Virus record (IMG/VR): IMGVR_UViG_3300050821_001425
Coordinates: 1 to 40,194 of that record
From: a virus
Strand: one strand, 5' to 3'
DNA: 40,194 bases
The position numbers were made by a program, and so were the translations under genes. Shown in pieces: positions 1 through 40,194 of this stretch. Within the stretch, counting starts at the first letter, position 1. Every line of letters begins with the position of its first letter. The notes beneath the pieces are model-generated. The model worked only from the letters and a program-made list of their open reading frames with translations, did not search any database and had not been told where the DNA came from.

Positions 1-54
1 AGATTTGGGACGCTGATGCGGCTCTCGGTAAGGACGTGAATAACTTCAGTCTTC
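1..54. repeat. Left copy of the 54-bp terminal direct repeat
   Basis: Bases 1-54 are identical to 40141-40194. One open reading frame crosses the join without interruption, so the window is a circular molecule cut at an arbitrary place inside a gene. A repeat this short inside a coding region is what an assembler leaves on a circular contig. It is not evidence for a biological terminal repeat. Confidence 0.9.
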
Positions 55-773
55 AGGCGCCCTCCCAGACGCACCCAAACGAGCTAGGGAGCGCTCTGAT
101 GGCCGATCAGGGGATCATCGCGCTTAACAAGCTAGTGCCGGTAGGTGGCAAGGGCTGGTCGGTTTGCATGTATCCAGCCGCGAACTCGAGGAGCGGCATC
201 CGGCTCGGTTTTAACTCGCCGAACTGGTATCATACCCCGTTCGCACGCATCTCGGCGGCCACTTATGCCAGCGTTGCCGGGGATATGTTCGCGGTGCCGT
301 TCCAGATCACGGAGAGCATTACCCGGTTCGACCAGGTCGGGCTCGAATGCACCAACGCGCCGACTACCGGGACGACGGTCAGAGTGGGCATCTATTACAA
401 CAACGGCGAAGTTCCTCAGAAGGATTATCCGGGCCAGTTGTTTCATGAAATCGCAGCGGGGATCGCTGCCGGCACGACTGCGGGGCTGAAGACCGGTGCG
501 ATTTCTGAAGAAATGGATCCTGGGCTCTGGTGGCTCGTTGTCCTGATCAACGTGGCGCCCGCAACCGCAGCCATCTGGCGGCAGATCGACGGGCCCGTAC
601 CGGCAATGCCATCGCTGGCGTCGACGGGCTTGCCGATTTCCGGCGTACTCGGTCCGGTGGGGTGGAAACTGACGGGCCAGCCGAATGCGACATTGGCGAA
701 GGTGTTTCCGACCGGCGCGACGCTAGTGCCATCCGCTCCGTTCATTGCGGTCAGGACGGCGGTTCCGAACTAA
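1..773 (+). CDS. SGNH/GDSL-type hydrolase, C-terminal part (continues from 40194)
   Basis: This is the 3-prime part of the gene that begins at 38670; the frame enters at base 3 and ends with TAA at 771-773. The His-Pro-Asn of GDSL block V is encoded near bases 72-80 (His about residue 515 of the joined protein). The three-before-His position, usually Asp, is Ser here. After the catalytic domain come about 220 residues rich in beta-prone sequence, which may be a carbohydrate-binding or jelly-roll domain. A GTG at 36 could be mistaken for a start, but the frame is open far upstream across the circle join. See the 38670 entry for the function. Confidence 0.85.
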   Translation, partial: IWDADAALGKDVNNFSLQAPSQTHPNELGSALMADQGIIALNKLVPVGGKGWSVCMYPAANSRSGIRLGFNSPNWYHTPFARISAATYASVAGDMFAVPFQITESITRFDQVGLECTNAPTTGTTVRVGIYYNNGEVPQKDYPGQLFHEIAAGIAAGTTAGLKTGAISEEMDPGLWWLVVLINVAPATAAIWRQIDGPVPAMPSLASTGLPISGVLGPVGWKLTGQPNATLAKVFPTGATLVPSAPFIAVRTAVPN

Positions 774-1547
774 ATGGCCCTCAAGTCGATCTTTGACCCG
801 TCCTATGCAGCGACAGGTTGGTTTGATCCGACACTAAAGCCTGAAGGATGGTTTGATCAGCAATTCGTTAATGCCGGCGTTGCGGGAATTAACGCGGATT
901 TCTCGGCAACAGAGGCCAACGAGACTTTATCCTCTACCGTCGCGATAGCTATCGCTGCAGTACTATCGGCGACGGAGGCCAATGACAGCGTATCGGCGGC
1001 CGCCGTTGTCGCGATATCGGCCAGCTTAACGGCAACTGAAGCCAACGATACGCTGTCGGCGGCTGCAACCTTAGCCATTGCCGCAAGCCTAACTGTCACG
1101 GAAGGAGGTGACAGCCTATCTGCAACGGATGCGCTGCTGATAGCGGCATCCAGCGCCGTTACAGAGGCGAATAGCACGCTTCTGGCGAGTGCGACCGACA
1201 GCGTTTCGCTGAATGCCGATTTCAGCGTCATTGAAGAAGACAGTGCGCTAAGCAGCGGAAGTAGTCTCGGATCTGTTACGATTGCCGGCGGTGGTGGGAG
1301 GCGCAAGAAGACCCGTTGGAAATGGCATAAGAAAAAGATCGAGGAGGAGGAGGAGGAATTTGCGGAGTTCATCGAGGCTGTAAAGCCAATTGAACTGCCG
1401 AAGCCTCCGGTCATTTACTATCAGCCTATGTTCGAGATGTTTGATCAAAGACGCACGGCACCCGCGGTACGATCGATCATCGCTAAAGCCAATGCGAAGC
1501 GACAGGATAAAGATGACGAGGAAGCGCTTTTGTTGTTGCTGGATTAG
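774..1547 (+). CDS. Repeat-containing phage structural protein, unknown function
   Basis: 257 aa, starting on the ATG directly after the upstream TAA. The N-terminus has short aromatic WFD motifs (GWFDPTL, GWFDQQF). Residues about 40-160 are five to six imperfect repeats of roughly 23 residues, each with a core like TEANDTLSA followed by an Ala-rich stretch. A Gly-Gly-Gly hinge leads into a highly charged section (RRKKTRWKWHKKK then a run of Glu), and the C-terminus is acidic with a Leu run. I do not recognise a named family. Lying between the hydrolase and the scaffold gene, it is probably a virion or morphogenesis protein. The repeats suggest an extended beta structure. Confidence 0.75.
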   Translation: MALKSIFDPSYAATGWFDPTLKPEGWFDQQFVNAGVAGINADFSATEANETLSSTVAIAIAAVLSATEANDSVSAAAVVAISASLTATEANDTLSAAATLAIAASLTVTEGGDSLSATDALLIAASSAVTEANSTLLASATDSVSLNADFSVIEEDSALSSGSSLGSVTIAGGGGRRKKTRWKWHKKKIEEEEEEFAEFIEAVKPIELPKPPVIYYQPMFEMFDQRRTAPAVRSIIAKANAKRQDKDDEEALLLLLD

Positions 1548-1640
1548 AAATCGCACGAACCGGCGAAATAGGTTCAAAAGACTACCCCGCACGCCTGAGC
1601 GACATCAGGCAACACGTAGCGCCACGATATAGCGCATAGG

Positions 1641-2465
1641 ATGATCATGACCACGGAGCCAACCGAACCGACCGAAGACGAACTGTTCATCGAAGCTATT
1701 GGTGATGAACCGGATACTTTCCCTGAAACGGAAGTCGTTGAAGATCCTGTCGAACAAGTCGAGACTGTAAAAGCTGAGGAGCCCGTCAAAGCCGAAGGCG
1801 ACAAGCCAACGGTGGATGACAATGCTCCGCAAGTTCCGTCCTGGCGAGTTCGGGAGATCAACGAGGAAAAACGCGCTCTCGCCGAGCGTCTGATTGCTCT
1901 TGAGACCGAAAGGAACCAATGGCAGGCGGAACGGCAGCGGCTCGCCGAGCAGGAAAAGACCAAGACCGAAGCACCGGCGAGGCCTGACCCTCTGCTTGAT
2001 CCCGAAGGCTACACCAAGGCCATTCGGGATGAAATCCGCGAGGAACTTCTCAACGAGCGTCGGGAAAATAGTCTGGCTCAAGCTCACCGGACCTACAAAG
2101 GGGAATTCGAGGAGGCTTACGCGGCTGCACAGAAGCATATCGATCCTGTTCTTAAGGCTCGCATGCAGCAGTCCCGTGACCCCGGCGAAACCCTGATGGA
2201 ATGGCACCGGGAGATGAAGACCCGGGCGGAAGTCGGCTCCGATCTGACGGCGTACAAGGCAAAACTGCGTGAGGAAGCTCTGAAAGACCCGGAGTTTCGG
2301 AAACAGGCGATGGAAGCCTGGCGCACGGATGCCCGACCGATATCAAGCAATGGTCGTCCCCGTATCGATCTTAGTCCCTCACTCAGCGGCGTAAGCCGTT
2401 CGGTTCCGAAAACCGGAGATTCAGACATCTCCGACGAACAACTATTCAAAGAGATCACCGGCTAA
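1641..2465 (+). CDS. Probable capsid scaffolding protein
   Basis: 274 aa. The first 65 residues are strongly acidic and Pro/Glu-rich, residues about 70-115 are a charged coiled coil (EEKRALAERLIALETERNQW), and the rest is helical and charged, with DPLLDPEGYTKAIRDE in the middle. This composition, the lack of enzymatic motifs and the position directly before the coat gene are typical of P22-like scaffolds, which bind coat through a basic C-terminal region and leave the procapsid. The family is assigned from position and composition, not from a conserved motif. A strong terminator follows it, so scaffold and coat levels may be set separately. Confidence 0.75.
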   Translation: MIMTTEPTEPTEDELFIEAIGDEPDTFPETEVVEDPVEQVETVKAEEPVKAEGDKPTVDDNAPQVPSWRVREINEEKRALAERLIALETERNQWQAERQRLAEQEKTKTEAPARPDPLLDPEGYTKAIRDEIREELLNERRENSLAQAHRTYKGEFEEAYAAAQKHIDPVLKARMQQSRDPGETLMEWHREMKTRAEVGSDLTAYKAKLREEALKDPEFRKQAMEAWRTDARPISSNGRPRIDLSPSLSGVSRSVPKTGDSDISDEQLFKEITG

Positions 2466-2489
2466 CACCGATAATATCCTGATGACAGA

Positions 2490-2512
2490 CCCGCCATTTT
2501 GGCGGGTTTTTT
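2490..2512 (+). terminator. Rho-independent terminator between scaffold and coat genes
   Basis: CCCGCC-ATTTT-GGCGGG is a perfect 6-bp G/C stem with a 5-base loop, followed by six T. It lies 25 bp after the scaffold stop and 42 bp before the coat start. Because coat must be made in large amounts, it probably works as a partial terminator, or a coat promoter lies in 2513-2550. I see no convincing -35/-10 pair there. Confidence 0.85.
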
Positions 2513-2553
2513 ATTGGGCGGTGAGAGCCATCAACATTTAGGAGCTTTGGCCA

Positions 2554-3750
2554 ATGGCCCTCACTTTCAATCACGTCAATAACGAAGTCATCAAATTCCG
2601 CAAGAATGCGGCGCTTGACTTCCTCCGCAAGTCCCGGTTCGACCCTTTCATGGGGGCCGATTCCACTTCGGTTATCGTCCGCATGAACGACCTCGCGGGC
2701 GACGGCAAGGAAATCAACATTCCCCTCGTCACCCAGCTTCAGGGCTCGGGCGTCGGCGCCGGAACCTTGAGAGGCAACGAAGAAGTTCTCGACAGCTACG
2801 GCTTCCCGATCTGGGCGGACTGGGCTCGTAACGCGGTTGCGAACAACCGGGCGGTGAACAAGGAAAGTTCCTTCTCGATCCGCTCCACGGCGCGTTCCCT
2901 GCTTTCAGGCTGGTCGCGGCGTATCGTTCGTGACGACATCGTGGATGCATTGCTGTCTATTCCGACAGCCGCGGTCCAGGCTGGTCGCCTGACGGCAACG
3001 GGCGGCGGCAACCGGGTCAATGGCGTCAAGTTCTCCGCGGCATCGACGGCGCAGAAGAATGCTTGGGTCACGGCAAACGCCGATCGCGTGGTGTTCGGTT
3101 CGCTCATTTCGAACTATTCGACTACCATGGCAACGGCTCTTGCCAATGTCGGCACCGCAACCGGTAAGATGTCGGCAGCGGTCGGATCGCTGATGAAGAA
3201 TGTGGCCCAGCAGACCGGTGTCAGTGCCGCCAACCCAGGCATCTACAACGGCCTGCCGAAGATCAATCCATTCCAGATGAAAAGCACCGATCAGGAATGG
3301 TACGTGTGCTTCCTCGGCTCAAGGGCCATGCGGGATCTCAAGGTCGATCCGACCATGTATCAGGCCAACCGTGACGCAAGGGAACGGGAAGGCGCAGATC
3401 CGACCAAGACCAATCCGCTTTTTCATGGCGGCGGCCTGATCTATGATGGCGTGATCTATCTGGAAATTCCGGAAATCACCCAGCGTCTGCTGCTAGCCGG
3501 CGTCGGCACGGCCGGTATCGCGGTCGAACCGCTGTTCCTGTGCGGTCAGGGAGCACTTGCCTACGCAATGGGCCAGATGCCCCGCCCGACCCAGTTGGAA
3601 GACGGCGACTACGACTTCATCACCGGCATGGGCATCGAAGCTCAGTACGGCGTTGGAAAGATCGCCAAGATTTCCATCAACGATTCCAGCAACGCGCTCG
3701 TTGACTGGGGCATGGTGACAGGCTTCGTTGCCGGCGTCGCGAACGCTTAA
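2554..3750 (+). CDS. Major capsid protein, DUF4043/N4-gp56-like
   Basis: 398 aa. The N-terminal section, with residues like IPLVTQLQGSGVGAGTLRGNEE at about 53-74 followed by WADWARNAV, matches the conserved N-terminal arrangement of the phage capsid family DUF4043 (N4 gp56 type). These are HK97-fold coats of podoviruses. The length is normal for the group. AGGAG lies upstream of the ATG at a workable distance. It follows the scaffold gene and precedes two small beta-rich proteins, as expected in a head module. Confidence 0.88.
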   Translation: MALTFNHVNNEVIKFRKNAALDFLRKSRFDPFMGADSTSVIVRMNDLAGDGKEINIPLVTQLQGSGVGAGTLRGNEEVLDSYGFPIWADWARNAVANNRAVNKESSFSIRSTARSLLSGWSRRIVRDDIVDALLSIPTAAVQAGRLTATGGGNRVNGVKFSAASTAQKNAWVTANADRVVFGSLISNYSTTMATALANVGTATGKMSAAVGSLMKNVAQQTGVSAANPGIYNGLPKINPFQMKSTDQEWYVCFLGSRAMRDLKVDPTMYQANRDAREREGADPTKTNPLFHGGGLIYDGVIYLEIPEITQRLLLAGVGTAGIAVEPLFLCGQGALAYAMGQMPRPTQLEDGDYDFITGMGIEAQYGVGKIAKISINDSSNALVDWGMVTGFVAGVANA

Positions 3751-3772
3751 CCCGAACTGAAGGAAAAAACAT

Positions 3773-4192
3773 ATGACTTATCGTAGAGACTGGGGCCAAC
3801 CGCAGGCTGGCCCGGAGGGATTTTTTGGCACCAGCAAGACCTTTGGTCGCGTCGTCAATATTTCGGTGGCTGACAACGTCACCGCAAATACTGTCGGAGC
3901 GTTCAAGGTTCCGGCTGGCTTCACTGTCACTGGTATCATCGCGGTTGCAGGTACCTTGGACAGCGGTGCGGCGATGACGTTCAGCGTTGGCGATGCCGCA
4001 AGCGGTGTTCGTTATCTGAGCGCATCAACGATCGGGCGCACACCGGGAGGTTCAACCCAGACGCTGGCAGCGACTGGGCTTCTGTTCCTCAATGTGACGG
4101 ACACTGAAATCCTCGTCACCATCACCGTGCAGGCTGCCACAGCGGTAGCTGGCACGATCGCCCTTTATCTCCAGGGCTACATCGCTCAGTGA
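3773..4192 (+). CDS. Small head-associated protein, possible capsid decoration
   Basis: 139 aa with a good AAGGA site before the ATG. The sequence is Gly/Ala/Thr/Val-rich and predicted all-beta (VPAGFTVTGIIAVAGTLDSG), with no enzymatic motif. The location immediately after the coat gene and the composition fit a capsid cement or decoration protein. The family is not recognised, so the role is inferred from position. Confidence 0.7.
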   Translation: MTYRRDWGQPQAGPEGFFGTSKTFGRVVNISVADNVTANTVGAFKVPAGFTVTGIIAVAGTLDSGAAMTFSVGDAASGVRYLSASTIGRTPGGSTQTLAATGLLFLNVTDTEILVTITVQAATAVAGTIALYLQGYIAQ

Positions 4193-4201
4193 GGAAGTGG
4201 A

Positions 4202-4522
4202 ATGTCTCAGGTAAAACTATCGCTTGATGCCGTTAGTTCAGATACTGCCGGCGAAGTGTTAGCGTTAAATTCTCCCAGCGCTGATTTTTCTATGCAGATC
4301 AGCTTTTCGGGAACAATTACCATAAGTGGATTCGTGGTTTATCTCGAAGCCTCTTTGGACGGTGTAAGCTTTTTTCACGCTGGCTCTATTTCTGGACAAA
4401 CCAGTGGAGTCGGCGTGGTTTTGAATACAAGCGACGCGCTTGCACTGTTTATCCGTGCGAACGCTGTTGGTCTTAGCGGCGGCGGGACCGTTACGGCATA
4501 TATCGCCGTCGCTGCTAAATAA
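4202..4522 (+). CDS. Small beta-rich virion protein, unknown
   Basis: 106 aa, starting 9 bp after the previous stop with GGAAGTGG before the ATG. It is almost uncharged and beta-rich, with a central ISGFVVYLEASLDGVSFF section resembling the strands of discoidin- or fibre-like domains. It sits between the candidate decoration protein and a protein with an AT-hook-like motif. Probably structural; no family assigned. Confidence 0.65.
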   Translation: MSQVKLSLDAVSSDTAGEVLALNSPSADFSMQISFSGTITISGFVVYLEASLDGVSFFHAGSISGQTSGVGVVLNTSDALALFIRANAVGLSGGGTVTAYIAVAAK

Positions 4523-4546
4523 CAACCAAACATTTGGAGAACTGAC

Positions 4547-5011
4547 ATGCGAAAAGCAACTGCAACCTACCGAGCGCCATTCGGCGATAGCAAAGTCGTC
4601 GAAATGGGAGGAGTTACCTTCTTCGATGGAAAGCCCGTCGATCTCAACTCTTACGAACACGCGGTGCTGATTTCCAATCTGGAGCAAAATCAGTATTTCG
4701 ATGTGGAGATCGGCAAGGAAGACAACGAACCCGCTACGTCGGCAAAGAAACGCGGCCGACCTTCCAATGCGGACAAGGCTATGGCCAAGGAAGCGGCGGA
4801 CAAGGCCGATGCGGACGCCAAGGCAGCAGCGGAAAAGGCCAAGGAAGCCAAGGCCGATCTGGACGCCATCAACAAGCTAGATGACGAGCCCAAGCCTGTG
4901 CTCAAACCCGAACCGGTGACCGCACAAGCGAGCGCATTGCCACAGCAGACCGGCGTCCAAGCAAATCCGTTGCCGCCGCAGACCGGCGTCAACGCGCTTA
5001 ATCCGGCCTGA
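4547..5011 (+). CDS. Head-module protein with AT-hook-like motif and Ala/Lys coiled coil
   Basis: 154 aa. Residues 1-60 form a compact N-terminal domain. KKRGRPSN follows at about 67-74, matching the AT-hook core (R/K-G-R-P) that binds the minor groove of A/T-rich DNA. An Ala/Lys/Asp-rich helix comes next (about 75-112), then a Pro/Gln tail carrying two near-identical QTGV segments. The stop overlaps the next ATG (TGATG). The motif is visible; DNA binding is inference. It could help order packaged DNA or be a coincidental basic linker. Confidence 0.7.
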   Translation: MRKATATYRAPFGDSKVVEMGGVTFFDGKPVDLNSYEHAVLISNLEQNQYFDVEIGKEDNEPATSAKKRGRPSNADKAMAKEAADKADADAKAAAEKAKEAKADLDAINKLDDEPKPVLKPEPVTAQASALPQQTGVQANPLPPQTGVNALNPA

Positions 5012-5349
5012 TGACCAAGACCCGAATTGAGATCCAGTTCAAGGCGCTCGCCATCCTCACGGGTGGCGATGTCGGGTCCAGTCCATCGGCCGAAGATGCA
5101 ACGGTGCTTGACGGTTATATCGACGCTCAAGTGGCCGAACTGAACGCAGATGGCACGATATATATCTCTGATCCCGATGAGCTTGAGGACGAGCTTTTTA
5201 TCACGTTCTGCAAGCTTGTCGCCAATGCGGCGGCGGATGAATTCGCGCAAGTCTCGGATGAGAACAAGGGGCAACTACTTCGGAATCGATTGCGAGTGAT
5301 TGCTCGTCCGACGCCTGGATATGGTCCGCAGATCACGGAATATTTCTAA
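5011..5349 (+). CDS. Head closure / packaged-DNA stabilisation protein, gp4-like
   Basis: 112 aa. The first half is helical and acidic (DATVLDGYIDAQVAELNADG), the middle has LFITFCKLVANAAADEF, and the C-terminus PGYGPQITEYF is characteristic of small head-completion proteins that plug the portal. It lies immediately upstream of the gp10-like gene, the same order as P22 genes 4 and 10, though it is shorter than P22 gp4 (166 aa). Called from context and general sequence character. Confidence 0.72.
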   Translation: MTKTRIEIQFKALAILTGGDVGSSPSAEDATVLDGYIDAQVAELNADGTIYISDPDELEDELFITFCKLVANAAADEFAQVSDENKGQLLRNRLRVIARPTPGYGPQITEYF

Positions 5350-6786
5350 GTGCCTCCAATTCCGTTCCCGCTCAGTTCATCGCCGGGGGCAACACCGCAA
5401 GAGGGTGCAGGCCGGCTGATCAACTGCTATGCGGAACCATTGGGCCAGGATATCGAGTTCACCAAGAAACTTGCACCTCCTCGGGTAGTCTGGCGTAAAT
5501 CGCCAGGTCTTTCCTTGTTCGGTGCATCCGGTCAAACCATCTTCCGTGGCCAGATCCTAGTTGGAAATACGCTCTATGCGGCGTGGTCCGGTAAGGCATC
5601 AAAATTCACATCAGGCGGCGTTGAAACGCTCCTGACCGGGACGCTGAACGGAACCGAGAAAGTATTTTGGGCGCAGAACAACAAGACAACACCGGATGTG
5701 GTTGCGGTAGCTCCGCAAACAGGGGCATTCTCGGTTTCGTCAACGACGGTCATCAATTTTGCTGATCCTAATATCGGCGTTCCGAACAGCGTCGGTTTTC
5801 TGGATGGGTATTTCATCTTCACCTATGGAGATGGCACGATCCAGGCATCGGGCTTGAATGCCGTCACGATTGCCACGACGGACAAGACGAAAGAACAGGC
5901 AAAGGCCGGTGGACTTACCAGAGGCGTGGCTTTCAACGGGCAATACTACGTCTGGGGACCAAATTTCGGTGCCGTTTATAACGATACGGCGAACCCGACA
6001 GGATTTCCGTTTACACGCTCCTATGTACTTCAGCGAGGTTTGCTTGGGCCTTACGCGGTTGCCGGCCATGAAGATGGTTTCGGATCTGCGCTGATCTGGG
6101 TAGCGGATGATAGTTCCGTCGTGCAGGCAAACGGCACGCCTAACCCTTTGAAGATTTCGCCACCGGATCTCGATCGTTTGATTGCGGCGGTCTCCGACAA
6201 GACGACCTTGGAAGCTTCCGTTTACATTGCGCAGGGACACCCGAAATGGGTTATCTCTGGACCGACATTCACTTGGGAATTTGATCTTGGTTCGCAGAAA
6301 TGGAATGAACGGTCGAGTTACCTCGCCAGTCGGTGGCGCGCTGCATTTGGTGGATGCTTTGCTTTCGGCAAGTGGCTGACCGGGGATACCAAGGGCGGTC
6401 GCATTCTATTTGTCGATCAGACCAATTTCACGGAGTTCAATGATCCTCTCGTGATGCAGCTAGATAGCGGGCCGGTTTCGGGTTTTCCGGCAAGAACGAA
6501 AGTCGGAAAGGCTGATTTCAATTTCATCACGGGCGTCGGGATTGCGACAGGTCCTGATCCGATCGCGACCGATCCGCAAGTCGGTATTTCGTGGTCAGAT
6601 GATGGCGGATTGACCTACGGAAATGAGTTCTTTCGCTCGCTAGGACGGCAGCAGATGGATTCACGGATTATGATGACGCGAACCGGAATGACGAGTCCGC
6701 ACGGTCGTCGTTGGCGGCTTAGGATATCTTCTCCAGTATACGGCGGTTTTCTCGGTGGCAATCAAGACATGAAGTTGATGCGCTGA
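5350..6786 (+). CDS. Packaged DNA stabilisation protein, P22 gp10-like tail hub
   Basis: 478 aa with a GTG start immediately after the previous TAA; P22 gp10 is 472 aa. The opening (FPLSSSPGATPQEGAGRLINCYAE) is the conserved N-terminus of the family, in which the protein closes the portal channel and joins head to tail. Repeated beta segments such as NGTEKVFWAQNN and GYFIFTYGDGTIQAS fit a propeller-like hub. Its stop overlaps the next ATG (TGATG). Confidence 0.88.
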   Translation: MPPIPFPLSSSPGATPQEGAGRLINCYAEPLGQDIEFTKKLAPPRVVWRKSPGLSLFGASGQTIFRGQILVGNTLYAAWSGKASKFTSGGVETLLTGTLNGTEKVFWAQNNKTTPDVVAVAPQTGAFSVSSTTVINFADPNIGVPNSVGFLDGYFIFTYGDGTIQASGLNAVTIATTDKTKEQAKAGGLTRGVAFNGQYYVWGPNFGAVYNDTANPTGFPFTRSYVLQRGLLGPYAVAGHEDGFGSALIWVADDSSVVQANGTPNPLKISPPDLDRLIAAVSDKTTLEASVYIAQGHPKWVISGPTFTWEFDLGSQKWNERSSYLASRWRAAFGGCFAFGKWLTGDTKGGRILFVDQTNFTEFNDPLVMQLDSGPVSGFPARTKVGKADFNFITGVGIATGPDPIATDPQVGISWSDDGGLTYGNEFFRSLGRQQMDSRIMMTRTGMTSPHGRRWRLRISSPVYGGFLGGNQDMKLMR

Positions 6787-6977
6787 TGGCAAAACCATTC
6801 CCTGGAAAAGACGTTCCCGTGATCGATCCGGCCACCGGCACAATGAACCAGATTTGGTACGACTATTTCCAGCAGCATCAGAAGCTCGTTCAGCTTCCCG
6901 ATGTGACGACAGTAGCGCCGACGAATAATCAGGTTCTCGTCTTCAAAACAGCAACCGGTCTCTGGACGCCAGTTTAA
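6786..6977 (+). CDS. Short conserved-type protein between tail hub and ejection genes
   Basis: 63 aa, ATG overlapping the stop of the hub gene. It contains GTMNQIWYDYFQQHQKL, then a Val/Thr-rich C-terminus that ends VFKTATGLWTPV. Short proteins with the IWYDYFQ-type motif are common in podovirus structural modules, and the C-terminal fragment resembles the start of fibre/spike attachment domains. It ends in the same reading frame in which the next gene is written, which matters for the unusual start of that gene. Confidence 0.65.
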   Translation: MAKPFPGKDVPVIDPATGTMNQIWYDYFQQHQKLVQLPDVTTVAPTNNQVLVFKTATGLWTPV

Positions 6978-6980
6978 CAG

Positions 6981-6992
6981 GAGGCTGTCATC
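6981..6992 (+). promoter_or_regulatory. Ribosome binding site that selects an ATC start codon
   Basis: AGGAGG is present at 6979-6984, followed by five bases and ATC at 6990. The in-frame TAA at 6975 rules out a start further upstream, and there is no ATG, GTG or TTG in frame until 7209. The Shine-Dalgarno quality and spacing are what make ATC the best start. Confidence 0.6.
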
Positions 6993-7859
6993 GGACTCTT
7001 TTCACTATTCTCAAACGACGATGCCGAGCAAGCCGCGGCGCAGCGTAATCAGGGCCTCCAGCAGGGCTATGATGCGCTATCGTCAACTTACGGACTGGGA
7101 CGAGGTGCGCTGTCAAATGCCTCTGCTACGGGGCAAAACGCTCTTGCTGCGGGCTATAACCAGGGCAGTTCGGCAATCAACAGCACATATGGGCAGGGCC
7201 GAGAGGCGTTGACTGCTGGATATGGTGGTGCGCAAAACGCCTATCAAAACTTGCTCAATTCCAGCATAGGCGGCGCGAACGCTTATGGAGATGCAAGCGG
7301 AGCCAACGGGGCGGCTGGTCTTCAGCGGGCAACGCAGAATTTTCAGTCAAGCCCGCAATATGGAGCCTACGGTTTTGCGCTCGATCAGGGATTGCAAGGT
7401 CTCAACAGAACTCATGCGGCGGCCGGCAACCTGAGCAGTGGCAACGCCGATGCCGATTCGATGAAATACGCAAGCGGGCTCGCCGGCCAGCAATACGCCA
7501 ATTATCTGCAAGGTCTGAACCCATATCTTGGACAGCAGGCCGGTGCAACGGCTGGTCTTGCAAACGCCTACACGGGATTGGGGACAGGTCTCAATGCCTC
7601 CTACGACGCTCAAGGCAATGCGATCAATGCCAATAATGTTGGTTTGGGAACTGCATCAAACCAGAATTCCATGCTTACCGGTGTCGGACTGAACAATTCC
7701 TATCAGGGTCAGGGCAACGCGGCAAATGCCAACTATACGGGCCAGGGAGCCTCTAATGCTGCGGCAACGATGAACAACTATAACATCGGAGCCAATCAAC
7801 TGAGTGCTCTCACAGGGCTCGCCAAGGGCGCCGGCAACCTGTTCGGGATGTTCACCTGA
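6990..7859 (+). CDS. Putative internal/ejection protein (gp7-position), ATC start
   Basis: 289 aa if started at ATC 6990, giving M-G-L-F-S-L-F-S, a typical amphipathic beginning for podovirus ejection proteins. The rest is a series of Ala/Gly/Asn/Gln repeats (QNALAAGYNQGSSAINSTYG and similar), with a helical centre carrying NRTHAAAGNLSSGNADADS. If translation began only at the first ATG-type codon (7209), 73 well-formed residues of the same low-complexity type would be lost. The gene overlaps the next one by TGATG. Ejection proteins of this kind leave the capsid ahead of the DNA. The role comes from position before two larger proteins, as with P22 gp7/gp20/gp16. Confidence 0.7.
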   Translation: MGLFSLFSNDDAEQAAAQRNQGLQQGYDALSSTYGLGRGALSNASATGQNALAAGYNQGSSAINSTYGQGREALTAGYGGAQNAYQNLLNSSIGGANAYGDASGANGAAGLQRATQNFQSSPQYGAYGFALDQGLQGLNRTHAAAGNLSSGNADADSMKYASGLAGQQYANYLQGLNPYLGQQAGATAGLANAYTGLGTGLNASYDAQGNAINANNVGLGTASNQNSMLTGVGLNNSYQGQGNAANANYTGQGASNAAATMNNYNIGANQLSALTGLAKGAGNLFGMFT

Positions 7860-9391
7860 TGGCTGGCATTGACGACATCATTGCTGGGGGCGCAGGCGCA
7901 TCGTCTCGAGCTGACTTCTCGAACCTGTTTTCTTCCGGGTTCGATGCCTATAATGCCGCGAAGGACCAGAAGGCCAAGAATGACCTTAGGGATGCTTTCA
8001 AGGGTGGTGTCCCGACGAATGCAGATGGAACGCCTGACTTTGCCGCGATGGCCAAGACCCTCTATCAGAAGGGCGGCATTAACGAAGGCAACGCATTAAT
8101 CGGAGCTGCGATCGGTCCCACTGAGCGCGCCAAACTCGATAGCGTTGACCAGCCTCAGAATTTCCCCCCATCTGCCAGCCGCACCGCTGGAACAGTCGTT
8201 GCCACGCCTCTCAATCGGGGAGGGGCAACCCCGCAGGATGACGCTGCGCCTCAAGCCGCTCAGGATACTGGCGCTCCTACCCTGATGAAAATTGCGGCCG
8301 CTCAGGGTTTTCCAAATGATCAGATCGGGGCGATTGCCGGATCTCTCGGGCGGCAGCTCGGTATCGATCCAACCGCGCCGATCAATCTGCAAGATCCTCA
8401 GGTTCGCAATGTCCTGGCGCCGGCAATTGCCCAATTGAAGCGTCAAGGCGTAGGACAGGTTCAACCTCCTCAGCCAGGCGATAGTGCTCCACAGGTCGCC
8501 CAAGCCGCTCCTGCCTCTCCTCAGGCACCTGCTCCGCAAGATGACCAGATCCTCAAGCGCCTTACCCTCCTTTCAGCCAGTCCCGACAAGGCCACGGCGG
8601 CAGCCGCTCAAACGCGCCTGAAAAGCTACCTTGCATCTCGAGAGCCGACGCCTGACATGAAAAACGCCGCTGCTTCCGGCATGACGCTTCCGCAATATCA
8701 GGAAGCCCAAGGCGAGCAGGCCGGCGCACAAGCCACCGCGGTTGAACAAGCAAAGGGCTATGTCGCCAAGTATCAGGCGATCGATGACGCCGGAACCAAG
8801 GCCATTCAGGAGATCCCAAAGCTCCAGATCGCGCTGAAAGAGATGTCCAGTCCCGACTTTTATTCCGGCATCGGGAACAACTATAACCTGGCTCTGAAGC
8901 GGGTAGCCGTGGCGCTCGGAGGAGATCCCGACAAGGCTGCACCGCAGGAAATCGTCGGCAAGGTCATCGCGGACAGCGTTCTAAACGGACTTGGAGCTCT
9001 AAAAGGGCTTGGTCCTATCCGCGTTGCTGAAATGAAGCTAGCCTCAACGGCTGCGATGTCGCCGGACAACACGCCTCAGACAAACCGTTTCCTGGCAAAC
9101 GTGGCTATTCGCATCCAGCAGAGGGCCGTCGATGTTTCCGACATGGCGCAGAACTACAACGAAGGCCGTTTGGATGTCGGCTTTGATAAAAAAGTCCGTG
9201 AAATGGATAAGAACAAGCCTCTGTTCACGCCGGATGAGGTGCAGAGGTTCCAAAGGATTATAGACGGCAAAGAGAAACAGCAGAGAAGTGCGGCCGCGCC
9301 TCCGATGCCCGGTGCTCGTCAGGCCCCTGATGGCAACTTCTATGTGCCTGATCCGAACCGGCCGGGCAAATATCTCAAGGTCGTCCAGTAA
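7859..9391 (+). CDS. Putative internal/ejection protein (gp20-position)
   Basis: 510 aa, ATG overlapping the previous stop. Residues 1-60 are Gly/Ala-rich and amphipathic, 100-240 Pro/Gln/Ala-rich with several APQ repeats, and 250-470 strongly helical. The C-terminus (DGNFYVPDPNRPGKYLKVVQ) is a short ordered tail also seen in other large phage virion proteins. No catalytic motif is visible. As the second of three consecutive large proteins after the tail hub, it fits the DNA-ejection set. Confidence 0.68.
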   Translation: MAGIDDIIAGGAGASSRADFSNLFSSGFDAYNAAKDQKAKNDLRDAFKGGVPTNADGTPDFAAMAKTLYQKGGINEGNALIGAAIGPTERAKLDSVDQPQNFPPSASRTAGTVVATPLNRGGATPQDDAAPQAAQDTGAPTLMKIAAAQGFPNDQIGAIAGSLGRQLGIDPTAPINLQDPQVRNVLAPAIAQLKRQGVGQVQPPQPGDSAPQVAQAAPASPQAPAPQDDQILKRLTLLSASPDKATAAAAQTRLKSYLASREPTPDMKNAAASGMTLPQYQEAQGEQAGAQATAVEQAKGYVAKYQAIDDAGTKAIQEIPKLQIALKEMSSPDFYSGIGNNYNLALKRVAVALGGDPDKAAPQEIVGKVIADSVLNGLGALKGLGPIRVAEMKLASTAAMSPDNTPQTNRFLANVAIRIQQRAVDVSDMAQNYNEGRLDVGFDKKVREMDKNKPLFTPDEVQRFQRIIDGKEKQQRSAAAPPMPGARQAPDGNFYVPDPNRPGKYLKVVQ

Positions 9392-11454
9392 TGGATCTCC
9401 AGGCGGTCGATCACGATCCATTCGCGGATGTGCCTCCTGCTCCTAATCTAACGCCGGGCGGTGTTCCGCTCGGTCCAGAAGGGCGCCCGCGTGTCGTCAT
9501 TTCGTCGGCCCCGAAATTGGAACCGGTTGATCATGATCCGTTTGCCGAGACATCGGCCATTCCTGGGCTTGCGAAGGCCGGTGGCATAGGCATCGTCAAG
9601 GGTGGCATTGGCCTGGCCGGAATGGTCGGAGACGCCCAAGAACTGGCTAAAAAGGGCGCCGACTGGATCTCGAGCAAGATGCCTGCTCCAGACCCGGAAT
9701 CGGAAAAGCTTGCCGAGCGATATGGAAGTCGTGGCGATCTTGGACCTTCCTTTCCGCTCCCGACCTCGGAAGACATCCAAGGTGCGATCGAGAAGATAAC
9801 CGGCCCATTCCGGAAGCCGCAGAACCAAAACGAAGCCGACGTAGAGACCGCGGGTGAGTTCCTGCCGGCGGCGCTACTTGGACCTGGCGGAATAGCCAAA
9901 AAAGTCGTTACCCAGGATCTCATCCCAGCTGCGGCCTCGATCGCAGCGGGACGGTTTAGCGATCAAAATCCATATGTGAAGTCGCTGGCCGGTTTCCTCG
10001 GCGGAGCCGGCGCCGCGGTAGCCTTTAAGCCGGGGCAAGCCGCTGAAACCCTTCGAAAGCAACTTCCTGCCTTTGTCACAGACGCCCATATCAACCGGGC
10101 CGGAAACCTCATCGAGGCTGCTCAGCAGCGCGGGATCAACCTGACATGGCCGGAAGCCTTAAGTAAGGTCACTGGCCAGCCCGTTCTGACCGATCTGCAA
10201 CGGGTAGTCGAAAGCCATCCGAAAAGCCGGACCCAGATGCAGACCTTCATGGCCGATCGGCCAGCACAGGTCAGTCAAGCAGCTACGGACGCATTCGACC
10301 AGATCGGCACACAGCACATCAATCCGTCAATGGTTGGCCCGGAAGCCAGCGCAACCGCGACCGGAGTGCTGGACAATATCCGCGGCCGGATCAATGCGGC
10401 CTCCGAGCCCTACTACAAGAATGCAGAAGCCCAATTGTTCACGCCGCAAGAGTTCGCCCAAATCAAGACCATTCCGGGCTATGTGGAATCTCTCGCCGCA
10501 GTGCGGAACAATCCGCAGATTAACTGGCGGGTGGCTCATCTGCCGGATAACAGCGTCGGCGTCTTAAACGAGGTCAAGAAGCAATTCGATCAGGCGGCGG
10601 AAAATGCAGCATCCAAGTTCAATCCGGCCAAAAACCGTCAGGTCCAGGCCAGTAATGAAATGGCTGCTTCTGCTACAAAGCAAATCGGTGTTGCGAAATC
10701 GGCAGACTATGAAATTGCGCTTGAAATTCAGAAGCAGGCACGGGAGCAGTTTCTTGAACCGCTTCTGAACGGCCCGCTCGGTAAACTAGCTCGGAAAGAC
10801 CCGACGACGCAACGCGCGATCGAGGCATTGTTCCCGGTTAATCCTCTCCCTGGATCTGAAGGCGAGGTTCGAAACGCCGTCTTTGCGATAGCCCGCCAAC
10901 GTCCTGCGGTGGCCGAGCAGTTGGTTCGCGCTCACGCTGAGATGGTGTTCAATTCGGCCGCGAAAAGCCTCCAGGGAGGCGCCAATCAATATGCCGGGGC
11001 AAAGTTCGCGGTCAGGATCGCTGGCAATGCTCAGCAGCGTACCAATCTCCAAGCCGCGATCGAGGCTTTACCGAACGGGAATGCCCGATGGGAGGGTTTC
11101 AATAACCTCCTCGATATCCTTGAAGCTACTGGAACCCGCCAGCCGAAAGGTTCCCTTACCTCGTTCAACAGCCAAGAATTGAAGGCCATGGAAGGCGGCG
11201 GCGCGGCTGCTTTGGCGGCAACCGCAGCAAGTCCGGGCAAATGGTGGACGTTTGCGAACGATAAATACAAGTCATGGTCGCTTGGGCACAACCTTGACCA
11301 GCTTGCCCGGATCATCACCAACCCCGACGCCGGGCGGGCGCTCATGACCATAAGCCGTATCCCAGTGGGCTCCGCTCGAGCGGAGGCGCTCGCTGGACGG
11401 CTGATACTCCAACTCGGTGCTTCTACGACCGAACCGAGAGCGAAGCCGAACTAG
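9391..11454 (+). CDS. Large putative internal/ejection protein (gp16-position)
   Basis: 687 aa, ATG overlapping the previous stop. The N-terminus carries two copies of VDHDPFA (about residues 7-13 and 47-53) separated by a Pro-rich linker. A Gly-rich hydrophobic segment follows (GGIGIVKGGIGLAGMVG, about 65-82) that could insert into membrane, then long helical regions to the end. The C-terminal 60 residues overlap a minus-strand membrane-protein gene. Third and largest of the ejection set. DHDPF-type motifs occur in phage proteins near processing or docking sites, but I do not claim a function. Confidence 0.68.
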   Translation: MDLQAVDHDPFADVPPAPNLTPGGVPLGPEGRPRVVISSAPKLEPVDHDPFAETSAIPGLAKAGGIGIVKGGIGLAGMVGDAQELAKKGADWISSKMPAPDPESEKLAERYGSRGDLGPSFPLPTSEDIQGAIEKITGPFRKPQNQNEADVETAGEFLPAALLGPGGIAKKVVTQDLIPAAASIAAGRFSDQNPYVKSLAGFLGGAGAAVAFKPGQAAETLRKQLPAFVTDAHINRAGNLIEAAQQRGINLTWPEALSKVTGQPVLTDLQRVVESHPKSRTQMQTFMADRPAQVSQAATDAFDQIGTQHINPSMVGPEASATATGVLDNIRGRINAASEPYYKNAEAQLFTPQEFAQIKTIPGYVESLAAVRNNPQINWRVAHLPDNSVGVLNEVKKQFDQAAENAASKFNPAKNRQVQASNEMAASATKQIGVAKSADYEIALEIQKQAREQFLEPLLNGPLGKLARKDPTTQRAIEALFPVNPLPGSEGEVRNAVFAIARQRPAVAEQLVRAHAEMVFNSAAKSLQGGANQYAGAKFAVRIAGNAQQRTNLQAAIEALPNGNARWEGFNNLLDILEATGTRQPKGSLTSFNSQELKAMEGGGAAALAATAASPGKWWTFANDKYKSWSLGHNLDQLARIITNPDAGRALMTISRIPVGSARAEALAGRLILQLGASTTEPRAKPN

Positions 11455-11583
11455 AATCCACGTCGCACCGTAGGCGATGCCAAGACCGATGATACCGACG
11501 AGATATCCGTTCGGCGTCAATTGGTAATAAATGTTGCCGCACATCACCGCGGCCATGATCGACATCTGAAACAGAATCCACAT
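11272..11583 (-). CDS. Small membrane protein, antisense to the end of the ejection gene
   Basis: 103 aa read leftward from ATG 11583, with GAGAGG upstream at 6-7 bases. Two membrane-spanning stretches are visible: ILFQMSIMAAVMCGNIYY (about 3-20) and GYLVGIIGLGIAYGATWILV (about 26-45), followed by an Arg-rich soluble tail that is the complement of the ejection gene. All of the hydrophobic part lies in the 128 bp that would otherwise be a gap. It diverges from the 11596 gene with start codons about 12 bp apart. Function unknown; holin- or anti-holin-like size and topology. The tail may be an artefact of the overlap. Confidence 0.5.
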   Translation of the reverse strand: MWILFQMSIMAAVMCGNIYYQLTPNGYLVGIIGLGIAYGATWILVRLRSRFGRRSTELEYQPSSERLRSSGAHWDTAYGHERPPGVGVGDDPGKLVKVVPKRP

Positions 11584-11595
11584 CAGGGCCTCTCA

Positions 11596-12735
11596 ATGAA
11601 ACGGTTTTTTGCCACGCTGGCGATTTTAGCCGGGTTGCTTTCGCCTGTCTATGCAGCCGGAACGGTTCCAGGCTTCTCGCTTACCATCCAATTCGACAAC
11701 TTTGGGAAGGTCGCGCCGGGCTGCAAACTCTATGTAATCCAGGCAGGCACTGTCAGTTCACCGCAGATTGCTTATACCGACTCTGCGCTGACTATTCCGG
11801 CCCCGGGCGGAAGCCAGCTTACCTGCGATGCGTCAGGACGGTTGCCACAGTTCTTTCTTGCGGATGGCTCGATCAAGTTCCGTCTGGCCGATCGCAATGG
11901 CGTTACGATCTTCACACAGGACGGTATTCTGGTTGTCGGTGCCTCGTCCGGAGGCGGCGGCGGTTCTCCGGTCGATGCGACAACCATTCTCCAGACCGGA
12001 GATATCAAGGTTAGATACGGGACTGGCGTCCTGACCGGCTTCATAAGGGGAAATGGCCGCACAATCGGATCTGCAACCTCAGGGTCAACCGAGCGAGCTA
12101 ATTCCGATTGTCAAGCGTTATTCGAATATCTGTGGAATACCGATCCAAATCTTGTCGTCTCAACCGGACGGGGCGCATCCAGTATCGCGGATTGGACCGC
12201 CAATAAGCAAATAACGTTACCAGATTATCGCGGCCGAGCCATCGGTGCGCTTGCCGACATGGGCAACAGCGCCAGCGGCGTTTTGCAGACGGCATATTTC
12301 GGAAGCAATCCGACCGTGCTGGGCGCTATCGGGGGTAATCAGGCATCTATCCTGGGCCCGGCGAGTTTGCCTCCCCATACGCATAATGGGTCTGGAACGA
12401 CAGGAGTTGATAGTCCCGATCACGGACATACGGTTTCTGGCACTACAAGCACCGACAGTCCGGATCATACGCATGCTGAGACGACATTCGCCCAGCAGAA
12501 TAGTACGACATATGCGCCCAGCGCTGGCGCGTCTGTCGGTGCTTTTAACGTCAGCGGTCAATCAACTGCGGGGGCAAGCGCACGTCATACGCACACTTTC
12601 TCTACATTTTCTGCGGGTGCGAATGTACGTCATCAGCACGCCTATTCCTTCACCACGGACAGCGGTCCCGGCAGCAGTACAGCATTCCCTACTGTCGGCC
12701 CGATGTTGCTTATAACCGTGTACCTCAAACTGTAG
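11596..12735 (+). CDS. Tail collar/fibre tip protein with signal peptide and HxH repeats
   Basis: 379 aa. It begins MKRFFATLAILAGLLSPVYA, a convincing Sec signal peptide with a cleavage site after AYA-like VYA/A. Residues about 210-225 contain LPDYRGRAIGALADMG, the hallmark of the phage tail collar domain. The C-terminal 120 residues carry five His-x-His motifs (H261, H276, H291, H331, H346 and partners), the pattern that binds metal ions in trimeric fibre tips such as T4 gp37. The start was placed at 11596 because it yields the signal peptide; only a weak AGGG precedes it. It heads the appendage module. Confidence 0.78.
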   Translation: MKRFFATLAILAGLLSPVYAAGTVPGFSLTIQFDNFGKVAPGCKLYVIQAGTVSSPQIAYTDSALTIPAPGGSQLTCDASGRLPQFFLADGSIKFRLADRNGVTIFTQDGILVVGASSGGGGGSPVDATTILQTGDIKVRYGTGVLTGFIRGNGRTIGSATSGSTERANSDCQALFEYLWNTDPNLVVSTGRGASSIADWTANKQITLPDYRGRAIGALADMGNSASGVLQTAYFGSNPTVLGAIGGNQASILGPASLPPHTHNGSGTTGVDSPDHGHTVSGTTSTDSPDHTHAETTFAQQNSTTYAPSAGASVGAFNVSGQSTAGASARHTHTFSTFSAGANVRHQHAYSFTTDSGPGSSTAFPTVGPMLLITVYLKL

Positions 12736-12747
12736 ATAGGGCGCACG

Positions 12748-13110
12748 ATGTTCACCGGACAAGTCGAGATAATTTCAAATCGCGCCACATGGCTTTCCGA
12801 TTTCTATCAGTTCGTGGATGAAGACACCGACACCGTTCTGAACATCCTCAACCAGTCGATCGGGTTCGATTGCTCGGTTTACATCAAGGATGAGCATCAT
12901 TGCCAGGTTGCGCTTGCGACGATCGCCAACGGACAGGTCATTGCATCCGCAAGCGATGTGGTGAATGAACCGGGAATCCAATGGACCTTCACCGTGGCAA
13001 ATCTGAGCGCTCTGTGTGCCGGTACCTATCTCTGCGGTGTCAAGGTCACCGCTAACGGTCAAATCTCCGATGTCATCCTTGGAACAATCGCCGTGGTCGA
13101 GGGCAACTGA
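12748..13110 (+). CDS. Small appendage-module protein, unknown
   Basis: 120 aa, AGGG ahead of the ATG, stop overlapping the next start. All-beta sequence with three Cys and a repeated pattern (TWLSDFYQFVDEDTDTVLNI, then WTFTVANLSALCAGTYLCGV). It resembles the N-terminal beta sandwich of fibre-base proteins. Unlike its neighbours it lacks a signal peptide. No named family recognised. Confidence 0.65.
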   Translation: MFTGQVEIISNRATWLSDFYQFVDEDTDTVLNILNQSIGFDCSVYIKDEHHCQVALATIANGQVIASASDVVNEPGIQWTFTVANLSALCAGTYLCGVKVTANGQISDVILGTIAVVEGN

Positions 13111-13625
13111 TGAAACTCAAGCTTAGATCGCGGGTAAAATTCCTAGCATCTATTTTCAATGGAGTTGGGACAAAAGTTCGTGTGGACGGACTCGCGGCTT
13201 ATATCGATCTGGACTTTACGCAGTTCGCTCAAATTACCTCATTCGATCCGACCACACAGAGCTTGCTGGCGCAAAGTTCAATCGATGGATCGTTTTCGAG
13301 GATAACGCTTTCAGCATTGATTGCCGCGTCACAGACGGTGCAAATCATAACGGGCATATCGGATGTGACGGTGGCCGCAACTGACGGCTTGATTATTATG
13401 AACCGTACAGTTGGTGCGGCTTCGAATGTCAATCTTCCATTAGCTTCAACTAAGTCTGGACCGGTGAAGGTGTCCGACTTCAAAGGGGATTCCGGCACGA
13501 ACATTATCACGGTAAATACGACTGGAACCGATAAGTTTCCAGGCGGCGGGACGACATGGCAGATTGCCGCTAATGGCGCATCACTCGTTTTTACTCCGAT
13601 ACCAGGGACAGGATACGCGGTATAA
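13110..13625 (+). CDS. Putative fibre/tail protein
   Basis: 171 aa, ATG overlapping the previous stop. The N-terminal 30 residues are basic; the rest is beta-rich with a C-terminal domain of a type common in phage fibre trunks (DGLIIMNRTVGAASNVNLPLAS; SDFKGDSGTNIITVNTTG). Such segments pack as trimeric beta-helices. It sits between two other appendage proteins and is probably part of the same structure. Confidence 0.65.
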   Translation: MKLKLRSRVKFLASIFNGVGTKVRVDGLAAYIDLDFTQFAQITSFDPTTQSLLAQSSIDGSFSRITLSALIAASQTVQIITGISDVTVAATDGLIIMNRTVGAASNVNLPLASTKSGPVKVSDFKGDSGTNIITVNTTGTDKFPGGGTTWQIAANGASLVFTPIPGTGYAV

Positions 13626-13626
13626 A

Positions 13627-14916
13627 ATGATGAACATCGTTCGCCTATCGGTCGCTTTGGCGGCCTTTTTTATTGCCGGTTCGGCATTCGCGCAGAACCC
13701 TGGCACGGTAACAAGCCATGCCTTTGCCGTTGGCAAGGGCCCTGGAGTTCAGGGATTTGGTTCTGTGCTATGCGGCTTGGCTCAGGTTGCAATAGGACAA
13801 ACCACGGCCGATCCAATCTGCCGAACGCTTACCGGAGATGTGACAATCAATGCTGGCGGCGTGACTGCCGTCAACAACCTTCCCACCGGCACAACTATGG
13901 CAGGTAGTATTGTTGGGACAATAATCGGAGGGGCAGCCGTCCCGGCAACAGGGTTTGTAGGGCTCTGGGTCGATAGCACGACGCTGAGATTACGTGATGT
14001 CAGTTCAACCGGTGTCATAGGCACGACCGTTGTTGCCGATGCTGGTGCTGCCAACAATTTCTTGACAGGAATAACTGCATTCGGCGGGATCACGAAAGCA
14101 CAGCCGTCAATCAGCAATCTATCCGGATGGGGAACAAGCGTGTTAGCCGCTGCTGGCAATCCGCTGAACGCGGCTAGCGGTCTAGTCGGGTTTTCCGGAG
14201 CGTTCGGCACTCCGACATCTCTTATTGGCACGAACATCACCGGTATAGCTGCTGGCCTTACCGCAGGCACCGTCACCACCAATGCTAACCTGACCGGTCC
14301 GGTTACCTCGGTTGGCAATACGACGAGCATCGGAACCAATCAGGTCTCACGCGCCAACGAGGCACAAGGCCTCGCGCGATCCGTGATAGGCAACTCGACA
14401 AATGCTGCTGCGAACGTTGCGGATATCCAGGGCACTACCGCCAATACATATCTCGGCGTCAATAGCGCTGGGACTGGGCTTGCGTATTCCGCTGTTAATC
14501 TGGCCTCTACCGGTGTTACCGGAACGCTGCCAATTGCCAATGGCGGCACGGGCGACACTGGAACAGCCTGGACGCCCTACACTCCCACCATGGCATGCAA
14601 TGGAGGGACGGGAACGTGGTCAGCGTTGGGACGCTCAAAGACCATCGGTAAAACCGTGTTTTTATCCATCGCAATAACCCTCTCGGCGATTGGAACGTGC
14701 ACTGTCAGCAATCCCCAAGTAACTTTGACGCTGCCGTTCACGGCGCAATCACCAGTGACGATGCTGGTCCGCGAGACCGGTTTAACGGGAGTGGCGTACC
14801 AAGGGTACGGTGTCGCAGCATCCACAACTATAACACTGGCGAGCATGGCTGGTGGCAACGTAGCACTTGCTACGGGCGATGTTTTCGTCGGGTCTGCGGT
14901 GTATGAAGGTCCATAG
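13627..14916 (+). CDS. Fibre-like protein with signal peptide
   Basis: 429 aa. Start at ATG 13627, which gives MMNIVRLSVALAAFFIAG ending SAFA-Q, a clean signal peptide. An upstream in-frame ATG at 13564 would overlap the previous gene and bury the signal. The body is a long Gly/Thr/Ala/Asn-rich beta repeat (TNANLTGPVTSVGNTTSIG) and includes LPIANGGTG, a motif widespread in phage tail-fibre repeats. The last 100 residues form a distinct Cys-containing C-terminal domain. Likely a fibre or adhesin. Confidence 0.72.
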   Translation: MMNIVRLSVALAAFFIAGSAFAQNPGTVTSHAFAVGKGPGVQGFGSVLCGLAQVAIGQTTADPICRTLTGDVTINAGGVTAVNNLPTGTTMAGSIVGTIIGGAAVPATGFVGLWVDSTTLRLRDVSSTGVIGTTVVADAGAANNFLTGITAFGGITKAQPSISNLSGWGTSVLAAAGNPLNAASGLVGFSGAFGTPTSLIGTNITGIAAGLTAGTVTTNANLTGPVTSVGNTTSIGTNQVSRANEAQGLARSVIGNSTNAAANVADIQGTTANTYLGVNSAGTGLAYSAVNLASTGVTGTLPIANGGTGDTGTAWTPYTPTMACNGGTGTWSALGRSKTIGKTVFLSIAITLSAIGTCTVSNPQVTLTLPFTAQSPVTMLVRETGLTGVAYQGYGVAASTTITLASMAGGNVALATGDVFVGSAVYEGP

Positions 14917-14925
14917 GAGGAAAGC

Positions 14926-15255
14926 ATGAAATATCTCGCAGTTTTGATCGCGCTGCTGTTTCTCAATCCCGCTCAGGCAGGAACGGTCACGATTACTGTC
15001 GTTACCGCAAGCGGAACATGCTCTCCGTCATGCACAAAGACCTACACAGACACGGATGCAAACCTTGCCCGCATTGTCCCGGCATATCAGGCAATATGCA
15101 ATGCCAAGCTGGGAAGCGTCTGCACGCCAATCCAAGTTCTAGTAAGCTGGTTTGACGGAGTGATCGCGTCCACGGTCTCTCAGGTTACGACGATCGAGAA
15201 AAACAATCTATCCACTACCGCAATCTCGGGGTACGCCCCGATCAACCCTCAATGA
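14926..15255 (+). CDS. Small exported protein, unknown
   Basis: 109 aa with a strong AGGAGG before ATG. MKYLAVLIALLFLNPAQA-G is a signal peptide. The mature part has four Cys in two pairs (TCSPSC near residue 30, and C60/C67 region), consistent with disulphides in the periplasm. It is the last gene of the appendage block. It may be a fibre-associated or superinfection-type periplasmic protein; no family recognised. Confidence 0.65.
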   Translation: MKYLAVLIALLFLNPAQAGTVTITVVTASGTCSPSCTKTYTDTDANLARIVPAYQAICNAKLGSVCTPIQVLVSWFDGVIASTVSQVTTIEKNNLSTTAISGYAPINPQ

Positions 15256-15351
15256 TCAGTATGGCATCGGTCCCATCGGCGTGAGAACGAATACGATGCC
15301 TGCGATCACGAACACCGCCGCAATAGTCAGCATTACCAATCCGGTTTGCAT
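15256..15351 (-). CDS. 31-aa single-span membrane protein, antisense in the late block
   Basis: Starts at ATG 15351 with GAGGAACAG directly upstream and encodes MQTGLVMLTIAAVFVIAGIV followed by FVLTPMGPMPY. One hydrophobic helix occupies residues 5-23. It lies 7 bp downstream of another tiny membrane gene on the same strand, so the two look like a bicistron. Its stop abuts the stop of the plus-strand gene ending at 15255. Both ribosome sites are good and there is no other coding use of this DNA. Function unknown. Confidence 0.6.
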   Translation of the reverse strand: MQTGLVMLTIAAVFVIAGIVFVLTPMGPMPY

Positions 15352-15358
15352 CTGTTCC

Positions 15359-15445
15359 TCACATCGATGGGTGATCAAGAGTTTCTGTTGCCAGTACGAA
15401 AATAAAGAAACCAACCAGGGCTAGAACTGTGATTGCAGTCAGCAT
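15359..15445 (-). CDS. 28-aa single-span membrane protein, antisense in the late block
   Basis: Starts at ATG 15445 behind CAGGAGAAGCACG, a strong ribosome site. The product is MLTAITVLALVGFFIFVLAT then ETLDHPSM. One membrane helix spans residues 3-20 with a short charged tail. It is the first gene of a two-gene minus-strand unit inside a plus-strand operon. Size and composition recall type I toxins or small regulatory membrane peptides of phages, but nothing in the sequence decides this. Confidence 0.6.
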   Translation of the reverse strand: MLTAITVLALVGFFIFVLATETLDHPSM

Positions 15446-15510
15446 CGTGCTTCTCCTGAAGCGATGCCCCACGCAATCCTACCACACAACCTTACCGGGT
15501 AAAGCCATCC

Positions 15511-15533
15511 AGCCGCCTCAGAGCGGCTTTTTT
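15511..15533 (+). terminator. Terminator ahead of the lysis block
   Basis: AGCCGC-CTCAGA-GCGGCT with a 6-base loop is followed by six T. It lies 14 bp upstream of the lysis gene start, so lysis expression depends on readthrough or on a promoter inside 15446-15546. The same TTTTTTATTGGG sequence follows the stem here and at 2507. Confidence 0.8.
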
Positions 15534-15546
15534 ATTGGGGAAATAA

Positions 15547-16119
15547 GTGGAACCAGCATCTATCCGCTACAAAAATCCAGGGGCTATGTGGGGCGGAAAC
15601 GCCATATCCAAGAAGTGGGGGGAGAGCGGAAACGTCTCTCTTAACGACGGTCTGGGTCAAGGCAACCGGATCGCAGTTTTCCCTGATTATGTGCATGGCA
15701 TCTGCGCCCAGATCGATCTGTGGCGTTCTCCACGCTACCACAACAAGCGGTTTGCCGACGCCATCGCGATCTGGTCTGGCGGCAATTCGGTCGGACAGTA
15801 CATCGCATTCGTCAAGGCGCACGCGCCCGGCATGACCGCAGACACCGTGATATCGGATGGGCTTCTGGATAGCCCATTGGGGATCGCGTTTCTCAAGGCG
15901 CAGGCCTGGCACGAGGCCGGCAAGCCATACCCGGCGCCGGATGGCGATTGGATCGAAGCGCAGCGCATCGTGTTCGGAGGCCGCGTCATCGTTCCTCCGC
16001 GCCCGTTGCCGCCCGACGTTCCGAAACCCGTTCCAAGCATCCCCGAACCGGAAAAACCCGTTTCGATATGGGCGACTATCGCGTCAATTTTCACTGCAAT
16101 CTTTAAGCGAAGGGGCTGA
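15547..16119 (+). CDS. Putative endolysin (lysozyme-like, R-x-x-NPG type)
   Basis: 190 aa, GTG start after GGGGAAATAA. The N-terminus IRYKNPGAMWG matches the RxNNPGN-type motif of a phage peptidoglycan hydrolase/lysozyme-like group. It is followed by GNRIAVFPDYVHGICAQIDL, the usual second conserved block, and WSGGNSVGQYIAFV. The C-terminus is a Pro-rich linker and a hydrophobic amphipathic tail ending FTAIFKRRG, which could hold it at the membrane. The catalytic residue is not certain from sequence alone. It leads the small membrane-protein genes, as expected for a lysis cassette. Confidence 0.72.
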   Translation: MEPASIRYKNPGAMWGGNAISKKWGESGNVSLNDGLGQGNRIAVFPDYVHGICAQIDLWRSPRYHNKRFADAIAIWSGGNSVGQYIAFVKAHAPGMTADTVISDGLLDSPLGIAFLKAQAWHEAGKPYPAPDGDWIEAQRIVFGGRVIVPPRPLPPDVPKPVPSIPEPEKPVSIWATIASIFTAIFKRRG

Positions 16120-16123
16120 AACT

Positions 16124-16285
16124 ATGTGGAATATCTTCGATATTTTTGTCTTTCTTTCCGGCTTTGTCGTATCGATCTATACTTGGCCATGGCTGCGGGC
16201 AAAGTTCCTCGGTGCCGAGGCTGAGGCCCAAAAGCTGCGCGATCGGGCTTCGGCCATCCTCGCCAAGGCGCGGGGGACTGTCTGA
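16124..16285 (+). CDS. 53-aa membrane protein of the lysis block
   Basis: AGGGG lies before ATG 16124 and the stop overlaps the next ATG (TGATG). The N-terminal helix (FDIFVFLSGFVVSIYTWPWL, residues 5-24) is hydrophobic; the C-terminal half is a charged helix (AEAEAQKLRDRASAILAKAR). One-span topology with a cytoplasmic tail fits a small holin partner or inner-membrane accessory. It is squeezed between the endolysin and the 3TM holin. Confidence 0.68.
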   Translation: MWNIFDIFVFLSGFVVSIYTWPWLRAKFLGAEAEAQKLRDRASAILAKARGTV

Positions 16286-16866
16286 TGGATTGGTCAGCAC
16301 TTCAACCCCTCGTCGCCAGTGCTGCCCCGACGATCGGGGGCTTGCTTGGTGGCTTCATCCCATTCCCCGGGGGCGCCATTCTCGGCAAGATGGCCGGCAC
16401 GATGCTTGCGGAGGCGCTGGGCGTGCCTCCCACGCCCGAGGCGGTCCATCAGGCCATTACCACGGGAGACCCCGCCACGGTCAACGCAGCCCTGTCTGCG
16501 GCCGACGCCAAGATGGTTTCCGAGGTCGATAAGCTGAAGGCCGAGCTAGAGGATGTGCAGGATGCTCGCGCGACGACTCTCCAATATGTCAAAGCCGGTT
16601 CCCGTCTTGCATTTGGACCGGTCGTTATTTCAGTGGTTGCCATGATTGGATTCGTGGTAATTTCGTTCATGGCAATGAAACCTGATCTGGCCGGCGTGGA
16701 CCATAGCGTAACGCTGTATCTTCTAGGAGCTTGGCAGGGCCTCGCTACGGCTGTCGTATCGTACTGGATCGGTTCATCCATGGGTTCGGCGGACAAATCG
16801 GACCAGATCGCGGCAATGGCGGGAACGGCGGCAAAGACAGCGGCAATAGCAGCCAAAAAGAAGTAG
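16285..16866 (+). CDS. Holin, GTA-type 3TM family
   Basis: 193 aa. An N-terminal Gly-rich amphipathic region (10-35), an acidic helix (75-95), and two clear membrane helices at about 110-132 and 142-163. YWIGSSMGSADKSD right after the last helix is characteristic of the 3TM holin family found in gene-transfer agents and alphaproteobacterial phages. It forms the membrane lesion that lets endolysin out. Ala/Lys-rich C-terminal tail. Confidence 0.82.
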   Translation: MDWSALQPLVASAAPTIGGLLGGFIPFPGGAILGKMAGTMLAEALGVPPTPEAVHQAITTGDPATVNAALSAADAKMVSEVDKLKAELEDVQDARATTLQYVKAGSRLAFGPVVISVVAMIGFVVISFMAMKPDLAGVDHSVTLYLLGAWQGLATAVVSYWIGSSMGSADKSDQIAAMAGTAAKTAAIAAKKK

Positions 16867-16889
16867 CGTTTCAAAAAGTAATTTCAGGC

Positions 16890-16923
16890 GACCAATCGCC
16901 CCATTGGCGTGAAGCGATTGGTC
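16890..16923. repeat. Perfect 10-bp inverted repeat upstream of 16952
   Basis: GACCAATCGC at 16890-16899 pairs perfectly with GCGATTGGTC at 16914-16923 around a 14-base loop. There is no T-run, so it is not a standard terminator. It occupies the leader between the holin gene and the next ribosome site and could be an RNA processing or stability element. Confidence 0.7.
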
Positions 16924-16951
16924 TAATCACCACCAGGAGGGCTGAGTCCAG

Positions 16952-17035
16952 ATGATGACTGACACCGATTGGATCACGAATTTTTGGCGAGGGTGTGTGG
17001 AATATTGCACACATCTCGTGCGAATTTTCTCATGA
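16952..17035 (+). CDS. 27-aa leader peptide candidate
   Basis: ATGATG at 16952 lies 11 bp after AGGAGG. It encodes MMTDTDWITNFWRGCVEYCT and a further HLVRIFS. Its stop overlaps the next start as ATGA at 17032. Aromatic and amphipathic, no family. It may serve only to couple translation of the following gene, or the two frames may be one protein joined by a -1 shift; see findings. Confidence 0.45.
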   Translation: MMTDTDWITNFWRGCVEYCTHLVRIFS

Positions 17036-17382
17036 GCCGTGGCGTTTTTGTTCCCGAAGAAATGACAGACGTGCAAAAAGCGTTCTGGATTGGCCTGACA
17101 GATCAACGCATTGCGAACATCTGGGAGGCTTCGGACTATATTGCGGAACTTCCGCAGGAGGCCAAGGATCTCCTGCGGAACGCGGACAAAAAGACCCTCC
17201 GGTGGCTGGAACGCGCGTCCCCGGAGGATATCGACCAACTCCAGTACTCCATTAAGTTCATGGAAGCGTCGAAGCTGCTCGGCCGGATGGCTTGGGTAAT
17301 GGCTGCGACGTTCTTCGGGTTCGTGGTCACGTTCCTGACGTTCTGGGAAAAGATTCAGTCAGTTTTCAGGGTCAAAACATAG
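17032..17382 (+). CDS. Membrane-anchored protein of the lysis region
   Basis: 116 aa from ATG 17032, chosen because the ATGA overlap gives translational coupling to the short upstream frame. A soluble helical part with many charges (EASDYIAELPQEAKDLLRNA) comes first, and a membrane span (MAWVMAATFFGFVVTFLTFW) at about residues 86-105 follows. An earlier in-frame ATG at 16969 would add 21 residues but has no ribosome site. Function unknown; topology suits a lysis accessory. Confidence 0.65.
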   Translation: MSRGVFVPEEMTDVQKAFWIGLTDQRIANIWEASDYIAELPQEAKDLLRNADKKTLRWLERASPEDIDQLQYSIKFMEASKLLGRMAWVMAATFFGFVVTFLTFWEKIQSVFRVKT

Positions 17383-17409
17383 GGGCCATCACGCCCCGAT
17401 AGGGGCAGC

Positions 17410-17916
17410 ATGGTCCAGAAATTTGAGCCTATTCTACCAATCCAGGATCCGACCGAGGCGGTAAAAGAAGCTCTTACGCTCGCCATCAAAAATCTAGACG
17501 AGAAGATATCGCTAAAGTTTGCTGCTGGCGATACCGCGGTTATTTTAGCTCGTGAAGAGCTGCAAAAACAGCTCAATGCCATGAACGAAACCATCAGCGG
17601 CAAGTTTCTGGCGAACAAGGATCTCGTCGACCAGTTAGGCCAGGCGAATGCAGCTGCACTGGGTGCCGCTCTCCTGACGCAGAAAGAAATCGCTAACAAG
17701 AGCGAAGCCTCGATCGCAGAGACCTTCAAAACAACCAACGAGAAGATTGACCGGCTTACTTCCCGGCAGGACACCGGGGAAGGACGGGGGTTTGCGAACA
17801 ACGAAAGCAAACAGGATCGAACGACAGACAAGGGCCAGACTTTCGCTCTGATCGCCGTTGTTACAGCGATTGCTAGTTTGATATTCGGCATCATGATGGC
17901 CTTACGCGGTCACTGA
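17410..17916 (+). CDS. Coiled-coil protein with C-terminal membrane anchor
   Basis: 168 aa. A long helical region with heptads and Ala/Lys/Glu (LTLAIKNLDEKISLKFAAGD; QLNAMNETISGKFLANKD) runs to about residue 120. A Gly/Arg/Gln spacer then leads to a terminal membrane span (FALIAVVTAIASLIFGIMMA). The pattern resembles phage coiled-coil membrane proteins near holins, including candidate inner-membrane spanin or anti-holin proteins. No family named. Confidence 0.68.
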   Translation: MVQKFEPILPIQDPTEAVKEALTLAIKNLDEKISLKFAAGDTAVILAREELQKQLNAMNETISGKFLANKDLVDQLGQANAAALGAALLTQKEIANKSEASIAETFKTTNEKIDRLTSRQDTGEGRGFANNESKQDRTTDKGQTFALIAVVTAIASLIFGIMMALRGH

Positions 17917-17918
17917 CG

Positions 17919-18122
17919 ATGGTGATCCTTCTCAAGGCCAAGTGCCTAATCATTCAACCAAACTGGCGCGTTGTCAGGTCTAAATTCGACATCGATCCTG
18001 AAGGTCATGAGCCGTTCGGTGAATATGGCGCGTTCAATCTCTTGCGCGAGCGCGGGGATCTCATCGACGGGCAGTCTTACCAGATCCAGATCATTCCATT
18101 GATTCCACGCCTGAAAGGATAG
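17919..18122 (+). CDS. Small soluble protein, unknown
   Basis: 67 aa, 2 bp after the previous stop. Beta-rich N-terminus (MVILLKAKCLIIQPNWRVV) and a charged middle (EGHEPFGEYGAFNLLRERGD). No membrane segment, unlike its neighbours, and no known family. Confidence 0.55.
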   Translation: MVILLKAKCLIIQPNWRVVRSKFDIDPEGHEPFGEYGAFNLLRERGDLIDGQSYQIQIIPLIPRLKG

Positions 18123-18125
18123 ACC

Positions 18126-18371
18126 ATGGCTTGCTTCACGTTAGGGTTTCTGGAAAACCTGATCATTCAGATCATCATTATCTCGGCTATCATAGCCGTT
18201 ATTAAGCTGGTAGTGCCATGGCTCACCGGCATCATCGGTATACCAATCATTGGACAGATCATCATGATTATCCTGTGGGCCATCGTGGCAATCATGGTGG
18301 TGTATCTCATATTTGCGCTTTTGGGATGCTTGCTAGGCTCTGGAGGTGGCCTGGCACACTTTCCAAGATAA
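18126..18371 (+). CDS. Two-span hydrophobic membrane protein
   Basis: 81 aa with GGATAG before ATG. Residues 9-30 and 45-70 are almost entirely Ile/Leu/Val/Ala, separated by a Gly-rich turn (GIIGIPIIGQ). The C-terminus is Gly-rich (GCLLGSGGGLAHFPR). The stop overlaps the next start (TAATG). Holin-like in composition, possibly a second holin or anti-holin. Confidence 0.62.
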   Translation: MACFTLGFLENLIIQIIIISAIIAVIKLVVPWLTGIIGIPIIGQIIMIILWAIVAIMVVYLIFALLGCLLGSGGGLAHFPR

Positions 18372-18508
18372 TGTTGAACCCCTTCCGCCGTATCCACCGA
18401 GACCGCCAGATATTTGCCGGGGATGCTAGCTTACGCATCAGGATCGTCATAGCGATTGCGGTAACGGCGCTAGCATGGTGGCTAATGATCTCGGGGTGCA
18501 AATGCTGA
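18371..18508 (+). CDS. 45-aa single-span membrane protein
   Basis: ATG 18371 overlaps the upstream TAA. Basic N-terminus (NPFRRIHRDRQ), one membrane helix (IRIVIAIAVTALAWWLMI), and a C-terminal SGCKC. Positive-inside logic puts the N-terminus in the cytoplasm. The Cys pair at the extreme C-terminus is unusual. Overlaps the next gene by 7 bp. Confidence 0.55.
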   Translation: MLNPFRRIHRDRQIFAGDASLRIRIVIAIAVTALAWWLMISGCKC

Positions 18509-18624
18509 TCGGGGCACTTCTTTTCGTTGGTGGTGCATATCTCGGCATCCAGGGCAGCGGCAAGCATATCGCGTTCCCGCTGATGGTTGGCGGATTTGTG
18601 CTGATCGTGGCGAGGATGGGCTAG
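18502..18624 (+). CDS. 40-aa two-span membrane peptide
   Basis: Starts at ATG 18502 inside the end of the previous gene. Two short hydrophobic stretches (LIGALLFVGGAYLGIQ and FPLMVGGFVLIVARMG) are joined by GSGKH. It ends the plus-strand late region; its stop lies 4 bp from the stop of the opposing minus-strand gene. Confidence 0.5.
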   Translation: MLIGALLFVGGAYLGIQGSGKHIAFPLMVGGFVLIVARMG

Positions 18625-18628
18625 GCGC

Positions 18629-18718
18629 TCATTGCCCCGCTGCCCATCCGATCATTGCTAATGCGATGAGGATACACCCAACAGCAAACCAAATCGCCGC
18701 GATCTTCGCCTTGTACAT
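18629..18718 (-). CDS. 29-aa single-span membrane protein, end of left operon
   Basis: Starts at ATG 18718 behind TGAGGACTGC, a strong ribosome site. Encodes MYKAKIAAIWFAVGCILIAL then AMIGWAAGQ: a basic N-terminus and one membrane helix. Last gene of the leftward operon, 11 bp after the 18730 gene. Unknown function. Confidence 0.6.
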   Translation of the reverse strand: MYKAKIAAIWFAVGCILIALAMIGWAAGQ

Positions 18719-18729
18719 GCAGTCCTCAT

Positions 18730-18915
18730 TCATTGCCCAGAAGCGCGGGCCTCACTCTTTGGCATCAGCTTGAACCAGCCGCCGACTCGATAGCGCGCAT
18801 AAACAGCGTTTTCCGTCACCACAACTCGCGTTAGATCATTAAACGAGTGGCAGTCGCGAAGCTCGCTTTCAGGGATAGGCGGATACATTTCCTCGCGCGT
18901 TATTTGGATGTCCAT
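18730..18915 (-). CDS. Small early protein, unknown
   Basis: 61 aa, ATG 18915 with GAGGGAAAC directly upstream. Contains NDLTRVVVTENAVYARYRVGG, a beta hairpin, and ends WFKLMPKSEARASGQ. A soluble, small accessory protein with no family. The 115 bp upstream (18916-19030) holds no gene that I can support. Confidence 0.6.
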   Translation of the reverse strand: MDIQITREEMYPPIPESELRDCHSFNDLTRVVVTENAVYARYRVGGWFKLMPKSEARASGQ

Positions 18916-19030
18916 GTTTCCCTCATGATGGTGGCGGGGGTTCCGTGGATTTTCCTCACGGAAGGTACTCTCGCTGACCGCCTATTTCCCCAGGGCCCGT
19001 GCTCGGGTCCAACCCCCAAACGATGTTCGC

Positions 19031-19219
19031 TTACGAGCGCCAGTGCGTTGGCGTGTAGTAAACGAACATTCCATCCACCAGCGATGTGAACCAGAGGTTT
19101 CCCTTTCGGGTCAACTTCTGGACATTGCGTTCGCCATGCTGGTCATCGATCTTGGTCCAGATTTCCTTGTCGGCCGGCGCCAAGTAGCCATCTGCGTCAG
19201 CGATCGGTTGCCAATCCAT
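19031..19219 (-). CDS. Small protein with DWQPI opening, unknown
   Basis: 62 aa from ATG 19219, preceded by GAGGGAAAG. An upstream ATG adds six residues but has no ribosome site. The MDWQPIADADGYL beginning resembles the start of DUF551-type domains (compare GWQPIETAP in the protein at 23802), but the rest is too short to assign. Confidence 0.6.
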   Translation of the reverse strand: MDWQPIADADGYLAPADKEIWTKIDDQHGERNVQKLTRKGNLWFTSLVDGMFVYYTPTHWRS

Positions 19220-19233
19220 CTTTCCCTCACTGC

Positions 19234-19431
19234 TCACGAGCGCCGTCTAGCGCGCTGGATATCCTTACAGGCCCGTTGCTCCGCTTGTTCGTAGGACATC
19301 CCTGAAGCAACATACTGCCTGGCCTTACGGGCTATCGCATCAGAAATAGCGTCGATCTCAGCCCGCTTTGCATCGGATATTCCCCACTCAACAAGGCCAT
19401 CTTGCCAATCGGCATCTGCTTCATCACCCAT
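19234..19431 (-). CDS. Small helical early protein, unknown
   Basis: 65 aa with GAGGTG upstream of ATG. Strongly acidic N-terminus (MGDEADADWQDGLVEWG), then a basic helix rich in Ala/Arg (AIARKARQYVASGMSYEQAE) ending RARRRS. It may bind nucleic acid through its tail, but nothing proves it. Confidence 0.6.
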   Translation of the reverse strand: MGDEADADWQDGLVEWGISDAKRAEIDAISDAIARKARQYVASGMSYEQAEQRACKDIQRARRRS

Positions 19432-19452
19432 GGATCACACCTCGTTCTTCGG

Positions 19453-20112
19453 TCATGACGGTTTATAGGATCTACCAGGGGCAGGCTGTCGTCCAGACTT
19501 GAGACCAATGCGATAAGCCCGACTCGATACCGCGCCGGCCGTCATTCCAAAGCGCCTTGCAATTTCTGGAAACGATTCGCCGTCAGCGATTGCTCGTTTC
19601 ATCGCCAAATCCCTGTCTTTTGGCCATCCTATCACTTTGTGCGGACGGGACCATGTTCGACCGCGCCAAATATCGTTTATGGCGCCCTCTGAGACGTTGA
19701 ATATAGCAGCAAGTTGACCTTGCGTATGCATCGCCTCAAGATCTCTGATCTGTTGCACTTGATCCCGCGTTAACTTGCCGACAGGGCCGCAGGTATGACG
19801 GCCCTGTGTTCCGTGGATTGCGCAATCGGCGAGATTTTCCTTTTGCGTTTTCCAGGAAAGGTGTTGCGGATGGATGCAGCCATCATGCCCCTTTCCGCAC
19901 GAATGCGCAGCGGTATGCTTAGGCGTAGGCGGCTCGCCATGAGCCAGCGTGCACATAAGACGATGTGCCCACCAGTTCTGGCCATTAACACCAAGCATTC
20001 CACGCCCGTGCTTATCACGAGCAAAGGGCCAATGTAGGCAGCCTTCACCTTCCCAGCCGACGTGGGCTAGCACGAATGCGTAAGCAGCTCCTTGGCCTTT
20101 ATTCCAACTCAT
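19453..20112 (-). CDS. HNH endonuclease with C-terminal helix-turn-helix
   Basis: 219 aa. Start at ATG 20112, chosen for GGGAGG four bases upstream. The N-terminal half has the HNH pattern: CLHWPFARDKHGRGMLGVNG, WAHRLMCTLAHG, AAHSCGKGHDGCIHPQHLSW with the paired His/Cys positions. The C-terminal half has two helix-turn-helix units (LAAIFNVSEGAINDIWRGRT and EIARRFGMTAGAVSSRAYRI), a layout of homing-type nucleases that find long DNA sites. Mobile intruder in the left operon is the likely interpretation. Confidence 0.82.
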   Translation of the reverse strand: MSWNKGQGAAYAFVLAHVGWEGEGCLHWPFARDKHGRGMLGVNGQNWWAHRLMCTLAHGEPPTPKHTAAHSCGKGHDGCIHPQHLSWKTQKENLADCAIHGTQGRHTCGPVGKLTRDQVQQIRDLEAMHTQGQLAAIFNVSEGAINDIWRGRTWSRPHKVIGWPKDRDLAMKRAIADGESFPEIARRFGMTAGAVSSRAYRIGLKSGRQPAPGRSYKPS

Positions 20113-20126
20113 GTGGCCTCCCAGCA

Positions 20127-20318
20127 CTAACCATTCGAGAGCGCCGCTCTAATGGCATTCAGAAGCCCGCAAAACTGCTCATATTCGCGGTCATCTTGAT
20201 CGCCTGCCCATGGCGCGCTGATGTCGAAACCATAGCCGTTGATGGTTTGAATTGCAGCATCCATCTGCGATCGAGTGACGCCGTCCAGTAAATCCGCAAT
20301 TTCCAAATCGTTCATCAT
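20127..20318 (-). CDS. Small early protein, unknown
   Basis: 63 aa from ATGATG at 20318, with GAGGATAG upstream. Acidic helices (MMNDLEIADLLDGVTRSQMD; DDREYEQFCGLLNAIRAAL). No family. Separated by 14 bp from the HNH gene that follows it in the operon. Confidence 0.6.
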   Translation of the reverse strand: MMNDLEIADLLDGVTRSQMDAAIQTINGYGFDISAPWAGDQDDREYEQFCGLLNAIRAALSNG

Positions 20319-20350
20319 ATTTGCTATCCTCGCTCATATTCCGGGACGGT

Positions 20351-20569
20351 TCAGTCCCCGATGCTCCAAGCCGACACGTTTCGGCAAAACTTGATGATGC
20401 CAAGGCAGTTTTGGCAATCGATCTTGCTGCTCATAGACGCCAATTCGGTTTCAGTTTGATCACCGTCGAGGGATACGCCGCACAATGTGTAGTCAAGGCC
20501 GCTTATGTCTTCGCAATGGTAGATGATGCCGGCGCAAAGTCGCTCTGCATATATCTTGGGCTTGATAGG
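20351..20569 (-). CDS. Small Cys-rich early protein
   Basis: 72 aa from ATG 20569, preceded by AGGGA at 8 bases. Six or more Cys/His, with a C-terminal KIDCQNCLGIIKFC that has a Cys-x2-Cys knuckle, so zinc binding is likely. An earlier in-frame ATG exists but would overlap the 20583 gene and lacks a ribosome site. Function unknown. Confidence 0.6.
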   Translation of the reverse strand, partial: PIKPKIYAERLCAGIIYHCEDISGLDYTLCGVSLDGDQTETELASMSSKIDCQNCLGIIKFCRNVSAWSIGD

Positions 20570-20582
20570 CATACCGCATTCC

Positions 20583-20753
20583 CTACTGATGACGGCTGGA
20601 TTCGTCGTCGCGCAATTTTTCCAGCATTGTCTGCACAATACATTCCAGATTATCACGTCGAGCCTCGTCACGCTCTGGTTCCGACCGATAGTCATTCCGA
20701 TCGCGTGTGCTGATCAAGTCCTTAAGCAGACTTTCCCAGGTGCTTCCCATCAT
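20583..20753 (-). CDS. 56-aa charged early protein
   Basis: Starts at ATGATG 20753 just after GAGGAGAGG. Sequence begins MMGSTWESLLKDLIST and is dominated by Arg/Asp/Glu (DRNDYRSEPERDEARRDNLE), a helical, soluble protein. Stop is 14 bp before the next ORF start. Supported by the ribosome site and clean fit in the gap. Confidence 0.62.
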   Translation of the reverse strand: MMGSTWESLLKDLISTRDRNDYRSEPERDEARRDNLECIVQTMLEKLRDDESSRHQ

Positions 20754-20755
20754 CC

Positions 20756-20797
20756 TCTCCTCGCCGCTCGCAGCGGCTTTCTGTCGATCCCGTGACG
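20756..20797 (-). repeat. Repeated intergenic leader element, copy 1
   Basis: Read leftward this is CGTCACGGGATC, then a GCCGC/GCGGC hairpin, then GAGGAGA that serves as ribosome site for the 20753 gene. A diverged copy with the same three parts lies at 21257-21303 before the next gene upstream. Alignable bases include GATCCCGTGACG exactly and TCTCCTC exactly. Confidence 0.7.
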
Positions 20798-20798
20798 G

Positions 20799-21248
20799 TC
20801 AGGCGCCAGTGCCTTTGATCTTCTCCATGATCTGCTCGCCGATCGCGAGAGCGCGCTGAACGTCTGGCTCTGATGTATCGCCGCTTCGCAGGCCGTCAAT
20901 GACTTCCTGCCAACGCTCGGCGGGATTTGTGATGGCACCGAGATCCTTCAACAGCGCTACTTGGCTTTTACATGCGTCCGGCACATCATAGTGGAAGTCG
21001 GCGTAGGTACAGTCGAAATCATCATCAGCATCAAATCTGTAGCCGGCGACCTTGGCCAGGAAGTCGTTGCCGTCCTGATAGTTGTCTCGGTTGCCGCCCC
21101 CGGTCCTGGTGTGGATGATGATCTCGGTCCCGTCCTCGTTGAGAAAACAGTCGCGAAAGCGCGGTACATCATCTCGGCTCACGCCGAGCATTTGAAGAAG
21201 GATGCTGGAAAACGGATTGACTCCGAAAAGCATGTTGTAAAAGCTCAT
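20799..21248 (-). CDS. Early protein, unknown
   Basis: 149 aa from ATG 21248, ribosome site GAGGAGATAGCG. The N-terminus is hydrophobic-aromatic (FYNMLFGVNPFSSILLQMLG), and the middle has NEDGTEIIIHTRTGGGNRDNYQDG, a beta/turn section. A strongly acidic part follows (FDADDDFDCTYADFHYDVPD), then helices. No family assigned. It is flanked on both sides by the repeated hairpin leader. Confidence 0.7.
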   Translation of the reverse strand: MSFYNMLFGVNPFSSILLQMLGVSRDDVPRFRDCFLNEDGTEIIIHTRTGGGNRDNYQDGNDFLAKVAGYRFDADDDFDCTYADFHYDVPDACKSQVALLKDLGAITNPAERWQEVIDGLRSGDTSEPDVQRALAIGEQIMEKIKGTGA

Positions 21249-21256
21249 TGTTCGCT

Positions 21257-21303
21257 ATCTCCTCTATGCCGCTCCATGCGGCTATTGCTAGATCCCGTGA
21301 CGC
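21257..21303 (-). repeat. Repeated intergenic leader element, copy 2
   Basis: Same organisation as 20756-20797: GATCCCGTGACG, a GCCGC..GCGGC hairpin with loop TCCAT, then TCTCCTC (GAGGAGA on the coding strand) before the 21248 gene. The two copies bracket that gene, which is consistent with duplication or with a conserved translation-control leader. Confidence 0.7.
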
Positions 21304-21432
21304 ACACGACGCTGATTCTGCAAAGGCTTAGGTCTCGTTCTTCAGAAGCGCTGACTTAGATTTTACGCTTGAAATCATTGTAGTTTTCTATGCCTGTACG
21401 TCATTTGTGCGCTATCTTGTGCGGCATACGTT
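21304..21432. other. Non-coding region next to the integrase, candidate attP
   Basis: 129 bp between the leader repeat and the integrase stop carry no gene. The stretch 21400-21430 has two TTGTGCG copies 14 bp apart (ATTTGTGCGCTATCTTGTGCG). Phage attachment sites usually lie beside the integrase, so this is the best candidate for attP. I cannot identify the crossover core from this sequence alone. Confidence 0.45.
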
Positions 21433-22680
21433 CTACTGCGGATCGGTTTTTGGTTTGTTCCTGAAGGCTACCCGCGTCTTGGACACACCGGCCACCTTCT
21501 GGACCGACCCGCGAGAATACCGCTGGGTCATGCCAATATCGCTGTGCGTCGCGGCGTGCCGGACGTGCTCGAGGTCGGCACCGGCGTCCGTGGCTTCGCT
21601 GATCGCGCCGGCCCGGCTGTCCATGTTCCGCACGGCCTTCGGGATGCCAGCCAGGTCAGCCATCAGCCGCCACTTGCGGCGAAACTCCGCGGTCGTATAG
21701 GGCCAGCCTGTCACCTCGCAAATGATCATGGGGCCAGAGGCCGGCAGAACTGCCCTGGTGAGCTGCGCGATCGGCGTGCGGCTGTGCAGGGCCAGTTCCT
21801 CGATGACCATGGGCGCCAGTTTCAGGTCAACCTCGATGTCCTTGCCGCGCTTGCTGGTGTTGTGCCGCAGGATCAGGTTTTCGTCGATCTCGTCCCAGCG
21901 GAGCCCCATCAGCCACTTGCCCTTGGGGCCTACTACAGCCGAAATGCCCGGCTCTATCAGGGGCACCCACTCGCCAATTACGTCCTTCTGGCGCAGCATC
22001 AATTCGAACTGGAGGGCCTGAGCGAGGGCCATCGTATCCCAGCCACGCCAGTGAGCCTTGACCCGGAGAGAAATAGCCTGATCGGCGGTGAGGCGTTCGG
22101 TGCGGGGCTTCGGCGCCGGAAACCGCATCTTGTGGAGTACGCCGCAAAGCCGCTCGCACTGATCGTCCTCGAGGATCGTGGCGCCGAACGCGAACATGGT
22201 TCGCAAATGACCGACGAAGGCGTGCGCCATGGCGATCTTTTGGCCATCGTTGCTCCATTCCTTGTGCCAGGTCAGCAGTAGCCGCGCCTTGATGTCGCTG
22301 ATCTGCTCATCGCCATGTTTTAGGACTATTTTCCGAAGCGTAATGTCGTGGTTCTTTCGGACGGCGTAGCGCTTCTTGTGGTAGGTCGAATCCGGGTCAG
22401 TCTGGTAACAGTTGACCAAACCTCTCAGGGAGCCATCGAACTGGTTGACCACGGGCAGTCCACCGCGGGCGAAGATCAACATTTCGTCTTGCAGGCGCCG
22501 GCAGGTATCCGCGATATGTGCGGCCTCCAGATCAGTCGGCACCGTTCCAGACCAAAGGTGATGGTTTTTTGGCTGGAAACCTCGCTTGACGAGATCGGCG
22601 CGGGCCCGCCAGATAGCCTCCCAGCCTTCGCCCTTCGGCCGCCAGACAATGCCAGGGGCGTTCTCAACGTGCGGTTTCAT
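21433..22680 (-). CDS. int: Tyrosine recombinase integrase
   Basis: 415 aa from ATG 22680 (GGGAGG upstream). Catalytic residues are visible: R230 in LMLRQKDVIG, a Lys-rich beta hairpin (TSKRGKDIEVDL, K277/K280), R356 in NMDSRAGA, H379 in HAATHSD, and nucleophile Y388 in TQRYSRG. The box II His is replaced by Met353. The arrangement matches integrases of alphaproteobacterial phages. It integrates and excises the genome at attP/attB. It lies in the middle of the leftward operon and overlaps a small winged-helix gene by 17 bp, suggesting joint expression. Confidence 0.92.
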   Translation of the reverse strand: MKPHVENAPGIVWRPKGEGWEAIWRARADLVKRGFQPKNHHLWSGTVPTDLEAAHIADTCRRLQDEMLIFARGGLPVVNQFDGSLRGLVNCYQTDPDSTYHKKRYAVRKNHDITLRKIVLKHGDEQISDIKARLLLTWHKEWSNDGQKIAMAHAFVGHLRTMFAFGATILEDDQCERLCGVLHKMRFPAPKPRTERLTADQAISLRVKAHWRGWDTMALAQALQFELMLRQKDVIGEWVPLIEPGISAVVGPKGKWLMGLRWDEIDENLILRHNTSKRGKDIEVDLKLAPMVIEELALHSRTPIAQLTRAVLPASGPMIICEVTGWPYTTAEFRRKWRLMADLAGIPKAVRNMDSRAGAISEATDAGADLEHVRHAATHSDIGMTQRYSRGSVQKVAGVSKTRVAFRNKPKTDPQ

Positions 22681-22933
22681 ATTTCGGCCTCCCTGTTGAA
22701 AGCGATACCTTAGTCCCGTACGTTGCATCAAAATAGTCTTTGACAGCCGGCCAATATCGTCTGTCCCCCCAAACCTTCTGTTTCCGGGGAAACCCAGTCG
22801 GCTTGGCGTCGAGCATCCGAAGCGTCTCTCGCGCAATCTTTTCCGGTACGCCCATGCGCCGGATCAGTTCAGCATCGGTCACCCAGAGCGTGCTGGCTTC
22901 GCGATCGAGAGTATCTTCGGCCGGCATTGTCAT
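22664..22933 (-). CDS. Small winged-helix protein, candidate excisionase
   Basis: 89 aa from ATG 22933 with an ATGA overlap on the upstream stop. The helix-turn-helix-like stretch TLWVTDAELIRRMGVPEK, followed by FPRKQKVWGDRRYWPAVKDYF, recalls AlpA/Xis-type DNA-binding proteins. It ends 17 bp inside the integrase start. Excisionases usually sit directly beside the integrase. The role is inference. Confidence 0.6.
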   Translation of the reverse strand: MTMPAEDTLDREASTLWVTDAELIRRMGVPEKIARETLRMLDAKPTGFPRKQKVWGDRRYWPAVKDYFDATYGTKVSLSTGRPKYETAR

Positions 22934-23181
22934 GGGGTCTCGCATTTGGCCGGAGTGAGCGCTTCGGACTCGCCAAACATAAAAGACAATGCGGCGTGCT
23001 GTTCGTCGGACAGAAACCAATTGCGCCGATCCCGCCCGCGACCTCCTCTAGACTCAGAGGAAATAAGCCCTTCATCTTCCATAGCTTCAAGTTGGCGGGT
23101 GTTCCCGCCAAGCTGCATTGTGCGAAAGATCCGCCGTGAAATCTCCGCGTGCATCGTGAAAAGTACTTCTGTCCGCGTCAT
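22930..23181 (-). CDS. Small DNA-binding-like protein
   Basis: 83 aa from ATG 23181, GGAG at about 11 bases. Basic helical middle (HAEISRRIFRTMQLGGNTRQ) followed by GRGRDRRNWFLSDEQHAALS. No family named. It overlaps the 3-prime end of the 23482 gene by 95 bp in another frame, which is large for this operon, so one of the two ends may be mis-set. Confidence 0.55.
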   Translation of the reverse strand: MTRTEVLFTMHAEISRRIFRTMQLGGNTRQLEAMEDEGLISSESRGGRGRDRRNWFLSDEQHAALSFMFGESEALTPAKCETP

Positions 23182-23482
23182 TGTAATTGACTCCATCTCC
23201 GACTTTGCCACAATCATTGCAAATCCCACCCACGTCGTATCGAAACCATCCGATGGTTGGGCTCTCGCGGTGCGCATATTGCCAGTAGCACCGAACGCGC
23301 CTGATGCGTTGCAGGATGGTCACTTCGGCGCTTCTCTGCGGTGAGCGCGGTTCGTTTGTGCTTCTGATACGATCTGGCCTGTGGTGGCTAGTCCATTCGC
23401 ATACCAAGCCATGGTGCCATGTTCGGCAACCGCAATCCGGACAAAAACGGACGCAATCTGGATCTGGTGTTTTCTCGATCAT
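23087..23482 (-). CDS. Zinc-ribbon early protein
   Basis: 131 aa from ATG 23482, AAGGCGGTGAG upstream. Two metal-binding knuckles: CPDCGCRTWHHGLVCEW near residues 14-30 and ICNDCGKVG near 88-96. The 3-prime 95 bp overlap the 23181 gene. Function unknown; zinc-ribbon proteins like this often bind nucleic acids. Confidence 0.58.
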   Translation of the reverse strand: MIEKTPDPDCVRFCPDCGCRTWHHGLVCEWTSHHRPDRIRSTNEPRSPQRSAEVTILQRIRRVRCYWQYAHRESPTIGWFRYDVGGICNDCGKVGDGVNYNDADRSTFHDARGDFTADLSHNAAWREHPPT

Positions 23483-23799
23483 TTCTCACCGCCTTCATGT
23501 GAAGTGAGCGTGGACGTGCGGCGCCGTGCAATGATCGACTTCATCTCGCTCCACGAGCGAGCATCCTCGCATCCTTTGCAGAGAGGATATCCCGTGAACT
23601 GGTCGCGCTCAAGATTAGCCGCGGCTTGTGCCTCGCGCATCACCTGATCGGCAGTCTTCACAGTGCCATCTGGGTTGGTGTTGAACGGGTTGACCGTCAT
23701 CTCGACGCGGAATGTGCGCTTGCGCTTGTCCTTCTGGCACGCCAGACATTTGAACGTGCAAGAGGCAGAACGTCCGTAAGCTCGGAATGTCACGAGCAT
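23479..23799 (-). CDS. Zinc-binding early protein
   Basis: 106 aa. ATG 23799 follows the AGGAGG of the upstream stop region, and the end overlaps the next start by 4 bp. CTFKCLACQKDKRKR (residues 14-28) and LCKGCEDARSW (near 73-83) give four Cys in two pairs. No known family. Lies in a run of zinc-knuckle proteins. Confidence 0.62.
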   Translation of the reverse strand: MLVTFRAYGRSASCTFKCLACQKDKRKRTFRVEMTVNPFNTNPDGTVKTADQVMREAQAAANLERDQFTGYPLCKGCEDARSWSEMKSIIARRRTSTLTSHEGGEK

Positions 23800-23801
23800 G
23801 A

Positions 23802-24482
23802 TTATTTATCCTCCTGGCGCTCAGCGCGCGAGAGCGCTGGAGGAGTTGGCATAGGTGCCCAATGCGTCGCATATTTCGGCGGCCCTAAGTTGCCATAGGC
23901 ATCTGACCAGCCGCCAGAAACATTGCGATAGGCAACGCCAACACTCCACTTACCTTCGCGTTGGTATGCCCAAATAAACATGCGGTCCCTCGGCGCCGTC
24001 TCGATCGGTTGCCAACCGTCATGCAGCGGGATAGGGGCGACGGCATCGGCGCTCGGCGTGGCCCATGATGCCGGGTCCCAATCCTCGCCGAACTTTGTTC
24101 GTAATATGTTGCCTATCACCGCTTGAACGTCTCCTTCGCATGTCTCAGCGGCAGCGTCCCATGTGACTGACTGTGGATCGACGCCAAGAACGGAGCAAAG
24201 CTGCATCAGCGCAAAGTCGATACCTTCGTCGTTGCGCTCATGCGGGGTGACCGTGGCCCCACAACCGGAGCACAGGGTGTATACGTCGCCCGACGATCCG
24301 CACCTCATACATTGCGAGGAGGCGGCGAGCTGGCCCGCTGCGAACGCATCACGGATCGCCCCAGCTATATCATGACATGCATCATCATAATCCCGGCTGT
24401 GTCCAGCGCCGACATGGTCCTCCGCGATCTTCGCGCATTCTTCGATTAGCTCGGTCTTATCGTACTTATCGTATGCTGCCAT
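23802..24482 (-). CDS. DUF551-domain protein with zinc knuckle
   Basis: 226 aa, ATG 24482 after GAGGATCC. N-terminal helices, then CMRCGSSGDVYTLCSGCG (about 58-75), then the DUF551 signature DGWQPIETAPRD near residues 153-164 and WAYQREGKWSVGVAYRN. DUF551 proteins are frequent in phage early regions; their function is not established. Overlaps the 24711 gene by 17 bp. Confidence 0.78.
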   Translation of the reverse strand: MAAYDKYDKTELIEECAKIAEDHVGAGHSRDYDDACHDIAGAIRDAFAAGQLAASSQCMRCGSSGDVYTLCSGCGATVTPHERNDEGIDFALMQLCSVLGVDPQSVTWDAAAETCEGDVQAVIGNILRTKFGEDWDPASWATPSADAVAPIPLHDGWQPIETAPRDRMFIWAYQREGKWSVGVAYRNVSGGWSDAYGNLGPPKYATHWAPMPTPPALSRAERQEDK

Positions 24483-24711
24483 GGATCCTCGTCCCCTTCT
24501 CGTTCAGGATGGCGTCAAGATCCACTTTTGCCGCTCCAATATTTCGAGCCAGCCTAATTGCTTGTGGAATCCGATTATCTATTTTTCCTGTCTTTTCCTC
24601 ACGTCGCCCGTCAGGAAAAGTAATGAAGATCCGGCCATCCAAGTATATTTCGAAGGCACTTCCGTCGGCGTATTCGAACCGATAGAGGTAATATCCTTCA
24701 ACCTTGGTCAT
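24466..24711 (-). CDS. Small early protein, unknown
   Basis: 81 aa from ATG 24711 (GGAGACGAA upstream, ATGA overlap with the 24827 gene). Beta hairpins (GYYLYRFEYADGSAFEIYLD; GRIFITFPDGRREEKTGKID) then a helix. Looks like a compact domain. An upstream ATG adding 27 residues would overlap the preceding gene and is not used. Confidence 0.62.
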   Translation of the reverse strand: MTKVEGYYLYRFEYADGSAFEIYLDGRIFITFPDGRREEKTGKIDNRIPQAIRLARNIGAAKVDLDAILNEKGTRIHGSIR

Positions 24712-24827
24712 TTCGTCTCCTTCTCTCGCGGCTTGCCCTGTGCCCAGTCCTGTTTGTACCACGGCCGATAGGCGCCGCGGCGATCGGTCCATTCAAGGCG
24801 GATGAGATTTAACCACCAGCGGATCAT
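24708..24827 (-). CDS. 39-aa basic early protein
   Basis: ATGA overlaps on both ends (starts at 24827 on the stop of the upstream gene and stops on the start of the downstream one). Encodes MIRWWLNLIRLEWTDRRGAY then RPWYKQDWAQGKPREKETK, rich in Trp and Arg. The perfect fit between two coupled genes is the main support. Unknown function. Confidence 0.62.
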   Translation of the reverse strand: MIRWWLNLIRLEWTDRRGAYRPWYKQDWAQGKPREKETK

Positions 24828-25063
24828 GGGGTCTCACGTTTCGTTGAGGAGAGCGCTGGGCCGAATTGTCTTTCAGCCGCGATCTTTCTCCCATCAGGAG
24901 ATAGTTTTTCGGCCCTATCAAGCAATTTCCACCACCAATTATCGCGAGATATCTCCGCTTGTCGAAGTCTCGCCCTGGCGACAGCAAGATTTCGCTCGGC
25001 CGCGTCATATGCGGATTTCGCATTCTCGTAGTCGCGGAGCGTTTTGTCGTCTTCGGATTCCAT
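24824..25063 (-). CDS. Small coiled-coil early protein
   Basis: 79 aa from ATG 25063; a GTG nine bases upstream is the alternative. A charged helix (LRDYENAKSAYDAAERNLAV) is followed by ARLRQAEISRDNWWWKLLDR, then a basic tail. No family. Ends in an ATGA overlap with the 39-aa gene. Confidence 0.58.
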   Translation of the reverse strand: MESEDDKTLRDYENAKSAYDAAERNLAVARARLRQAEISRDNWWWKLLDRAEKLSPDGRKIAAERQFGPALSSTKRETP

Positions 25064-25089
25064 GCTCAGCACTCTCTCGATGTGTGCGC

Positions 25090-25188
25090 TTATAAAGCTC
25101 TGAAAATCGCCGTTCCAAGAACAGCGACGACATACAACCCGATCAGGATGTAAGCCCAGATATTCCAGAGTGCGCCGGATGATTTCAT
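25090..25188 (-). CDS. 32-aa single-span membrane protein
   Basis: ATG 25188 with GAGGGCC upstream, ATGA overlap with the DUF968 gene. MKSSGALWNIWAYILIGLYV then VAVLGTAIFRAL: a Ser/Gly N-terminus and one membrane helix. Tiny, coupled, of unknown function. Another of the short membrane peptides spread across this genome. Confidence 0.6.
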   Translation of the reverse strand: MKSSGALWNIWAYILIGLYVVAVLGTAIFRAL

Positions 25189-25481
25189 GGTATGGCCCTC
25201 AGTGTGATCGCCAAAGTGAAAGGGTTAATGCCGTAGTGATTCCAGAAATCTAATTCCGCCATTGTGTGCTGCTCGCGATGGTGTCGATTGCAGAGCGGAA
25301 CTGTCCATCTATCTGACGGCTTTTCAGCCATGCCGGTGCTAGCTTTATCGTGGTTGATCGAACCGACACGGATATGAGCGGCCTCGACATCGATTCCTCC
25401 GCAGATGCAGCATGGCAATGACCGAATGAACTTGAGATGCTTCTCGTTCCGCTCGCGCGGCTGGCGTTGTCGGAGGGTCAT
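25185..25481 (-). CDS. DUF968/HNH-type recombination nuclease
   Basis: 98 aa from ATG 25481 (ATGA overlap). CCICGGIDVEAAHIRVGSIN (about 25-44), then SDRWTVPLCNRHHREQHTMA matches the DUF968 family, HNH-like nucleases related to Ref/YbcO that act in phage recombination. Missing nothing obvious; family members are near this length. It lies beside the candidate annealing protein, as recombination nucleases often do. Confidence 0.78.
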   Translation of the reverse strand: MTLRQRQPRERNEKHLKFIRSLPCCICGGIDVEAAHIRVGSINHDKASTGMAEKPSDRWTVPLCNRHHREQHTMAELDFWNHYGINPFTLAITLRAIP

Positions 25482-25972
25482 GCTGCCACCAGCTTCCAGG
25501 CTTGGAATTCTACCTCTAACTGTTCCCAAAGCGTCTTCGCTTTAAGATCACGATTTAGCTGAGAGCGGGAAAGAACATTGCAATACAATCGAACGCATTC
25601 AGCTGCATCATTGTGATCTCTCAGATCAGGATATCTTCGCATTAGAAACGCATCGAAAACGGGATCATTACAGCGGATTCCAGCTTGCACGCTCGCCGTA
25701 ATATCATCCCACTTCTGACGCTTCACCCCGACCGGTGGAGAAGGGGCATCTTCCGGCCGGGGCTTGGCTTCAGCCTCCTTTGCTGGCTGGGGGACGGCTA
25801 ATGGAGCGACAGCAAACCAAGTTTCGCGCGAGGAATCAGGCATTCCGCCGAGCACCTTGTAAGCAGCATCGGCATCCGCCAACGGAACTTCCATGACGAC
25901 TTGGATCACGCCGCGCGTCTTGATCAGTTTCCAATCGGCGTAAGTCGCTCGGAATGCTAAATGTTTGGTCAT
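25478..25972 (-). CDS. Early protein, unknown
   Basis: 164 aa, ATGA overlap with the annealing-protein gene on the upstream side and with the DUF968 gene on the other. N-terminal alpha/beta domain (RATYADWKLIKTRGVIQVVM; EVPLADADAAYKVLGGMPD), a Pro/Glu spacer, then a helical C-terminus (DLRDHNDAAECVRLYCNVLS). Position between annealing protein and nuclease points to a replication/recombination role. No family named. Confidence 0.62.
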   Translation of the reverse strand: MTKHLAFRATYADWKLIKTRGVIQVVMEVPLADADAAYKVLGGMPDSSRETWFAVAPLAVPQPAKEAEAKPRPEDAPSPPVGVKRQKWDDITASVQAGIRCNDPVFDAFLMRRYPDLRDHNDAAECVRLYCNVLSRSQLNRDLKAKTLWEQLEVEFQAWKLVAA

Positions 25973-26577
25973 GCCACTTCTCGATTCCTGAGGTCAGCAA
26001 GCTGTTCCTCGTACTGGAGGCGTAGGATATCTCGCCAGTCGTCCGGCAAAACCTCGATGCGATCGGCATTGGCTTTCGCCCATTCCTTCAATTGCTCGCG
26101 CGAAACCGAGGACTGAATTTCGGCTTGGAGCTTTGTGTAAACGCCTTTCGCATCCTTCTTCGGCAACTCGACGCGCTTGCCGTTGGCGGCCGCCGCAGAT
26201 GCAAATTCATCGGCCTCCGACTCGCTGTAGAGCCAGCCATGGGCATTCAAGAGTTTCAGGATCACACGATCCTTTCCGCGCTTCTCTGCCATGGCATATG
26301 GATAGGCATTCTTGTTGTTGCTCGGCGCCGCTTCGCCAATCGACCATTCGTTGTGTTCGCCGATCTTGCCGAACACGCAGATAACCGCGATCTTGTTGGC
26401 GGCTTCACGCTCGATGATTTCCGGGCGATCCCAGACCACGCCGGCAGCCACAGCTGCGCGCTCAAGCGCCTTGTGCTTGATCACCCAGGAGGTTCCGTGA
26501 ACCTGCCAGATTTCTTCGGCATCAATGGAATGCTTTTCCATGAATTCCAGAATTTCTTTTGAAGGTCTCGGGCTCAT
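25969..26577 (-). CDS. Candidate single-strand annealing protein (Rad52/Sak-like)
   Basis: 202 aa with an ATGA overlap on the upstream gene. Key part: SWVIKHKALERAAVAAGVVW, later SIGEAAPSNNKNAYPYAMAE then KRGKDRVILKLLNA, a pattern shared by phage annealing proteins and related families (conserved YP-MAEKR-DR-L core). The C-terminus is a charged helix. Annealing proteins coat ssDNA and pair it with complements during phage recombination. Assignment is by motif similarity and the neighbouring DUF968 nuclease; it could be another replication-associated family. Confidence 0.55.
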   Translation of the reverse strand: MSPRPSKEILEFMEKHSIDAEEIWQVHGTSWVIKHKALERAAVAAGVVWDRPEIIEREAANKIAVICVFGKIGEHNEWSIGEAAPSNNKNAYPYAMAEKRGKDRVILKLLNAHGWLYSESEADEFASAAAANGKRVELPKKDAKGVYTKLQAEIQSSVSREQLKEWAKANADRIEVLPDDWRDILRLQYEEQLADLRNREVA

Positions 26578-26912
26578 CGAACGATCCTCAGCTTTCGAGC
26601 GGCCAAGATATCGCTCAGCAAAAAGTCCAAGCTCGTCTTGATCGCCATCAGTTCGGCTTCTTCGTCGGCGATGAATGGAGCACCGACCGGATGCAGGCGA
26701 AGCCGGATCAGTTCGTCGATGGTCGAACGGAAATCATGAAGAAGGTTACCGATCCGGGCTTGCGTGATGGCTCGTTCTCCGCGGGGCTCGTCCAGTTCGC
26801 CATACGGATCAGGAACATCTCCGTTACAGACGTGGCAGATGATGCGCTGGCTATCTTGGCAGCTAAAGCACGGGACGCTCTTGCGGGAGCAGGTTTCGCA
26901 ATTGCCGATCAT
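26574..26912 (-). CDS. Cys-rich early protein
   Basis: 112 aa from ATG 26912, chosen for the ATGA overlap with the upstream gene. The N-terminus CETCSRKSVPCFSCQ, then CHVCNG, offers three Cys pairs for zinc. The rest is helical and acidic. No family. Confidence 0.6.
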   Translation of the reverse strand: MIGNCETCSRKSVPCFSCQDSQRIICHVCNGDVPDPYGELDEPRGERAITQARIGNLLHDFRSTIDELIRLRLHPVGAPFIADEEAELMAIKTSLDFLLSDILAARKLRIVR

Positions 26913-27100
26913 GACCAAGATTCCCATACAGGGCGCCGTGAATTTGATTTAGACAGATCCACATCGTGTCGGCAGGCTGCCTCACTCGGATATATTTTCC
27001 TCGTGACGCGGGATTTTTCCATTTCGAAAGAAAATTCCTCCGCGTACCAGCCGCCATCATCAGGCGAGTATACAAACGTGGTTTGGTTGGGGTAACTCAT
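26909..27100 (-). CDS. Small early protein, unknown
   Basis: 63 aa from ATG 27100 with GGGAGACCG upstream and ATGA overlaps on both sides. Aromatic/charged (QTTFVYSPDDGGWYAEEFSF), compact. Start at 27100 rather than the longer frame because of the overlap with the gene before it. Confidence 0.6.
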   Translation of the reverse strand: MSYPNQTTFVYSPDDGGWYAEEFSFEMEKSRVTRKIYPSEAACRHDVDLSKSNSRRPVWESWS

Positions 27101-27420
27101 GCCGCGGTCTCCCTCTTGATCGTGGTTTGCGAATCCCGCAGCGCAGTCCATTCAGCATCGAGTTGTTCGGAAATCTCGCCCGACATCATCAGTTCGTTGA
27201 CGGAGCGCTTGTACAATTCCCAGGCCGGCTTGCTGATTTTCTGATATTGTCGGTCAGCCTTGTCGCGTTCGCGTGTCCATCGTGGAGAGCCGTGATAGGG
27301 CTCCAGATCGACAATGGCGCGGGTGTGAGCAGCCAGCGCGGGCTTGGTAGCGATCTTGAACAGCGAAGCGGCTTCGTGCTCGCATTTTTCGAGGCGTTCG
27401 ACTTCTTCGGAATAGTCCAT
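27097..27420 (-). CDS. First gene of the left operon, helical protein
   Basis: 107 aa from ATG 27420, with CGGGGC upstream. A longer start lies in the right arm of the 27431-27455 palindrome and has no ribosome site. Charged helices throughout (EEVERLEKCEHEAASLFKIA; YQKISKPAWELYKRSVNELM). Predicted to be made first after leftward derepression. Unknown function. Confidence 0.65.
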   Translation of the reverse strand: MDYSEEVERLEKCEHEAASLFKIATKPALAAHTRAIVDLEPYHGSPRWTRERDKADRQYQKISKPAWELYKRSVNELMMSGEISEQLDAEWTALRDSQTTIKRETAA

Positions 27421-27430
27421 AGCTTGCCCC

Positions 27431-27455
27431 GTGGTTTCCATTCTGTGGAAACCAC
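27431..27455. repeat. Perfect 25-bp palindrome at the left promoter start site
   Basis: GTGGTTTCCA-TTCTG-TGGAAACCAC, ten perfectly paired bases on each arm. It overlaps the -10 and the expected transcription start of the left promoter. Its position at the start site makes it a likely protein site; an RNA hairpin in the leader is the alternative. Confidence 0.75.
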
Positions 27456-27482
27456 GTTACGTCGGGTGCAACACCATGTCAA
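27454..27482 (-). promoter_or_regulatory. Left early promoter (pL-type)
   Basis: On the minus strand, TTGACA (27482-27477) is followed by 17 bp and TAACGT (27459-27454). Start of transcription is expected near 27447, leaving a short leader before ATG 27420. The spacer and the -10 contain operator O1, so repressor binding would block RNA polymerase. Confidence 0.7.
27456..27472. promoter_or_regulatory. Operator O1
   Basis: GTTAC-GTCGGGT-GCAAC on the plus strand: the GTTRC-N7-GYAAC form, here lying in the -35/-10 spacer of the left promoter and covering part of the -10. Confidence 0.75.
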
Positions 27483-27489
27483 CAAAAAT

Positions 27490-27506
27490 GTTGCGCGGAA
27501 TGTAAC
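27490..27506. promoter_or_regulatory. Operator O2
   Basis: GTTGC-GCGGAAT-GTAAC, flanked by T and A that extend the dyad. It lies 7 bp upstream of the left promoter -35, 34 bp from O1 centre to centre, a spacing that allows cooperative repressor binding. Confidence 0.72.
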
Positions 27507-27553
27507 AAAATTGATGTTACCTTTATCCCGCTGAAATCATGCCAATATTTTCA

Positions 27554-27892
27554 TCAAGCCGCGGCGGATTGAGCAAAAAGCTCCAGCATCCGGATTGCCT
27601 GCTCGCGATTGGCAGGCGTCATTTTATTCAGGAGATCGAGGGCGTGGCCTTCTTTCTTGGGATCTTTCTCAAGCAGCATCGACCGCGTTACATCCAATGC
27701 ATCAGCTATAGCGTTTAGCACCGGTTCGCTAAATGGTTGTTTGCCATTTTCAATTCGAGAGAGGCTAGCATAGCTCAGCAATTCTTCCCCATCGAGCTCC
27801 ACTTCCAGCCGCGCAGCAAGTTTGCGGAGTGATATTCCCCGCTTTTCCCGCCACTGCCGGATGTAATGCTGTCCCTGCAGTCTCTTTGCCAT
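27554..27892 (-). CDS. CI-like repressor (XRE-family, no cleavage domain)
   Basis: 112 aa from ATG 27892. Helix-turn-helix region at about residues 10-75: YIRQWREKRGISLRKLAARL, then SYASLSRIENGKQPFS. The C-terminus is a short helical tail (MTPANREQAIRMLELFAQSA) probably for dimerisation. It lacks the peptidase domain that lets CI be cleaved in the SOS response, so induction may need an antirepressor. Operators on both sides and divergent promoters make it the lysogeny repressor. Ribosome site is weak; leaderless expression is possible. Confidence 0.82.
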   Translation of the reverse strand: MAKRLQGQHYIRQWREKRGISLRKLAARLEVELDGEELLSYASLSRIENGKQPFSEPVLNAIADALDVTRSMLLEKDPKKEGHALDLLNKMTPANREQAIRMLELFAQSAAA

Positions 27893-27926
27893 GGGAACAA
27901 TGCTTGCATGATTCAGCTCGGTTGTG

Positions 27927-27943
27927 GTTGCATAGGGTGCAAC
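27927..27943. promoter_or_regulatory. Operator O3
   Basis: GTTGC-ATAGGGT-GCAAC, the only copy with perfectly symmetrical arms. It lies between the repressor start and the right promoter, so it may control the repressor gene itself. Confidence 0.75.
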
Positions 27944-27950
27944 AAAAGAC

Positions 27951-27980
27951 TTGACAGCGTCGTTGCACTCCGTGTAACAG
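27951..27980 (+). promoter_or_regulatory. Right early promoter (pR-type)
   Basis: TTGACA (27951-27956), 18 bp, TAACAG (27975-27980). Operator O4 fills the spacer and the front of the -10, mirroring the left promoter. The predicted start falls at or within a base of ATG 27987. Confidence 0.68.
27962..27978. promoter_or_regulatory. Operator O4
   Basis: GTTGC-ACTCCGT-GTAAC in the spacer of the right promoter; 35 bp centre to centre from O3, close to the 34 bp between O1 and O2. Confidence 0.75.
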
Positions 27981-27986
27981 AGAGGG

Positions 27987-28208
27987 ATGAGCAGCCATCC
28001 ATTGAGATCGTATCGCAAGGACGCCGGGATCAGCCTGGATGAGCTGGCGTCGCGGGTTGGCGTCTCTAAAGCCTCTTTGTCTCGGATAGAAACGCGCCTC
28101 CAAGTGCCGTCTCTCGGGCTGGTAGAGCGCATTGTTGAGGTCGCCGGCGGGGCTCTTACGGCAAATGACTTCGTCGGGGGACGCGAGCCGGAAGAGGCGC
28201 GTGCATAA
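27987..28208 (+). CDS. Cro-like XRE-family regulator
   Basis: 73 aa: helix-turn-helix in SLDELASRVGVSKASLSRIE, followed by PSLGLVERIVEVAGGALTAN. Divergent from the repressor and first gene of the right operon, so a Cro-type role is the natural reading. AGAGGG abuts the ATG with no spacing, and the promoter places the start of the message at the ATG, so the mRNA may be leaderless. Confidence 0.8.
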   Translation: MSSHPLRSYRKDAGISLDELASRVGVSKASLSRIETRLQVPSLGLVERIVEVAGGALTANDFVGGREPEEARA

Positions 28209-28458
28209 TGGCTCAAGCGGATGATCTTTCCCATGGTGAGAGTCTCCTGGCGGGGCCAAGAGACCATTCAACCACAGAGTGTCAGATACCGTACACAAAA
28301 TTTTCACGGTTCCGTCGCTTTTCGAAAATTGCGGTTTTCTGTTACCACTCCATGGTGATGCCGTGAGGACCTTTGGCATACCGAGCCGGACGACAGCGGG
28401 GGGACCATCGCCCGGCTCTCCGCATGCCGGCAGGGGGCTTGCCGACAATGGAAATTCG
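28209..28458. other. Intergenic stretch, no supported gene
   Basis: Between the Cro-like gene and the convergent 28734 gene. An open minus-strand frame through 28255 joins in frame to the repressor, with AGGAG upstream, but it is the complement of the Cro-like gene. The A/T-richer part (28300-28345) carries no convincing promoter. I see nothing else. Confidence 0.5.
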
Positions 28459-28734
28459 TTAGCCGCGGTGAGACCTCCCCAACTGCGGCCAGACTTGGAG
28501 GTCGATGACCTTCCTTTTATTCATCCGCTGCTCAAGCGCGGACCATTCCGACAGGCGCTGATCGATGTATGCGCGTTGTTCTGCGCGCTGTTGGTCGTGC
28601 TGATCTGCATCTTCTGCACTCCGATCATAGTCTGGCTTCTGCTGTTTTTCTAGTCGCTTAACCACGAGCGCGTTGGCGCGCGCCAGGGTTTGAAATTCCA
28701 AAGGGTCATTATCGTTGTCGTTCTTCGTCTCCAT
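28459..28734 (-). CDS. Possible charged coiled-coil protein, minus strand
   Basis: 91 aa from ATG 28734: METKNDNDNDPLEFQTLARA, then VVKRLEKQQKPDYDRSAEDA, then Gln/Arg-rich helices. Looks like a real soluble coiled coil. No ribosome site is visible, and the complementary strand has an equally open frame ending in a hydrophobic tail, so which one is used is not settled. Confidence 0.42.
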   Translation of the reverse strand: METKNDNDNDPLEFQTLARANALVVKRLEKQQKPDYDRSAEDADQHDQQRAEQRAYIDQRLSEWSALEQRMNKRKVIDLQVWPQLGRSHRG

Positions 28735-28802
28735 GTTTGGAAGAAACAGCATGGAGATTATCAGTGTCATCCACCGTCGATGGTAAGGTTGAGAGCAATT
28801 CG

Positions 28803-29162
28803 ATGAATGCAATGTCCGACATCGAAACCGTGAACCGGTTCGCCCGCAGATTAGAGGATGTCGAGGCCAAGCGGCTTGGCGTCCGAATAGTTCATGCTCG
28901 TGCTGTTGTGGCATCCAAACTCGGAATTTCTCCCGGCACTCTGGAAAACTGGAGACGGATGAGGACAAAAGTTGTCCCTAACTGGCTGATGAACAAGGTC
29001 AGAACCGAATTAATTTCCGTCCTCCAGTCAGAAATTCAAAGATTAGAGCATGAGATCCACATCTCTCGCCAAATTGGTTCAGACTATCGCGATGATGATC
29101 TTGCATCGGCTGAAACTCAGCTTGCGGCGGCACGTCAGATCCTTAAAGGGGAAGTGAAGTGA
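28803..29162 (+). CDS. Regulatory protein in CII position, HTH plus coiled coil
   Basis: 119 aa from ATG 28803 (ATG 28812 is an alternative). HARAVVASKLGISPGTLENW (about residues 33-52) is a helix-turn-helix of the type that reads promoter DNA. A long helix (ISVLQSEIQRLEHEIHISRQ) follows for oligomerisation. Second regulator after Cro-like; a CII-like activator is the inference. Overlaps the GIY-YIG gene by 4 bp. Confidence 0.7.
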   Translation: MNAMSDIETVNRFARRLEDVEAKRLGVRIVHARAVVASKLGISPGTLENWRRMRTKVVPNWLMNKVRTELISVLQSEIQRLEHEIHISRQIGSDYRDDDLASAETQLAAARQILKGEVK

Positions 29163-29611
29163 CTGGAAAAGTATATTTCATTTCTGCTCCTGGGCGTATC
29201 AAAATCGGGTTTACGCTTCAGCCGGAAAAGCGCTTCAATCAGCTAAAATGCTGCGATATGGAATCGCTCACTGTAATTGCAGTGCGAAGTGGTTCACGCC
29301 TTGTCGAGCGCGCGCTTCATGAGGCGGCTAAATCCTTCCGTCTTCGTGGTGAATGGTTCGCCGATTGTCCCGAAGTCAGATCCATCATGGATGAATTTGT
29401 TGCCGGGAAGTTTGATTGGGCAAATATAAATAAGCCTCCTATGCCGCCCGCAAAGGTGCAGCAGTCGGCTCTTGGCAATGCGCTCCAAGAGTCTCGGAAA
29501 CTGTTTGAAGAAATAAAGGTGAAATTGGCTAACCGGGAGAACGTCTCGGATTTGGTCGATCGACTTTGCTTTCTAGGAGAGGAAATCATCATTCCCGAAA
29601 TTACGGGATAG
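29159..29611 (+). CDS. GIY-YIG/T5orf172-type nuclease
   Basis: 150 aa, GTG start overlapping the upstream stop. N-terminal VYFISAPGRIKIGFTLQPEKRF has the spaced Tyr, Gly, Lys/Arg of the T5orf172/MUG113 group. ALHEAAKSFRLRGEWFADC adds the His/Arg and Glu of the active site. The last 60 residues are helical and not part of the domain. Could be a homing nuclease or a DNA-repair enzyme. Confidence 0.78.
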   Translation: MTGKVYFISAPGRIKIGFTLQPEKRFNQLKCCDMESLTVIAVRSGSRLVERALHEAAKSFRLRGEWFADCPEVRSIMDEFVAGKFDWANINKPPMPPAKVQQSALGNALQESRKLFEEIKVKLANRENVSDLVDRLCFLGEEIIIPEITG

Positions 29612-29662
29612 AAAAGTAAATCTGCGTGGTGAATTTTGGCGAGTTCACGAAAGGGAAACCAA

Positions 29663-30214
29663 ATGCAACAGGGCTTGATAACACCTACCCAACGAGCATG
29701 TATGGAAGCTCACCGGCAGTTCGCTCGAAAGATCGCGGCGCGCGCTGTCCCTGATACTCCGATCAACCTGAAGCCGTTACCGGAGGATACTGAGGAAGCG
29801 GAAGCGGCCAGGATCGAAGAATGGGTTGAACGGCAGGAAGAAATCCACAAGCCGATCGATCCATGGTTCTCAATCGTACAGGTGACGGATGGACCTGAAA
29901 TCAAGCCTGCAACTCCGAAAGTAGCAGAAATCCAGCAGCTCACGGCGCAGTATTATCGGATCTCTCGCGCCGATCTCATCAGTTCCCGGCGAACCGCGAA
30001 TATCGTGATGCCGCGCCAGGTCGCATGCTTTCTCTCGAAGATGCTCACGCCGAGTTCATTTCCCGATATTGGAAGACGTTTCGGCAACCGCGACCATACC
30101 ACCATCCTCCATGCCTTCAAGAAAATCTCCAATCTGATCGAGCGCGACGAAGCCGTTGCGGCCGATGTCGAGACCATCAAAGCCTCTATCGCGGAGGCTA
30201 TGTCATGTCGGTAA
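29663..30214 (+). CDS. DnaA domain-IV protein (phage replication factor)
   Basis: 183 aa from ATG 29663, AAAGGGAAA upstream. Residues about 87-155 are a complete DnaA DNA-binding domain: VAEIQQLTAQYYRISRADLI, the basic loop SSRRTANIVMPRQVACFLSK and the signature GNRDHTTILHA. There is no ATPase domain. The N-terminal 80 residues are helical and may contact another protein. It should bind DnaA boxes without assembling the AAA+ filament, so it could recruit or block host DnaA. A perfect box lies at 33692. Confidence 0.85.
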   Translation: MQQGLITPTQRACMEAHRQFARKIAARAVPDTPINLKPLPEDTEEAEAARIEEWVERQEEIHKPIDPWFSIVQVTDGPEIKPATPKVAEIQQLTAQYYRISRADLISSRRTANIVMPRQVACFLSKMLTPSSFPDIGRRFGNRDHTTILHAFKKISNLIERDEAVAADVETIKASIAEAMSCR

Positions 30215-30573
30215 GATGGACAGACGAGGAAGTAATCCGGCTGAAAGAGCTCTGGCTGGTAGCGCCTCCTGGCGAAATTCTGATTTCCTTTGCGCCGCGG
30301 ACTTGGCGATCCATCTATGCCAAAGCGGTCTCGATGGGCTTCGGTCTGAGAACCCGCGGAAGGTTCACGCCATGTCAAATGGAAGTCGTGCCCTTCCTGG
30401 CGGACGGAGAAATCACCAAGGTGATTGCGTGGAAGCTCGGCAGTTCTCCCCGGACGATTGAAACCCACATCGGGGAAATCATGCGCAAGCTTGGAGTAAC
30501 CTCAAGAGTCCGGGCCGCGCTTTTACTCGATCGGGAGCGGCGTCCTTTCCGTGAAGAAGGAGTTTCGGTCTAA
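30205..30573 (+). CDS. Regulator with SANT/GcrA-like N-terminus and LuxR-type HTH
   Basis: 122 aa from ATG 30205 (GGAGG upstream). Residues 3-48 (RWTDEEVIRLKELWL; TWRSIYAKAVSMGFG) resemble the GcrA/SANT helix bundle. Residues 53-110 are a LuxR/GerE helix-turn-helix (FTPCQMEVVPFLADGEITKV; SSPRTIETHIGEIMRKLGVT). Two DNA-reading units in one small protein is uncommon. Overlaps both neighbours. A late-gene activator or antiterminator role is plausible because the late region starts behind a terminator. Confidence 0.72.
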   Translation: MSVRWTDEEVIRLKELWLVAPPGEILISFAPRTWRSIYAKAVSMGFGLRTRGRFTPCQMEVVPFLADGEITKVIAWKLGSSPRTIETHIGEIMRKLGVTSRVRAALLLDRERRPFREEGVSV

Positions 30574-30680
30574 TGTTAGAATTCATGTCGCACAATCAGT
30601 TTTTGGTCTTTGTTCTTGCTCTGATCATAGTCGGCGGGGCCGTCGAGATCGTCAGAGCGATCATGAGGATAGGCGGATGA
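30573..30680 (+). CDS. 35-aa single-span membrane protein
   Basis: ATG 30573 overlaps the upstream TAA and the stop overlaps the next ATG. MLEFMSHNQFLVFVLALIIV then GGAVEIVRAIMRIGG, one membrane helix. Coupled translation on both sides supports it. Unknown function. Confidence 0.6.
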   Translation: MLEFMSHNQFLVFVLALIIVGGAVEIVRAIMRIGG

Positions 30681-30829
30681 ACCTCGTCACTGAATATCAC
30701 CAAACGATCCAATCGCTTCGCCGCGCCAAGCCCAGATCAAACCAGCGGATCAAGTTACAGAGCAAGGCAACCGATCTGCTCACCCGGATATTGCGCAAGG
30801 AAATGCGGCAGGAGCGCAAGAAGGCATGA
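30677..30829 (+). CDS. 50-aa basic early protein
   Basis: ATGA overlap with the membrane-peptide gene. Arg/Lys-rich helix (TIQSLRRAKPRSNQRIKLQS; RILRKEMRQERKKA). Perhaps nucleic-acid binding; no family. Confidence 0.58.
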   Translation: MNLVTEYHQTIQSLRRAKPRSNQRIKLQSKATDLLTRILRKEMRQERKKA

Positions 30830-30846
30830 CCGGAGCTTAAGAACAC

Positions 30847-31353
30847 ATGACCGATCCTTTCGCCGAGCTGCCGCGCGGGCATTATGGGGCGATCCTCGCT
30901 GATCCGTCACGTGCCTTAGAAATTGGAAAAGCGGCGGAACATTTGGTGTGCGCCGATCTAATGCTTGCTGGCTATCGCGTATTCTTGAGCGACCAGGGTC
31001 TCCCATATGATTTGTTAGTGGACCTCGGCAACAAGTTTATTCGCGTACAGGTGAAAGCCACGGGAAAACTAAAAAACGCGAATGCAAAGGGCCGCTCGCC
31101 CAATATGGTTTATGTTTTCCACGCTCGACGGCGCGGCAAAAACGGCAAAGGGGCGCATCTTGGTTCGCAAGATTGCGACGTTATAGCACTGGTGGCTCTC
31201 GATACCCGCACGATCGCCTATATGCCCATCAACAAGGTGGCGCAGACGGTTTCTCTTTATCCTTCCGGCTACACATTCCCCGGGAAATTCAAACGCAGTC
31301 GATACGCAGCTATCGACGGCTTTCCTTTTAAGGAGGCCATCGGTGCTAATTGA
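30847..31353 (+). CDS. PD-(D/E)XK-type nuclease with MT-A70-like N-terminus
   Basis: 168 aa. Residues 28-72 carry a nuclease pattern: GKAAEHLVCADLMLAGYRVF (E31), PYDLLVDLGNKFIRVQVKAT (D55 and Q68-V-K70). This is like homing enzymes of the PD-(D/E)XK fold, with Gln in place of the second acidic residue. The first 20 residues (PFAELPRGHYGAILADP) instead match the start of the MT-A70 methyltransferase encoded next (NGYGALLADPPW), as if the gene had fused to the head of such an enzyme. Overlaps that gene by 11 bp. Confidence 0.68.
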   Translation: MTDPFAELPRGHYGAILADPSRALEIGKAAEHLVCADLMLAGYRVFLSDQGLPYDLLVDLGNKFIRVQVKATGKLKNANAKGRSPNMVYVFHARRRGKNGKGAHLGSQDCDVIALVALDTRTIAYMPINKVAQTVSLYPSGYTFPGKFKRSRYAAIDGFPFKEAIGAN

Positions 31354-31942
31354 AGATGGTCCCTTTTCTGGCCTTAAGAAAAATGGCTATGGCGCGCTGC
31401 TTGCGGACCCGCCGTGGCATTTTCAGACGTGGGGTGAAGGCAGCAAGCGCAATGTTACGTCGAAATATAACACTATGCAGGCTCCAGACATGGCGGCATT
31501 GCCGGTTTCGGAATTAGCGGCTCCCGACTGCGTTTTGTTTATGTGGATCGTTTGGCCAAAACTATTCGAAGCCGTTGAGGTTCTTTCAGGCTGGGGTTTT
31601 ACCTACAAAACCTGCGCCTTTGCGTGGCTGAAAGGGGACGCTTCGCAGATCGATATGTTCCGCGACGACATGGACTCGCGCATGTGCATGGGGTTCTGGA
31701 CCCGCGCCAACAGCGAAGTATGTTTGCTCGCGACGCGGGGGAAGCCAAAGCGCCTTTCGGCCGGCGTGCGGCAAGGGATTATCGAGCCGCTGCGTGAGCA
31801 CAGCCGCAAGCCTGATTGCGTTCATGGGCGCATCGAGAAGCTAGTCGCTGGCCCGTATCTCGAACTGTTCGCCCGCGCGCCCCGCAAGGGCTGGGATGTC
31901 TGGGGCAACGAAACCACCAAATTCTCGGAGGCGGCGGAATGA
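31343..31942 (+). CDS. MT-A70-family DNA N6-adenine methyltransferase
   Basis: 199 aa from GTG 31343, AAGGAGG upstream. Catalytic motif DPPW at residues 22-25. CVLFMWIVWPKLFEAVEVL (63-81) and FTYKTCAFAWLKGD (87-100) follow the family order. Later parts SEVCLLATRGKPKR and EHSRKPDCVHGRIEKLV complete the fold. It transfers methyl from SAM to adenine N6, probably to protect phage DNA from restriction or tune transcription. It overlaps both neighbours. Confidence 0.87.
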   Translation: MLIEDGPFSGLKKNGYGALLADPPWHFQTWGEGSKRNVTSKYNTMQAPDMAALPVSELAAPDCVLFMWIVWPKLFEAVEVLSGWGFTYKTCAFAWLKGDASQIDMFRDDMDSRMCMGFWTRANSEVCLLATRGKPKRLSAGVRQGIIEPLREHSRKPDCVHGRIEKLVAGPYLELFARAPRKGWDVWGNETTKFSEAAE

Positions 31943-32490
31943 ACACGCTGCCTATCCTGCGCCATTCGTTCGCCAACCTAGAAGACAAATATATTCCGGA
32001 GCCTAATACCGGATGTTGGTTGTGGCTGAAGGCAATAGATCGGCATGGCTACGGACAAATTAATTGGCGTGGAAAATCGAAACGAGCGCATCGCGTTGTT
32101 TTTGAGCACACGCATGGGACGATAGCAGTTGGGTTAGTTCTGGATCATAGGTGTGGAGTGCGAAGCTGCGTCAATCCAGACCATCTTGAACCGATCACCC
32201 CTCGTGAAAATGTCAGGAGGGGCAATAGCCCTTCAGCCAAGGCTGCACGACAAACGCATTGTATAAACGGGCACGAGTTCAATGAAGAAAATACTCGTGT
32301 GTGGAAAGGTCCAAGAGGTGAAGCACGATATTGCCGAACCTGCGATAACCGGCGTAGCAAATCATATGCCGCAAAGAAAAAGATAAGAAAAAATCTCCCC
32401 ATAGTTCGGGACTCCTTCTGTAATCCGTATATCTGGGGCTGGCATCGTTTCCTGTGCTGGGAAGGTGAGCGGCGAGGTAGATCGATATGA
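31939..32490 (+). CDS. HNH endonuclease
   Basis: 183 aa, ATGA overlap with the methyltransferase. CWLWLKAIDRHGYGQINWRG, then LDHRCGVRSCVNPDHLEPIT with His/Asn/His, and a C-terminal zinc part (HCINGHEF, YCRTCDNR) fit the HNH homing family. The last 30 residues look unlike the rest, possibly remains of another gene. Overlaps the next start (ATGA). Confidence 0.78.
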   Translation: MNTLPILRHSFANLEDKYIPEPNTGCWLWLKAIDRHGYGQINWRGKSKRAHRVVFEHTHGTIAVGLVLDHRCGVRSCVNPDHLEPITPRENVRRGNSPSAKAARQTHCINGHEFNEENTRVWKGPRGEARYCRTCDNRRSKSYAAKKKIRKNLPIVRDSFCNPYIWGWHRFLCWEGERRGRSI

Positions 32491-33149
32491 GTCGCGCCTT
32501 TGTCGCCTTCTACATGGGCGACTACCAGAAAAAGACCCAACACCTCGATACGCTGCAGCACGGCGCTTACATCCTGTTGCTTCAGCACTGCTGGATTCAT
32601 GGCAGAATCCCATTGGAAGCCGCCAGCCGGGCTAATATCGCCAAGATGACGCTTCCGGCCTGGAAGAAGATCGCGCCGGTCATCAATGCATTTTTTGACG
32701 AGGAGGGATGCAACAAACGAGCCGCCGAGGAAATAGCAAAGGCCGAGGATCTCAGGACGAAGCGATCGAGCGCTGGCTTTAGGGGAGGGATAAATTCCGG
32801 TATCTCGAAAGCAATTGCTAAGGGAAGGGCAAGCAAATACGAAGCAAATGCTTACCAAAACCAGAAGCAAACAGCGAAGCAAAACACCAAGCAAACCGGG
32901 TTACAAAACGGAAGCCCGGCCGAAGCAATTAAGAATAGTAAGATAAACTCTTCCTCTGTAGCCGCGCGCGAGGGAACCGAAGAAAGCAAGGAAGACGGTT
33001 CGCTCGCTTCAGCGCACTTTGAGGGCGCGCTTCGCGAACCGAAAGAAGAAAGAAAACAAGGAGCTATCAACGATCCTGTTGCCAAGCCTCTTGCTGTCGT
33101 GACCCAGGAACTCGCGGCTTTTATCGCCAGAAACGGAAGCAATCGATGA
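32487..33149 (+). CDS. DUF1376 replication-associated protein
   Basis: 220 aa, ATGA overlap upstream. FVAFYMGDYQKKTQHLDTLQ then HGAYILLLQHCWIHGRIPLE (about 5-45) is the DUF1376 domain, found in O-like/YdaU replication proteins of phages. Residues about 105-155 are a Gln/Asn/Lys-rich disordered linker whose DNA forms the AAGCAAA repeats. The C-terminus is acidic then helical. Like lambda O, the gene seems to contain the origin. Confidence 0.8.
   Translation: MSRAFVAFYMGDYQKKTQHLDTLQHGAYILLLQHCWIHGRIPLEAASRANIAKMTLPAWKKIAPVINAFFDEEGCNKRAAEEIAKAEDLRTKRSSAGFRGGINSGISKAIAKGRASKYEANAYQNQKQTAKQNTKQTGLQNGSPAEAIKNSKINSSSVAAREGTEESKEDGSLASAHFEGALREPKEERKQGAINDPVAKPLAVVTQELAAFIARNGSNR
32809..32929 (+). 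repeat. Iteron array, candidate replication origin
   Basis: AAGCAAA occurs at 32831, 32842, 32865, 32877 and 32889, with AAGCAAT at 32809 and 32923. Three of the gaps between the exact copies are 11, 12 and 12 bp, close to one helical turn, and the fourth is 23, about two turns. An A/T-rich stretch (GAAGCAATTAAGAATAGTAA) follows. The repeats lie inside the DUF1376 gene in one orientation, the organisation of lambda-type origins. Confidence 0.7.
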
Positions 33150-33700
33150 CCATCCAGCGCCGCAAAGGCAAGCCAAACGACCTCCGCGGAATCGTCCATG
33201 ACCGACGATCGACCGACCTACTCCGCAATTCGAAAACCGCTGCTATCGAAATTGACGACCCATACGAAATCGGGGGCAAAATCGTGACGCTTCGCTCGAT
33301 CCGAAACGATCCTCTTGCCGGCCTGCATGCCAGGGGTTTCATCGATGAAGCGCAGTACCAGGGCGGCCGGGCGTTTCAGCATGATTTCGAGATCGCGGAA
33401 CAGGGCCCGCGGGCGATCGATCCGTCCAAGGAATCCGTTGACGGTGGAAAGTCGCCAGAACCCATCACGGACGCTCGTCTAAAGGCCACTGATCGCTTAA
33501 TCGTGGCAGAGCGTGCATTGGGCCAGAACGGCTCTAGCCTCATCCACGACGTTCTTATAGCTCGGATGTCGATCGACCAGATTTGCGCGGCGCGGGGTTT
33601 GAAATCGCAGCGCGAGAACGACTATATCGGAAAGCGCTTCAGGGAGTGCCTGGAGTGCCTGGCGGTCATATATGGCTTTGCGTCGAAAAAGTGTGGATAA
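33146..33700 (+). CDS. DUF6456-like protein with C-terminal helix bundle
   Basis: 184 aa, ATGA overlap upstream. DPLAGLHARGFIDEAQYQGG then RAFQHDFEIAEQGPRA fits the alphaproteobacterial DUF6456 type. The C-terminal part is helical (HDVLIARMSIDQICAARGLK), HTH-like. Role unknown, possibly a replication or late regulator. A DnaA box overlaps its stop codon. Confidence 0.68.
   Translation: MTIQRRKGKPNDLRGIVHDRRSTDLLRNSKTAAIEIDDPYEIGGKIVTLRSIRNDPLAGLHARGFIDEAQYQGGRAFQHDFEIAEQGPRAIDPSKESVDGGKSPEPITDARLKATDRLIVAERALGQNGSSLIHDVLIARMSIDQICAARGLKSQRENDYIGKRFRECLECLAVIYGFASKKCG
33692..33700 (-). promoter_or_regulatory. Perfect DnaA box
   Basis: TGTGGATAA, the complement of the consensus TTATCCACA with no mismatch. 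It contains the stop of the DUF6456-like gene. It could bind host DnaA or the phage DnaA-like protein. Confidence 0.75.
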
Positions 33701-33785
33701 CCCCAAGCCGTAGTGACCTGTCAGGTAACTCATGTGCAATTTGTATCATCAAGTGATTTGCGGCTTACCAGCCGGCGCGCCTAAG

Positions 33786-33816
33786 CGGTCCGTGGGGAAA
33801 CCTGCGGGCCGTTTTT
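33786..33816 (+). terminator. Terminator at the early/late boundary
   Basis: CGGTCCGTGG with CCTGCGGGCCG forms about a 10-bp stem with G-U pairs and a GGAAA-type loop, followed by TTTTT. It closes the right early operon and stands 15 bp in front of the first late gene, so late transcription must read through or start at or below the hairpin. Confidence 0.78.
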
Positions 33817-33830
33817 GCTTTGGAGCCTGA

Positions 33831-34076
33831 TTGAGCACCATTCACGAACTGCAACAGGTACTCTGGTGCGATACGCCAAAAGGCCTGGCACTCATAAAAT
33901 TCATGGTCTGCGATGGCATTGACAGCGATATCCTCTGGGTCACGGCGATTCAGGAAACCGGCGAATGCTGGACCTTCTCGAACGAAGACATCCGCTTTGC
34001 CAAAAACATCACCATCGGCCGATGCTGCGAATGGGAAAAGCCCAAAAGTCCTAATCCGGCGCGGAAGCCCAAATAG
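33831..34076 (+). CDS. First late-region protein, unknown
   Basis: 81 aa, TTG start with GGAG at the right distance. Contains LWCDTPKGLALIKFMVCDG and a Cys/Trp-rich part (ETGECWTFSNEDIRF), ending basic. Soluble, unknown family. Precedes the terminase genes. Confidence 0.6.
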   Translation: MSTIHELQQVLWCDTPKGLALIKFMVCDGIDSDILWVTAIQETGECWTFSNEDIRFAKNITIGRCCEWEKPKSPNPARKPK

Positions 34077-34104
34077 CATGCGCCGAATGCTGAGGATGAA
34101 TTGA

Positions 34105-34383
34105 ATGCCTGCTAGGGTTCGTAAAATTCGCCATGATGACGAGACAAGAGCGAAGATCAAGGCTGGCAATATTATTACGCGCCTTATGAAATTCATTGAT
34201 GGCGAGATCGTCATGGAGTCAGCTGCGGTTACGGCTGCTTTGGGTCTTCTGAAGAAGGTTTTGCCCGACATGACATCAGTTGAGCATTCCGGCGAGATCT
34301 CAACCACTTATGTTGCTCGTTTGCCACACCCCATCGGCGACATTGACGAATGGCACAAACAGACGCAGCGGAACCTACAGTAA
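34105..34383 (+). CDS. Probable small terminase subunit
   Basis: 92 aa. Basic helical N-terminus (RVRKIRHDDETRAKIKAGNI) and a helix at LMKFIDGEIVMESAAVTAAL, sizes and charge fitting small terminases that recognise the packaging site. It overlaps the large terminase start by 34 bp, the usual order. Called by position more than sequence. Confidence 0.62.
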   Translation: MPARVRKIRHDDETRAKIKAGNIITRLMKFIDGEIVMESAAVTAALGLLKKVLPDMTSVEHSGEISTTYVARLPHPIGDIDEWHKQTQRNLQ

Positions 34384-35828
34384 TATGGGAACCGCAGCCT
34401 CGTCAGTCAGCTTTCATTACTTGTCCCGCGGATGACGTAGGATTCGGGGGTGCCCGTGGCGGCGGCAAATCTGACGGCGTCGTTGGTGATTGGATCAGCC
34501 ACGAAGAAACGTTTGGCGAGGATGCGATCGGGATTGCTTTTCGTCGGGAGCGCACGCAGCTCGTTGAGCTGATCGAGCGTTCGAAGCAGGTTCTAAATCC
34601 GCTCGGCTATAAATGGCACGAGCAAGACAAATACTTCCGTGGCCCAAAAGGCGGTCGGCTTCGGTTCACCTACCTTGAGAGCGACAGCGACGCGGACGCC
34701 TATCAAGGTCATAGCTATACGCGGCTTTATCCGGAGGAAATGGGAACGTTTCCGAGCGAGGTGCCAATCAACAAGATGCAGGCCACGCTGAGAAGCGGTA
34801 ATGGTGTTCCATGTCAGATGAAGGGAACATGCAACCCCGGTGGGCCTGGGCATCAGTGGGTGAAAGCTCGCTACAAGCTTGATCTACACCCGAAGGGCAT
34901 GGAAATCTTCCGGTTTGAGTTTGAGAATCCGTTTACGAAAAAGAAGATCGAGAAGACGCGGGTTTTCATTCCTTCTAAGGTGAATGACAACAAGTATTTA
35001 GGTGATGATTACGTCGCCAACCTGTTTCAGGTCGGTTCCGACTCTCTCGTTCGAGCATGGTTGGAAGGCGATTGGTCGGTTATTGATGGCGCGTTCTTCG
35101 ATAACTGGTCAACTGAGCGTCATGTGGTTAAGCCATTCGAGATCCCGATTGATTGGACTCGCTTTCGATCGGGAGATTGGGGATCTGCTAAGCCGTTTAG
35201 CTTTGGCTGGTGGGCAGTCGTAGGAGACAAGTTCAAGACCCCCTCGGGCGTTTGGCTCCCTCGTGGCTGCATGGTGCGTTATCGGGAATGGTACGGAATG
35301 CAGCCTGGAAAGCCGAATGTCGGGCTTAAGATGCATGCTGACAAGGTTGGCGAACATCTGGCCATGTTGGAGGCTTCTGATCCTAAGCTTGTTGCTGGCG
35401 TTCTTGATCCTGCGGCTTTCAGTGAGGACGGTGGTCCTCCTATATCGGAGCGGATCAATACCGCGCTGATCAAGTCGAAACTTGTTCCATTCCGGCCGGC
35501 TGACAATAAGCGGGTGCCAGGCCGTGGGGCAATGGGCGGTTGGGATCAGCTGCGCGGCAGACTTGACGGCGACGACGACGGCTTGCCGATGATTGTCACG
35601 TTCTCGACATGCTTGGACAGCATTCGAACGATTCCCGCGTTGCAGCATGATCCGCTAAAGCCCGAGGATCTGGATTCTGACATGGAAGATCATGCCGGCG
35701 ACGAATGGCGATATGCCTGCATGAGCCGTCCCTGGATAAGGAAGAAGCCGGAAAAGGAAAAGCCTGCGAACATTTCTGGCTACAAGGCCGTGTCGTCGGG
35801 CGGCGGCGATTCATTCAAAACGTGGTAG
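34350..35828 (+). CDS. terL: Large terminase subunit (ATPase/nuclease)
   Basis: 492 aa. Walker A GGARGGGKS at 33-41, Walker B YTRLYPEEMG at about 123-132 with the catalytic Glu, CNPGG motif at 161-165, then a C-terminal nuclease with D276 (SGDWGSAK), D353 (GVLDPAAF) and the acidic cluster in DHAGDEWRYA (447-456). It pumps DNA into the head and makes the packaging cuts. A complete, intact enzyme in the usual place before the portal. Confidence 0.93.
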   Translation: MAQTDAAEPTVIWEPQPRQSAFITCPADDVGFGGARGGGKSDGVVGDWISHEETFGEDAIGIAFRRERTQLVELIERSKQVLNPLGYKWHEQDKYFRGPKGGRLRFTYLESDSDADAYQGHSYTRLYPEEMGTFPSEVPINKMQATLRSGNGVPCQMKGTCNPGGPGHQWVKARYKLDLHPKGMEIFRFEFENPFTKKKIEKTRVFIPSKVNDNKYLGDDYVANLFQVGSDSLVRAWLEGDWSVIDGAFFDNWSTERHVVKPFEIPIDWTRFRSGDWGSAKPFSFGWWAVVGDKFKTPSGVWLPRGCMVRYREWYGMQPGKPNVGLKMHADKVGEHLAMLEASDPKLVAGVLDPAAFSEDGGPPISERINTALIKSKLVPFRPADNKRVPGRGAMGGWDQLRGRLDGDDDGLPMIVTFSTCLDSIRTIPALQHDPLKPEDLDSDMEDHAGDEWRYACMSRPWIRKKPEKEKPANISGYKAVSSGGGDSFKTW

Positions 35829-35851
35829 CTGTAAATGAAAAGGAACAACTA

Positions 35852-36028
35852 ATGGACATGAATCGACATCGTGAGCAGGAACTGGCGAGACGGATGCATT
35901 ACGAACTGAGCTACGCCGTCAGTTGTTTGTGTGGGAATGGGCTTTGCCAGGGTGCATCCGACGCCCTTGATCGCGCGGTAGAGCTGCGCGAGCAAATATT
36001 GGAAAATCGAAAGCCTAAAGCGGCATGA
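35852..36028 (+). CDS. 58-aa protein between terminase and portal
   Basis: ATG 35852 with AAAAGGAACAACTA upstream. Helical (HREQELARRMHYELSYAVSC), Cys near the middle. The stop overlaps the next start (ATGA). Small conserved-type gene of the packaging module; unknown role. Confidence 0.6.
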   Translation: MDMNRHREQELARRMHYELSYAVSCLCGNGLCQGASDALDRAVELREQILENRKPKAA

Positions 36029-36117
36029 TGCGATCATACAATCCGACGCCTTACAATCCAGTCCCGCCACCGACGCCATGGGATTATGGCTGGCGCAATG
36101 GCAAGCCGGGTAAATAA
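36025..36117 (+). CDS. 30-aa Pro/Tyr-rich peptide
   Basis: ATGATG at 36025 overlaps the previous stop. MMRSYNPTPYNPVPPPTPWD then YGWRNGKPGK, an extended proline-rich sequence with no secondary structure. Ends 8 bp before the portal. Perhaps a binding peptide of the portal assembly; not proven. Confidence 0.5.
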   Translation: MMRSYNPTPYNPVPPPTPWDYGWRNGKPGK

Positions 36118-36124
36118 GTAATCC

Positions 36125-38266
36125 ATGTCCGCAACCGTCCTCAAAATGCCTGCCAGATCGCAGGATAGCGGACCTGCGGCTAATGACGCACCGATCTATT
36201 TCGACATCACGCGCCTTCGTCGGCAGTTTCAGGACTATGCGGCTGCGAAGGCAGATGAAGCCCGAGAAATGGTGGAAAGTCGCCATTATTACCATGCGGA
36301 CCAATGGACAGCCAAAGAAATCGAGAAACTCCGTGCTCGAAAGCAGCCAGTCGTCACGTCAAACCGGATTGTCCGAAAGATCGATGCGATTGTAGGCCTT
36401 GTCGAACGGCTGAGGCAGGATCCGAAGGGTTTTCCACGAACACCGCAACATGGCGAGGGCGCCGAACTGGCGACTGCGACGCTTCGGTATGTGCTGGATA
36501 GCTCGGATTGGAAGTCGAAAAGCTCGCGTATTTCCCGGTTTGGTGCGATCGATGGCATTGCTGGCGTTGAATACGATCTGGTTCCAGGAGATGAAGGTGA
36601 TCCGAATCTAGAACTGCATATCGCATATGGCGATGGTTTCTTCTACGATCCCCGATCCTATGACGAAGGGTTCACAGACGCTCGATACCTTGGAGTTGCC
36701 AAGAACGTTGATATCGAACTGGCCAAAGAGCTCGTTCCAGAGAAAGCCAACGAAATCGATAGCTTGGTTGAAACCGGGTCTGACCTGATCACGGAAAACG
36801 AAGTTGATCGCGAGAAGAACTGGCTTCAGGGAACCGAGAAAAAGCTACGTCTGGTCGATCATTGGTACATCAGCAAGGGCCGATGGTGCTGGTGCTTGTA
36901 TATCGGTACGGTCAAGCTGATGGAAGGCCTGTCACCGTTTATCGATGAAAAGGGCAAGACGTTTCCGCGATATCGGATGTTTTCGGCCTCGGTTGATCAT
37001 GATGGCGATCGGTATGGATTCGTTCGGAACCTGAAATCGCCTCAGGATGAGATCAACCATCGGCGCTCCAAGGCACTGCATTTGCTCAACACCAGGCGCC
37101 TGATCGTTGAAAAGGGTGCGCTTGACGATATCGAGGTTAGCCGGCGCGAATGGGCAAAGCCGGATGGCGTTCTAGAGATAAATCCGGGTCTCAAAGCCGA
37201 AGCCGATGAGTCGGCCGTCACGGATTTCAAGGGCCAATTGGAAATGCTCCAAGAGGCCAAGAACGAGATTGAGAACTTTGGGCCGAATCCGGCCTTGATC
37301 GGGCAGGGATTGGAAGATTCCAGCGGGCGAGCGATTGCGCTGCTTCAGCAGGCTGGGATTGCCGAACTCGGCCCGTATTTGTCAGCCTTCAAGAACTGGA
37401 AACTGCGGGTTTATCGGGACATCTGGAACATCATTCAACGCCATTGGACCGCGGAACGCTGGATCAGGGTAACCGACGATCAGCAGGTTGCGCAGTTTTT
37501 CGCGATCAACAAGCTCACGCTTGACCAGTATGGCCGCCCGGCGATTGTGAACGCGATCGGTTCTCTCGACGTTGATATCATCATCGATGAAGGGCCGGAC
37601 ACGATCAACATGCAGGCGGATTCGGCACAGACGTTGCAGGCGCTTGGTCCGCAGTTTGCCCAGCAATTCCCAGAGCTTGCCATCCAGCTTTCCGGATTGC
37701 CGCATTCGGTCACGAAACCGATGCTGGACAAGATCAAGCAGAAGCAAAACGCCCCGCCGCCGCCTGATCCGAAGGTACTGGCCATGCAGGCTCAGGCACA
37801 GATCCAAAGCCAGCAGGCGCAAGAGGAATCGCAGCGCAAGCAGGCTGAATTTGTTGCGGAGCAACAGCGGGAAGCTGCGAAACAACAGTTTGCTCGTCAA
37901 CAGCAGCAGGAACAAGCCGCGTTCGACTTCCACATGAAGGAGCAACAGGCTGCGCTGGACATGCGGATCGAGGAGCAGAAGGCTCATCAGCAAATGAACA
38001 TTGCCGGGATTAAGGCCGGGGCCGATATCCAGATCGCGCGGGAAAAGAACGCGGTGGATACGGAACATAAGGCCAGAGAATTTGAGTTCAAGCAGGCCGA
38101 CCGCGAAGCGCAAAACGCCGATCGAGAAGCCAGCAAGACCGAAAAGCCAGAAAAACAATCCAGTCCGGTTGAAGATGTTGCGAAGATCCTTGAAGTGGTG
38201 GCGAAGATCCAGAAGCCGAAGAAGCTGATCCGTGACGCCAAGGGCCAACTGACGGGGATTGAGTAA
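36125..38266 (+). CDS. P22-type portal protein
   Basis: 713 aa; P22 portal is 725. The N-terminal half has the P22_portal pattern (ESRHYYHADQWTAKEIEKLR, KQPVVTSNRIVRKIDAIVGL, GDGFFYDPRSYDEG). LIGQGLEDSSGRAIALLQQA (about 395-414) is the core loop that faces the channel. The C-terminus, from about residue 540, is a long Gln/Lys/Ala coiled coil. Portal forms the dodecameric entry for DNA. Its stop overlaps the next ATG. Confidence 0.9.
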   Translation: MSATVLKMPARSQDSGPAANDAPIYFDITRLRRQFQDYAAAKADEAREMVESRHYYHADQWTAKEIEKLRARKQPVVTSNRIVRKIDAIVGLVERLRQDPKGFPRTPQHGEGAELATATLRYVLDSSDWKSKSSRISRFGAIDGIAGVEYDLVPGDEGDPNLELHIAYGDGFFYDPRSYDEGFTDARYLGVAKNVDIELAKELVPEKANEIDSLVETGSDLITENEVDREKNWLQGTEKKLRLVDHWYISKGRWCWCLYIGTVKLMEGLSPFIDEKGKTFPRYRMFSASVDHDGDRYGFVRNLKSPQDEINHRRSKALHLLNTRRLIVEKGALDDIEVSRREWAKPDGVLEINPGLKAEADESAVTDFKGQLEMLQEAKNEIENFGPNPALIGQGLEDSSGRAIALLQQAGIAELGPYLSAFKNWKLRVYRDIWNIIQRHWTAERWIRVTDDQQVAQFFAINKLTLDQYGRPAIVNAIGSLDVDIIIDEGPDTINMQADSAQTLQALGPQFAQQFPELAIQLSGLPHSVTKPMLDKIKQKQNAPPPPDPKVLAMQAQAQIQSQQAQEESQRKQAEFVAEQQREAAKQQFARQQQQEQAAFDFHMKEQQAALDMRIEEQKAHQQMNIAGIKAGADIQIAREKNAVDTEHKAREFEFKQADREAQNADREASKTEKPEKQSSPVEDVAKILEVVAKIQKPKKLIRDAKGQLTGIE

Positions 38267-38670
38267 TGGCCCACCAGTACTCGGTTTCCGTAAGAAATGC
38301 CGGAATGGATGCCCGGCAGACGACCATAGGAACATCGCCCGTGCTGAAATTCTTCTCCGGGGTTGAGCCTGCGAACTGCGCCGCTGCCGATCCTGCTGGC
38401 TTGCTAGCGACGTTGACGCTGCCTGCGACATGGATGGCTGCGGCTGCTGCTGGTGTCAAGGCCAAGTCAGGCTCATGGACGGGAACGGGGAGCGCTGCCG
38501 GCACGATCGCGTCGTATCGGATCTATGACAGCGGTTTGGTTGCCTGCCATGTCCAGGGAACGGTCACGGCGACCGGCGGCGGTGGAGATATGACGGTGGA
38601 TAATGCTGTGATCGCGAATGGACAGGCAATCACGGTTAACACCTACCAGTGGACGGCTGGAAACAGTTAA
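38266..38670 (+). CDS. Small structural protein, unknown
   Basis: 134 aa, overlap with the portal stop. Gly/Ala/Thr-rich and beta-rich (FFSGVEPANCAAADPAGLLA; AKSGSWTGTGSAAGTIASYR). Such proteins of the same character occur near the head genes of many phages, possibly as decoration. Ends TAATG on the hydrolase start. Confidence 0.65.
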   Translation: MAHQYSVSVRNAGMDARQTTIGTSPVLKFFSGVEPANCAAADPAGLLATLTLPATWMAAAAAGVKAKSGSWTGTGSAAGTIASYRIYDSGLVACHVQGTVTATGGGGDMTVDNAVIANGQAITVNTYQWTAGNS

Positions 38671-40194
38671 TGCTGCTCCTCACCAGCACGTCCGACCTGA
38701 TCCAAGTCGTTACGGGATCAGCCTCTACGGTCGATGTACATGCGTCATGGGTGGATAACAACGCCGGCACGATCACGCCAGGCCGAACCAATACGGCGAT
38801 CACAACGGCGGCCACGACAACCGTAGTAGCATCGCCGGGAGCAAGCACGCAGCGCAATATTCAGACCTTGAATGTTCGGAACAAAGACGCTGCGGTAACG
38901 AACGCGGTCACGATTCGACATACGGACGGAACGACGATCGTAGAGTTGATCAAAGCCACTCTTGGGCTCGGCGAGGAACTTTCGTTCGTTGCCGGTCATG
39001 GTTGGTTCATTCTGGACGTTGCCGGCTCGGTCAAGACGGCGTTTTCGATTCCTGCGGGAACAGTCACCAATACCGCGCTTGCCAATATGCCGGCCAATAC
39101 AACGAAAGGAAACAATACGGCGGGAAGTGCTGCGCCGGTCGATCTGACTAAGCAGCAATTTCTTGCAATGCAGAACTTGATCACTCCGACGCCCGAAAGC
39201 ATCAGGCTGTTCGGCCATAGCTACATGATGGATACGCTGTGCACTTACGATCAGTCGTCGGCGACTGCGGCGATATTCCGGTCAGCATTGCGTTGCTTCG
39301 CGGGCAACTGGGACAATTTTTGCAATGCCGGTTCCAGGCTAAGTTCAGACAGCGCGAAGCATCTGGGCGGGTGGGCCTCGGTGTTCAGTAATATTCGTGT
39401 GCGAGGGACCAACTCAACCAAGAAGATTGCGCCTTATACGGGCGTAGGTGGCCTGACCATCCTGGGATGGGGCATCAACGATCTGGGACATGATACCGAT
39501 ACGGCACAAGAGATGGCCGCGTTTATCCATGCGATGCGCTCCTGCATAAGCCGTTGCCGGGCAGCTATTGTCATGGACAATACGGACGCCTCATGCGCCT
39601 ATGGCGCGGGCTTTACGGCGGTCACATCGGTGCAGGATTTCTCCACCATGGGGACGCTCCGCCGCGCCACGACGACGACGACGGCCACGGTGACGATTAC
39701 GATCCCGGCCGATTACAACGGCGAGATGATCGTCGTTGCATTTATCGGCAAAGCCGGTGTTGTCGGAGGGACGATCACGTTTTCCGGGACCGCGGGCTGG
39801 ACTGGCACACTGAGCACGAGCAATATCAAGGCACTTGCAGACGCGACAAACTGTCCGGTCGTCAAGCGGCAGACGGCGCCTGTCACTGGGGCGACGCAAA
39901 CGATTATTTGCACTTGTTCCCAGATCGATGCGTCTGGGAACATGGATTTCGATAGTTGGTGGCTTGAATCGAAGTATCCTTCCCCCGTTCTTGTTCAGAA
40001 CATCGCGAGATTGACGGCGACGGGCCAGGCGTTCTGGGCAGAGTGGTCGGTAGGAGGTTCCGAAGCAATACGCGATGCGAGTTGCCTAGCGTGGAATGCC
40101 GCGCTCGTCTCGCTGGTCGCCGAGTTCGACAGCATGGTCCAGATTTGGGACGCTGATGCGGCTCTCGGTAAGGACGTGAATAACTTCAGTCTTC
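38670..40194 (+). CDS. SGNH/GDSL-type hydrolase, N-terminal part (continues at 3-773)
   Basis: Starts at ATG 38670 overlapping the previous stop and continues through 40194 into base 3, total about 747 aa. Residues 1-170 are a beta-rich virion-type domain. The SGNH core then shows FGHSYMM (Ser184, block I), NAGSRLSS (block II) and GINDLG (Gly268, Asn270, block III), with His515 in block V. The usual block V Asp is Ser. These enzymes remove acetyl or other ester groups from polysaccharide and often serve to trim host capsule or O-antigen. Its place between portal and scaffold is unusual. Confidence 0.85.
   Translation, partial: MLLLTSTSDLIQVVTGSASTVDVHASWVDNNAGTITPGRTNTAITTAATTTVVASPGASTQRNIQTLNVRNKDAAVTNAVTIRHTDGTTIVELIKATLGLGEELSFVAGHGWFILDVAGSVKTAFSIPAGTVTNTALANMPANTTKGNNTAGSAAPVDLTKQQFLAMQNLITPTPESIRLFGHSYMMDTLCTYDQSSATAAIFRSALRCFAGNWDNFCNAGSRLSSDSAKHLGGWASVFSNIRVRGTNSTKKIAPYTGVGGLTILGWGINDLGHDTDTAQEMAAFIHAMRSCISRCRAAIVMDNTDASCAYGAGFTAVTSVQDFSTMGTLRRATTTTTATVTITIPADYNGEMIVVAFIGKAGVVGGTITFSGTAGWTGTLSTSNIKALADATNCPVVKRQTAPVTGATQTIICTCSQIDASGNMDFDSWWLESKYPSPVLVQNIARLTATGQAFWAEWSVGGSEAIRDASCLAWNAALVSLVAEFDSMVQIWDADAALGKDVNNFSL
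40141..40194. repeat. Right copy of the 54-bp terminal repeat
   Basis: Identical to bases 1-54; see the left copy. Marks circular overlap inside the hydrolase gene. Confidence 0.9.

Follow-up and report, generated by a model that had tools for sequence, protein, structure and literature searches.

The OL/OR switch of phage lambda is composed of cI, cro, PL, PR and PRM, with three operators on each side at a spacing of about 24 bp; CI activates its own promoter from OR2, and the repressor mRNA is leaderless. A different layout is that of Rhizobium phage 16-3, in which two pairs of operators (oL1, oL2, oR1, oR2) flank the repressor gene, as they do in the locus described here, and in which each early promoter has an operator next to the −35 and another at the −10, which it covers at Pr and precedes at PL; these four operators are also listed in PMC12429752. 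The annotated order in 16-3, namely Pc, OR1, Pr, OR2, matches the order found here, and the −35 of its repressor promoter abuts OR1, with a −10 some 7 bp ahead of the start codon, an arrangement that can be likened to the PRM proposed below. The 2 × 2 operator layout is, in itself, already known. The two systems differ, however, in their components, as the C repressor of 16-3 has 263 aa and carries Peptidase_S24, whereas the repressor here has 112 aa, lacks that domain and shows no significant BLASTP similarity to C, and the operators of 16-3 measure 12 and 14 bp and are placed 17 and 26 bp apart from start to start, in contrast to the sites here, which are 17 bp long and spaced at 34 and 35 bp.

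The stretch of DNA analysed, hereafter the window, is a complete IMG/VR virus record of 40,194 bp. The comparisons set out below support the reading of its switch region, which the first-pass annotation had also put forward, as a lysogeny switch with four operators sharing one consensus; the precedent of 16-3 for the four-operator layout was absent from that annotation. More fully, this would be the immunity region of a temperate phage, with repressor dimers on O1 and O2 of both early promoters, and to this whole model of the switch we give a probability of about 0.87. The order of genes and promoters, the divergent cro, the repressor gene between the operator regions and the operators over both early promoters are all as in lambda, and so, probably, are self-activation from near −42 and a leaderless repressor mRNA; unlike lambda, there are two sites per side and not three, spaced at 34–35 bp, and the repressor has no cleavage domain. 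The features are the following:

21433–22836, minus strand: integrase, on the leftward side
27097–27441, minus strand: gene next downstream of PL, 114 aa if it starts at 27441 as called, a later start near 27420 being possible; no family match
27454–27459, minus strand: predicted PL −10, TAACGT, partly formed by the O1L half-site GTAAC; weak match
27456–27472, minus strand: O1L, overlapping the PL spacer and −10; GTTGCACCCGACGTAAC on the minus strand
27477–27482, minus strand: PL −35, TTGACA, read from the sequence and at an equivalent position in relatives
27490–27506, minus strand: O2L, upstream of the PL −35; GTTACATTCCGCGCAAC on the minus strand
27554–27892, minus strand: repressor gene, 112 aa, HTH_31/HTH_3, recognition residue R46
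27900–27928, minus strand: proposed PRM, with a weak predicted −35 (ACCACA, 27923–27928) abutting O2R and a weak predicted −10 (AAGCAT, 27900–27905)
27927–27943, plus strand: O2R, upstream of the PR −35, its centre 43 bp before the repressor ATG; GTTGCATAGGGTGCAAC
27951–27956, plus strand: PR −35, TTGACA, read from the sequence and at an equivalent position in relatives
27962–27978, plus strand: O1R, overlapping the PR spacer and −10; GTTGCACTCCGTGTAAC
27975–27980, plus strand: predicted PR −10, TAACAG, partly formed by the O1R half-site GTAAC; weak match
27987–28208, plus strand: Cro-like protein, 73 aa, recognition residue R33, divergent from the repressor

In the 40,194 bp the motif GTTRC-N7-GYAAC has five exact matches, against 0.07 expected in shuffled sequence, at 27456, 27490, 27927, 27962 and 39292. 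The first four are those announced in the first-pass annotation, with the spacings it gave (34 bp between O1L and O2L, 35 bp between O2R and O1R), and the centres of the two pairs are 471.5 bp apart. A fuller motif, GTTRCRY-N3-RYGYAAC, fits each of the eight sites that the window phage and L005, its nearest relative, have between them, and its exact matches in the window are the four operator sites only, with no further site beyond two per side; a count of this fuller motif with one mismatch adds 27687 alone, and nothing comparable appears elsewhere in the phage. The match at 39292 is rejected as a fifth operator, as it is unpaired and violates the fuller motif at two positions. The one at 27687–27703, operator-like with one mismatch, lies within the repressor gene (codons for ALDVT) and is likewise rejected, its counterpart in L005 keeping one half-site only. 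The four sites are almost certainly operators, given the 0.07 matches expected by chance and their conservation and covariation across relatives.

At both early promoters the elements follow the order O2, TTGACA, O1, with O1 lying across the spacer (17 bp at PL, 18 bp at PR) and the −10, so that the association of each pair with a TTGACA promoter, one of whose operators covers the spacer and −10, is seen on the two sides as had been claimed. The −10 boxes of the two promoters are weak, and a simple scanner reported no sigma-70 promoter. The half of O1 on the −10 is always GTAAC in the window phage and in L005, which gives TAAC, while the other half is GTTGC; this half-site of O1 seems, by its sequence, to double as part of the −10 box. 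Next to O1L, a perfect 11-bp inverted repeat with a 5-bp loop (CGTGGTTTCCA, 27430–27456) spans the predicted PL start, and inverted repeats of different sequence occupy the same place in L005 (ACGCTCCA..TGGAGCGT) and in another relative, L014 (CCCATC..GATGGG). The repeat of the window is possibly the site of a second regulator.

On the side of the repressor gene, the centre of O2R lies 41 to 43 bp before the repressor ATG in eight loci, and in six of these eight O2R is followed by CCAC and then by a −10-like sequence 6–7 bp before the ATG. The start predicted for PRM would fall at, or adjoin, the ATG. By analogy with lambda, the repressor on O2R may activate its own leaderless transcript, a tentative reading to which we grant slightly less than even odds, and as both PRM boxes are weak in the window, the leaderless, O2R-helped transcript is something that we infer.

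The phage is temperate, to judge from the integrase, and the gene content on either side of the switch, with the integrase to the left and a DnaA-C-like protein, a primosomal-like protein, terminase and portal to the right, suggests that PL and PR govern two early arms. The rightward arm also encodes a protein with a LuxR-type DNA-binding domain (30217–30573), weakly matching the PHROG “sigma factor” family, and small LuxR-type regulators are found in the equivalent arm of Rhizobium phages RHph_Y1_10, N2 and I1_23. As for the repressor, its 112 aa match only helix-turn-helix families, with no peptidase domain (S24, self-cleavage), and its structure model (mean pLDDT 82) consists of the HTH followed by two C-terminal helices, all of which bears out the earlier remark that it has no cleavage domain. 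Foldseek gave the repressor weak matches, to ClgR, SinR, Stl and C.Csp231I at E 0.005 or worse, which were set aside. LexA-type GTTC-N7-GTTC boxes number 4 in the window, against 1.3 expected, none of them convincing and none before a recognisable antirepressor; no antirepressor domain was detected among the early genes scanned.

Repressor homologues were found in IMG/VR and in Rhizobium phages, as well as on a Devosia plasmid and on a Martelella contig, the last being the one relative given by two scans of genome contigs, of which the first found none; a DNA search of the switch region against named phages gave no match. The nearest relative, L005, has a repressor 78% identical and four equivalent sites in a matching layout, 35 and 34 bp apart. 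Between its repressor gene and its left pair lies an additional ORF of 138 codons (L005:6343–6759), whose product is hydrophobic at its N-terminus and matches no Pfam family. The ORF occupies the place that rex has in lambda; by analogy, it is possible that this is a superinfection-exclusion or conversion gene. More distant homologues are found in Rhizobium phages RHph_Y1_10, RHph_N2, RHEph18 and RHph_I1_23 (40–52% identity) and on a 44.6-kb Devosia plasmid (32%), annotated as HTH regulators only, without operators; the repressors of RHph_N2 and RHEph18 match the query to an equal degree. Both OR and OL pairs are present in the three Rhizobium phages examined and in the Devosia plasmid, with different half-sites (GTMAC, TTCAG, TTAG). 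This plasmid (Devosia sp. SL43 plasmid unnamed1) carries, together with the switch, an integrase, HNH endonucleases and a DNA methylase, and may be a phage-plasmid or a circular prophage.

In seven phages, one per kind, a weight matrix made from the right-hand pair only was scanned over 9–40 kb: in 7/7 the left pair supplied the two next-best matches, and in each of them 0/60 simulated sequences held a pair as good. When right and left pairs were both sought without prior knowledge, with 20 nulls per phage, 32 of 44 relatives scored above every null, where about 2 would be expected to do so, and 12 failed. Compared with the downstream DNA of other phages, a phage's own ranked first or second of 43 in 28 phages, the near-ties arising mostly with phages of similar half-sites. 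The half-sites vary widely across relatives (GTTRC, GTMAC, TTTAC, TTCAG, TTAG, TGTGC, TGTAC, TTTCC, GTTCG and others) while the spacing of about 35 bp stays, the right pair being 33–36 bp apart by search and 35 bp in all nine close loci. Among these nine loci a single one (L015:6428–6489) has its OL sites 45 bp apart, as opposed to 33–36. The window phage itself combines a homologous repressor, an OR pair within 33–36 bp and a matching OL pair.

The variation in half-sites is accompanied by variation in the proteins. Base 5 of the half-site tracks the residue aligned with R46 in the recognition helix in 31 of 32 phages, in classes that were drawn up after these first 32 phages had been seen: R/K with C (19/20), D/E with G (2/2) and the other residues, here Q/N/L/M, with A (10/10); the window has R46 and C in all eight half-sites. 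The site lists were built from DNA alone, a few doubtful sites having been dropped by eye before the comparison with the residues. Shuffles reach at most 25 of 32, a significance that kinship among the phages overstates, and on the tree the residue class changes 7 times and the base 8 times. Of all columns and positions, the pair formed by residue 46 and base 5 has the highest mutual information (the second by z-score), and among those with the next-highest values are residues 41, 42 and 47, which lie in the same helix. The rule was then fixed beforehand and scored automatically on held-out phages that shared no more than 85% identity with the first set or with one another. In these, 52/70 pass the operator-pair test, 44 with a clear base 5 and 8 ambiguous, and the rule holds in 38 of the 44, against 17.3 expected from the table margins; the six that break it include phages with R/K whose operators are GTTGTA and TATGTA, and phages with Q whose operators are GTTTGC or GTTAGC. 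Residue 33 of the Cro-like protein, which corresponds to repressor residue 46, fits base 5 in 29/32 phages, and the classes of the two proteins agree in 30/32. Since the residues of both fit base 5, the repressor and the Cro-like protein most likely both read these four sites.

What the comparison among phages shows is that the four sites are present, are conserved and covary with both proteins, and from this we would infer dimer binding, repression, activation and a leaderless start as follows: (i) dimers of the 112-aa repressor would occupy O1 and O2 at both early promoters, where, from the position of O1, its occupancy would block spacer and −10 and turn off PL and PR; (ii) O2 would be held just upstream of each −35, and at O2R, 43 bp before the ATG and at the edge of the weak −35, bound repressor would probably boost its own leaderless transcript; (iii) the divergent 73-aa Cro-like protein would bind these same sites and tip the switch towards lytic growth; and (iv) base pair 5 of the half-site would be read by repressor residue 46 and, in Cro, by residue 33.

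Other explanations can be contemplated. If the sites were chance or low-complexity repeats without function, the 0.07 matches expected and the conservation and covariation across the family would have no account, and this idea, already refuted by them, is given practically no weight. It could also be that the Cro-like protein or another regulator alone reads the four sites, the repressor gene merely lying between them, as Cro residue 33 likewise tracks base 5 in 29 of the 32 phages; however, the fit of repressor residue 46 is slightly closer (31 of 32) and was borne out in 38 of 44 phages outside the first set, and in L019 and L033, whose proteins differ in class, the base goes with the repressor, which makes this a very improbable account. 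A DNA loop in which the repressor would join both pairs across its own gene, a possibility that the first-pass annotation had raised, has also been considered, here as something needed for stable lysogeny. Both ends keep two pairs in many phages, and O2L, which has no PRM to serve, needs some other reason for its conservation, although it may simply help to block PL. The distances between OL and OR centres, from 424 to 1281 bp in nine loci of seven phage kinds, vary freely and show no common helical phase, no helical phasing of OL and OR was found, and the repressor has no recognised oligomerisation domain. Looping, which finds no positive support beyond the layout, seems to us unlikely as a requirement.

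It is fairly probable that these small repressors, devoid of a cleavage domain, form a large, undescribed family built on one 2 × 2 operator scaffold with drifting specificity, in which one position of the recognition helix, common to the repressor and Cro, is matched by a single base shared by the four operators. No description of the small-repressor family, its spacing or the residue-base rule was found in the literature searched, mostly papers accessible without subscription. The switch is widespread and its repressor lacks a RecA-type cleavage domain, so that induction must use another route. A change of immunity is an old puzzle, as it calls for a joint change of the repressor, of Cro and of several operators, and here the family supplies dozens of natural cases within one scaffold, with a rule tested on phages that had not been used to draw it. 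If it is true that a single helix position tracks the operator base, immunity groups would become readable from sequence, and the rule predicts shared immunity, for example between the window phage and L005, as well as a single residue that would switch specificity.
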